Shown piece by piece: positions 1 through 37,306 of a DNA stretch of 37,306 nt (position 1 is its first letter; each line of letters starts with the position of its first letter). The position numbers and the translations under genes are program-made. The notes under the pieces were generated by a model. The model saw only the letters and a program-made list of their open reading frames with translations. It ran no database searches and was not told where the DNA came from. Source of the stretch: an uncultured Acetobacteraceae bacterium. Its GTDB lineage: Bacteria > Pseudomonadota > Alphaproteobacteria > Acetobacterales > Acetobacteraceae. The stretch covers positions 1 through 37,306 of the forward strand of contig CAIRCM010000124.1 of NCBI GenBank assembly GCA_903877125.1, given 5' to 3'.

Positions 1-280
1 GTTTTTGCGTCGTTTCGTCGGTGACGGCGTTGGCGAACATTGCGGGTGTGACGCCGAGCGTGTGGGACAGGTCGGCGCCGCGCAGGTCGCAGCCGCGGAA
101 CTCGGTTTTGGTAAAATCGAACCCGGCGAGGTCCTGGCCGCGTAAGTCGCCGGTCAGCACCATGTTCTGGAACGCGGTCGCCGGATCGAGTTCCGCGAGG
201 CCGGCGAGTTCCACGAAGCCGAGATGCTGGGAATGCGCTACGCGGACGATACGGCGCAGAATGTCGGCGCGCGTGTTCAT
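1..280 (-). CDS. Pentapeptide-repeat protein, C-terminus beyond the window
   Basis: The frame opens at an ATG (278-280) and stays open to the left edge, giving 93 visible codons. After an alpha-helical start (residues 1-45, containing VELAGLAELDPATAF) comes a run of A(D/N)LXX-like pentapeptides: LRGQDLAGFDFTKTEF, then RGCDLRGADLSH. Pentapeptide repeats fold as a right-handed square beta-helix. Some family members mimic DNA (MfpA/Qnr type), and many serve as scaffolds or targeting modules beside conflict-system genes; no specific function can be read here. The start codon overlaps the stop of the upstream 312-aa gene as ATGA (277-280), so the two are almost certainly translationally coupled and act together. 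The remaining repeats and any C-terminal domain lie outside the window. Confidence 0.75.
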   Translation of the reverse strand, partial: MNTRADILRRIVRVAHSQHLGFVELAGLAELDPATAFQNMVLTGDLRGQDLAGFDFTKTEFRGCDLRGADLSHTLGVTPAMFANAVTDETTQK

Positions 281-1215
281 TGTGACACCTTCGATGGGTT
301 CGGGGTGATGATTTCCCGGGCCACTTCGATGCGGCCATGATCGTCCGGCGGGGTTAACTGCGCGATCAGGGCAGCAACAATATCCTGCGTGCCCGGTTGC
401 AGCGGCGTTGCGCCTCGTATTGCGACATCGAAGGCATCCACTGGTACCTTAACTGAAAGCGTCAGTGGGCCTTCTCCGCGCTTGCGGGATTCGACGACCA
501 ACATGGTTTCGTCCCCCAGGGGGTAATCGATCAGGCGCTGCCGGTGATCGATGGGACCGAGAATTTCGACGGAATCCGCGACCGGCCCACGAACAAATGT
601 CGGTCTGTCCTGCCGGTCGCGCAGGAACGAGTTATGGACCGGCAGCCAATGGGCGGATTCCATGCTGAAAATTGCCTTCGTCACACCGATATCGACAACC
701 GTGGAGACCGCCTCGCCATCCACGACGGCTCGGGTTGTCAGGCCCTCATCGACTCGCATGCGCAGGTCGAACGGAATACGCTGGGTATCGGCGTTCTGGT
801 TGTCGGGCACTGGACGGTTGACGGTAAACACCACGAATTCCGCGAATCTGTCGAGCAGTTTCGTTTCCATCAGCGCTGGTTCTGGCGGGTCTTCATCATG
901 GATTCCGCCAGCACGCTTCCAGGCGACATGCATGGCATGACACTCCCGGCGGTACTCGGGCCAAGTGCCGTAGAATACCCGCAACAGCGATTTGATATCG
1001 AGCGGGCGGGCGGCGACCTCCGGTTTACGCCAGTCGCCGACGTCGGTATTGTGGCCGATGCAGAGGGCACGCCGTAATTCGCTGTCGGTCCAAGGCAACG
1101 GTGTATCGGCGGGGGATCTGTCCGCACGCCGCCCAGACTTCATCGCCGCGTCGATCAATTCGGCGAGGTGCCGGCGTTCGGCTTTGTATTTGTCCCTGGT
1201 CGGCGGTCGTCCCAT
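277..1215 (-). CDS. Unrecognised 312-aa protein with HTH-like N-terminal region
   Basis: I do not recognise a named family. The start ATG is preceded by AAGGAG at good spacing. The first 30 residues are basic. Residues about 42-83 (WTDSELRRALCIGHNTDVGDW, then LDIKSLLRVFYG) resemble the small XRE-like domain often found at the N-terminus of multidomain signalling or conflict proteins, where a W-R-x pair precedes a 'DI..LLR..FG' helix. Residues about 84-101 continue as a helix (YRRECHAMHVAWKRA). From about 115 to the end the protein looks beta-rich and soluble, with no membrane segment and no catalytic motif that I can name. It is coupled by ATGA to the pentapeptide gene downstream, which suggests a two-component unit (DNA- or partner-binding protein plus repeat scaffold). 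The function is unknown and the HTH assignment is tentative. Confidence 0.7.
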   Translation of the reverse strand: MGRPPTRDKYKAERRHLAELIDAAMKSGRRADRSPADTPLPWTDSELRRALCIGHNTDVGDWRKPEVAARPLDIKSLLRVFYGTWPEYRRECHAMHVAWKRAGGIHDEDPPEPALMETKLLDRFAEFVVFTVNRPVPDNQNADTQRIPFDLRMRVDEGLTTRAVVDGEAVSTVVDIGVTKAIFSMESAHWLPVHNSFLRDRQDRPTFVRGPVADSVEILGPIDHRQRLIDYPLGDETMLVVESRKRGEGPLTLSVKVPVDAFDVAIRGATPLQPGTQDIVAALIAQLTPPDDHGRIEVAREIITPNPSKVSQ

Positions 1216-1318
1216 GGTCCGGGCTCCTTGAGTTCGAAACTCATATTATGCGCTGTATGGTGTTGATCTTGTTGATACTATTTGGGTGCTCCCGCAACGC
1301 AATGCAAGGAGCATCGCC

Positions 1319-1504
1319 GTGGACATCCCCCTTTCCAGCCTGGACGCCGTCCTGGCCCTGCCGCTCACTCTTTCCATGCTGCCCCACGTTTCGCCGTTCG
1401 TGTTGCCCTACGCGATGCTTCTGATCGGTCACCGTTACGGGGTGAAGTGGTCGATCCAGACGGGGTACCTGACCGCGATTGTTTGCGCGGCGGCTTTCCA
1501 TTGA
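1319..1504 (+). CDS. Possible 61-aa membrane peptide or transporter C-terminal relic
   Basis: A GTG start sits seven bases after AAGGAG, and the frame runs 61 codons to TGA. The peptide is hydrophobic with two likely membrane helices (about residues 8-35 and 46-60) joined by a loop containing HRYGVKW. The run PFVLPYAMLLIGHRYG resembles the last helices of large anion or SLC13-like permeases, so it may be the tail of a lost transporter gene rather than an independent small protein. No matching upstream portion is visible in any frame. The good Shine-Dalgarno favours translation; short length and lack of context argue for caution. Confidence 0.35.
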   Translation: MDIPLSSLDAVLALPLTLSMLPHVSPFVLPYAMLLIGHRYGVKWSIQTGYLTAIVCAAAFH

Positions 1505-1541
1505 CGGGCCCGTGCGGGTGGCGCGACCGCGTTGGTTTTTC

Positions 1542-1618
1542 CGCGGATGGGCGCAGATAGGCGCAGATTGGAAACCGGATCGCTCCGCAACGATCTGCGC
1601 CATCAGCGCCCATCCGCG
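1542..1618. repeat. Long REP-like hairpin (26/27-base arms)
   Basis: The left arm (1542-1568) begins CGCGGATGGGCGC and the right arm (1593-1618) is its near-exact reverse complement, ending GCGCCCATCCGCG. The arms differ only by an indel and a mismatch in the middle, and the loop is 24 bases. Each arm itself contains a direct repeat of GGCGCAGAT-type units. This looks like a REP/BIME-type element or a very stable transcript end between the small membrane ORF and the FAH gene. There is no T-run after the right arm (GTAAAAAACACC follows), so a simple intrinsic terminator on the + strand is unlikely. Confidence 0.7.
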
Positions 1619-1719
1619 TAAAAAACACCCCTTCGCGGTGCCACCCCAAGTCACCGGCGTCCCGTTGCTGGTCACCCCTCCGGCAGGCTAAGGTGTCGCA
1701 ATCTACAGGAGGAACCCCA

Positions 1720-2640
1720 ATGAAACTCGCGTTTTTCAATGACTTCCGGTTCGGCGTCGTCAAGGGCGACAACATCGTCGACGTCACCGCCGCCGTCGCG
1801 GATGTGCCGCATACCGGCCCCGGCGACCTGCTCAGCGGCATTATCGCCCGCTGGGACAGCCTGAAAGGCAAGATCGAGGCTGCTTCCGCCGGCGCCGGCG
1901 TCCCCGTGTCCAGCGTGCGCATCCGCCCGCCGGTGCCGAAGCCCGGCAACATCGTGTGCATGGCGGTGAACTACATGGAAAACGGCACTCTGCCGAAGAA
2001 GCCGCAGATCAACGCTTTCCACAAGGCCGCGACCGCCGTCATCGGTAACGGCGACACCATGGTTCTGCCGGACGAACCCGCGACGATCTTCGAGGGCGAG
2101 GCCGAAATGGCGCTCGTGATCTCCAAGCGCGCCGACAACGTCAAGGCCGCCGACGCGTTCGACCATATTTTCGGCTACATGAACTTCATCGACGGTTCGG
2201 CGCGTGGCCTCGCCTCGGCCGGGTTCTTCGCGATGAAGTCGCGGGCGACGTTCGCGCCGATCGGACCGTATCTGGTGACCGCCGATGAGGTGACGGACCC
2301 GCAGAACCTGCCGATCAAGCTGACCGTCAACGGCGAAACGAAGCAGGATTTCAACACCAACGACATGGCGCACGACATCGCTCGGTGCATCGAATGGGTG
2401 TCCTCGGTGCATGTCCTCGAACCCGGCGACATCCTGGCCACCGGCACCAACCACCGCGGCCTGTCGTCCTTCATGGACGGCGACGTGATCACGCTGGAAA
2501 CCCAGGGCCTCGGCAAGCTGACCTTCAACATCAAGGACGATCTGAAGCGCACCTGGTCGCGGGAAACCCGGCAGGACCGCAAGGAAAAGGGCCTGGAGGG
2601 GCCAACGAACCAGCTCACCGGCAAATACGCGAAGGCGTAA
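1720..2640 (+). CDS. Fumarylacetoacetate hydrolase (FAH) family protein
   Basis: The product is 306 aa. The ATG at 1720 is chosen over an in-frame one at 1693 because AGGAGG lies seven bases before it. The FAH fold is indicated by the acidic metal-binding pair in IFEGEAEMALVI (E125, E127), the following NFIDGSARG segment with D158, and the late EPGDILATGTN motif. Family members hydrolyse C-C bonds of acylpyruvates or decarboxylate/isomerise 2-oxo acids at the end of aromatic degradation, using Mg2+ or Ca2+. It starts a four-gene + strand set (EthD-like protein, esterase, SDR) that looks like a catabolic operon; the next gene begins one base after its stop. The substrate cannot be assigned. 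The final 40 residues (KRTWSRETRQDRKEKG) form a charged tail often seen in the gentisate/ureidoglycolate-like branch. Confidence 0.9.
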   Translation: MKLAFFNDFRFGVVKGDNIVDVTAAVADVPHTGPGDLLSGIIARWDSLKGKIEAASAGAGVPVSSVRIRPPVPKPGNIVCMAVNYMENGTLPKKPQINAFHKAATAVIGNGDTMVLPDEPATIFEGEAEMALVISKRADNVKAADAFDHIFGYMNFIDGSARGLASAGFFAMKSRATFAPIGPYLVTADEVTDPQNLPIKLTVNGETKQDFNTNDMAHDIARCIEWVSSVHVLEPGDILATGTNHRGLSSFMDGDVITLETQGLGKLTFNIKDDLKRTWSRETRQDRKEKGLEGPTNQLTGKYAKA

Positions 2641-2641
2641 C

Positions 2642-2950
2642 GTGCCAGCCGCCTGGTTGGTTGTCCGCGCGACGGTGGCCAACGCCGCCGACCGCGCGGG
2701 CTTCGACGCCTGGTACCGTGCGGAGCATCTGCCGGACGCGACGAAAGCGTTCGGCGTTGCCACCGCCTGGCGCGGGTGGAGCGAGCAGGACCCGGCCGTT
2801 CATTGCGCGCATTACTGGTTCGAAAGCGCGGAACGGTTGGATGCCATGACGAAAGGACCGGAGATCGCAGCGCTGATCGCCGAATTCGACCGGTGCTGGC
2901 CCAATGTCACCCGAACGCGGGAGGTGTTCGTGGTCGCGGATAGGGTCTGA
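2642..2950 (+). CDS. Small dimeric alpha/beta-barrel (EthD-like) protein
   Basis: A 102-aa product starts at GTG one base after the FAH stop codon, implying translational coupling. The pattern WLVVRATVANAADRAGFDAWY, then RAEHLPDATKAFG, is typical of ferredoxin-like dimeric barrel proteins (EthD/DUF4286-like), where an early His in 'EHLP' and a final beta strand (VFVVADRV) complete the sheet. Such small proteins accompany ring-cleavage or ester-degrading enzymes as accessory subunits or isomerases. No catalytic assignment is possible. Its position between a FAH hydrolase and an esterase supports a role in the same pathway. Confidence 0.75.
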   Translation: MPAAWLVVRATVANAADRAGFDAWYRAEHLPDATKAFGVATAWRGWSEQDPAVHCAHYWFESAERLDAMTKGPEIAALIAEFDRCWPNVTRTREVFVVADRV

Positions 2951-3155
2951 CGACGCTGGACAGGGCGACGCTCGATATCGCGCCATTCCGCGCCCGGCAC
3001 GATTGTGCAACCACCCGGGGCCCGCCCATGGACACGCCGCCGCATACGCGCGACGTGTGGACCCCCGCCCCGGTGCCACCGCGTTTCCGGGCCAATTCCA
3101 ACCTCTTGACCTTCCGCACCAGTAAGGCACGCTACCGGGCAGGAGGACCGCCCAA

Positions 3156-4043
3156 ATGCCCGACCCGGAAATGATCGCCCTGCGCGCGCAAATCGCCGCC
3201 CGCACCCGTGCCACCGAACTCCCCCAGATGCGCAAGGACTATGGCGCCCGTGGCTTGGCCTTCGGTCTGCCGTCCGATGTCACCGTAACGCCGGTCTCGG
3301 CCAACGGGGTGAAAGCCGAATGGACTTCCACACCCGGCGCCGACGCGGCCAAAGCCATCCTGTTCCTGCATGGCGGCGGCTACGTGATCGGCTCGCTCGA
3401 CAGCCATCGCCACTTCGTCGCCGAATGCGGTCGCGCCGCCGGCTGCCGCACGCTGGCGATCGATTACCGCATGGCCCCCGAACACCCGTTCCCCGCGGCG
3501 GTGGAGGACACTGTTGCCGCCTACCGGTTCTTGCTCGGGACCGGCATCGCGGCGGGGAACATCGCCATCGCCGGCGACAGTGCCGGGGGCGGCCTGGTGG
3601 TCGGCGGCATGTTGGCCATTCGCGCGGCCGGACTGCCGTTACCCGCCTGCGCATGGTGCATCTCCCCATGGGTGGATATGCAGGCGCTCGGCCGTTCGTT
3701 TACAGACCGAGCGGAAACCGACCCGACGGTGCAGGCGGCGACGATCAAATTCATGGCGGAAACCTATCTGGCCGGCGCGGATCCGAAATCGCCCACCGCC
3801 GCACCGATCTACGGCGATCTGCGTGGCATGCCGCCGATGATGATCCAGGTCGGCGCCTGTGAGACGCTGCTCGACGATTCGATCGCCCTCGCGCGCGTCG
3901 CGGGGATCGCCGACGTGCCGGTCGACCTTCAGATATGGCCCGAAATGATCCATGTCTGGCACACTTACCATCCCGTTCTGTCCGCCGGAAAACGCGCCAT
4001 CGCGGCCGGCGCCGCCTTCGTGAAATCCAAACTGGGAGCTTGA
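3156..4043 (+). CDS. Alpha/beta hydrolase, hormone-sensitive-lipase (HSL/GDSAG) type esterase
   Basis: The product is 295 aa and follows AGGAGG. The oxyanion-hole motif is HGGGY (residues 72-76) and the nucleophile elbow is GDSAGGG with S142. The late LDDSIALA and MIHVWH segments supply the expected catalytic Asp and His. This combination defines the HSL (family IV) carboxylesterases, which hydrolyse short-chain esters or lactones in the cytoplasm; no signal peptide is visible. It lies 205 bases after the EthD-like gene and only three bases before the SDR gene, with which it is clearly co-transcribed. The gap before it holds no gene; a TTGACC at 3106-3111 could be a -35 element but lacks a convincing -10. 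Confidence 0.92.
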   Translation: MPDPEMIALRAQIAARTRATELPQMRKDYGARGLAFGLPSDVTVTPVSANGVKAEWTSTPGADAAKAILFLHGGGYVIGSLDSHRHFVAECGRAAGCRTLAIDYRMAPEHPFPAAVEDTVAAYRFLLGTGIAAGNIAIAGDSAGGGLVVGGMLAIRAAGLPLPACAWCISPWVDMQALGRSFTDRAETDPTVQAATIKFMAETYLAGADPKSPTAAPIYGDLRGMPPMMIQVGACETLLDDSIALARVAGIADVPVDLQIWPEMIHVWHTYHPVLSAGKRAIAAGAAFVKSKLGA

Positions 4044-4046
4044 ACC

Positions 4047-4958
4047 ATGGACGTACGTTTCGATGACCGGGTGGCGATCGTCACCGGGGCCGGCGCCGGC
4101 CTCGGCCGCTGCCATGCGCTGTTGCTGGCATCGCGCGGGGCCAAGGTCGTGGTGAACGATCCCGGCGGATCGGTGGATGGCACCGGTGGCGCGAACCGCG
4201 TGGCCGATGCGGTCGTCGCGGAAATCAGGGCGGCCGGCGGACAAGCCGTCGCCAACTACAACTCGGTCGCCGAGGAAGAAGCGGCGCAGGGCATTATCGC
4301 CACCGCGATGGATACCTGGGGGCGGCTGGACATCCTGGTCAACAACGCCGGCATCCTGCGCGATAAGGCGTTCAACAACATGTCCATGGCGGATTACGAA
4401 TTCGTCAATCAAGTGCATCATTTCGGCACCGCCTACTGCATCAAGGCCGCGTGGCCGATCATGCGCAAGCAGCAGTACGGCCGCATCGTGGTCACCACGT
4501 CGGGTTCCGGCACCGTCGGCAATTTCGGACAGGCGAATTATGGCGCGGCGAAAATGGCGGTGAACGGTCTGATCAACGTGCTGCGGCATGAGGGCGCGAA
4601 ATACAATATCCGCCTCAACGCGATTTCGCCCTCGGCCTATACCCGCATGACCGAATCTCTGCTGCCGCCGGACATGGCACCGTGGATGAAACCCGAACTG
4701 GTTTCGCCGATGGTGGCGTGGCTGTGCAGCGAGGAATGCGACCAGAACGGCGAAATCATGGCCGCCACCGCTGGCGGCTATGCTCGGGTGCAGTATTTCG
4801 TGACCGAAGGCGCGCAATTCGATCCCGCCGAACCCGTGACGATCGAAATGGTGCGGGACAAGATCGATCAGATCCGCGACCTCACCCAGATCAAGCCGTA
4901 TTTCGGCATGATGGGCAACGTGGTGGAGAAATTGCGGGAGATGGGACGGGTCAAATAA
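4047..4958 (+). CDS. Short-chain dehydrogenase/reductase, peroxisomal MFE-2-like (3R)-hydroxyacyl-CoA dehydrogenase type
   Basis: The product is 303 aa. The cofactor loop is TGAGAGLG (13-20), followed by NNAG (99-102), the catalytic Ser in TTSGSG, and YGAAK with Y165 and K169. The insert after beta-2 (NDPGGSVDGTGG) and the long C-terminal extension (EMVRDKIDQIRDL) are characteristic of the HSD17B4/FOX2-like SDR branch, which oxidises 3-hydroxyacyl-CoA thioesters with NAD+. A role in side-chain or fatty-acyl beta-oxidation alongside the upstream esterase and FAH hydrolase is therefore likely, though the real substrate is unknown. The start lies three bases after the esterase stop with GGGAG in front. 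The gene converges on hpf with only 21 bases between stops. Confidence 0.92.
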   Translation: MDVRFDDRVAIVTGAGAGLGRCHALLLASRGAKVVVNDPGGSVDGTGGANRVADAVVAEIRAAGGQAVANYNSVAEEEAAQGIIATAMDTWGRLDILVNNAGILRDKAFNNMSMADYEFVNQVHHFGTAYCIKAAWPIMRKQQYGRIVVTTSGSGTVGNFGQANYGAAKMAVNGLINVLRHEGAKYNIRLNAISPSAYTRMTESLLPPDMAPWMKPELVSPMVAWLCSEECDQNGEIMAATAGGYARVQYFVTEGAQFDPAEPVTIEMVRDKIDQIRDLTQIKPYFGMMGNVVEKLREMGRVK

Positions 4959-4979
4959 CGACCCGCCCCTTTCACCATC

Positions 4980-5543
4980 CTACTTGCCCGGATCGATCCA
5001 ACCGAGGTTGCCGTCCGGGCGCCGGAAGATGACGTTGAACTGGCCCGAGGCGCTGTTGCGGAACATCAACACCGGCTGCGCCGCGAGGTCCATGCGCATC
5101 GCCGCTTCGGCGACCGTCAGAACGTTGATTTCCGTAATCGTTTCCGCGATCACCGCCGGATGGGTCTGGACTTCCTCGGCATGTTCCTCCTCCGATTGGA
5201 GGATGAATTGCCGAGCGGCCGCGGGCCGTTCGCGATTGGCCAGATCGCGGTGGTGCTCGTTGACCCGGCGGCGGTAACGGCGGAGACGTTTGGCAACATG
5301 TTCCGCCGCGAGATCGAAGGCGTTATTGGCTTCGGATGCCTCGCCTTCGCCGCGCAGTTGGATGCCGCGCCCGGCGTGCAGATTGATATCGCAGGTGAAG
5401 TTGCTTCGCAAACGGCTGAAGGTGACCTTCGCCTCTATCGCGTGCTCGAAATATTTACTGGCCATGAGGTCCAGGCTGGTGCCGACCCGCGTACGCAGGG
5501 CATCGGACAGTTCGACTTGTTTTCCGGATACCGTAATTTGCAT
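4980..5543 (-). CDS. hpf: Long-form ribosome hibernation promoting factor
   Basis: The product is 187 aa; the start is placed at MQITVSGKQVELSDAL with GGAGAGG upstream, not at the longer in-frame opening. Residues 1-100 form the S30AE/YfiA domain that binds the 30S decoding region. After an acidic/basic linker, residues about 130-187 (INVLTVAEAAMRMDL, then FRRPDGNLGWIDPG) are the dimerisation domain that joins two ribosomes into inactive 100S particles. Long HPF is the usual form in alphaproteobacteria. The location 46 bases downstream of rpoN is the conserved order, so it is probably read from the rpoN transcript as well as a possible own promoter. Confidence 0.95.
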   Translation of the reverse strand: MQITVSGKQVELSDALRTRVGTSLDLMASKYFEHAIEAKVTFSRLRSNFTCDINLHAGRGIQLRGEGEASEANNAFDLAAEHVAKRLRRYRRRVNEHHRDLANRERPAAARQFILQSEEEHAEEVQTHPAVIAETITEINVLTVAEAAMRMDLAAQPVLMFRNSASGQFNVIFRRPDGNLGWIDPGK

Positions 5544-5589
5544 AGCAACCTCTCCCCCGGTGAAAGGAGCGGTAACGGCGATACATGCG

Positions 5590-7092
5590 TCAGGCGTGCA
5601 GCGCCTTTTCCCGCCGGCGCTGCACCGAACTGGGGATGCGCAGCGCTTCCCGGTATTTGGCCACTGTTCGCCGGGCGATGTCCACCCCTTCTTTGCGCAG
5701 CAGGGTGACCAAAGTATCGTCCGACACAATGTCGTTCGGCAGCTCCGCATCGATCAGCGCGCGAATGCGGTGGCGCACCGCTTCGGCGCTGTGGCTCTCC
5801 CCCCCGGTGGACGAGTGAATCGCGGCGGTAAAGAAATATTTCAACTCGTACAGCCCGCGCGGCGTCGCAATATATTTATTCGCGGTAACCCGGCTGACGG
5901 TGCTTTCATGCAGCTCGACCGCCGCGGCGATATCGCGCAGGATCAGCGGCCGCAGATGCGCCACACCGTAGCGCAGGAACCCGTCCTGCTGGCGCACGAT
6001 CTCCGCCGCGACCTTGATGATCGTCTGCGCCCGCTGCTGCAGCGACCGCACCAACCAGTTGGCACTCGCCAACCGCTCGGACAAGAACACCCGCTCGTCC
6101 TTTTTCGCATGCGGCGCGATGCGGGCATAAAAGCGCTCGTTGACCAGAACCCGCGGCATGGTGTCGGGATTGAGCTCGATGGTCCAGGAATCGTCCGGAT
6201 TGTGCCGCATCAGCAGATCGGGCACGACCGGCGGCGCCGGGACGCTGTCGTAGGTCGCGCCAGGTTTCGGGTCGAGGGCGCGGATTTCCCCGATCATCTC
6301 GGTCAGATCTTCGGCATCGACGCCGCAGATCGCCATCAGCTTGCGGTTTTCGCGCTGCGCCAGCAACGGCAGATTGGCCAGCAGCGCCTGCATCGCCGGA
6401 TCCAGCCGGTTTTTCTCCCGCAACTGGGCCGCCAGACATTCGGCCAGATCGCGCGCGAACAGACCGACCGGGTCGAAGGTCATCATGCGGTGGCGAACAT
6501 CCTCCACCCGATCCAGCGGCAGGTTCATCGCCGCGGCGATATCGGCCGGTGTGGCCGTGAGGCGGCCAGCGGGGCAGAGCAGGGCGATCAGATGCGCCCC
6601 CACCATCCGATCGACCGGGTCGTTGAAGCTCAGCCGCAACTGCTCACCCAGATACTCCCGCAGCGGCATCCGCGCATCCGCGAGGTCGTCGATCCCGCGA
6701 TCGTCGCTGTCGAAATTGTGGCTGCCACCGCTGCCGCTCATGCTGCCCATGGTCGGCCCGCCGTCGCTCACGCCGCCGGCGTCGTAATTTTCACTGTAAT
6801 CGGTATCCAGCGGCGCCGCCCCGTCCGCCGGCAGGGTGTCAGCACTGACCGAGGTCGCGGTATCGGTGGTGGCTTCGTTCCGCGGCACCGTTTGATCGAG
6901 CGCGGCGCGTTCCAGGGCCGGATTGTCGGTGGATTCGTCGCGCTCCAGCAGCGGGTTCCGCTCCAGCTCCGCCTCCACGAAGGTGGCGGCTTCCAGATTG
7001 TTGAATTGCAGGAGTTGGATGGCCTGACGCAGCTGGGGCGTCATAACCAGCGTTTGGCTTTGCCGAAGATCGAGACGAGGAATAAGCGCCAT
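5590..7092 (-). CDS. rpoN: RNA polymerase sigma-54 factor
   Basis: The product is 500 aa, the normal length. Region I is the Gln/Leu-rich start LDLRQSQTLVMTPQLRQAIQ, which receives the AAA+ activator. Residues about 50-130 are the acidic, variable region II. The core-binding and HTH regions follow, and the diagnostic RpoN box (RRTVAKYREALRIPSS) is at about 474-489. The protein directs polymerase to -24/-12 promoters that need an enhancer-binding ATPase; target genes are not evident in this window. Upstream, 94 bases separate it from lptB, with a good sigma-70-like promoter (see separate entry). hpf follows. Confidence 0.97.
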   Translation of the reverse strand: MALIPRLDLRQSQTLVMTPQLRQAIQLLQFNNLEAATFVEAELERNPLLERDESTDNPALERAALDQTVPRNEATTDTATSVSADTLPADGAAPLDTDYSENYDAGGVSDGGPTMGSMSGSGGSHNFDSDDRGIDDLADARMPLREYLGEQLRLSFNDPVDRMVGAHLIALLCPAGRLTATPADIAAAMNLPLDRVEDVRHRMMTFDPVGLFARDLAECLAAQLREKNRLDPAMQALLANLPLLAQRENRKLMAICGVDAEDLTEMIGEIRALDPKPGATYDSVPAPPVVPDLLMRHNPDDSWTIELNPDTMPRVLVNERFYARIAPHAKKDERVFLSERLASANWLVRSLQQRAQTIIKVAAEIVRQQDGFLRYGVAHLRPLILRDIAAAVELHESTVSRVTANKYIATPRGLYELKYFFTAAIHSSTGGESHSAEAVRHRIRALIDAELPNDIVSDDTLVTLLRKEGVDIARRTVAKYREALRIPSSVQRRREKALHA

Positions 7093-7101
7093 GTGGCGGC
7101 G

Positions 7102-7129
7102 ATTATGGGTCGCGTGTCGCCGAGGTCAA
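7102..7129 (-). promoter_or_regulatory. Candidate rpoN promoter
   Basis: On the minus strand TTGACC (7124-7129) is followed after 16 bases by CATAAT (7102-7107), a close match to the housekeeping consensus. The predicted start of transcription falls only about three to five bases before the rpoN ATG, and no Shine-Dalgarno precedes that ATG, so the message would be nearly leaderless. A second, longer transcript from lptB would also cover rpoN. Confidence 0.45.
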
Positions 7130-7186
7130 CGGCAAACGTGCGATGTCATGCAAATTCCGTGCTAAGCAGCGTCAACGGCGGCAAAT

Positions 7187-7963
7187 TTACAGGGAAAACC
7201 GTTCCCCCAGGTAGACCCGCCGTACGTCCTCGTTCGCCACGACCTCATCGGGTGTGCCTTCCATCAAAACCTGCCCATCGTGCATGATGTAGGCACGGTC
7301 GATGATTTCCAGCGTTTCCCGCACATTGTGGTCGGTGATCAACACGCCGATACCGCGATTCTTCAAGTGCCCGACGAGGTCGCGGATTTCGCCGACCGCG
7401 ATCGGGTCGATGCCGGCCAACGGCTCGTCCAGCAGGATATAGGACGGCTGGCTGGCCAGGGCCCGAGCGATTTCGACACGCCGGCGCTCCCCGCCCGACA
7501 GCGCCAGCGAGGGGGTACGGCGTAGATGGCCGACGCCGAATTCCGCCAGCAGTTCGTCCAGCATCGACGCCCGGGTCGCCGCGTCGGGTTCCACCACTTG
7601 CAGCACAGCCATGATGTTCTGCTCGACCGTCAGGCCGCGGAACACGCTGGCTTCCTGCGGGAGGTAACCGATGCCCAGACGGGCGCGACGATACATCGGC
7701 AGGGTGGTGATGTCCGCGCCATCCAGGGTGATGCCGCCCGTATCGGGGCGCACCAAGCCGACGATCATGTAGAATGTGGTGGTCGTTCCCGCGCCATTCG
7801 GCCCCAGCAGACCCACCGCCTCCCCCCGGCGCAGGCCGACCGAGACATTCTTGACGACGGCCCGCTTCTTATACGTCTTCCCAACCCCCGTGGCGATCAG
7901 CCCGCCAGTGCTCAGCGGTACGCGTGTCGGCGGCGGGAAGGGAATGTCCAGGGTATCGCTCAT
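7187..7963 (-). CDS. lptB: LPS export ABC transporter ATPase LptB, with Thr in place of the Walker A Lys
   Basis: The product is 258 aa and clearly LptB: GYLPQEASVFRGLTVEQN (Q-loop Q103), LSGGERRRVEIARAL signature (155-169), Walker B YILLDEPLAGIDP (175-187) and switch H212. LptB2 powers LptFG to extract lipopolysaccharide from the inner membrane. The striking feature is the P-loop: residues 54-61 read GPNGAGTT, whereas the family has GPNGAGKT. The codon at 7784-7786 is ACG where AAG is expected, a single transversion. Loss of this Lys normally abolishes ATP hydrolysis, so this is either a sequence error, a defective allele, or a variant compensated by another lptB copy. The gene starts inside the lptA stop (ATGA, 7960-7963). 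Everything else in the protein looks intact. Confidence 0.95.
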   Translation of the reverse strand: MSDTLDIPFPPPTRVPLSTGGLIATGVGKTYKKRAVVKNVSVGLRRGEAVGLLGPNGAGTTTTFYMIVGLVRPDTGGITLDGADITTLPMYRRARLGIGYLPQEASVFRGLTVEQNIMAVLQVVEPDAATRASMLDELLAEFGVGHLRRTPSLALSGGERRRVEIARALASQPSYILLDEPLAGIDPIAVGEIRDLVGHLKNRGIGVLITDHNVRETLEIIDRAYIMHDGQVLMEGTPDEVVANEDVRRVYLGERFSL

Positions 7964-8973
7964 GGTTTGTGGGGCGCGGCGGGCGGGGGATAGACGCCGG
8001 GCGGGGCCGACGGTACCGGCGGATTGGACTGGTCGTTGGGCAGCACAAGTCCGTGCACCCGGCCGCTGGGGTTGGACACCAGCGTTGCCACCCCGGTTTT
8101 CATGTTCACCAGCGCTTCCGACCCGTTCAGCTGATTCTGGCCACGGGTGATGCGCACATGCCCCAGCAGCCGAGCGAGACCGGTTTCGGCGACGTAGACG
8201 CCGCGATCGCCGGTGACGGTGTCGGTCTGGGTGCGGATCGAGACATGGCCGAATGCCTCCATTCTCTGCAACTTGCCCGATGCGGTCAGCGGATCGTCCG
8301 GCTGGTTTGGCGCGCCATTCGGGGCGGATGCCGGCGTGGGTTTCGCCGGTGCCGGTTTCGGTCCGGCCGGCGCTTGCGTGTCGCTGGGCGTGGTGTAGGC
8401 GACCAGCGTATCCGCCGCGATGCGCCGCCCATCATTTGTCAACGCGATCGCATCGCCCCGGGCGACCGCCATGTGCTGCTGCGACCAATATTCCAGCGTG
8501 TCGCGCGCGGTCAGGATCTGCGACGGCGTGGTGAGTTTCATGTGGCTGCCGGTCATCACCAACACGGCCTGATCCATGTCGTAGACAGCCTTGTCGCCCA
8601 CCACCTGGTCTGTTTTGGACAGTATCCGCACATGGCCGAGCGCCTCGACCTTGTAGATTTCGCTGCCGCCGCCGTCCTGCGTGGTGGGATCGCCACCGGG
8701 TGCCGTGTTGGGCTGGCCGGCAGGTGCGGGTCCGGACGGTGTCGCACCAGCCTTCGGTCGGTACCAAGCCGTCAGCGTATCCGCCAGCACGGTCACATCG
8801 CCCCGCACCGCTCGGGCATCGCCGCGGGCGACAACCATTTTCTGTTCCTGCCGCCAGTCGATGCCATCGGTCGCGGTGATGTCGATCGGCCCGCCATGCG
8901 ACAGGTCGAGCTGCTGCGCGACGGCGGTCAACGGCAAAAGCGCCAAGCAGGCAGCAGCGAGAAGCGCTCTCAT
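7960..8973 (-). CDS. lptA: Periplasmic LPS-transport protein LptA, enlarged by internal duplication
   Basis: The product is 337 aa, nearly twice the enterobacterial length. It has a Sec signal peptide (residues 1-19, ending AVA before QQ). OstA/LptA beta-jellyroll segments occur at about 42-71 and 105-141, and again at 166-194 and 235-270, with corresponding motifs VARGDARAV/VARGDAIAL and VEALGHVRI/MEAFGHVSI. Each unit is interrupted by a Pro/Ala-rich linker (72-104 and 195-233). LptA forms the periplasmic bridge carrying LPS from LptC to LptD. The start is set at MRALLAAACL because it overlaps the lptC stop as ATGA and provides the signal peptide; the open frame extends further upstream but overlaps lptC. 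The C-terminal 30 residues are Pro-rich and probably disordered. Confidence 0.92.
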   Translation of the reverse strand: MRALLAAACLALLPLTAVAQQLDLSHGGPIDITATDGIDWRQEQKMVVARGDARAVRGDVTVLADTLTAWYRPKAGATPSGPAPAGQPNTAPGGDPTTQDGGGSEIYKVEALGHVRILSKTDQVVGDKAVYDMDQAVLVMTGSHMKLTTPSQILTARDTLEYWSQQHMAVARGDAIALTNDGRRIAADTLVAYTTPSDTQAPAGPKPAPAKPTPASAPNGAPNQPDDPLTASGKLQRMEAFGHVSIRTQTDTVTGDRGVYVAETGLARLLGHVRITRGQNQLNGSEALVNMKTGVATLVSNPSGRVHGLVLPNDQSNPPVPSAPPGVYPPPAAPHKP

Positions 8974-9635
8974 TTCGAAGCCGCGTTCATGATCAGATGG
9001 GTCTTGCCGGAGAACTGAATGGCCGTGCCCTTGTCCGTGATGGTGAACCCGCCGTCGGCATCCAGGACACCGAACGGCCCCTCGGCGTGCACGGGGTCGC
9101 CGCCGACCGCGCTGCCGCCCTTGACGTCCAGCGTCGCGCTCCCGGTGGTCAGCGTGGTGCCGTCGTCGCGGTACAGAACAACGTTCGACCAAAGGTCGAG
9201 CGTATTGGCCTTCTGGGCAAAGATACCGTGGTCGGCCTTCAGGTTGAGCCAAATCCCGTTGGCTTGCGTCAGATCGCCCTGCGGCTTGGTCAGTTCGATG
9301 CGATCGCTGTCCAGTTGCTTGGCGGTGTCGGTCGTCAGCGTGTAGGGCTCGCCCTTCTCGTTGACGCCATGATAACGCGCGTGCCGCAGTTGCGCGCCAT
9401 CGAGTTGGCCGCTCACATTGCCCAGCCGGGTCGGGATGAAGCCCTGCCGTTGCACCAGATCGGGCCACACCGCCACGGCGGTCAGCAGCGCGAGCGCGAG
9501 GAGCGGCAGCACATATTTTGTCGCCGTGATCAGCAGACGCCGGCGCGCCAGATCGCCTGCCTGGGCCGCGAAACGGTCTCTTGGCGTGTGCATGCCGTTG
9601 GTATGTCCCGCCATTTGCACCTGCCCGACCATCAT
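8970..9635 (-). CDS. lptC: LPS export protein LptC
   Basis: The product is 221 aa: a short cytoplasmic N-terminus (1-40), one membrane helix (about 41-57, YVLPLLALALLTAVAVW) and a periplasmic LptC/OstA jellyroll. LptC accepts LPS from LptBFG and hands it to LptA. The sequence is poorly conserved in the family, but the topology and position between kdsD and lptA settle the identity. Both ends overlap neighbours as ATGA. The start could be a few codons downstream (the second or third Met), since the first ATG is followed at once by another. Confidence 0.9.
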   Translation of the reverse strand: MMVGQVQMAGHTNGMHTPRDRFAAQAGDLARRRLLITATKYVLPLLALALLTAVAVWPDLVQRQGFIPTRLGNVSGQLDGAQLRHARYHGVNEKGEPYTLTTDTAKQLDSDRIELTKPQGDLTQANGIWLNLKADHGIFAQKANTLDLWSNVVLYRDDGTTLTTGSATLDVKGGSAVGGDPVHAEGPFGVLDADGGFTITDKGTAIQFSGKTHLIMNAASK

Positions 9636-10618
9636 ACCTGTCCGACCCGCAGCAGGTCGTGCACGTGAAGGATGCCTTCCGGCACGCCCTCCCGGTTCAC
9701 GACGAACAATGTGGTGACCCGTCGTTCGGGCGCGTTCATGGCCCGTAACGCCTCATCCGCGAGCGCGTCCGGCCCGATCGTCCGCGGGTCATGCGTCATG
9801 ATCTCGCCAACCCGGCGCGAAAGCAGGCCGGCATCCATCGACCGCCGCAGGTCGCCATCGGTCAGTATACCGATCAGCGCGCCATCGGGGCCGGTCACGC
9901 CAAGGCAGCCGAATCGCTTCTCGGTCATGGTCACGAGCGCGCGGTCCATCCCGGTGTCCGGTGTGGCCAACGGAACCGCATCGCCGGTGTGCATGACATC
10001 GCGCACCCGCCGCAGCCGCTGCCCCAACCGCCCGCCAGGATGAAACCGGCGGAAATCCTGTGCCGTGAAACCGCGCCGGGTCAGCAATGCGACGGCCAAC
10101 GCGTCGCCCAATGCCATCTGCATGGACGTCGATGTGGTGGGCGCGAGGCCCATGGGGCAGGCCTCCTCCGCCGGCGGCAGGATCAGCGCCTCGTTCGCGG
10201 CTTTCGCCAGCGCCGACCCGGCGCGGGCGGTGATCGCGACCAGCGGCAGGCCGAAACGGTGGCAGTGCGCGACGAGGTCGGCCAACTCCGCCGTTTCCCC
10301 CGAATTGGACAGCGCCAGCACCGCGTCGCCCGGCACGATCATGCCGAGGTCGCCGTGCGAAGCCTCGGCCGGATGGACGAACAGCGACGGGGCGCCGGTC
10401 GAAGCCAGGGTCGCGGCGATCTTGCGCGCGACGTGGCCGGATTTCCCCATGCCGGTCACAACGATCCGCCCGCTGGCCGAGCCCAGCAGGTCAAGCGCCC
10501 GGACGAAACTGTCGTCGAGCGCGCTCGCCAATGCCAGCAAACCCTCCGCCTCGGTCGTCAGCACCCGCCGCGCCACATCCCGATCGGACAAAGCCGCGCC
10601 CCCGGGGGCCTCGGTCAT
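9632..10618 (-). CDS. kdsD: Arabinose-5-phosphate isomerase (KpsF/GutQ/KdsD)
   Basis: The product is 328 aa starting at MTEAPGG; an upstream in-frame TTG would add 13 residues but has no better ribosome site. It has an N-terminal SIS domain (about 45-175) with TGMGKSGHVARKIAATLAST and the SNSGET loop, then two CBS domains (about 200-325) with VRDVMHTGDAVPLA and GEIMTHDPRTIGPD. It interconverts ribulose-5-phosphate and arabinose-5-phosphate, the first step to Kdo for the LPS inner core. It heads the ATGA-coupled set kdsD-lptC-lptA-lptB, so Kdo synthesis and LPS export are co-expressed. The upstream 157 bases before rnd hold no gene. Confidence 0.94.
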   Translation of the reverse strand: MTEAPGGAALSDRDVARRVLTTEAEGLLALASALDDSFVRALDLLGSASGRIVVTGMGKSGHVARKIAATLASTGAPSLFVHPAEASHGDLGMIVPGDAVLALSNSGETAELADLVAHCHRFGLPLVAITARAGSALAKAANEALILPPAEEACPMGLAPTTSTSMQMALGDALAVALLTRRGFTAQDFRRFHPGGRLGQRLRRVRDVMHTGDAVPLATPDTGMDRALVTMTEKRFGCLGVTGPDGALIGILTDGDLRRSMDAGLLSRRVGEIMTHDPRTIGPDALADEALRAMNAPERRVTTLFVVNREGVPEGILHVHDLLRVGQV

Positions 10619-10775
10619 TGGACGCTCGGCGAGGATGGTATCGTGGGGCAATGGCAATCCGTTGCGGTGTTCGTGACTTCTATGATCCCCCCCCGGCGAG
10701 GGGTCAACGCGTTACGCATATCGAAATGTTACACGAAACCGGGAGCACCCGGCGCGCATCAGTGCCCGGCCCGCA

Positions 10776-11429
10776 TCAGTGATGGAAGATGTCGGGGTCT
10801 TCGTAGCCAAGGAGGTCGAGCCGTCCGCGAGTCGGCAGGAAGTCGAAACAGGCCTGCGCCAGTTCCCGCCGCCCCTCGCGCACCAGCAGCGCATCCAGCT
10901 TCTCCCACAGACGATGCAAATAAAGCACATCGGAGGCGGCATAGGCCATCTGTTCCGACGTCAATTCCGGCGCGCCCCAATCGGAGGATTGCTGCTGCTT
11001 GGACAGATCGACGCCGAGGAGTTCCTTGCACAGATCCTTCAACCCGTAGCGGTCGGTGAACGTGCGCACCAGCTTGGCCGCGATCTTGGTGCACAGCACC
11101 GGCGCGACCGTGATCCCCAGGCTGTGCTGCAACACCGCGACATCGAACCGGGCGAAATGCATGAGCTTGGTCACGGTGGGATCGGCCATCAGACGCGCGA
11201 GGTTGGGGGCGTCGAAGCCACGCCCGCCCAGTGCGACGGGGATCAACTGCACCATGTGCACCTGTCCGTCGCCGGCCGACATCTGCACCAGACACAGCCG
11301 GTCCCGATGCGGGCGCAGGCCCATGGTTTCGGTGTCGACCGCGACCACGGGGCCAAGGGTCAGCCCGTCCGGCAGGTCATGCCGGTGCAGGTGGATCGTT
11401 GCGTTCGCCATGAATTGCGTTGTGCTCAT
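10776..11429 (-). CDS. rnd: Ribonuclease D, short form
   Basis: The product is 217 aa from MSTTQFM; a start six codons later (MANATIHL) is equally possible because neither has a clear Shine-Dalgarno. The DEDDy exonuclease motifs are visible: VVAVDTETMGL (Exo I, D and E), HFARFDVAVL (Exo II, D) and YAASDVLYL (Exo III, Y and D). There is no HRDC domain, as is common for the short alphaproteobacterial RNase D. The enzyme trims tRNA 3' ends. It lies only seven bases downstream of a tRNA-Leu gene on the same strand, so its mRNA is probably released when that tRNA is processed. Confidence 0.92.
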   Translation of the reverse strand: MSTTQFMANATIHLHRHDLPDGLTLGPVVAVDTETMGLRPHRDRLCLVQMSAGDGQVHMVQLIPVALGGRGFDAPNLARLMADPTVTKLMHFARFDVAVLQHSLGITVAPVLCTKIAAKLVRTFTDRYGLKDLCKELLGVDLSKQQQSSDWGAPELTSEQMAYAASDVLYLHRLWEKLDALLVREGRRELAQACFDFLPTRGRLDLLGYEDPDIFHH

Positions 11430-11436
11430 AAGTTGT

Positions 11437-11523
11437 TGGTGCCCAGAAGAAGACTCGAACTTCCACGACCTTGCGGCCACAGGTACCTGAAACCTGCGCG
11501 TCTACCAATTCCGCCATCTGGGC
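11437..11523 (-). tRNA. tRNA-Leu (anticodon CAG), CCA encoded
   Basis: The minus strand reads GCCCAGA at the 5' end and TCTGGGC-A-CCA at the 3' end, a perfect seven-pair acceptor stem. The D-arm has GGAATTGGTAGACGC. The anticodon arm is CAGGT/ACCTG around the loop TTCAGGT, giving anticodon CAG. A long variable arm (TGGCCGCAAGGTCGT), required for class II leucine tRNA, precedes the T-arm with GTTCGAGTC. The terminal CCA is encoded. rnd follows seven bases downstream. Confidence 0.97.
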
Positions 11524-11668
11524 AACGGGAGCATGTCGCGGCGAACCGCGTCGGGTAGGGGCGGCAATGTAACCGCCACATCGTCGGACGTCAACAGGGT
11601 TTGGGGGTTCCGGTGCACGATTTCCCATGGCAAACATCGCCGCGACCGAGGTTAAGGGGACAGTTTCC

Positions 11669-12655
11669 ATGGCGACGGGCGGAATTGCGACGGTTTTCGG
11701 CGGTTCGGGGTTCATCGGACGGTATGTGGTTAAGCGGCTGGCGCAACGCGGCTATGTGGTTCGGGTGGCCGGCCGCTTCCCCGAGGCAGCGCTGTTCCTC
11801 AAGACCATGGGCGGAGTCGGGCAGATCGTGCCGCTTTATGCACCCGTCACCAACGAAGCCGACGTGGCCCGAGCGGTGCAGGGCGCCGATCTGGTGGTCA
11901 ATCTCGTGGCGATTCTGGCGGAAGGCCGGCGCGCGACCTTCCAGGCGATCCATGCCGAAGGCGCGGCTCGGGTGGCCAGACTCGCCGCGACGGCCGGCGT
12001 GTCCCGTCTGGTGCACGTTTCGGCGATCGGCGCCGACCCCGCGAGCCCCAGCCAATACGGCACCACCAAGGCGGCGGGGGAACTCGCGGTGCGCCAGAAT
12101 TTCCCAGGTGCGACCATCCTGCGCCCGTCCGTCGTCTTCGGGCCGGAGGACAATCTTTTCAACCGCTTCGCCGCCATGGCGCGCAACCTGCCGGTCATGC
12201 CGGTGGTCGCGGGTGAGACCAAATTCCAGCCCGTCTATGTCGGCGACGTCGCGGACGCGATCATCGCGGCGTTGACGCGCCCGGACGCGGTGGGCGGGCT
12301 GTACGAGCTGGGCGGGCCGCGAATCCTGACCATGCGGGCCTTGCTCGACTACACGATGAAGGAATCCGGCCATGTGCGGCCGGCCATCGCCTTGCCGACC
12401 GGGTTGGCGCGCCTGCATGCGTTTTTCATGGGATGCCTGCCGGCGTTTTTGCGGGCCAGCCTGTCCGACATCCTGGTCACCAACGATCAGATTGCCATGC
12501 TCTCGCGTGACAATGTCGTGAGTTCCGGCATGCCAGGTCTCCCCGAACTCGGCATCGTGCCGACGCCGATGGAGCTGATCGTGCCGTTCTATCTGCGTCG
12601 TTTCCGGCCAGGCGGGAAGGCGCCCGAGGCGCCGGCCATCCAATCGGCGCATTGA
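11669..12655 (+). CDS. Complex I NDUFA9-subunit-like NAD(P)-binding protein
   Basis: The product is 328 aa. The start at MATGGIATVFGGSG is favoured by AGGGG about ten bases upstream; an earlier in-frame ATG at 11627 exists. The Rossmann glycine loop FGGSGFIGRYVVKRL follows directly. An atypical-SDR core (VHVSAIGADP, YGTTKAAGE, ILRPSVVFGPEDN) matches the bacterial homologues of the mitochondrial 39-kDa NDUFA9 subunit. In alphaproteobacteria such proteins are encoded apart from the nuo operon and are proposed to bind NADPH or act in quinone-linked electron transport. It is divergent from the tRNA-Leu/rnd unit and is followed 43 bases later by the FzlA-like gene. Confidence 0.88.
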   Translation: MATGGIATVFGGSGFIGRYVVKRLAQRGYVVRVAGRFPEAALFLKTMGGVGQIVPLYAPVTNEADVARAVQGADLVVNLVAILAEGRRATFQAIHAEGAARVARLAATAGVSRLVHVSAIGADPASPSQYGTTKAAGELAVRQNFPGATILRPSVVFGPEDNLFNRFAAMARNLPVMPVVAGETKFQPVYVGDVADAIIAALTRPDAVGGLYELGGPRILTMRALLDYTMKESGHVRPAIALPTGLARLHAFFMGCLPAFLRASLSDILVTNDQIAMLSRDNVVSSGMPGLPELGIVPTPMELIVPFYLRRFRPGGKAPEAPAIQSAH

Positions 12656-12698
12656 GGCGGCTTGGCGCGAAGCCGGGTGCGGTGCGATAAGGGCGGCG

Positions 12699-13370
12699 AT
12701 GCGAATCCTTTATCACTTCCCCTTGTCACCGTTTTCCCGGAAGGTCCGGCTTGTGCTGGCGGAAAAACGTCTGCCGTTCGAGTTGCGACTGGAAAAAACC
12801 TGGGAACGGCGAGAGGCCTATCTTGAACTGAATCCCGCCGGCACCGTGCCGACGCTGGAGGAAGACAACGGCCTCGCGATCCCCGATTCTTCGGTCATCT
12901 GCGAATACCTCGACGAGGGGTACGAGGATACGCCCCAAATGTTGGGTCAAACCTTGGCCGAAAGGGTCGAGGTGAGGCGGCTGGCCGCCTGGTTCGACGG
13001 GAAATTCGCCCACGAAGTCACCGACAATCTTCTCGGCGAGAAACATATGCGCCGGCTTACAGGTCGCGGTAACCCCGATCCCGGTGCGATCCGCAACGGC
13101 TATGCCGCATTGCGCCACCACCTGAACTATATCGGCTACCTCGCGGAAACCAGAAAATGGCTGGCGGGCGCGAGCTTGACGCTGGCCGATTTCGCCGCCG
13201 CGGCGCAGTTGTCGTCGCTCGATTTCACCGGTGAGGTCGACTGGTCCATCTCACCGGCCGCGAAGGATTGGTACGCCAAGATCAAATCGCGCCCAAGTTT
13301 CCGCGGCCTGCTGATGGACCGGATGCCCGGCATAACGCCGCCGAAACATTACGACGATCTCGATTTCTGA
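12699..13370 (+). CDS. fzlA: GST-fold protein, FzlA-like FtsZ-associated protein
   Basis: The product is 223 aa with a thioredoxin-like N-terminal half (LYHFPLSPFSRKVRLVLAEK, ELNPAGTVPTLEED, DSSVICEYLDE) and an all-helical C-terminal GST domain. The long charged segment WFDGKFAHEV, the IGYLAETRKWLAG stretch and especially the tail PPKHYDDLDF fit the alphaproteobacterial FzlA family rather than a detoxifying glutathione transferase. FzlA binds and curves FtsZ filaments during constriction in Caulobacter, and its C-terminal tail matters for that. The family call is from memory of the sequence pattern; the fallback is a generic GST. AAGGG precedes the ATG. Confidence 0.72.
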   Translation: MRILYHFPLSPFSRKVRLVLAEKRLPFELRLEKTWERREAYLELNPAGTVPTLEEDNGLAIPDSSVICEYLDEGYEDTPQMLGQTLAERVEVRRLAAWFDGKFAHEVTDNLLGEKHMRRLTGRGNPDPGAIRNGYAALRHHLNYIGYLAETRKWLAGASLTLADFAAAAQLSSLDFTGEVDWSISPAAKDWYAKIKSRPSFRGLLMDRMPGITPPKHYDDLDF

Positions 13371-13376
13371 CCTGAA

Positions 13377-13721
13377 TCAGACGATCTCCGAATGCCGCGG
13401 CGGATCGGCGGACAGTTGCGCGAACGCCTGTTTGGAGCAGCGATGCAAGGCTGCCACCATATCCGCTTCCGCGACGGTTATGCCCCGGCCGGCCAGCACG
13501 CCGCGAACGTGCCCCAAAATCCCGGCGTCGTGCTCAGGCCCGTTGGCGATCCCCAACACGTCCGAAACCAGCGCGTCTTCCGCGGCGCCGGCAATCCCCG
13601 CGGTGGCCGCGGCCCAATGTGCGAACAACTTGTCGCGTCTGGCGTCCATCAGGAAGCGAAATTCCTCGTCATGCGCGAACTTGGCTTCAAACGCGTTTTC
13701 ACGGTCATGCATCGTGGTCAC
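13377..13721 (-). CDS. DUF1476 F1-ATPase inhibitor (zeta subunit) protein
   Basis: The product is 114 aa. The GTG start is seven bases after AAGGAG; the ATG three codons later would be too far. The opening DRENAFEAKFAHDEEFRF is the hallmark of DUF1476, whose Paracoccus member is the zeta subunit that blocks F1-ATPase rotation with its N-terminal helix and so prevents wasteful ATP hydrolysis. The remaining four-helix part (KLFAHWAAATAGI and later segments) is also typical. The gene converges on the FzlA-like gene with six bases between stops. The family is almost exclusive to alphaproteobacteria and supports the taxonomic reading. Confidence 0.9.
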   Translation of the reverse strand: MTTMHDRENAFEAKFAHDEEFRFLMDARRDKLFAHWAAATAGIAGAAEDALVSDVLGIANGPEHDAGILGHVRGVLAGRGITVAEADMVAALHRCSKQAFAQLSADPPRHSEIV

Positions 13722-13818
13722 GGGGACGCTCCTTCGTTAAATCACCCGTTTGATATGGTGTCCGCTTCGCGCGATGTCGCCGCCAAACCATGAAATAAAT
13801 ATGCCTTTTGAGTGGCGA

Positions 13819-14007
13819 TCAGCGATTGGTGTGCATGCCGTTGCTGTCGATCGTCACACAGTCCCGCCGTCCCGAGGCATAACAGTTCTGCAGCGCCGCG
13901 GACCGGCGCAACTCGTTGACCACGAACCAGACACCAACGAATGCCACCACCAGGATCGCCAGGCCGATCAGCGGCCGCAGCCGGTTCTTCGATGGTTCGT
14001 CGTCCAC
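13819..14007 (-). CDS. Small single-pass membrane protein
   Basis: A 62-aa product starts at GTG with GGAAG a few bases upstream. Residues 1-11 are hydrophilic, 12-31 (LIGLAILVVAFVGVWFVVNE region) form one membrane helix, and the remaining 30 residues carry two cysteines (NCYASGRRDC) that could form a periplasmic disulfide. No family name is recognised. It stands alone between the zeta inhibitor gene and the AI-2E family permease, both on the same strand, with roughly 80-100 bases on each side. Coding potential is supported by the coherent topology rather than by known homology. Confidence 0.55.
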   Translation of the reverse strand: MDDEPSKNRLRPLIGLAILVVAFVGVWFVVNELRRSAALQNCYASGRRDCVTIDSNGMHTNR

Positions 14008-14084
14008 GATCTTCCGTTCGCCTCGTCACGCCCGTGTCGGCCATCCTATAAAGCAGGCTCCCATACCTGACGAGTTGCGAAACG

Positions 14085-15131
14085 TTACCCCGTCAGGTCC
14101 TCGTCGGCCTCGCGCCCCCATTCGTTCATCAGGGTGTAGCCCACCCCAAGCAGCACCGGCCCCAGGAAGATGCCCAACAACCCGAATGCCAGCGCGCCGC
14201 CGAGGACGCCAAGCACGGTGAGCAGGAAGGGCAGATTCGCGCCCCGGGCGATGAACCAGGGCCGGATGACGCTGTCGGCGCCGGAAACCACGACCGTTCC
14301 GTAGATCGCCAGGAACAGTCCCCAGCCCCAATGACCGGACCCGGCAAGCCAGATCGCGGCGGGAATCCAAACCACGGGGGCGCCGATCGGCAGCACCGCC
14401 AGCAGGCCAGCGGTGGCGCCCAGCAAGACCGGCTCGGGCACGCCGGAGATCGCCAGACCGAGCGCCGTCAGGAAACCCTGCACGATCGCGGTGCCCAAAA
14501 TCCCGTAAACCACCCCCCGCACCGTGTTCCCCGTAACCAGGATCAGCCGCTCCGCCCGCTCGCCGGCGATTCTGCGTAACAGGCTCTTCAGCCGTTCGGC
14601 GATCGCATCCCCGTGCAGATAGATGAAAAACGCCGCGAACAGCGCCAGCAGGAACATCAGCACGCCGCTGGCGATCCCCACCAGCACCTGGAAGCCGTTT
14701 TCCAGCACGACGCCGAAATACGGCTGCAACGCGGTCAGCATCGCCCCGATATCCGCCGCCCAGCCGGTCCAAAGATCGCCCACGCTCTGGCCGATCAGCG
14801 GCATATCGTAGACCCAATGCGGGGCGGCCGGCAGACCGCCGCGCAGCGCGTTCTCCACCACATGGCGAAGGCGCACGATATCGTCGGCGCGGCTCGGGGC
14901 GGCGATACCGATGGGCAGCACAACCACGATCGCGGTCAACGCTACCATTGCGCCGGCCGAGATCCCGTTGCTCAGACGCAGGCGCTGACGCAGCCACTCG
15001 AACGCCGGCCACGTCGTAAACACCAGGATCGCCGCCCAAAGCAGCGCCGAGATGAAGGGGTACAGCACCAGGACGCAGCCGATGGCCACGCCACCCAGCA
15101 GCAGGCCCATCAGAATGCGTTCCGCGGTCAT
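14085..15131 (-). CDS. AI-2E family (UPF0118) membrane transporter
   Basis: The product is 348 aa starting at MTAERILMGLLLGG. About eight membrane helices are visible, with the family's re-entrant/late signature in PVLLGATAGLLAVLPIGAPV and the C-terminal run GIFLGPVLLGVGYTLMNEW. Members include the AI-2 exporter TqsA and Na+(Li+)/H+ antiporters, so the cargo cannot be assigned from sequence. The frame stays open for another 286 codons upstream, but that part is antisense to hyi and lacks membrane character, so the start is placed at 15131. It is divergent from hyi with a 75-base intergenic space that carries the hyi Shine-Dalgarno. Confidence 0.88.
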   Translation of the reverse strand: MTAERILMGLLLGGVAIGCVLVLYPFISALLWAAILVFTTWPAFEWLRQRLRLSNGISAGAMVALTAIVVVLPIGIAAPSRADDIVRLRHVVENALRGGLPAAPHWVYDMPLIGQSVGDLWTGWAADIGAMLTALQPYFGVVLENGFQVLVGIASGVLMFLLALFAAFFIYLHGDAIAERLKSLLRRIAGERAERLILVTGNTVRGVVYGILGTAIVQGFLTALGLAISGVPEPVLLGATAGLLAVLPIGAPVVWIPAAIWLAGSGHWGWGLFLAIYGTVVVSGADSVIRPWFIARGANLPFLLTVLGVLGGALAFGLLGIFLGPVLLGVGYTLMNEWGREADEDLTG

Positions 15132-15206
15132 GCCGTGTTCAAGCCCCGTCTGGTAAAGCGATAAGCCCGCTTGTAGCTTCTCCCGCGCGTTCCGGGAGGT
15201 TCCACC

Positions 15207-15986
15207 ATGCCACGCTTTGCCGCCAACCTGTCCATGATGTTCAATGAGGTGCCGTTCCTCGACCGCTTCGCCGCCGCGCGCAAGGCGGGGTTCGACGGGG
15301 TGGAGTTCCTCTTTCCCTACGAATATCCCGCCGCAGAAATCCGCGCCCGCCTGCGGGGGGAGGGGCTGACGCAGGCACTGTTCAACATGCCCCCCGGCGA
15401 TTGGGCGAACGGGGAACGCGGAATGGCCAGCCTGCCGGGCCGTCAGGCGGAATTTCGCGAAAGCGTGAAACGCGCCTTGGATTACGCCGCGACGCTGGAA
15501 TGCCGGCACGTCCACTGCATGGCGGGAATTCCCTCGGCCGATGTGGCGCCGGGCACGGCGGCCGCACTTTATGCCGCGAACCTCGCCTGGGCCACGGAGC
15601 AGGCGCATCCGGCAGGCGTTAAGCTGGTGATCGAGCCGATCAACCATCGCGACATGCCCGGCTATTTCCTCAATACCCAGGCCCAGGGCGCGGCCGTGAT
15701 CGCGGCGATCGGGCCTGATCGGCTGGGACTGCAATTCGACCTGTATCATGTGCAGATCACCGAAGGCGACATCGCCAAGCGGATGGAAAAGCACATGCCG
15801 GTGATCGCGCACATGCAGATCGCCGACGTGCCGGCGCGCAACGAGCCCGGCACCGGTGAAATCGGCTGGTCCTATCTGTTCCGCCGGATGGATGAGCTCG
15901 GCTATCAGGGCTGGGTCGGCTGCGAGTACCGCCCCGCGGGCGAAACCGTCGCGGGCCTTGGCTGGCGCGAGCGGTTCGCCAGCTGA
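15207..15986 (+). CDS. hyi: Hydroxypyruvate isomerase / 2-oxo-tetronate isomerase family
   Basis: The product is 259 aa, the usual length, and follows GGGAGG. It is an AP-endonuclease-2-type TIM barrel with the metal-binding Glu in VIEPINHRDMPGYFL, LQFDLYHVQITEGD, MQIADVPARNEPGTGEI and a final Glu in GCEYRP. Hyi interconverts hydroxypyruvate and tartronate semialdehyde; the close relative OtnI acts on 2-oxo-tetronates. The next gene, 24 bases on, is a tartronate semialdehyde reductase, which favours the glyoxylate-to-glycerate role. No glyoxylate carboligase gene (gcl) is in the window. Confidence 0.92.
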   Translation: MPRFAANLSMMFNEVPFLDRFAAARKAGFDGVEFLFPYEYPAAEIRARLRGEGLTQALFNMPPGDWANGERGMASLPGRQAEFRESVKRALDYAATLECRHVHCMAGIPSADVAPGTAAALYAANLAWATEQAHPAGVKLVIEPINHRDMPGYFLNTQAQGAAVIAAIGPDRLGLQFDLYHVQITEGDIAKRMEKHMPVIAHMQIADVPARNEPGTGEIGWSYLFRRMDELGYQGWVGCEYRPAGETVAGLGWRERFAS

Positions 15987-16010
15987 CATTTTTCAAAAGG
16001 AGAAAACACC

Positions 16011-16898
16011 ATGAAAATCGGTTTCGTCGGCCTCGGCATCATGGGTCGCCCCATGGCGATCAATCTCAAGAACGGTGGGCATGATCTGATCGTGCCGGAA
16101 CGCGCCAGCCTGACCGCGGAAATCCGCGCCGCCGCGACGGTCGTGGCCGACGCCAAGGCCGTGGCCGCGCAGTCCGAGGTCGTGATCCTGATGGTGCCCG
16201 ATACGCCGGACGTCGAGTCGGCCCTGTTCTCGGCCAACGGCGTGGCCGTGGGGCTCAAGAAGGGGACGCTGGTGATCGACATGTCCTCGATCAGCCCGGT
16301 CGCGACCAAGGATTTCGCCGCCCGGGTGAATGCCTTGGGTTGCGACTATCTCGATGCCCCGGTGTCCGGCGGGGAAGTCGGCGCGAAGGCCGCGAGCCTC
16401 ACGATCATGGTCGGCGGACCGGATGCCGCCTTCGCCCGCGCCAAGCCGCTGTTCGACCTCATGGGCAAGAACATCACCCATATCGGGTCGGAAAACGGCA
16501 CCGGCCAAACCTGCAAGGTCGCCAACCAGATCATCGTCGCGCTGAACATCCAGGCCGTGGCCGAGGCGCTCGTCTTCGCCTCCAAGGCCGGGGCCGATCC
16601 GGCCAAGGTGCGTTCCGCGCTGATGGGCGGCTTCGCGTCGTCGCGGATACTGGAGGTCCATGCCGAACGGATGCTGAATGGCACGTTCAATCCGGGCTTC
16701 CGGATCCGGCTGCACCAGAAGGACCTCAATCTCGCCCTGTCGTCGGCGAAGGACCTGGACCTGTCGCTGCCCAACACCGCCATCGCCCAGCAGATGATGG
16801 CGTCCTGCATGGCGCACGGGCACGGCGAACTCGACCACTCCGCCCTCGTGCTGGCGATCGAAAATATGGCCGGCTACAGCATGCGTGAGAAATCGTGA
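16011..16898 (+). CDS. garR: 2-hydroxy-3-oxopropionate (tartronate semialdehyde) reductase
   Basis: The product is 295 aa. The N-terminal Rossmann motif is IGFVGLGIMGRPMA, then DAPVSGGEVGAKAASLTIMVGG (substrate loop), and the catalytic Lys lies in GQTCKVANQ (about 170); the C-terminal beta-hydroxyacid dehydrogenase helical domain is complete. It reduces tartronate semialdehyde to D-glycerate with NAD(P)H. AAAAGGAG precedes the start, and hyi lies directly upstream, so they form an operon. Other 3-hydroxyisobutyrate-dehydrogenase-type substrates are possible, but the hyi neighbour makes this assignment the best. Confidence 0.92.
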   Translation: MKIGFVGLGIMGRPMAINLKNGGHDLIVPERASLTAEIRAAATVVADAKAVAAQSEVVILMVPDTPDVESALFSANGVAVGLKKGTLVIDMSSISPVATKDFAARVNALGCDYLDAPVSGGEVGAKAASLTIMVGGPDAAFARAKPLFDLMGKNITHIGSENGTGQTCKVANQIIVALNIQAVAEALVFASKAGADPAKVRSALMGGFASSRILEVHAERMLNGTFNPGFRIRLHQKDLNLALSSAKDLDLSLPNTAIAQQMMASCMAHGHGELDHSALVLAIENMAGYSMREKS

Positions 16899-16991
16899 TC
16901 GCTATCGCTGGCTGAGACCAAGTCATGTAAACCATCAGCAAGGTTGAAAAACAGGCCTGTGTGGAATAGGTAGCACGCAGTTACTGGTTCT

Positions 16992-17016
16992 GAGACTCGG
17001 CGCAACGCCGAGTCTC
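16992..17016. promoter_or_regulatory. Perfect 11-bp inverted repeat before the XRE regulator gene
   Basis: GAGACTCGGCG (16992-17002) and CGCCGAGTCTC (17006-17016) are exact complements around a CAA loop, ending 22 bases before the start of the XRE gene. No T-run follows, so an intrinsic terminator for garR is doubtful though a Rho-assisted one remains possible. Its place just ahead of an HTH gene fits an autoregulatory operator or an mRNA hairpin controlling translation of that gene. Confidence 0.55.
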
Positions 17017-17038
17017 CGAGCCGAACGGGGGCTCAAAA

Positions 17039-17929
17039 ATGTCCATGCGATTCACGGAAATCGGCCAGCAACTGCGCGCCTATCGTCTCGAATCGGGCCT
17101 GCGGGCCGAGGAAATCGCCGCCCGCCTCGGCGTCTCCCGCGCCGCGCTGTATCGGTACGAAAAGGGCGAGGTGATCAAGCTCGACACCATCAAGCGGCTG
17201 GCGGAACTGCTGAAGATTTCGCCCTTGTCGTTGTTGGGCATCGGCGTCGAGTACTATAGCCGACCCATCGGCTATGCCGAACGGGTCCGCCAGATCGAGG
17301 AGTCGGCCGACCAGACCCTGCAACTGACCGGGGCGCTCTGTTACCTCACGACATCCGACTCCTACGATGCGACCCTGGCCGCGGTGTTCGACGAAGTCTG
17401 CGAACAGGCCGGGGAGGACCGCGTGGCACTCCGCAGCCAGACCGAACAGCTCTTGAGCGTGATGAACGCGCGCAAGCGGATGTATGCAATGCGTCGGCCG
17501 GGGATTATCGGAATGGTTTCGGCCGCCGCGGTGAAGGAACTGTTGCGTGCGGGCATCGCCGCCGGCATCCCGGTGTCCGATCGCCTGCGCCGGATCTGCC
17601 GCGACGTCGCCGCGAAGGAAATCGAGCATATCGCGACACTGATGGAAACCGAACCGATGGGGCTGCAATTCGGCCTGATCGATCAGGTCGAACCTAGCGC
17701 CGCGTTCAAGATTTTGCGCGCGCGCGACAAGGTGTCCCTCGCCATCAACCCCTTCCGTCCGGACACCCATCCTGCTGCCCACACGGGTGTCGCGATGATC
17801 ACCGGTGCGGACGAAGCCGTCGCCGCGCATCAGCGCGTGGCGGAGGCCAATTGGCGCGATTCCATCAAGGGAGCATCGGGGGCGGCGCGTTTGCGTCAGT
17901 TGGTGGCCGCGGCGTCGGCTGGGGCATAA
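17039..17929 (+). CDS. XRE-family transcriptional regulator with a long unknown C-terminal domain
   Basis: The product is 296 aa. Residues 7-62 are a classic HTH_3 domain: IGQQLRAYRLESGLRAEEIA, then LGVSRAALYRYEKGEVIKLD and LAELLKISPLSLLGIG. The remaining ~230 residues form an all-alpha/mixed domain without a cupin or known ligand-binding motif; similar regulators occur beside aromatic or hydroxy-acid catabolic genes in alphaproteobacteria, but I cannot name the effector. It follows hyi-garR by 140 bases and may control them, itself, or the convergent permease. Its 3' end overlaps the convergent BT1-family gene by 65 bases, so their transcripts are antisense to each other there. Confidence 0.85.
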   Translation: MSMRFTEIGQQLRAYRLESGLRAEEIAARLGVSRAALYRYEKGEVIKLDTIKRLAELLKISPLSLLGIGVEYYSRPIGYAERVRQIEESADQTLQLTGALCYLTTSDSYDATLAAVFDEVCEQAGEDRVALRSQTEQLLSVMNARKRMYAMRRPGIIGMVSAAAVKELLRAGIAAGIPVSDRLRRICRDVAAKEIEHIATLMETEPMGLQFGLIDQVEPSAAFKILRARDKVSLAINPFRPDTHPAAHTGVAMITGADEAVAAHQRVAEANWRDSIKGASGAARLRQLVAAASAGA

Positions 17930-19121
17930 ACCGCAGCAACGGCCACGCGACCGCGGTGAAAGCCGCTGACACGATGATCAACGGCGCCAGCCGGCTCGCG
18001 AAAACATGTTCGTAAAGCGCCGATCCCACACTGTCCGATAGCGGTGTCGCGAGGTTGATCACCGACATCAGGGCGGCGAAGCCAAAGCCCTCCGCGCCCT
18101 CCGGACAGGCTTCGGCAGCCAGCGAAAGTGTGGCGATCGTGGCCAACATGTTGGCGATGCCGGTGACGAAATAAATCGCCACGGCGCTCCCCGAACCATC
18201 AAGGCCGAGGTAGGTCAGGGTCGTCACCACCCCGGCGGCGATGCTCAGCCGCAACATCGTTTTCGTGCTCAGGTGTCTGAGCACGCCGGTATAGAGCAGG
18301 CCACCAGCGATCCATCCGGCGGCGTTGACCGAAGACAGCAGACCGACGAAGCCCTGCGAGAAGCCGAGCGTGTCGGTCATGTGAAAATAGAGCGGCGTGC
18401 CGAAGCCGGGGCTGAAATAGTAACAGAACAGGTAGCCGGCGATCAGCCACAGCAGGCGCGAACGCAGCGCGCCCAGCAATGCGGCGAACCGCGCCCGCAA
18501 CGCCCCAATGTCGATCGGCGCCGGCGTTTCCGGCACCAGGATCAGCGCCGGCAGCACCGCCAACGGCGCGGCGGCGGCGATCCACGCAGCGGCGTGCAGC
18601 GCCGCGCCAGCCTCCAGCCGCTCAGCGAGCTGACCGCCGAGGAGCGAGGCCACGATCAGCGCGAGACTGAAAAACAACCACTGTTGATTGACGAAGCTGG
18701 CGCTGCGGCCGGTCCGCTTCCCGTTCTCGACAAGCAACGCGCCGCACAGCGTGCTGGAAACGGCCATGGCAATCGCGGTCAGCACCAAAGCCGGTACGAT
18801 ATCGCGCGGCGCGGATACCAGGGCAACGCCGACGAAGGCGAGCGCGCCGGCCAGATTGGCGACGATCAGCCAGGCGCGCCGCCGCGATCCGAACAGCGGC
18901 AGAAAATCGGAGATCAGGCCATACAGCGGCTTGATCACCCAGGGCAGGTCCACCACCGCGAGCGACACGCTCACCTCGGTCGGTCCCCAGCCCTGTGTCT
19001 GCTTCAGATAATGCGTCAGCGGCTGCCAGACGATGCCCGATTTGGCCTGCCCGATCCCCTCCACGACGTAGACGATGGCGAAGAACCACATCAGGCGCGG
19101 GATGGCGGGGGAGGGGGACAT
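17865..19121 (-). CDS. BT1 (folate/biopterin)-family MFS transporter
   Basis: The product is 418 aa with about twelve membrane helices and a Pro-rich C-terminus. The segment DLPWVIKPLYGLISDFLPLFG, then SRRRAWLI, is the characteristic loop of the BT1/folate-biopterin branch of the major facilitator superfamily, and the second-half loop YLFCYYFSPGFGTPLYFHMTD is likewise typical. Known members carry folates, pterins or S-adenosylmethionine in protists, plants and cyanobacteria; the bacterial substrate is unknown. It is divergent from hyuA (108 bases between starts) and its last 65 bases overlap the XRE regulator tail to tail. Confidence 0.85.
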   Translation of the reverse strand: MSPSPAIPRLMWFFAIVYVVEGIGQAKSGIVWQPLTHYLKQTQGWGPTEVSVSLAVVDLPWVIKPLYGLISDFLPLFGSRRRAWLIVANLAGALAFVGVALVSAPRDIVPALVLTAIAMAVSSTLCGALLVENGKRTGRSASFVNQQWLFFSLALIVASLLGGQLAERLEAGAALHAAAWIAAAAPLAVLPALILVPETPAPIDIGALRARFAALLGALRSRLLWLIAGYLFCYYFSPGFGTPLYFHMTDTLGFSQGFVGLLSSVNAAGWIAGGLLYTGVLRHLSTKTMLRLSIAAGVVTTLTYLGLDGSGSAVAIYFVTGIANMLATIATLSLAAEACPEGAEGFGFAALMSVINLATPLSDSVGSALYEHVFASRLAPLIIVSAAFTAVAWPLLRFMPQPTPRPPTDANAPPPMLP

Positions 19122-19229
19122 GCTTGGCGAACGTGCATGACACGCTGATCCGGAACAAGGCCCGGCAACACACGTTGCCCAAAAAGCAAGCCTGGGCGAC
19201 GATGCGCCGGATCAAACGGAGTTCCCCCC

Positions 19230-21308
19230 ATGGCCTGGCGCATCGGCATCGACATCGGCGGCACCTTCACCGACGTCGCCTTGGTGGAGGAAGGCACCGG
19301 CCGTATCGGCATCGCCAAGGTACTGACCACGCCCCATGACTTTGGGGAGGCCGTGATCGACGGCATCGGCAAGGGACTGGCGGAAAACGGTATCGACCCG
19401 GCCGATGTCGCGCTGCTCTCCCACGCCACCACCGTCGTCACCAACGCCCTGCTCGAACAGAAGGGCGCCAAGGCCGGATTCATCGCCACGCGCGGTTTCC
19501 GCGATCTTCTGGAACTCCGCCGCTCCTCCCGACCCGACCTCTACGATCTCTTCCAGGATGCGCCGAACGTGTTGATCCCGCGTCGCTACCGCTATGAGAT
19601 CACCGAACGTATCGACGCCCAGGGCGAAGTCGTCACCCCCTTGGCCGAGGACGAACTGCCCGCGCTGATCGAAGCCATTCGCGCCGCCGGTCTGAAGACC
19701 ATCGCCGTGTCGTTCCTGTTCTCCTTTTTGAATGACGCGCATGAACGCCGTGTCGGTGCCGCCCTGCGCGCGGCGCTGCCCGACGTCGGGGTGTTCCTGT
19801 CCTGCGAGGTCCTGCCGGAAATCCGCGAGTTCGAACGGGCCAGCACTACCGCCGTCTGTGCCTATGTCGGCCCGTTGCTCGCCGGCTACCTCGACCGCCT
19901 GTCGCAGGCAACGTCGGCGCTTGGCCTGCCGCCGCTGCATGTCATGGGGTCCTCGGGCGGCGTGTTTGACATCGCCGAGGGTTTGCGTATGCCCGCCATG
20001 GCGGTCGAATCCGGCCCTGCCGCCGGTGTGATCGCGGCCCAGCTCGCCGGACGCCAGCTCGACCGGCCCAATCTGATTTCCTTCGACATGGGCGGCACCA
20101 CCGCCAAGGCCAGCGTCATCGTGAACGGGGAAGTCGCCGTGACCGCCGAATACGAGGTCGGTGGGGCGGCGAACGCCAAGCGCTGGATGCACGGCACCGG
20201 CCATCCGATTCGCGTGCCGGTCATCGACCTCGCCGAGGTCAGCGCCGGCGGCGGGTCGATCGCCTGGGTCGATCCGGGCGGAGCACTGAAAGTCGGGCCG
20301 CACAGCGCCGGTGCGGCGCCGGGGCCGGCGGCCTATGGGCGCGGCGGCGTGCATCCCACCGTCACCGACGCCAACGTCGTCCTCGGCTACCTCGACCGCT
20401 CCGCACTGCTCGGCGGCGGCCTGCCGATCGACGCCGCCGCCGCGGAAAAAGCGGTGCTGACCGACGTCGGCGCGCATTACGGGCTCTCGGCCGCGGATGC
20501 CGCCGAACGGATCGTGCGGATCGTGAACAGCAACATGGCGCAGGCGCTGCGGATCGTGTCGGTCGAACGCGGCCACGACCCGCGCGAGTTCAGCCTGATC
20601 GCCTTCGGTGGCGCCGGCCCGGTGCATGCGGTCGCCCTGGCCGAGGAACTCGGTATCCCCGAAGTCATCATCCCCCCCGCCCCCGGCGCCTTCTCGGCCC
20701 TTGGGCTGGTGGCGACCGACCTCAAGCGCGATTACGCCCGCACGCTGTATGCCGACCTCGGGTCCGTCACCCCCGAACGCGTCGCGGAGGTCTTCGCGGC
20801 GATGGAGGAAGCGGGGGCAGCCATGCTGCAAGCCGCGGGGGTGCCCGAGGAACGCCGCGCTTTGGTGCGCTCCGCCGACGTGCGCTACCGGCGCCAGGCT
20901 TACGAACTCAACATCCCCGTCGCCGACGGTGCGGTGACCCGGGGGGCGCTGGATACACTGGCGGCGTCATTCCATGCCAGACATGAACAGACCTACGGCC
21001 ATGCCAACCGGACCGAGGGGGTGCAACTGGTGACGCTCCGCCTCACCGCGCTGGGCCGACGTGCCGATCTGCGCCTCGCCCAGACCGGCGACGCGGCGGC
21101 GGCGAAGGTGCGGCAACGCGACGTCTGGTTCCCCGAGGCCGGCTTCGTCCCGACCGATGTCCATTGGCGCGACGGTCTGATGCCCGGCACGACCTTGGCC
21201 GGTCCGGCGATCGTCGAGGCGCTGGATTCGACCATTGTCGTCCTGCCGGGCTGGCGGGTCCTGGTCGATGCCATGGGGTATCTGCGGATCACACGGTCCG
21301 CCGCGTGA
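19230..21308 (+). CDS. hyuA: Hydantoinase/oxoprolinase A-type ATP-dependent subunit (HyuA), without a HyuB neighbour
   Basis: The product is 692 aa, the normal HyuA length. The sugar-kinase/Hsp70-like phosphate loops are visible: GIDIGGTFTDVALVE at the N-terminus, SHATTVVTNALLEQKGAKAG, and FDMGGTTAKASVI at mid-protein, with the conserved SAGGGSIAWVD and SLIAFGGAGPVHA motifs. The family hydrolyses cyclic amides (hydantoins, 5-oxoproline) or carboxylates ketones at ATP expense, usually with a separate HyuB subunit. Neither side carries hyuB: BT1 lies upstream and hemJ converges with zero bases between stop codons. It may pair with a HyuB elsewhere or act alone. GGAG precedes the ATG. Confidence 0.92.
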   Translation: MAWRIGIDIGGTFTDVALVEEGTGRIGIAKVLTTPHDFGEAVIDGIGKGLAENGIDPADVALLSHATTVVTNALLEQKGAKAGFIATRGFRDLLELRRSSRPDLYDLFQDAPNVLIPRRYRYEITERIDAQGEVVTPLAEDELPALIEAIRAAGLKTIAVSFLFSFLNDAHERRVGAALRAALPDVGVFLSCEVLPEIREFERASTTAVCAYVGPLLAGYLDRLSQATSALGLPPLHVMGSSGGVFDIAEGLRMPAMAVESGPAAGVIAAQLAGRQLDRPNLISFDMGGTTAKASVIVNGEVAVTAEYEVGGAANAKRWMHGTGHPIRVPVIDLAEVSAGGGSIAWVDPGGALKVGPHSAGAAPGPAAYGRGGVHPTVTDANVVLGYLDRSALLGGGLPIDAAAAEKAVLTDVGAHYGLSAADAAERIVRIVNSNMAQALRIVSVERGHDPREFSLIAFGGAGPVHAVALAEELGIPEVIIPPAPGAFSALGLVATDLKRDYARTLYADLGSVTPERVAEVFAAMEEAGAAMLQAAGVPEERRALVRSADVRYRRQAYELNIPVADGAVTRGALDTLAASFHARHEQTYGHANRTEGVQLVTLRLTALGRRADLRLAQTGDAAAAKVRQRDVWFPEAGFVPTDVHWRDGLMPGTTLAGPAIVEALDSTIVVLPGWRVLVDAMGYLRITRSAA

Positions 21309-21758
21309 TCAGGGACGCACGATGACCATGATCACGATCGCCGCCAGCAGCAGCGTCGGAACCTCATTGGCGATCCGGTAGTAGCGGTGCGATTTGCGGT
21401 TTCGGTCATTCTGAAACATCCGCTGCCACTTCGACAGCGCGCCATGATAGCCCGACATCAGCAACACCGCGGCAAGCTTGACGTGCCACCACGTCGCCGA
21501 CCAGTCGACGATGCCGGGCGTCAGCACCAGCATCGTCCCGAACGTCCAGGTCGCGATCATCGCGGGATTGATGATCTGCTTCAGCAGCCGATATTCCATC
21601 AGCTTGAAGCGTTCGCTCTCCGCTGAACCCTCCTGGACGTCGCAGTGGTAGACGAACAGGCGCGGCAGGTAGAACATGCCGGCCATCCACGCCACCATCG
21701 AAATGACGTGGAACGCCTTGGTCCAGGGGTAGAGGTTGACGAAGAACGGGATCGTCAC
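21309..21758 (-). CDS. hemJ: HemJ-type protoporphyrinogen IX oxidase
   Basis: The product is 149 aa with four membrane helices. The conserved FHVISMVAWMAGMFYLPRLFVYH segment carries the haem-ligand His, and WWHVKLAAVLLMSGYHG and RYYRIANEVPTLLL complete the HemJ (former UPF0093) pattern. HemJ oxidises protoporphyrinogen IX in the membrane, an essential haem step in bacteria lacking HemG and HemY. The GTG start overlaps the MBL-hydrolase stop as GTGA (21755-21758). It is therefore the last gene of the liv operon, an unusual place for a haem gene. Confidence 0.92.
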   Translation of the reverse strand: MTIPFFVNLYPWTKAFHVISMVAWMAGMFYLPRLFVYHCDVQEGSAESERFKLMEYRLLKQIINPAMIATWTFGTMLVLTPGIVDWSATWWHVKLAAVLLMSGYHGALSKWQRMFQNDRNRKSHRYYRIANEVPTLLLAAIVIMVIVRP

Positions 21759-22549
21759 ATGTTCGGCTCGACGTCCAGACGCACCGCGATGCCCTCCAGC
21801 CCCGCGGCGGCGGCCGGATAGCGGTCCAGCACCAGCGGATCGTGGCCCGGAATGATCGCGTTGCGGTGGCTGGCCAGTTTGCGCATGGTTGCGTAGCCGT
21901 TCAGCGTGTCCTCATGGCTGTGCACGATCGGAAACGCTCGGCCTTCTTCCATATTGGCGTAGAAGTGGCTGGCATCCGCCGCCAGCACCATCCAGCCACG
22001 CTGCGTCCACACCCGCACGACTTGCAGGCCCTTGCTGTGTCCGCCGACATGGTGGACGGTCACGCCCTCGGCGATTTCGTCCACGCCGTCATGGAACGCC
22101 ACCCGCCCGGCGTAGAGCTTGCGGACGATGTTGACGACGTCCTCTTCCTCGAACGGGCCGCGCAGGCCGGGGTGGCAGATGCAACGTCCGGTGCAATATT
22201 CCATCTCCTTGTCCTGGAGGTGGTATTTCGCCCGCGGAAACATGTCGTAGTTGCCGCAATGGTCGTAGTGCATGTGCGACAGGATCACGTCCTCGACCTG
22301 ATCCGGCTCCACCCCGATCGCCTTCAGGCCCACGGCGGGGGAGCGCAGGAATTGCCGCCCCCGCTTGATGCCCATCGCCTCATCGAAGCCGGTATCGAGG
22401 ACGATGGCCCTCGATCCCTGCTTGATCGCCCATACGAAGTAATCCAACGGCATCGGCGCATCGTGCGGATCGCCGCCGATGAAGTTGTTGGATCGCCGAG
22501 CCGCGGGGTTGTGGGCGTAGCGGACGGCGTAGATTTCGTACGGCGTCAC
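21755..22549 (-). CDS. Metallo-beta-lactamase-fold hydrolase, N-acyl-homoserine-lactonase-like
   Basis: The product is 264 aa if begun at the GTG of 22547-22549, which overlaps the preceding stop as GTGA; the longer open frame would run into the upstream gene. The di-metal site is complete: LSHMHYDHCGN (HxHxDH), VHHVGGHSKG, AADASHFYAN and IIPGHDP. This arrangement resembles the AttM/AiiA-type lactonase branch, but a lactone or ester intermediate of the imported substrate is as likely as a quorum signal. It sits between the Liv binding protein and hemJ and is translationally coupled to both. Confidence 0.85.
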   Translation of the reverse strand: MTPYEIYAVRYAHNPAARRSNNFIGGDPHDAPMPLDYFVWAIKQGSRAIVLDTGFDEAMGIKRGRQFLRSPAVGLKAIGVEPDQVEDVILSHMHYDHCGNYDMFPRAKYHLQDKEMEYCTGRCICHPGLRGPFEEEDVVNIVRKLYAGRVAFHDGVDEIAEGVTVHHVGGHSKGLQVVRVWTQRGWMVLAADASHFYANMEEGRAFPIVHSHEDTLNGYATMRKLASHRNAIIPGHDPLVLDRYPAAAAGLEGIAVRLDVEPNM

Positions 22550-23775
22550 GACGATTTCGGCCAGAACGCCGGGGTGGTCGCGATCGATTCCGGGAACACC
22601 GGCATTGGGACCCCATTGTGGTACTGCACGACGCAAAGCTGTGCACCCTTGCGCCGGCCCTTTTCATCGTAGCTGACGTGCCCGTCGGGGAACAGGTCGG
22701 CCGGGCCGGTCGTCAGGTCCATGCTGTGCAGCGCCGCCGCGACCTTGTGCCGGTCGGCGGACTTGGCCATGTCGATGGCCGCCGCGAGGATCGAGACGTG
22801 GGCATAGGCGAAGATCGAATCGTGTCCGAACCAAGGTTCCTTCGTCCGCTCGACGAAGCGCTTGCCCAGTTCAGCCGCCTTCTTGCCGGGCCAATCGGCC
22901 AGCGCGACGATCACGCCTTCCACATTCTCCGGCGCGGTCAGCTTTGTCAGTTCGGGTGCGCACCAGTGGCCGCCACCGCCGATCAGCGGCATTTTCTTCG
23001 CCGACAGACCGAATTCGGCGAATTTCTCGACCAGCAGCTTGTCGTCGCCCACGTTGGTCGACTGCAGCAGCACGAAGTCGGGCTTGCCTGAACGCAGTTT
23101 CTGCACGATCGATGTCGCATCCGACAACGGCGGGGCAAACACTTCGTCGACGACGAGCGTCAGCCCCTGCTCCTTGAAAACGTGGTCTTTCAAGGGCTTG
23201 TAGAAGCTCATGGAGGAAGCGGAGTTGTCGCCCACGATCGCGACCTTGGTGGGCTTCTTGCCGGTGGCTTTCTCAGCCAGCTTCATGATGATCGGCACGA
23301 CTTCCGCGGCTTGCGCGTCCGCCGTCGGCGACGACTGGAACACGTATTTGAAGCCCCGGCCGGTGATCGCGTCGGAATAGGACAGCGTCATCCACGGCAG
23401 TTCGGCGCGTTCGGTCACTTCGGTGATCGCCAGCGTGAAGCTCGACAGCCAGGCACCGAAACCACCGGCCAGATCCGGTTCCTGCGCGACCATCCGCTGA
23501 GCCGCGTCTTTGGCCTTTTCAGCCGAATCGCCGGCGTCGAATTCCACCAGCTTGATCTTCGCCCCGCCCAGCGACTTGATCCCGCCGGCGGCGTTGATGT
23601 CGTCGACGGCCATCCGCGCGCCCATCTGCTCCAGCAGGCCCGACCGCGCCCAAGGGCCGGACAGCGGCACCATCATCGCGATTTTGACTTCGGCCGGATC
23701 GGCTGCGCGCGCGGCACGGCTGCCCGCGAGGGCGGCTGCGCCGGCAAGGGCGGTTCGGCGAGTGATTTGAGTCAT
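22546..23775 (-). CDS. Branched-chain amino-acid-type ABC substrate-binding protein (Tat or Sec exported)
   Basis: The product is 409 aa with an N-terminal export signal (TRRTALAGAAALAGSRAARA), whose paired Arg suggests the Tat route. The mature part is a Leu/Ile/Val-binding-type periplasmic protein (Peripla_BP_6): KIAMMVPLSGPWARSG, DDINAAGGIKSLGG, then GGFGAWLSSFTLAITEV and later FAYAHVSILAAAIDMAKS. LivK-like proteins bind amino acids, amides, urea or aromatic acids; the ligand is not readable. GGGAG precedes the ATG. It lies 22 bases after livF and overlaps the MBL gene by four. Confidence 0.92.
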   Translation of the reverse strand: MTQITRRTALAGAAALAGSRAARAADPAEVKIAMMVPLSGPWARSGLLEQMGARMAVDDINAAGGIKSLGGAKIKLVEFDAGDSAEKAKDAAQRMVAQEPDLAGGFGAWLSSFTLAITEVTERAELPWMTLSYSDAITGRGFKYVFQSSPTADAQAAEVVPIIMKLAEKATGKKPTKVAIVGDNSASSMSFYKPLKDHVFKEQGLTLVVDEVFAPPLSDATSIVQKLRSGKPDFVLLQSTNVGDDKLLVEKFAEFGLSAKKMPLIGGGGHWCAPELTKLTAPENVEGVIVALADWPGKKAAELGKRFVERTKEPWFGHDSIFAYAHVSILAAAIDMAKSADRHKVAAALHSMDLTTGPADLFPDGHVSYDEKGRRKGAQLCVVQYHNGVPMPVFPESIATTPAFWPKSS

Positions 23776-23797
23776 GGTCGGTCTCTCCCAGTTTCGT

Positions 23798-24500
23798 TCA
23801 GGTCAGGCCCAGATACGATTTCCGTACCCGGTCGTCGGCAAGCAGCGTCTCATACGGTCCGTCCAGCACCATATGTCCGGTTTCGAGCACGTAGCCGTGA
23901 TCGGACAGTTCCAGCGCCTCGGCGACGCGCTGTTCAACCAGCAGAATTGTCACGCCGTCTTCCTTGTGGATCTGCTGGACGCGTTCGAAAATCGTGTCGG
24001 TCACCGCGGGCGCGAGGCCCATCGACGGCTCGTCGAGCATGAGCAGGCGCGGTGCGCAGGCCAGGCCGCGGCCAATGGCGACCATCTGCTGCTCCCCGCC
24101 CGACAAGGTGCCGGCCAACTGTTGCGCCCGTTCGGCCAGGATGGGGAAAAGCGTGTGAATACGCTCCAGCGTATGGCTCCATTTGGCGCGTCCGGCCTCG
24201 GGGTAGGCGCCCATTTCCAGGTTTTCCCGCACCGTCAGGGTTTTGAACACCTGCCGCCCCTCCGGCACATGCGCAATCCCGAGATGCGCGCGCTGCGACG
24301 CGGATATCGTGGCGAGGTCCTTGCCGAGGAAGGTTATTTTTCCGGCGGCCGGTTTCACGACGCCCGAGATGGTCTTGAACAGCGTGGTCTTGCCCGCGCC
24401 GTTCGGCCCGACAACGGTGACGAACTGGCCTTCGCCCACCGTCAGCGACACGTCCGTCAGCGCCCGCAGGCCGCCGTAAGACACGGAAAGATTGGAAATC

Positions 24501-24508
<8 letters not shown>
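23798..24508 (-). CDS. livF: LivF-type ABC transporter ATPase
   Basis: The product is 236 aa, standard for LivF. The motifs are complete: Walker A GPNGAGKTTLFKTI, signature LSGGEQQMVAIGRGL, Walker B LLMLDEPSMGLAP and the H-loop region ILLVEQRV. It forms the ATPase dimer with the LivG domain of the upstream fusion. Its start codon overlaps the fusion stop by eight bases (ATGCTTGA). Confidence 0.95.
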
Positions 24509-26267
<1,759 letters not shown>

Positions 26268-26268
26268 G

Positions 26269-27225
26269 TCACGCGCGCTCCGCCGAGCGGCCAAACAGGC
26301 CTTGGGGGCGCAGCAGGACGATCAGCAGAAACACGATGAAGATCATCGCGTTCTGCAATTGCGGCGGCAGCACGAGGGCGGAAAACTGCTGCACGAACCC
26401 CACCGTCAGCCCGCCCCAGAAAGCCCCCATGATCGAGCCGATGCCACCCAGCACCACGCCGGAATACATGATGATGACGTAGTCGAAGCCGACGAATGGA
26501 CCGAACGACAGATAGGTGGCCATCAGACCGCCGGCGATCGCTGTGATGCCGCAGCCCATGCCGAACGCCATACGATAGTAATTATCAACATTGATGCCCA
26601 TGTAAGTCGCGGCCGTCGGGTTGTCCGCGGCAGCGCGCAGGGCCTTGCCGATGCGGGTGAACTCCATGACGAAATACAACGCCAACGCGGTCGCGATGGC
26701 CACGGCGCAGGCGATCAGTTTCGCCTTGTTCAGAAAGACCGTGGCATCGCCATAGCCCAGCCCGACTTCGATGGCGCTCGATGAAAGCGGGGTACGGACG
26801 GTGAAGGGGGTGGAGCCAAAAACGATCATCCCGCCGTTCTGCAAAATCAGGCTGATGCCGAGGGTGACGATCAACTGGCCGAAATGCCCGTCATCGATCG
26901 ATCCGGCGGTTTTCAATCCCGAAACGCGGGAGATCAGGAACTTATGCAGCAAGGCGCCCACGATGAACACGATCGGCCCCGCCAGGATCGCGCCGACGAA
27001 CGGACCGATATAGGGACCAAGGAAGGCCAGGATGCCGCCGCCGGTCACCAAATAAAGGCTGGCGAACATCCCGAGCATGAGTATCTCGCCCTGGGCGAAG
27101 TTGACGACCTTCATGATGCCGAAGATCAATCCCAGGCCGATGCACATCAGGCCGTAGATACAGCCGATCGTGATCCCCGCGGTGAGCGCGTTCGCCACAT
27201 TCTCGATCAGACTCTCGATGTCCAC
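26269..27225 (-). CDS. livH: LivH-type branched-chain substrate ABC permease
   Basis: The product is 318 aa with about eight membrane helices, starting at GTG after AGGAGG. The family segments ALTAGITIGCIYGLMCIGL, MKVVNFAQGEILMLGMF and GKALRAAADNPTAATYMGI are clear, and GIGSIMGAFWGG lies near the end. It pairs with the LivM half of the next gene to form the membrane channel. As the first gene of the operon, its upstream region (27226-27316, shared with the divergent aminotransferase) should hold the promoter; I see no strong consensus there. Confidence 0.94.
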   Translation of the reverse strand: MDIESLIENVANALTAGITIGCIYGLMCIGLGLIFGIMKVVNFAQGEILMLGMFASLYLVTGGGILAFLGPYIGPFVGAILAGPIVFIVGALLHKFLISRVSGLKTAGSIDDGHFGQLIVTLGISLILQNGGMIVFGSTPFTVRTPLSSSAIEVGLGYGDATVFLNKAKLIACAVAIATALALYFVMEFTRIGKALRAAADNPTAATYMGINVDNYYRMAFGMGCGITAIAGGLMATYLSFGPFVGFDYVIIMYSGVVLGGIGSIMGAFWGGLTVGFVQQFSALVLPPQLQNAMIFIVFLLIVLLRPQGLFGRSAERA

Positions 27226-27316
27226 GTTGCCTCCTGAATAGCGCCGCGGGTCTTAGCTTGAGGGGGGTGATGGGGCAAGCCTGACTGGGGTATGATGCGG
27301 ATCGAAGGAGCCCGAC

Positions 27317-28492
27317 ATGACCGTGAAACCGCGTGGCCGTCAGTTTTTCGCCAATCCCGGCCCGACCAACATTCCCGACAGCGTGCTGCGTGCGTTGGAC
27401 CGGCCCAGCGTCGACTTCATGGATCCGGAGTTCGTCGCCGTTTACGACGAAGCCTTCGCCGGGGTGAAGCGTGTGCTGCGGACCGGGCAGTCCTTGTTTA
27501 TGTATAACGCCTCCGGCCATGGCGCGTGGGAGGCAAGCCTCAGCAACATGTTCTCGCCCGGCGAAAAAATCCTGGTCATCGAGACCGGCTTTTTCTCCGA
27601 CGACTGGGCCGCGATGGGCCGCGCATTCGGGCTGGAAGTCGAAATGGTGCCCGCCGACCGTCGGCGCGGCGTCGATTTCGCCGCGCTGCGCGCCGTGCTC
27701 GCCGCCGATACCGCGCATGCGATCAAGGGCGTGTGCGTGGTGCACAATGAAACCGCGACCGGCCTGATGATCCCGTTGCCCGAGGTCCGCGCCGCCATCG
27801 ATGAAACCGGCCACCCCGCGCTGTTCCTGGTGGACACGATCTCCTCCCTCGGTTCGCTCGAATACCGGATGGACGACTGGAAGATCGACTGCACCGTCGG
27901 CGGCTCCCAAAAAGGGCTGATGCTGCCAACCGGCATGAGCTTCACGGGTGTTTCCGCGAAAGGCATGGCCGCGCACCGCAAAGCCGGCTTGAAGCGCTTC
28001 TACTTCGACTGGACGATGATGGAAAAGCGCGCACAGAAAAGCTTTATCGGTACACTGCCGGTCAACATGTTCTACGGCCTGCGCGAATCCATCCGCCTGC
28101 TGGAGGAAGAAGGCCTCGACAACGTCACCGCCCGCCATCATCGCCTCGCCGAGGCAACCCGGCGCGCGGTCAAGGTCTGGTCGGCGAACAACGGCCCGCA
28201 ACTGTTCTGCATGTCGCCGGACCGGTATTCCGACTCGGTCACCGCCATCCTGATGCCCGAGGGCTATGACGCCGAAGCCATCCGCCGCTGCTGCCGCTGG
28301 AAGTTCAACGTCTCCCTCGGTGGCGGTTTGGGCGCCCTCGGCGGCAAAGTCTTCCGCATCGGCCACCTCGGCGACCTCAACGAGCCAATGCTGCTCGGCG
28401 CGATCGCCGCAGTGGAAATGGCGCTGCGGGTCGAGGGCGTGCCGCACGGGCGCGGCGGGGTCGAAGCGGCGATGGATTATCTCGCCGCCTGA
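27317..28492 (+). CDS. Class V aminotransferase, serine/alanine-glyoxylate type
   Basis: The product is 391 aa after AAGGAG. Key segments are FANPGPTNIP at the start, YNASGHGAWEA (phosphate-binding region), ETATGLMIPL, LVDTISSLGS with D173, and the PLP Lys in GGSQKGLMLP (K199). This is the serine-glyoxylate/alanine-glyoxylate branch of fold-type I enzymes, which turn serine and glyoxylate into hydroxypyruvate and glycine. Hydroxypyruvate is the Hyi substrate encoded at 15207-15986, so the two loci could belong to one glyoxylate network. (S)-ureidoglycine-glyoxylate activity is an alternative, given the nearby HyuA. A pyridoxal kinase gene lies 1.2 kb away. Confidence 0.88.
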   Translation: MTVKPRGRQFFANPGPTNIPDSVLRALDRPSVDFMDPEFVAVYDEAFAGVKRVLRTGQSLFMYNASGHGAWEASLSNMFSPGEKILVIETGFFSDDWAAMGRAFGLEVEMVPADRRRGVDFAALRAVLAADTAHAIKGVCVVHNETATGLMIPLPEVRAAIDETGHPALFLVDTISSLGSLEYRMDDWKIDCTVGGSQKGLMLPTGMSFTGVSAKGMAAHRKAGLKRFYFDWTMMEKRAQKSFIGTLPVNMFYGLRESIRLLEEEGLDNVTARHHRLAEATRRAVKVWSANNGPQLFCMSPDRYSDSVTAILMPEGYDAEAIRRCCRWKFNVSLGGGLGALGGKVFRIGHLGDLNEPMLLGAIAAVEMALRVEGVPHGRGGVEAAMDYLAA

Positions 28493-28501
28493 CCCGCCAG
28501 G

Positions 28502-29071
28502 TCAGCGTCGTTCGAGGATCAGGTAAATCAGCGCCTCGGCCGAAGGGTCGGGGTTTTCCACCCCATGCGGGACATCGGTGCGGCAACTGCAACTGTCGCC
28601 CGCGACGAGCTCGGCGGTCTCGTCACCAACCGTGACGCGGACGGTGCCGGTGGCGACGTGCATATGCTCGATCGTCCCGGCAGCATGGGCGGCGGACGGG
28701 CCCAATACCGTGGCTGGCGGAATCCGATACCGCACGAAATCGATGCGGCTGCCCGGCGTTTCCGGCCCCAGACTGGCCCAGGGCGCCGGGTGTTCGCCGC
28801 CCGCACCCTCACCCCGACGCAGAACCAGTATGCGCGGCGCCGCGCCGGATACCCCGTCGATCAGTTCGGCGACGCCAACCCCCAGCGCCTGCGCCAACCG
28901 CACCACCGACGTCACGGTCGGCGACTTCGCGCCCCGTTCGATGTCCGAGATCATCGAAGCCGACATGCCGCTGCGCGTGGCCAATGCCCGCAAGCTCAAA
29001 CCGGCCGTCTCGCGCCGCTGCTTGACGGCGTGACCGATTCGTTCGGCGATGTCGTTCTCTAAAGTTGACAT
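28502..29071 (-). CDS. XRE-cupin transcriptional regulator
   Basis: The product is 189 aa from MSTLENDIAERIG, with GAGG five bases before the ATG; the longer frame crosses the divergent promoter and is rejected. Residues about 12-66 are an HTH_3 domain (LSLRALATRSGMSASMISDI, then ERGAKSPTVTSVVRLAQALG). Residues about 105-187 form a C-terminal cupin (GTIEHMHVATGTVRVTVG, then DVPHGVENP) that would sense a small ligand. This architecture (PuuR/SutR type) usually represses its own gene and adjacent catabolic genes. It is divergent from the two-cupin gene with 49 bases between starts, which is the obvious control region. It converges on the aminotransferase gene. Confidence 0.9.
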   Translation of the reverse strand: MSTLENDIAERIGHAVKQRRETAGLSLRALATRSGMSASMISDIERGAKSPTVTSVVRLAQALGVGVAELIDGVSGAAPRILVLRRGEGAGGEHPAPWASLGPETPGSRIDFVRYRIPPATVLGPSAAHAAGTIEHMHVATGTVRVTVGDETAELVAGDSCSCRTDVPHGVENPDPSAEALIYLILERR

Positions 29072-29093
29072 ATTATCCTCTATAGTGCACAAT
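29065..29093 (+). promoter_or_regulatory. Promoter for the two-cupin gene, overlapping the start of the divergent regulator
   Basis: TTGACA (29065-29070) is followed after 17 bases by CACAAT (29088-29093), with transcription predicted near 29100, just before AAGGAGG. The -35 lies over the first codons of the divergent XRE-cupin gene. The near-palindrome ATAGTGCACAAT (29082-29093) covers the -10 and is a plausible operator for that regulator. Confidence 0.5.
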
Positions 29094-29120
29094 CCGCCCG
29101 CCAAGCAAGGAGGACAGACC

Positions 29121-29681
29121 ATGGACCAGACCGCATTCGCCGCCGACCTGCGGCGCGAAGGATATCGTCCCGTGAACACGAGTGTGCGGCCGAACCTGGT
29201 CGTGCCCAATCATTGCCATGACTTCGATGCCAAAGTGCTTGTCCTCGGTGGCGAGATCACGATCACCCGCGACAATTGCCCGACCACCTTCCGGGCCGGC
29301 CAGTGTTTCGAGGTTCTGGAAGGCACTATGCACGCCGAGCATGTCGGGCCGGAAGGGGTGGCGTTGTTGTCGGGGCGGCGACGCAACGGCGGATCGCTCA
29401 CCCGCGAGGCCTTCGAAAGCGACCTGCGCCGCGAAGGCTTCGACATCGTCAACGGCGGCCAGCAGCCCAACTTCGCCGAAGACCTCCACGCCCACGATTT
29501 CGACGCTCGGATCATGGTGCTTTCGGGTGAGATCACGGTCTGCCGCGATGGCAAGGCGGAGGTTTTCCACGCCGGCGACCACTGCGAGATTCCCGCCCTC
29601 TGTCAGCATACGACGCAGGTGGGGCCGCAAGGCGTTGCCTATATGGTTGGCAAGGCCTGCCGCCGTTCGGCGGTGAATTAG
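29121..29681 (+). CDS. Tandem-duplicated two-cupin protein
   Basis: The product is 186 aa after AAGGAGG. It is made of two cupin domains that align with each other at an offset of 92 residues: FAADLRREGYRPVN with FESDLRREGFDIVN, HCHDFDAKVLVLGGEITI with HAHDFDARIMVLSGEITV, and FRAGQCFEVLEGTMH with FHAGDHCEIPALCQH. Each domain keeps metal-binding His residues (H31, H33, H71; H123, H125, H163). No enzyme family can be named; small cupins of this type act as isomerases, dioxygenase relatives or metabolite binders. It is controlled, by position, by the divergent XRE-cupin regulator, and is followed after seven bases by the convergent pyridoxal kinase stop. Confidence 0.85.
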   Translation: MDQTAFAADLRREGYRPVNTSVRPNLVVPNHCHDFDAKVLVLGGEITITRDNCPTTFRAGQCFEVLEGTMHAEHVGPEGVALLSGRRRNGGSLTREAFESDLRREGFDIVNGGQQPNFAEDLHAHDFDARIMVLSGEITVCRDGKAEVFHAGDHCEIPALCQHTTQVGPQGVAYMVGKACRRSAVN

Positions 29682-29687
29682 CAAACG

Positions 29688-30548
29688 CTATATGGCGGTC
29701 GGCACGAATATATCGCGCGGCGCAACGAATTCCTCTTGCGCCGCGACCATCGCGATCTCCCGCCTGCCCAGTTCGGCGGTGCATCGTAACAAACCGTAGA
29801 CCGAGGACCCGGCCGCGCCGAGTGCCGCCGCCGCCGATCCCGTGCGCAGCCGATGGAACAGAAACAAAGCGGCGATCGCGTCGCCCGCACCGTTCACCGC
29901 GACCGGCAACCGTGGCGTTCGCAACTGCCAGAACGCGCCGCCCTCCGCTGCGACCATGTCGATATGGTCGCGCGGCGTCGCTTCTGTCTCCAGACTTGTC
30001 AGCAGCACGCAGCGCAATCCATCCGGTCGCATCATCGCCCGCAGCCGTTCCGCCGCCAGCTTCACCGCATCGAGCGTCGGGCATTCCATGCCGGTGAGCC
30101 GTTCCAGTTCGAACCGGTTCGGGGTGGCGATGTCGGCCTGGGGCAGGGCGGTTTCGCGCATGAGATCCTCGATCCCGTGGCGCACGTAAATGCCCGTCTC
30201 GAAATCCCCGATCACTGGGTCGCAGCAGTAAATCGCATGCGGATTCGCCGCTCGCACGGTTTCCACCGCGTGCAGAATCGCCGAACCGATGCCCGCGTCG
30301 CCCATATAGCCCGACAGCACCGCATCGCACCGGGTGAGCGCGCCGCGCGCGCCAATGCCGTCGATCAACGCCCGGACCATCGCCCCAGTGTAGACTTGCC
30401 CGGTCCACTGCCCGTAGCCCGTATGGTTGGAGAACTGCACGGTATTGATCGACCAGACCTCGGCGCCGAGGCGCTGTAGCGGGAACACCGCACTGGCATT
30501 GCCGACGTGGCCGTACGCGACCCAGGACTGGATGGACAGGATGTTCAT
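29688..30548 (-). CDS. pdxY: Pyridoxal kinase
   Basis: The product is 286 aa starting at MNILSIQSWVAYGHVGNASA, matching the PdxY/PdxK length and N-terminus exactly; the longer frame overlaps the upstream gene. Diagnostic segments are LSGYMGDAGIG, YCCDPVIGD, ATPNRFELERLTG and the ATP/anion-hole motif VNGAGDAIAALFLF. It phosphorylates pyridoxal (and perhaps other B6 vitamers) to PLP in the salvage route. Its ATG overlaps the upstream acyltransferase stop as ATGA, so the two are coupled although functionally unrelated. PLP supply for the nearby class V aminotransferase is a reasonable link. Confidence 0.94.
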   Translation of the reverse strand: MNILSIQSWVAYGHVGNASAVFPLQRLGAEVWSINTVQFSNHTGYGQWTGQVYTGAMVRALIDGIGARGALTRCDAVLSGYMGDAGIGSAILHAVETVRAANPHAIYCCDPVIGDFETGIYVRHGIEDLMRETALPQADIATPNRFELERLTGMECPTLDAVKLAAERLRAMMRPDGLRCVLLTSLETEATPRDHIDMVAAEGGAFWQLRTPRLPVAVNGAGDAIAALFLFHRLRTGSAAAALGAAGSSVYGLLRCTAELGRREIAMVAAQEEFVAPRDIFVPTAI

Positions 30549-31711
30549 GACGGTGAAACAACAGTTGAGTGTCGGCCGATCCCGCGCGCTACCCGGCGTC
30601 CCAATTGGCGGGCCGGGAGTTCGATCCAACGATACATGGGGTCAGCCCAAAACAGGGACACCATAGCGGTGGCGGCGATGATCCCGCCATGGACGATCGT
30701 CGCTTCCTCGGCCGCCGCACCGGCGGCGGCGCGCCAACCCAATTGAACGAGGGTGAATGCCAAAAGGTGCCAAAGGTAGATGGTGTAGGATCGTTCCCTC
30801 ACCAAGTTGAGTGCCCGCGAAACCCAGCCGAAACCTTGAAAAACATCCCGGTTCGCCGACGCGATATAAACCGACACGACGCCGCACAGCAGCGTCAGCG
30901 ACGATGCCAGATGCATCGGTTCGAGAATGGCGGGCAGAAGAACGACGGCGGCTATTGGCCCGACGAACAGCCCCACGCGGGACACGAGATTGAAAGACCG
31001 GGCCGGCCGGGCCAGGCGCTCCGTCAGCAGGCAGATGCCCACGCCCCAGAACAAACCGTCGACCCGCACCCACCATGCCAGGCCACGAAACTGCCCGCGG
31101 TCCAGAAAGGCAAACAATGCGATGACGGCGGCCGAAAGGACCAGCAGGCGGCGGCGGCTGTTGAGCGTCAGCAGCAGGATCGGCAGCAGGACATAGAACT
31201 GCTCTTCGAGCGACAGGCTCCAGTAATGTGCCAGAAGCGTGATCGGCTCCTTGGCCATCACCCGCTGATAACCCCATATATTCATATAGTTCAGCAGCGC
31301 GGCGGCGGCAGACGGCCCGTAGGCCGCTGGGGCGCCGTTGCCGGACAGTGGCGCCAGATCGCCAAACGCGGCCACCGCGGCCAGAGTAGCGATCACGGCG
31401 GCAGTCGCCGCGGGCCAGAGCCGGAAGACCCGCCGCACCCAAAACCGCTTGATGACGGTCACGGCCTCCCCCGGCGCCGCGCGTGCCAACTCCGTTCGGA
31501 GCGATCTGGCGATGACAAACCCGCTGATCGCGAAAAACAAATCGACCCCGTAGCCGAAGCCGAACGGCGAGACGACCCTGAACGTCGCATCGGCCCAGGG
31601 AAAGAGAAACGGTAGATGGGCGATCAGAACCAAAATGATCGACACGCCTCGCAAGGTTTGGATGTCGTCGATTTTCGAACCGCTGTCCGCCGGCGCGACG
31701 GGTGCCGTCAC
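30545..31711 (-). CDS. Acyltransferase family 3 (OafA-like) membrane protein
   Basis: The product is 388 aa from GTG (31709-31711), nine bases after GGAG; a TTG two codons upstream is too close to that site. About ten membrane helices are present. The family motifs are IQTLRGVSIILVLIAHL (R and catalytic His), FFAISGFVIARSL, VKRFWVRRVFRLWP-like segment (KRFWVRRVFRLWPA) and HYWSLSLEEQFYVLLPILLL. These enzymes transfer acetyl or other acyl groups to O-antigen, exopolysaccharide or lipids at the membrane. No glycan cluster is nearby, so the acceptor is unknown. It is divergent from the methyltransferase gene and coupled to pdxY. Confidence 0.92.
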   Translation of the reverse strand: MTAPVAPADSGSKIDDIQTLRGVSIILVLIAHLPFLFPWADATFRVVSPFGFGYGVDLFFAISGFVIARSLRTELARAAPGEAVTVIKRFWVRRVFRLWPAATAAVIATLAAVAAFGDLAPLSGNGAPAAYGPSAAAALLNYMNIWGYQRVMAKEPITLLAHYWSLSLEEQFYVLLPILLLTLNSRRRLLVLSAAVIALFAFLDRGQFRGLAWWVRVDGLFWGVGICLLTERLARPARSFNLVSRVGLFVGPIAAVVLLPAILEPMHLASSLTLLCGVVSVYIASANRDVFQGFGWVSRALNLVRERSYTIYLWHLLAFTLVQLGWRAAAGAAAEEATIVHGGIIAATAMVSLFWADPMYRWIELPARQLGRRVARGIGRHSTVVSPS

Positions 31712-31857
31712 GCCCAACTGCTCCGCGTGTTCGCTCGGCCCGGCGACGCGGTATGGAACTTGCTGCGCATGGTAGCGATACTATGGACGGGCCATTGGGG
31801 ACGCAACCGCCCCGCGGTCGCTTGCGCGGGAAATGTGCCGTCGCTACACACCCGCTC

Positions 31858-32823
31858 ATGGACCTGCAGCGCACATCCGAACACTGGGACAGCCACCACT
31901 TTTCCGACGATTTTCTGCGTGCGGAATGGTCGTTTCACCCCGAGGCCAAAGCCCGCCTGCACCGTCAGCTTGGGGCGCCGTCGCGTGAGGCATGGTTTCA
32001 CAACACCTATCTCGCGGGACGCACCGGTTTGCGGGCGCTTGGCGTCGGTGTCGGCCGGGCAGTCACCGAAATCAACATCCTCTCCCTCGGTGCGATCGAT
32101 CGCTACGATCTTTACGATCTGAGCCCAGCCGCACTGGCCGACGGCAAGCGGTACGCGGAAAGCCGCGGGCTGGCCGACAAGGCAAATTTCATCTGCGCGG
32201 ACTTCCAACTGGCCGATATCCCCGATGGCTCGTACGATGTCATCACGTTCATCGCATCGTTGCATCATATCGAACAGCTTGAGCCGACGCTCGAGAAATG
32301 CCGCCGTGCCCTCGCCCCCGGCGGCGTGTTGTGGGCGGCGGAATACATCGGGCCCGATTACTTCGACTATCCGGCAGCGCACACGATGCTGGCCCGGAAG
32401 ATGTGGCCCCTTCTCGATCCCGCGATCCGCAAGACCTGGATTCCCGAGCTGCTGTTTCCCTCGGTGGCAGACGTGATCGCGGTCGATCCGACCGAGAGCG
32501 TGCATTCCTCCGACATTCCCCGCGCCATGCGGGCCGTGTTCAAGGACGTGACGGTCATTCCAACATACGGGACCTTCGCCGCGATCCTGTTCTGGGGGTT
32601 GAACTACGACCCGCTTTGGGACACGCCCGAGGGCAACATGGCCGCGCGTCATATCATGGAACTGGATACCGCGTTGATCGACAGCGGCGCCCTGCCGCAT
32701 TACTTCGCCTATCTGATCGCGCGCCGCCCCACCCGTCGGCAGGCACTCGCCCGGGCGTTCGGCCTCGACCCTTATGGACAGACCTATCGCAAGCTGCAGA
32801 GGTTGTTGCATCGCGCGGGGTGA
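31858..32823 (+). CDS. SAM-dependent methyltransferase (class I, Methyltransf_11-like)
   Basis: The product is 321 aa from MDLQRTSEHWDSHHFSDDF; the open frame continues 52 codons upstream, but that stretch has no protein-like character. Motif I is unusual: it reads INILSLGAIDRYDLYDLSP, where class I enzymes have a Gly-rich loop, though the acidic residue after beta-2 (YDLYDLSP) is kept. Later motifs are clear: NFICADFQLADIPDGSYDVI, ASLHHIEQLE and LAPGGVLWAAEYIG. The C-terminal 120 residues form an added domain (GPDYFDYPAAHTMLARKMW and on). No Shine-Dalgarno is evident. The substrate is unknown. Confidence 0.8.
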   Translation: MDLQRTSEHWDSHHFSDDFLRAEWSFHPEAKARLHRQLGAPSREAWFHNTYLAGRTGLRALGVGVGRAVTEINILSLGAIDRYDLYDLSPAALADGKRYAESRGLADKANFICADFQLADIPDGSYDVITFIASLHHIEQLEPTLEKCRRALAPGGVLWAAEYIGPDYFDYPAAHTMLARKMWPLLDPAIRKTWIPELLFPSVADVIAVDPTESVHSSDIPRAMRAVFKDVTVIPTYGTFAAILFWGLNYDPLWDTPEGNMAARHIMELDTALIDSGALPHYFAYLIARRPTRRQALARAFGLDPYGQTYRKLQRLLHRAG

Positions 32824-32828
32824 AGGCT

Positions 32829-33186
32829 TCAAGGGCCAGTGGTTGAACCGGCAATGTAGCGCCGGAGCCCATCCTTGAGCATCGGCGCCCCGAAATTCAT
32901 CAGCAGCGCCAGGCGGCAGGCCGTGAACCGAAGGTCGGTACGGGTTTGCTTCTCATGCACCGCTAGCAGATTTTCGACGGATTTGAGTTCAAGCAGCACC
33001 TCGTCCTCCACAATCGCAGCGGCAACGAAGCTCATCCCGTCGTAAACGAGGCCGATTCTGACCTCCTGCCGTACATGGAGACCGGCTTTCCGCAGTTCAT
33101 CGGTCAGACAGTCGGCAGATATGCTTTCCAACAAGCCGGGGGCCTATGATCTTGTCGGTGAGGAAGGGGCCGGGTTCATGCGACAT
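32829..33186 (-). pseudogene. GxxExxY-family protein gene with internal deletion and frameshift
   Basis: The last 100 codons (frame ending 32829) match the C-terminal part of the GxxExxY family: LHVRQEVRIGLVYDG, LLELKSVENLLAVHE and LLMNFGAPMLKDGLRRYI. The normal N-terminus lies just upstream in another frame: ATG at 33184-33186 starts MSHEPGPFLTDKIIG. Between IIG and PGLLES about ten residues expected in the family (AAIEVHRxLG-like) are missing, and one extra C in a five-C run (near 33138-33142) breaks the frame. The Tyr of the eponymous motif is also Ser (GLLESIS). The function of the family is unknown. If the extra C is a sequencing error, a shortened in-frame protein would remain. Confidence 0.75.
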
Positions 33187-33210
33187 CACCGGCGTATTAA
33201 GGCAGATCGG

Positions 33211-33226
33211 TTAACAAACCGTTAAC
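33211..33226. promoter_or_regulatory. Exact CtrA-type box (TTAA-N7-TTAAC)
   Basis: TTAACAAACCGTTAAC contains TTAA, seven bases, TTAAC, the consensus for the alphaproteobacterial cell-cycle regulator CtrA. It also lies in a palindrome, GGTTAAC-AAACC-GTTAACC (33209-33227). It is 25 bases upstream of the original start of the GxxExxY gene and 87 bases beyond the amidohydrolase stop, so any control would be of the GxxExxY locus. TTAA is rare in this GC-rich window, which makes chance occurrence less likely but not excluded. Confidence 0.45.
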
Positions 33227-33313
33227 CCGCAAGGCCACTTTCCGTCCATCGACCGTTTTTTTTGCGCAGAGCCCGCAGACCCAGGCGCCGCCCGAGGCCC
33301 CCCCCCGCGTGAA

Positions 33314-34156
33314 CTACCCCTTCGCCGGTGACCACCCGTACGCCTTCGCGCAGGCCCCGCCCATGAGCATCGCCCGCTCGCTCGCGCTCAACCGGTCGGT
33401 CAACCGGAACGGCTCGACCGCCTGTTCGTAGTTCACGCAGGCGAAGGCTCGGGTCCAATCCGTGCCCCACAGGCATCGCTCGAATCCCCAGGCGTCGAAC
33501 ACACGCGCCAGCGGGTCCCAGATGTCGGGGAAGGGGAAGGGTTTGTGCGACAGCGTGCACGCCCCGCTGACTTTGATCACCGCGTTCGACCGCTTCGCCA
33601 GCTCCAGCACTTTCGGCAGGTCCGCCCAGGGCTCGGCGGCCGCCGGCGGCTCATGCGGCTGCACCAGTGCCAGATGGTCGATGATGAACCGTGTTTGGGG
33701 ATACCGGTCGAGCAATGCGGTCCCGACTTCCAGGTTTCCCCAGAACAGCACATTCACCGGGAAATCGTATTGCACGGCGGCTTTGCAGATGCGCTCGATC
33801 CCCGGATCGGTCGCCTGCCGGCCGGATTCCTTCGGCAGCATGATCCGGATCCCGACCGTGCCCGGCGTCTCCTTCCAGGCCGCGACAACATCGGCCACCG
33901 CGGGATCGTCGGGGTCGACCGGCTTGACCAGCGCGAACTTGCCCGGGTGCGCCTTCTGCACCGCCACCGCATACGAGGCATCGAAGCGATACATCGCGAA
34001 TGGGGAGATAAAGATCGCCCCATCCACCCCAACCTTGTCCATCGCCGCGACCATCTCGTCGCCGGTGACATGCGCCGGCCAGTTCGGCACGTTCGCCCAC
34101 GGCCGCTTTGGCGTGTTGGCCTCGTAGGCGTGGATCTGTGAATCGATGATGGTCAT
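33314..34156 (-). CDS. Amidohydrolase_2-family TIM-barrel hydrolase
   Basis: The product is 280 aa with GAGGAG nine bases before the ATG. It opens with IIDSQIHAYEANTPKRPW (the Q-I-H form replaces the usual HxH), followed by GIRIMLPKESGR, RFIIDHLALVQPHEPP with the metal/active-site His, VIKVSGACTLSHK and RCLWGTDWTRAFA with the catalytic Asp. This is the amidohydrolase_2 family that includes 2-pyrone-4,6-dicarboxylate lactonase and decarboxylases of the ACMSD type. The substrate is unknown. It stands alone. Confidence 0.88.
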   Translation of the reverse strand: MTIIDSQIHAYEANTPKRPWANVPNWPAHVTGDEMVAAMDKVGVDGAIFISPFAMYRFDASYAVAVQKAHPGKFALVKPVDPDDPAVADVVAAWKETPGTVGIRIMLPKESGRQATDPGIERICKAAVQYDFPVNVLFWGNLEVGTALLDRYPQTRFIIDHLALVQPHEPPAAAEPWADLPKVLELAKRSNAVIKVSGACTLSHKPFPFPDIWDPLARVFDAWGFERCLWGTDWTRAFACVNYEQAVEPFRLTDRLSASERAMLMGGACAKAYGWSPAKG

Positions 34157-34498
34157 GCTGGCACGCTCCTCTGTTGCGAGGGAGCTTGCCGGTCACCGGA
34201 GGTGTCTGTCCAGAGCCGGCCCGCGTGCTTTCCCGGTGCGGATCGATGGCGCCGGCGTATGCCGGCTGGATGTCGATCGCGGTGCCGCCCGGGTCGAGTG
34301 CGCATGGGCCGAATGCCCAAGACGCGCCTGCGCGAGCGATTGCCGAGCAGTTCGCTGCCCTCGCGCTATTCCAAATCTCCGCCCCCCGCCGCCGCCACCG
34401 CGATATCCGTTCATCCCGGCCCAGCGTGTAAGGCTATGGGGATATCGGAACCGGAACTATATAGGAAATGGCAACGGTTTCAGATGGATAAAAGAGAC

Positions 34499-34555
34499 AA
34501 CAGGCGGGCCACGACCGACGATGATGAGCACTATGTCTACGCTATAGCCCTATGA
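34499..34555 (+). repeat. C-terminal coding tail, copy 1 (…HYVYAIAL-stop)
   Basis: Nineteen codons read NRRATTDDDEHYVYAIAL and TGA. The same tail returns at 37176-37232 and, shorter, at 36345-36383. Differences from copy 3 in the last nine codons are nearly all synonymous (TAT/TAC, GTC/GTT, GCT/GCC), which marks it as the conserved end of a protein family. The rest of the gene is absent or unrecognisable here. I do not know the family. Confidence 0.6.
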
Positions 34556-34626
34556 GGTAGTTGTGCGTCATCTTCATTGGCACGGAGGGATACGCAGCGA
34601 TTTAGGCTTACGCCGATTGCATTTAG

Positions 34627-34643
34627 TACCAGAGAGTGGTACA
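34627..34643. promoter_or_regulatory. higBA operator palindrome
   Basis: GTACCA-GAGAG-TGGTAC is a perfect six-base inverted repeat 25 bases before the higB start. It lies between a possible -35 (TTGCAT, 34617-34622) and -10 (TACACA, 34641-34646), as expected for autorepression by the HigBA complex. Confidence 0.5.
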
Positions 34644-34668
34644 CAGACGGAAAAAACGGAGGCGCCGG

Positions 34669-34965
34669 ATGATCGTGAGCTTTCGGGACGAATGGCTGCG
34701 CGCGTTCTTCGTCGAGGACACACGGTCGCGGCACATCCCGTCCGATCTCGAAAGCCGGCTCTTTCGCAAGCTCCAGATGATCGACGACGCGACGACCGAT
34801 CAGGACTTGCGAGTGCCGCCCAGTAATCACTTTGAGAAGCTGCGCGGCAATCTGGCAGGGTTCCACTCGATCCGTGTCAACAGTCAGTGGCGGCTGGTCT
34901 TCCAGTGGGACGGCAGCCGCGGCGAGGCGGAAGGCATCTATCTCGACGACCACAGCTACAGATGA
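34669..34965 (+). CDS. higB: HigB/RelE-family toxin of a type II toxin-antitoxin pair
   Basis: The product is 98 aa; the ATG at 34669 follows GGAGG, whereas the frame's earlier Met lies before that site. The fold is the HigB (plasmid maintenance killer) type: MIVSFRDEWLRAFFVED, LESRLFRKLQMIDDATTDQD, NHFEKLRGNLAGFHSIRVN and WRLVFQWDG. HigB cuts mRNA on translating ribosomes. The toxin-first order and the HigA-type antitoxin eight bases downstream are standard for this system. The protein seems complete. Confidence 0.93.
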   Translation: MIVSFRDEWLRAFFVEDTRSRHIPSDLESRLFRKLQMIDDATTDQDLRVPPSNHFEKLRGNLAGFHSIRVNSQWRLVFQWDGSRGEAEGIYLDDHSYR

Positions 34966-34973
34966 GGCGAACC

Positions 34974-35282
34974 ATGCTGACGACGAAGCGCAAGCCGGCC
35001 ACAGTCGGCGAAATTCTGGTCGAGGAATTCATGCAGCCCATGGGGCTGACCCAAGCCGCGTTGGCGGAAGCGATGGGCGTGCAGCGCAAGCATGTCAACG
35101 AGCTGTGCAACGACCGCCGGACCGTGACGGCGGCGACCGCGCTCCTCCTGGCGCGTGTCTTTGGCAACAGTCCGGACTTCTGGTTGAACGTGCAGCGGCG
35201 CAGCGATCTGTGGGAGGCGATGAACAGTCCCCGCGAGCGCGAGCGGATAGAACGTGCGACGCCACTCGGTACGGCGGCGTGA
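34974..35282 (+). CDS. higA: HigA-family XRE antitoxin
   Basis: The product is 102 aa from MLTTKRKPATVGEILVEEF with GAGGCGA in front. The XRE domain (about 12-75) is the HigA type: FMQPMGLTQAALAEAMGVQR, VNELCNDRRTVTAATALLLA and FGNSPDFWLNVQRRSDLWEA. It neutralises HigB and, with it, represses the promoter at the 34627-34643 palindrome. Eight bases separate it from higB. Confidence 0.94.
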   Translation: MLTTKRKPATVGEILVEEFMQPMGLTQAALAEAMGVQRKHVNELCNDRRTVTAATALLLARVFGNSPDFWLNVQRRSDLWEAMNSPRERERIERATPLGTAA

Positions 35283-35365
35283 TCTTTGTTGCCGGGAAGA
35301 GGAAGAATGCTCTGGCTTAGAAATCGGCCGTTCCGGTCCCGGAGGCTCCGAGCGATCCTGACGCA

Positions 35366-35581
35366 ATGGCCCGACCACGCACCAGCCTGGGCACCTTGCC
35401 CGATGACCTTTACATTCCGATCGAGCCTTGGCCTCGCATTGGTCAGCCGGCAAGGCACGAGCTGTCGGCGTGGACCGTCACTGACGATTGGCCCGAGCGC
35501 GTGCCGATCACCGACACCGAGCTCGATGTGTTCGAGGCATGGTTCGGCGATTTGTTCGATGAGCTATTCAGGCCGCATTGA
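35366..35581 (+). CDS. 71-aa acidic protein downstream of higBA, unknown function
   Basis: This looks like a real protein: balanced, acidic and tryptophan-rich, with DDLYIPIEPWPRIGQP, HELSAWTVTDDWPERVPI and DTELDVFEAWFGDLFDELF. I associate similar small proteins with alphaproteobacterial mobile regions but know no function. The ribosome site before ATG 35366 is weak (GATCC). It is 83 bases after higA on the same strand, so it may be a third member of that operon. Acidic, helical character would also suit a partner of a basic toxin or nucleic-acid mimic, but that is speculation. Confidence 0.6.
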   Translation: MARPRTSLGTLPDDLYIPIEPWPRIGQPARHELSAWTVTDDWPERVPITDTELDVFEAWFGDLFDELFRPH

Positions 35582-35667
35582 TGATCTAAGTGTCTGACTG
35601 AAAATTAATGTGCGTGATTCCAGCAGGTTATGATTCTTTGTGTTTTGCGAAGACAACGGAGAATCGA

Positions 35668-36342
35668 ATGGCCTGGACCTAAACCACGCGCGCTCAGCAT
35701 GACCGATGCGGGCTGCGCTATGCAAGCGACACCACCGATGAAGAATGGAAAATCGTGGGACCTTTCCTCGAGCGATCCTCATGGGTTGGACGGCCCGCCA
35801 AGCATACGCGGCGGAACATCTGGGACGCGATCCAGTATCTCGCGGCGTCCGGCTGCCAGTGGCGTATGCTGCCCAAGGATTTTCCGCCGTATTCGACGGT
35901 GCAGCACTACTTTTACAACTGGCCCGACAGCGGCTCGATGGTGGCGGTCAACGAGGCGCTGGCGGCCGCAAGCCGCCTGATCGCCGGCCGAACCGAGACC
36001 GCGTTGGCCGGCATTATCGATAGCCAATCCGTCAAGACCACTGAAAGCGGCGGACCGCGCGGCTACGACGCGGGGAAAAAGATCAAGGGACGCAAGCGTC
36101 GCATTGTCACCGATACGCAGGGCAATATCCTCGATGCCTACGTTCATACGGCGGACATCCAGGATCGAGACGGCGCGCCGTCCCTCATCGAAAGGGCCAG
36201 GGATATTTGTCCGACACTCGTCACGATGTTCGCGGACGGCGGCTACGCTGGCGACAAACTGGCAAAGGCGATCTCGCATATCGAGGGTCTTGCCCTCGAG
36301 ATCGTCAAACGCTCGGATACAGCCGTGGGTTTCGTGGTATTG
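35668..36342 (+). pseudogene. IS5-family transposase remnant (early stop codon, C-terminus lost)
   Basis: The frame starts at ATG 35668 (MAWT) after GGAGAATC, but codon 5 is TAA (35680-35682), probably from GAA. The frame then continues unbroken: RYASDTTDEEWKIVGPFLER, GCQWRMLPKDFPPYSTVQHY, IIDSQSVKTTESGGPRGYDA (first Asp of the DDE triad), KIKGRKRRIVTDTQGN and TLVTMFADGGYAGDKLA (second Asp). The homology ends at GFVVL (36342), before the region with the catalytic Glu (normally WVVERTFAW). The 3' end is joined to copy 2 of the repeated tail. With a nonsense codon and no Glu it cannot transpose. I could not identify terminal inverted repeats. Confidence 0.88.
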
Positions 36343-36344
36343 TC

Positions 36345-36383
36345 CAAGCGGATGATCGCTATGTCTACGCCGTAGCGCTCTGA
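36345..36383 (+). repeat. C-terminal coding tail, copy 2 (…RYVYAVAL-stop)
   Basis: Immediately after the broken IS5 transposase, another frame reads QADDRYVYAVAL and TGA. The match to copies 1 and 3 begins only at the DD pair, upstream of which the sequence is IS5. The junction therefore marks a recombination or insertion point between the element and the gene family that owns this tail. Confidence 0.55.
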
Positions 36384-36435
36384 TTAATATGTCCGCCACC
36401 GACGTCACGACCGATGTGTGGGCACGTACCAAACT

Positions 36436-36819
36436 CTACGCAAGCCATTCTTTCGGCACGTTCAAAGCCCCCGCGAGCTTTTCAATCGTCTCAGGAGTGC
36501 CTGTGCGGCGCCCGTTTTCCAGATCGGACAAGTAACCCTGGCCGATACCTGTTTTGAACGCCAAATGCAGTTGCGTTTCATCGCGCCACTTCCGAATGGC
36601 TTTCAGTCGACTGTCGCCGCGAAGAATTGCCGCGCTAACCTCCCGGGGCAGCACGACACCGCCAGCAGCTAATTCGGCCTTCCGGGCATCGTAGATGGCG
36701 ACATCGTCGATATACTCGGCCTCGTGATCCGCGCGTTCGAGGAGCGCCTCATATTCGGCCCGGGGCAGCACCACAAGTTCTTCGCCGCTGGGCGTCCGAA
36801 TGATCTGTGGTGCACTCAT
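36436..36819 (-). CDS. Antitoxin combining a Phd-like N-terminus with an XRE domain
   Basis: The product is 127 aa; the start at MSAPQIIRTPSGEELVVLPR is eight bases after AAGGAG, and the longer frame overlaps the toxin gene. Residues 1-50 (LPRAEYEALLERADHEAEYID) resemble the Phd/YefM-type strand-helix module that clamps a RelE toxin. Residues about 70-127 are an XRE helix-turn-helix (RKWRDETQLHLAFKTGIGQG, LSDLENGRRTGTPETIEKLA). It follows the RelE-like toxin gene by four bases, and its Shine-Dalgarno lies inside the toxin's last codons. It should neutralise the toxin and repress the promoter through the two palindromes upstream. Confidence 0.9.
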   Translation of the reverse strand: MSAPQIIRTPSGEELVVLPRAEYEALLERADHEAEYIDDVAIYDARKAELAAGGVVLPREVSAAILRGDSRLKAIRKWRDETQLHLAFKTGIGQGYLSDLENGRRTGTPETIEKLAGALNVPKEWLA

Positions 36820-36823
36820 GGCG

Positions 36824-37075
36824 TTAGCTCCTTTTGTAAGTCGTCGTGGCCCGGCGGCCGATGTAGATCGCCAGGATCGTGGTTGCATCTTCATCGAAGA
36901 TCACCCGATAGCTGCCGATGCGCAGGCGGTAACCATCGCGGCCCTGAAGGGCCTTCACGTCACCTTGGCCGGTCATCGCGTAGCGGTTAAGCCCGGCCTC
37001 CACCTGCTCACGAGCATCTCGGGGAAGGGCATCGAGATCCTTCGCGGCGCTCAGCGTGAGGATGATCGTCTTCAT
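36824..37075 (-). CDS. RelE/ParE-family toxin
   Basis: The product is 83 aa, the standard RelE size: LSAAKDLDALPRDAREQVEA, KALQGRDGYRLRIGSYRVIF and ILAIYIGRRATTTY. The conserved GxYRLRxGxYRVxF stretch and final aromatic residues match mRNA-cleaving RelE toxins. There is no Shine-Dalgarno before its ATG (37073-37075); the upstream bases are instead a -10 element and an operator, so the message may be leaderless. The toxin is encoded first, with the antitoxin four bases later. Confidence 0.93.
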   Translation of the reverse strand: MKTIILTLSAAKDLDALPRDAREQVEAGLNRYAMTGQGDVKALQGRDGYRLRIGSYRVIFDEDATTILAIYIGRRATTTYKRS

Positions 37076-37076
37076 C

Positions 37077-37125
37077 GGTGATAATATCGCTCAATTTCCC
37101 GTGCCAGTCAAGCGATAATATCGCT
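37077..37125 (-). promoter_or_regulatory. Promoter and paired operators of the RelE/XRE toxin-antitoxin module
   Basis: Two copies of a 15-bp palindrome flank the promoter: AGCGATAATATCGCT (37111-37125, perfect) and GGTGATAATATCGCT (37077-37091, two changes), 34 bases centre to centre. On the minus strand TTGACT begins in the last base pairs of the upstream copy, and TATTAT lies within the start-proximal copy (spacing 19; GATATT gives 17). Binding of the antitoxin to both would block -35 and -10 at once. Confidence 0.7.
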
Positions 37126-37175
37126 TCTTGCCGTGGCGCCAGCGAAAATCGGCTACGGTAGCGGGCTCCGGTGTA

Positions 37176-37232
37176 AACTGGCGGGCCACGCCGGATAGCG
37201 ATGATCACTACGTTTACGCCATAGCCCTATGA
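37176..37232 (+). repeat. C-terminal coding tail, copy 3 (…HYVYAIAL-stop)
   Basis: Nineteen codons read NWRATPDSDDHYVYAIAL and TGA, aligned over full length with copy 1. The upstream frame (RKSATVAGSGV) does not match copy 1, so the shared part is restricted to the tail. The 74 bases after it to the window end hold no recognisable gene. Confidence 0.6.
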
Positions 37233-37306
37233 AAGGCTGTTTGCCAGAAGCCGGAACTGCATCCCCAGGCGATTTTGGGCCAGAACGGTGCGTCTTATTC
37301 AAGGGA

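Follow-up and report, generated by a model that had tools for sequence, protein, structure and literature searches.

LptB, the ABC transporter ATPase of LPS export, functions as a dimer within LptB2FG (PMC5548808), and the ATPase-defective lptB(H195A) allele is lethal in E. coli (PMC5082905). In related proteins, loss of the Walker A lysine strongly reduces ATPase activity, as reported for the K487A substitution of CTS (PMC6642094) and for MsbA without this lysine (PMC8660845). Because LptB is dimeric in LptB2FG, replacement of its own Walker A lysine by threonine would affect both ATP sites. No Walker A lysine mutant of LptB, K42A included, was found in the literature searched, a partial set that included the available portions of PMC5548808, PMC12498426 and PMC5082905.

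Here we describe an assembled lptB gene in which a threonine codon takes the place of the Walker A lysine codon. The window, meaning the whole stretch of DNA that was analyzed (37,306 nucleotides), is the entire contig 124; this contig belongs to a draft assembly of 5.15 Mb from an uncultured Acetobacteraceae bacterium. The assembly consists of 231 contigs and is 97.94% complete and 2.85% contaminated.

The assembled lptB gene and its surroundings

The match of lptB to its family profile (Table 1) was full-length and exceeded the curated cut-off. We found that codon 60 (7784-7786, minus strand) is ACG and specifies Thr60, as the sequence-only reading had claimed; both the plus-strand letters, CGT, and the translation confirmed this. 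The 30 bases at 7766-7795 of the minus strand were recovered again by a pattern search of the window's genome. The translation around Thr60 is VGLLGPNGAGTTTTFYMIVGL, so that the P-loop reads GPNGAGTT rather than the usual GPNGAGKT, and the codon departs by a single base, A to C on the coding strand. When lptB was aligned with a structure chain, Thr60 fell on residue 42 of the LptB chain 6mjp_A, which is the K of GPNGAGK.

The other motifs had been described as intact, and all of them were found in the translation: YLPQE (Q-loop), the LSGGE signature, ILLDEP (Walker B) and ITDHN (switch His). The gene as assembled has these features of a functional ABC ATPase and lacks the Walker A lysine. Judged by its sequence, it is an LptB by descent, yet by motif it is no competent ATPase as written.

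Table 1. Genes of the lptB region with the profile matches that identify them. Cut-offs are those of each family.
Gene	Product or description	Position	Strand	Profile match
hpf	ribosome hibernation promoting factor	4980..5552	-	TIGR00741, 56.3 bits (cut-off 40.9), on the longer ORF 4980-5750
rpoN	sigma-54; downstream of lptB	5590..7092	-	NF004596, 702.9 bits (cut-off 499)
lptB	LPS export ABC transporter ATPase, 258 aa	7187..7963	-	TIGR04406, 366.3 bits (cut-off 240)
lptA-like	periplasmic bridge protein; directly upstream of lptB	7960..8973	-	TIGR03002
lptC-like		8970..9635	-	TIGR04409, E 8.3e-9, 35.2 bits (slightly under cut-off 38)
kdsD	KpsF/GutQ family sugar-phosphate isomerase	9632..10657	-	TIGR00393, 288.2 bits (cut-off 203.7)

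The gene had also been said to lie in its normal operon, and profile matches of its neighbors supported this. The kdsD, lptC-like and lptA-like genes are upstream of lptB, and rpoN and hpf are downstream, with the lptA and lptC matches falling below their family cut-offs; for the lptA-like gene, the longer ORF 7960-9468 matched TIGR03002 with an E value of 1.6e-10 and 41 bits, under the cut-off of 71.7. The starts of the lptA-like gene at 8973 and of hpf at 5552 are our choices. A general decay affecting lptB or its operon was ruled out, as the gene contains no stop or frame break and the lptB block carries 3 radical private changes, compared with 0-5 in 30 relatives.

Elsewhere in the genome, LpxC, LptD and two LptF_LptG matches were each above their cut-offs and without inner stops, so that LptF/LptG, LptD and lipid A synthesis, the partners expected of an LptB, are all represented. 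With these genes in place, an LptF/LptG pair among them, the cell would be expected to require LPS export, and selection should act on the exporter. The open genes led us to reject a loss of the LPS pathway. They also bear on the possibility that the Thr allele is real but an evolutionary dead end, private to the cells sampled, as might arise in a strain that was briefly without LPS export. A lone catalytic change without frame damage would fit a very recent event. However, the LpxC, LptD and LptF/LptG genes as well as the lptA-, lptC- and kdsD-like genes are present and open, and in E. coli an LptB with defective ATPase activity is lethal (PMC5082905). We consider a dead-end mutation of this kind quite unlikely.

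Two other features of the window were observed. Codon 26 of kdsD is Arg (CGG), as opposed to Leu in 23 of the 23 genus mates read; this second radical private change is a T to G on the coding strand and lies some 2.8 kb away from codon 60 of lptB. In addition, a branched-chain amino acid permease domain and an ABC ATPase domain are fused in one frame of 597 aa at 24501-26294, which adjoins a second ABC ATPase, a permease and a periplasmic binding protein.

Codon 60 in the genus, the order and the class

Lysine was found at codon 60 in each of the 30 genus mates whose lptB was readable, and the window's gene is 81.9-89.9% identical to theirs. Of the 32 mates, G004 and G006 (64% and 80% complete) yielded no lptB stretch and were left out. 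The codon was AAG in 21 mates and AAA in 9, and the claim that all functional LptB proteins have AAG here held for the amino acid but not for the codon. Lysine was also present in 109 of 109 other LptB loci, comprising 29 genus loci and 80 from wider contig records, two sets that share some records; Thr60 occurred in none of the 80 wider LptBs.

Pattern and protein searches were combined for 395 genomes of the order, and lysine was found in 386 of the 387 LptB genes read, the sole threonine being that of the window. The Lys pattern was matched by 378 genomes and the non-Lys pattern by one, the window's own; the latter pattern (NBN) specifies a second codon base other than A and misses codons with A there. 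The 16 genomes matching neither pattern were examined by protein search, which gave 8 LptB genes, all with Lys, and 8 genomes with no LptB at E <= 1e-60, which were left out of the 387. A scan of 385 genomes of the class, which counted the non-Lys pattern only and carries no Lys denominator, found this pattern in none but the window.

An inherited change would be expected to place Thr in sister genomes, and it was present in 0 of the 30 genus mates read. The genomes compared were one per species, and the other genus genomes belong to different species (70-78% DNA identity over near-whole-query matches, at most 83% over lptB alone). On these comparisons, departure from the Walker A lysine in LptB is not ordinary variation. 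The sequence-only reading had suggested that this lineage may tolerate Thr, and no relative read backs that option; lineage-wide tolerance was rejected, with no instance in the genus, in the order or in the class scan for the non-Lys pattern. It had also held that the lysine codon in related strains would reduce the case to an assembly error or a private mutation. At the genus level this was borne out, as the relatives read, all of other species, have Lys.

A second lptB had been raised as a further way out. A search of the window's genome assembly (97.94% complete) found none: the gene at 7187-7963 is the only LptB found in this assembly, and the best other ABC ATPase is only 36% identical to it. 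A working second LptB might be absent from the assembly while the gene at 7187-7963 is being lost. The assembly, in 231 contigs, does leave a small gap, the window's lptB is slightly fast, and the 8 order genomes of 395 in which LptB was missed at the threshold above indicate that assemblies may miss the gene. On the other hand, the closest remaining ABC ATPase has only the 36% identity given above, and each of the 378 Lys-pattern genomes gave one match, so that genomes of the order do not usually carry two such copies. We regard an unassembled second LptB as highly improbable.

Private changes in lptB and in the assembly

We then compared the window's genome with its relatives for private changes, taking each genome in turn and counting changes at sites invariant in all others. 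For seven genes around lptB the comparison covered 30 genus loci, and for five genes of an rpoB contig it covered 19; the block counts used matches of at least 50% identity, and the rpoB part comprised the five real genes only. The window's genome had 17 private changes among 2244 otherwise invariant sites. Of these, 9 (among 899 sites) lie in the lptB block, where the genome shares 7th place among 31, and 8 (among 1345 sites) lie in the rpoB operon, where it is 6th among 20. Among the changes counted in its RpoB part, none was radical. On these 12 genes an error-rich assembly was unsupported, and 2244 codons would be too few to rule out errors at a rate of around 1e-4 per base. The spectrum of change types was rejected as a signal of error, as A to C or T to G accounted for 2 of 4 radical single-base changes in the window's genome and 4 of 29 elsewhere, which was not significant (Fisher p = 0.14).

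The lptB gene itself has 5 private changes at genus-invariant sites (P35A, R38K, K60T, E122Q and I144V), the most of 31 genomes. This count admitted matches of any identity, and at one locus, L139, 29 of the 30 changes came from kdsD, with the lowest match 37% identical. When its divergence was set against that of other genes, lptB ranked 1st among 28 for rpoN, 3rd among 23 for rnd and 3rd among 22 for hpf. It departs from the genus majority at 11 positions between residues 21 and 258, and 8 of these departures occur in some of the 80 wider LptBs, the other three, K60T, E122Q and I144V, being absent from them; Gln at 122 is present in the distant LptB 6mjp_A. These figures suggest that lptB is slightly fast-evolving, and the private changes and divergence would likewise be compatible with a gene that is adapting or has recently been released.

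Another reading is that the Thr allele is real and fixed in the species, and that LptB works, perhaps slowly, with its ATP held by the remaining P-loop backbone and the other motifs. The intact frame, motifs and operon are consistent with this, the genus genomes compared are all of other species, and E122Q and I144V, both unseen in the 80 wider LptBs, could be companion changes. Nevertheless, Lys is kept by each of the 386 other LptB genes that were read in the order, loss of the Walker A lysine strongly cuts ATPase activity in related proteins (PMC6642094 and PMC8660845), and both ATP sites of the LptB dimer (PMC5548808) would be affected. We consider a fixed, working Thr unlikely. The more specific proposal, that a sole LptB extracts LPS without its Walker A lysine and with E122Q and I144V as possible companions, appears very unlikely. 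If LptB did work on Thr, an essential dimeric ABC motor could run although it lacks the lysine contact to the phosphates of ATP.

We favor a different explanation, to which we assign a probability of about three in four: Thr60 would stem either from a consensus error at one base or from a minority-read variant that entered the contig, and the base as assembled is probably wrong. We prefer this reading because Thr is unique and its expected effect is lethal, and not because of a demonstrated error rate. The lptB gene of the organism would then be an ordinary one, in its normal operon and carrying Lys, and the Lys-bearing LptB would hydrolyze ATP and so drive LptB2FG. On present comparisons, a flaw of the draft genome rather than new biology is the most likely origin of Thr60, a dead private allele being less probable than a consensus error or minor variant. 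The single wrong base proposed in the sequence-only reading fared accordingly: it is favored by the occurrence of Thr in one assembly only, whereas the assembly did not prove to be error-rich. Rare one-base flaws at catalytic codons would be expected across many draft genomes, and codon 60 of lptB was picked from a scan. A private single base at a catalytic codon of a draft genome should not be taken for biology until the reads have been checked.

Comparison with an inherited Walker A change and with LptB of LptB2FG

The window's genome contains another ABC ATPase with a changed Walker A lysine, encoded at G000:C216:2618-3463 on the minus strand. Its P-loop is GRNGVGRS, with Arg in place of Lys, and we refer to it as LivF/UrtE-like, its matches to the UrtE and LivF families being below their cut-offs. 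We searched 32 genus genomes, the window's included, and read 30 loci. Arg was present in 21 of the 21 LivF/UrtE-like orthologues read, own copy included, the others being 77-85% identical. Because Arg is common to all orthologues read, this change is fixed. The 9 further loci, which have Lys, are 46-50% identical to the LivF/UrtE-like ATPase and were taken as paralogues. The frame that adjoins the LivF/UrtE-like gene on the same contig (3331-4620, minus strand) has the usual GPNGAGKT. Separately, an ABC ATPase on another contig (G000:C79, about 67763-68452) has an odd P-loop, GGNACGKS.

The LivF/UrtE-like ATPase resembles lptB in being an ABC ATPase of the window's genome without the Walker A lysine. 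It differs in that its Arg is fixed across 21 orthologues, whereas the Thr of lptB is confined to one genome. The Arg serves as an example of how an inherited Walker A change looks; from these alignments, such a change is detectable in the genus where it exists, and the Thr of lptB behaves otherwise.

Compared with the LptB of LptB2FG (TIGR04406; PDB 6mjp, 6mgf and 4p32), the window's lptB is alike in its full-length profile match, its operon neighbors, and its Q-loop, LSGGE, Walker B and ITDHN motifs. It differs by the Thr at the Walker A lysine, residue 42 in the numbering of 6mjp_A.
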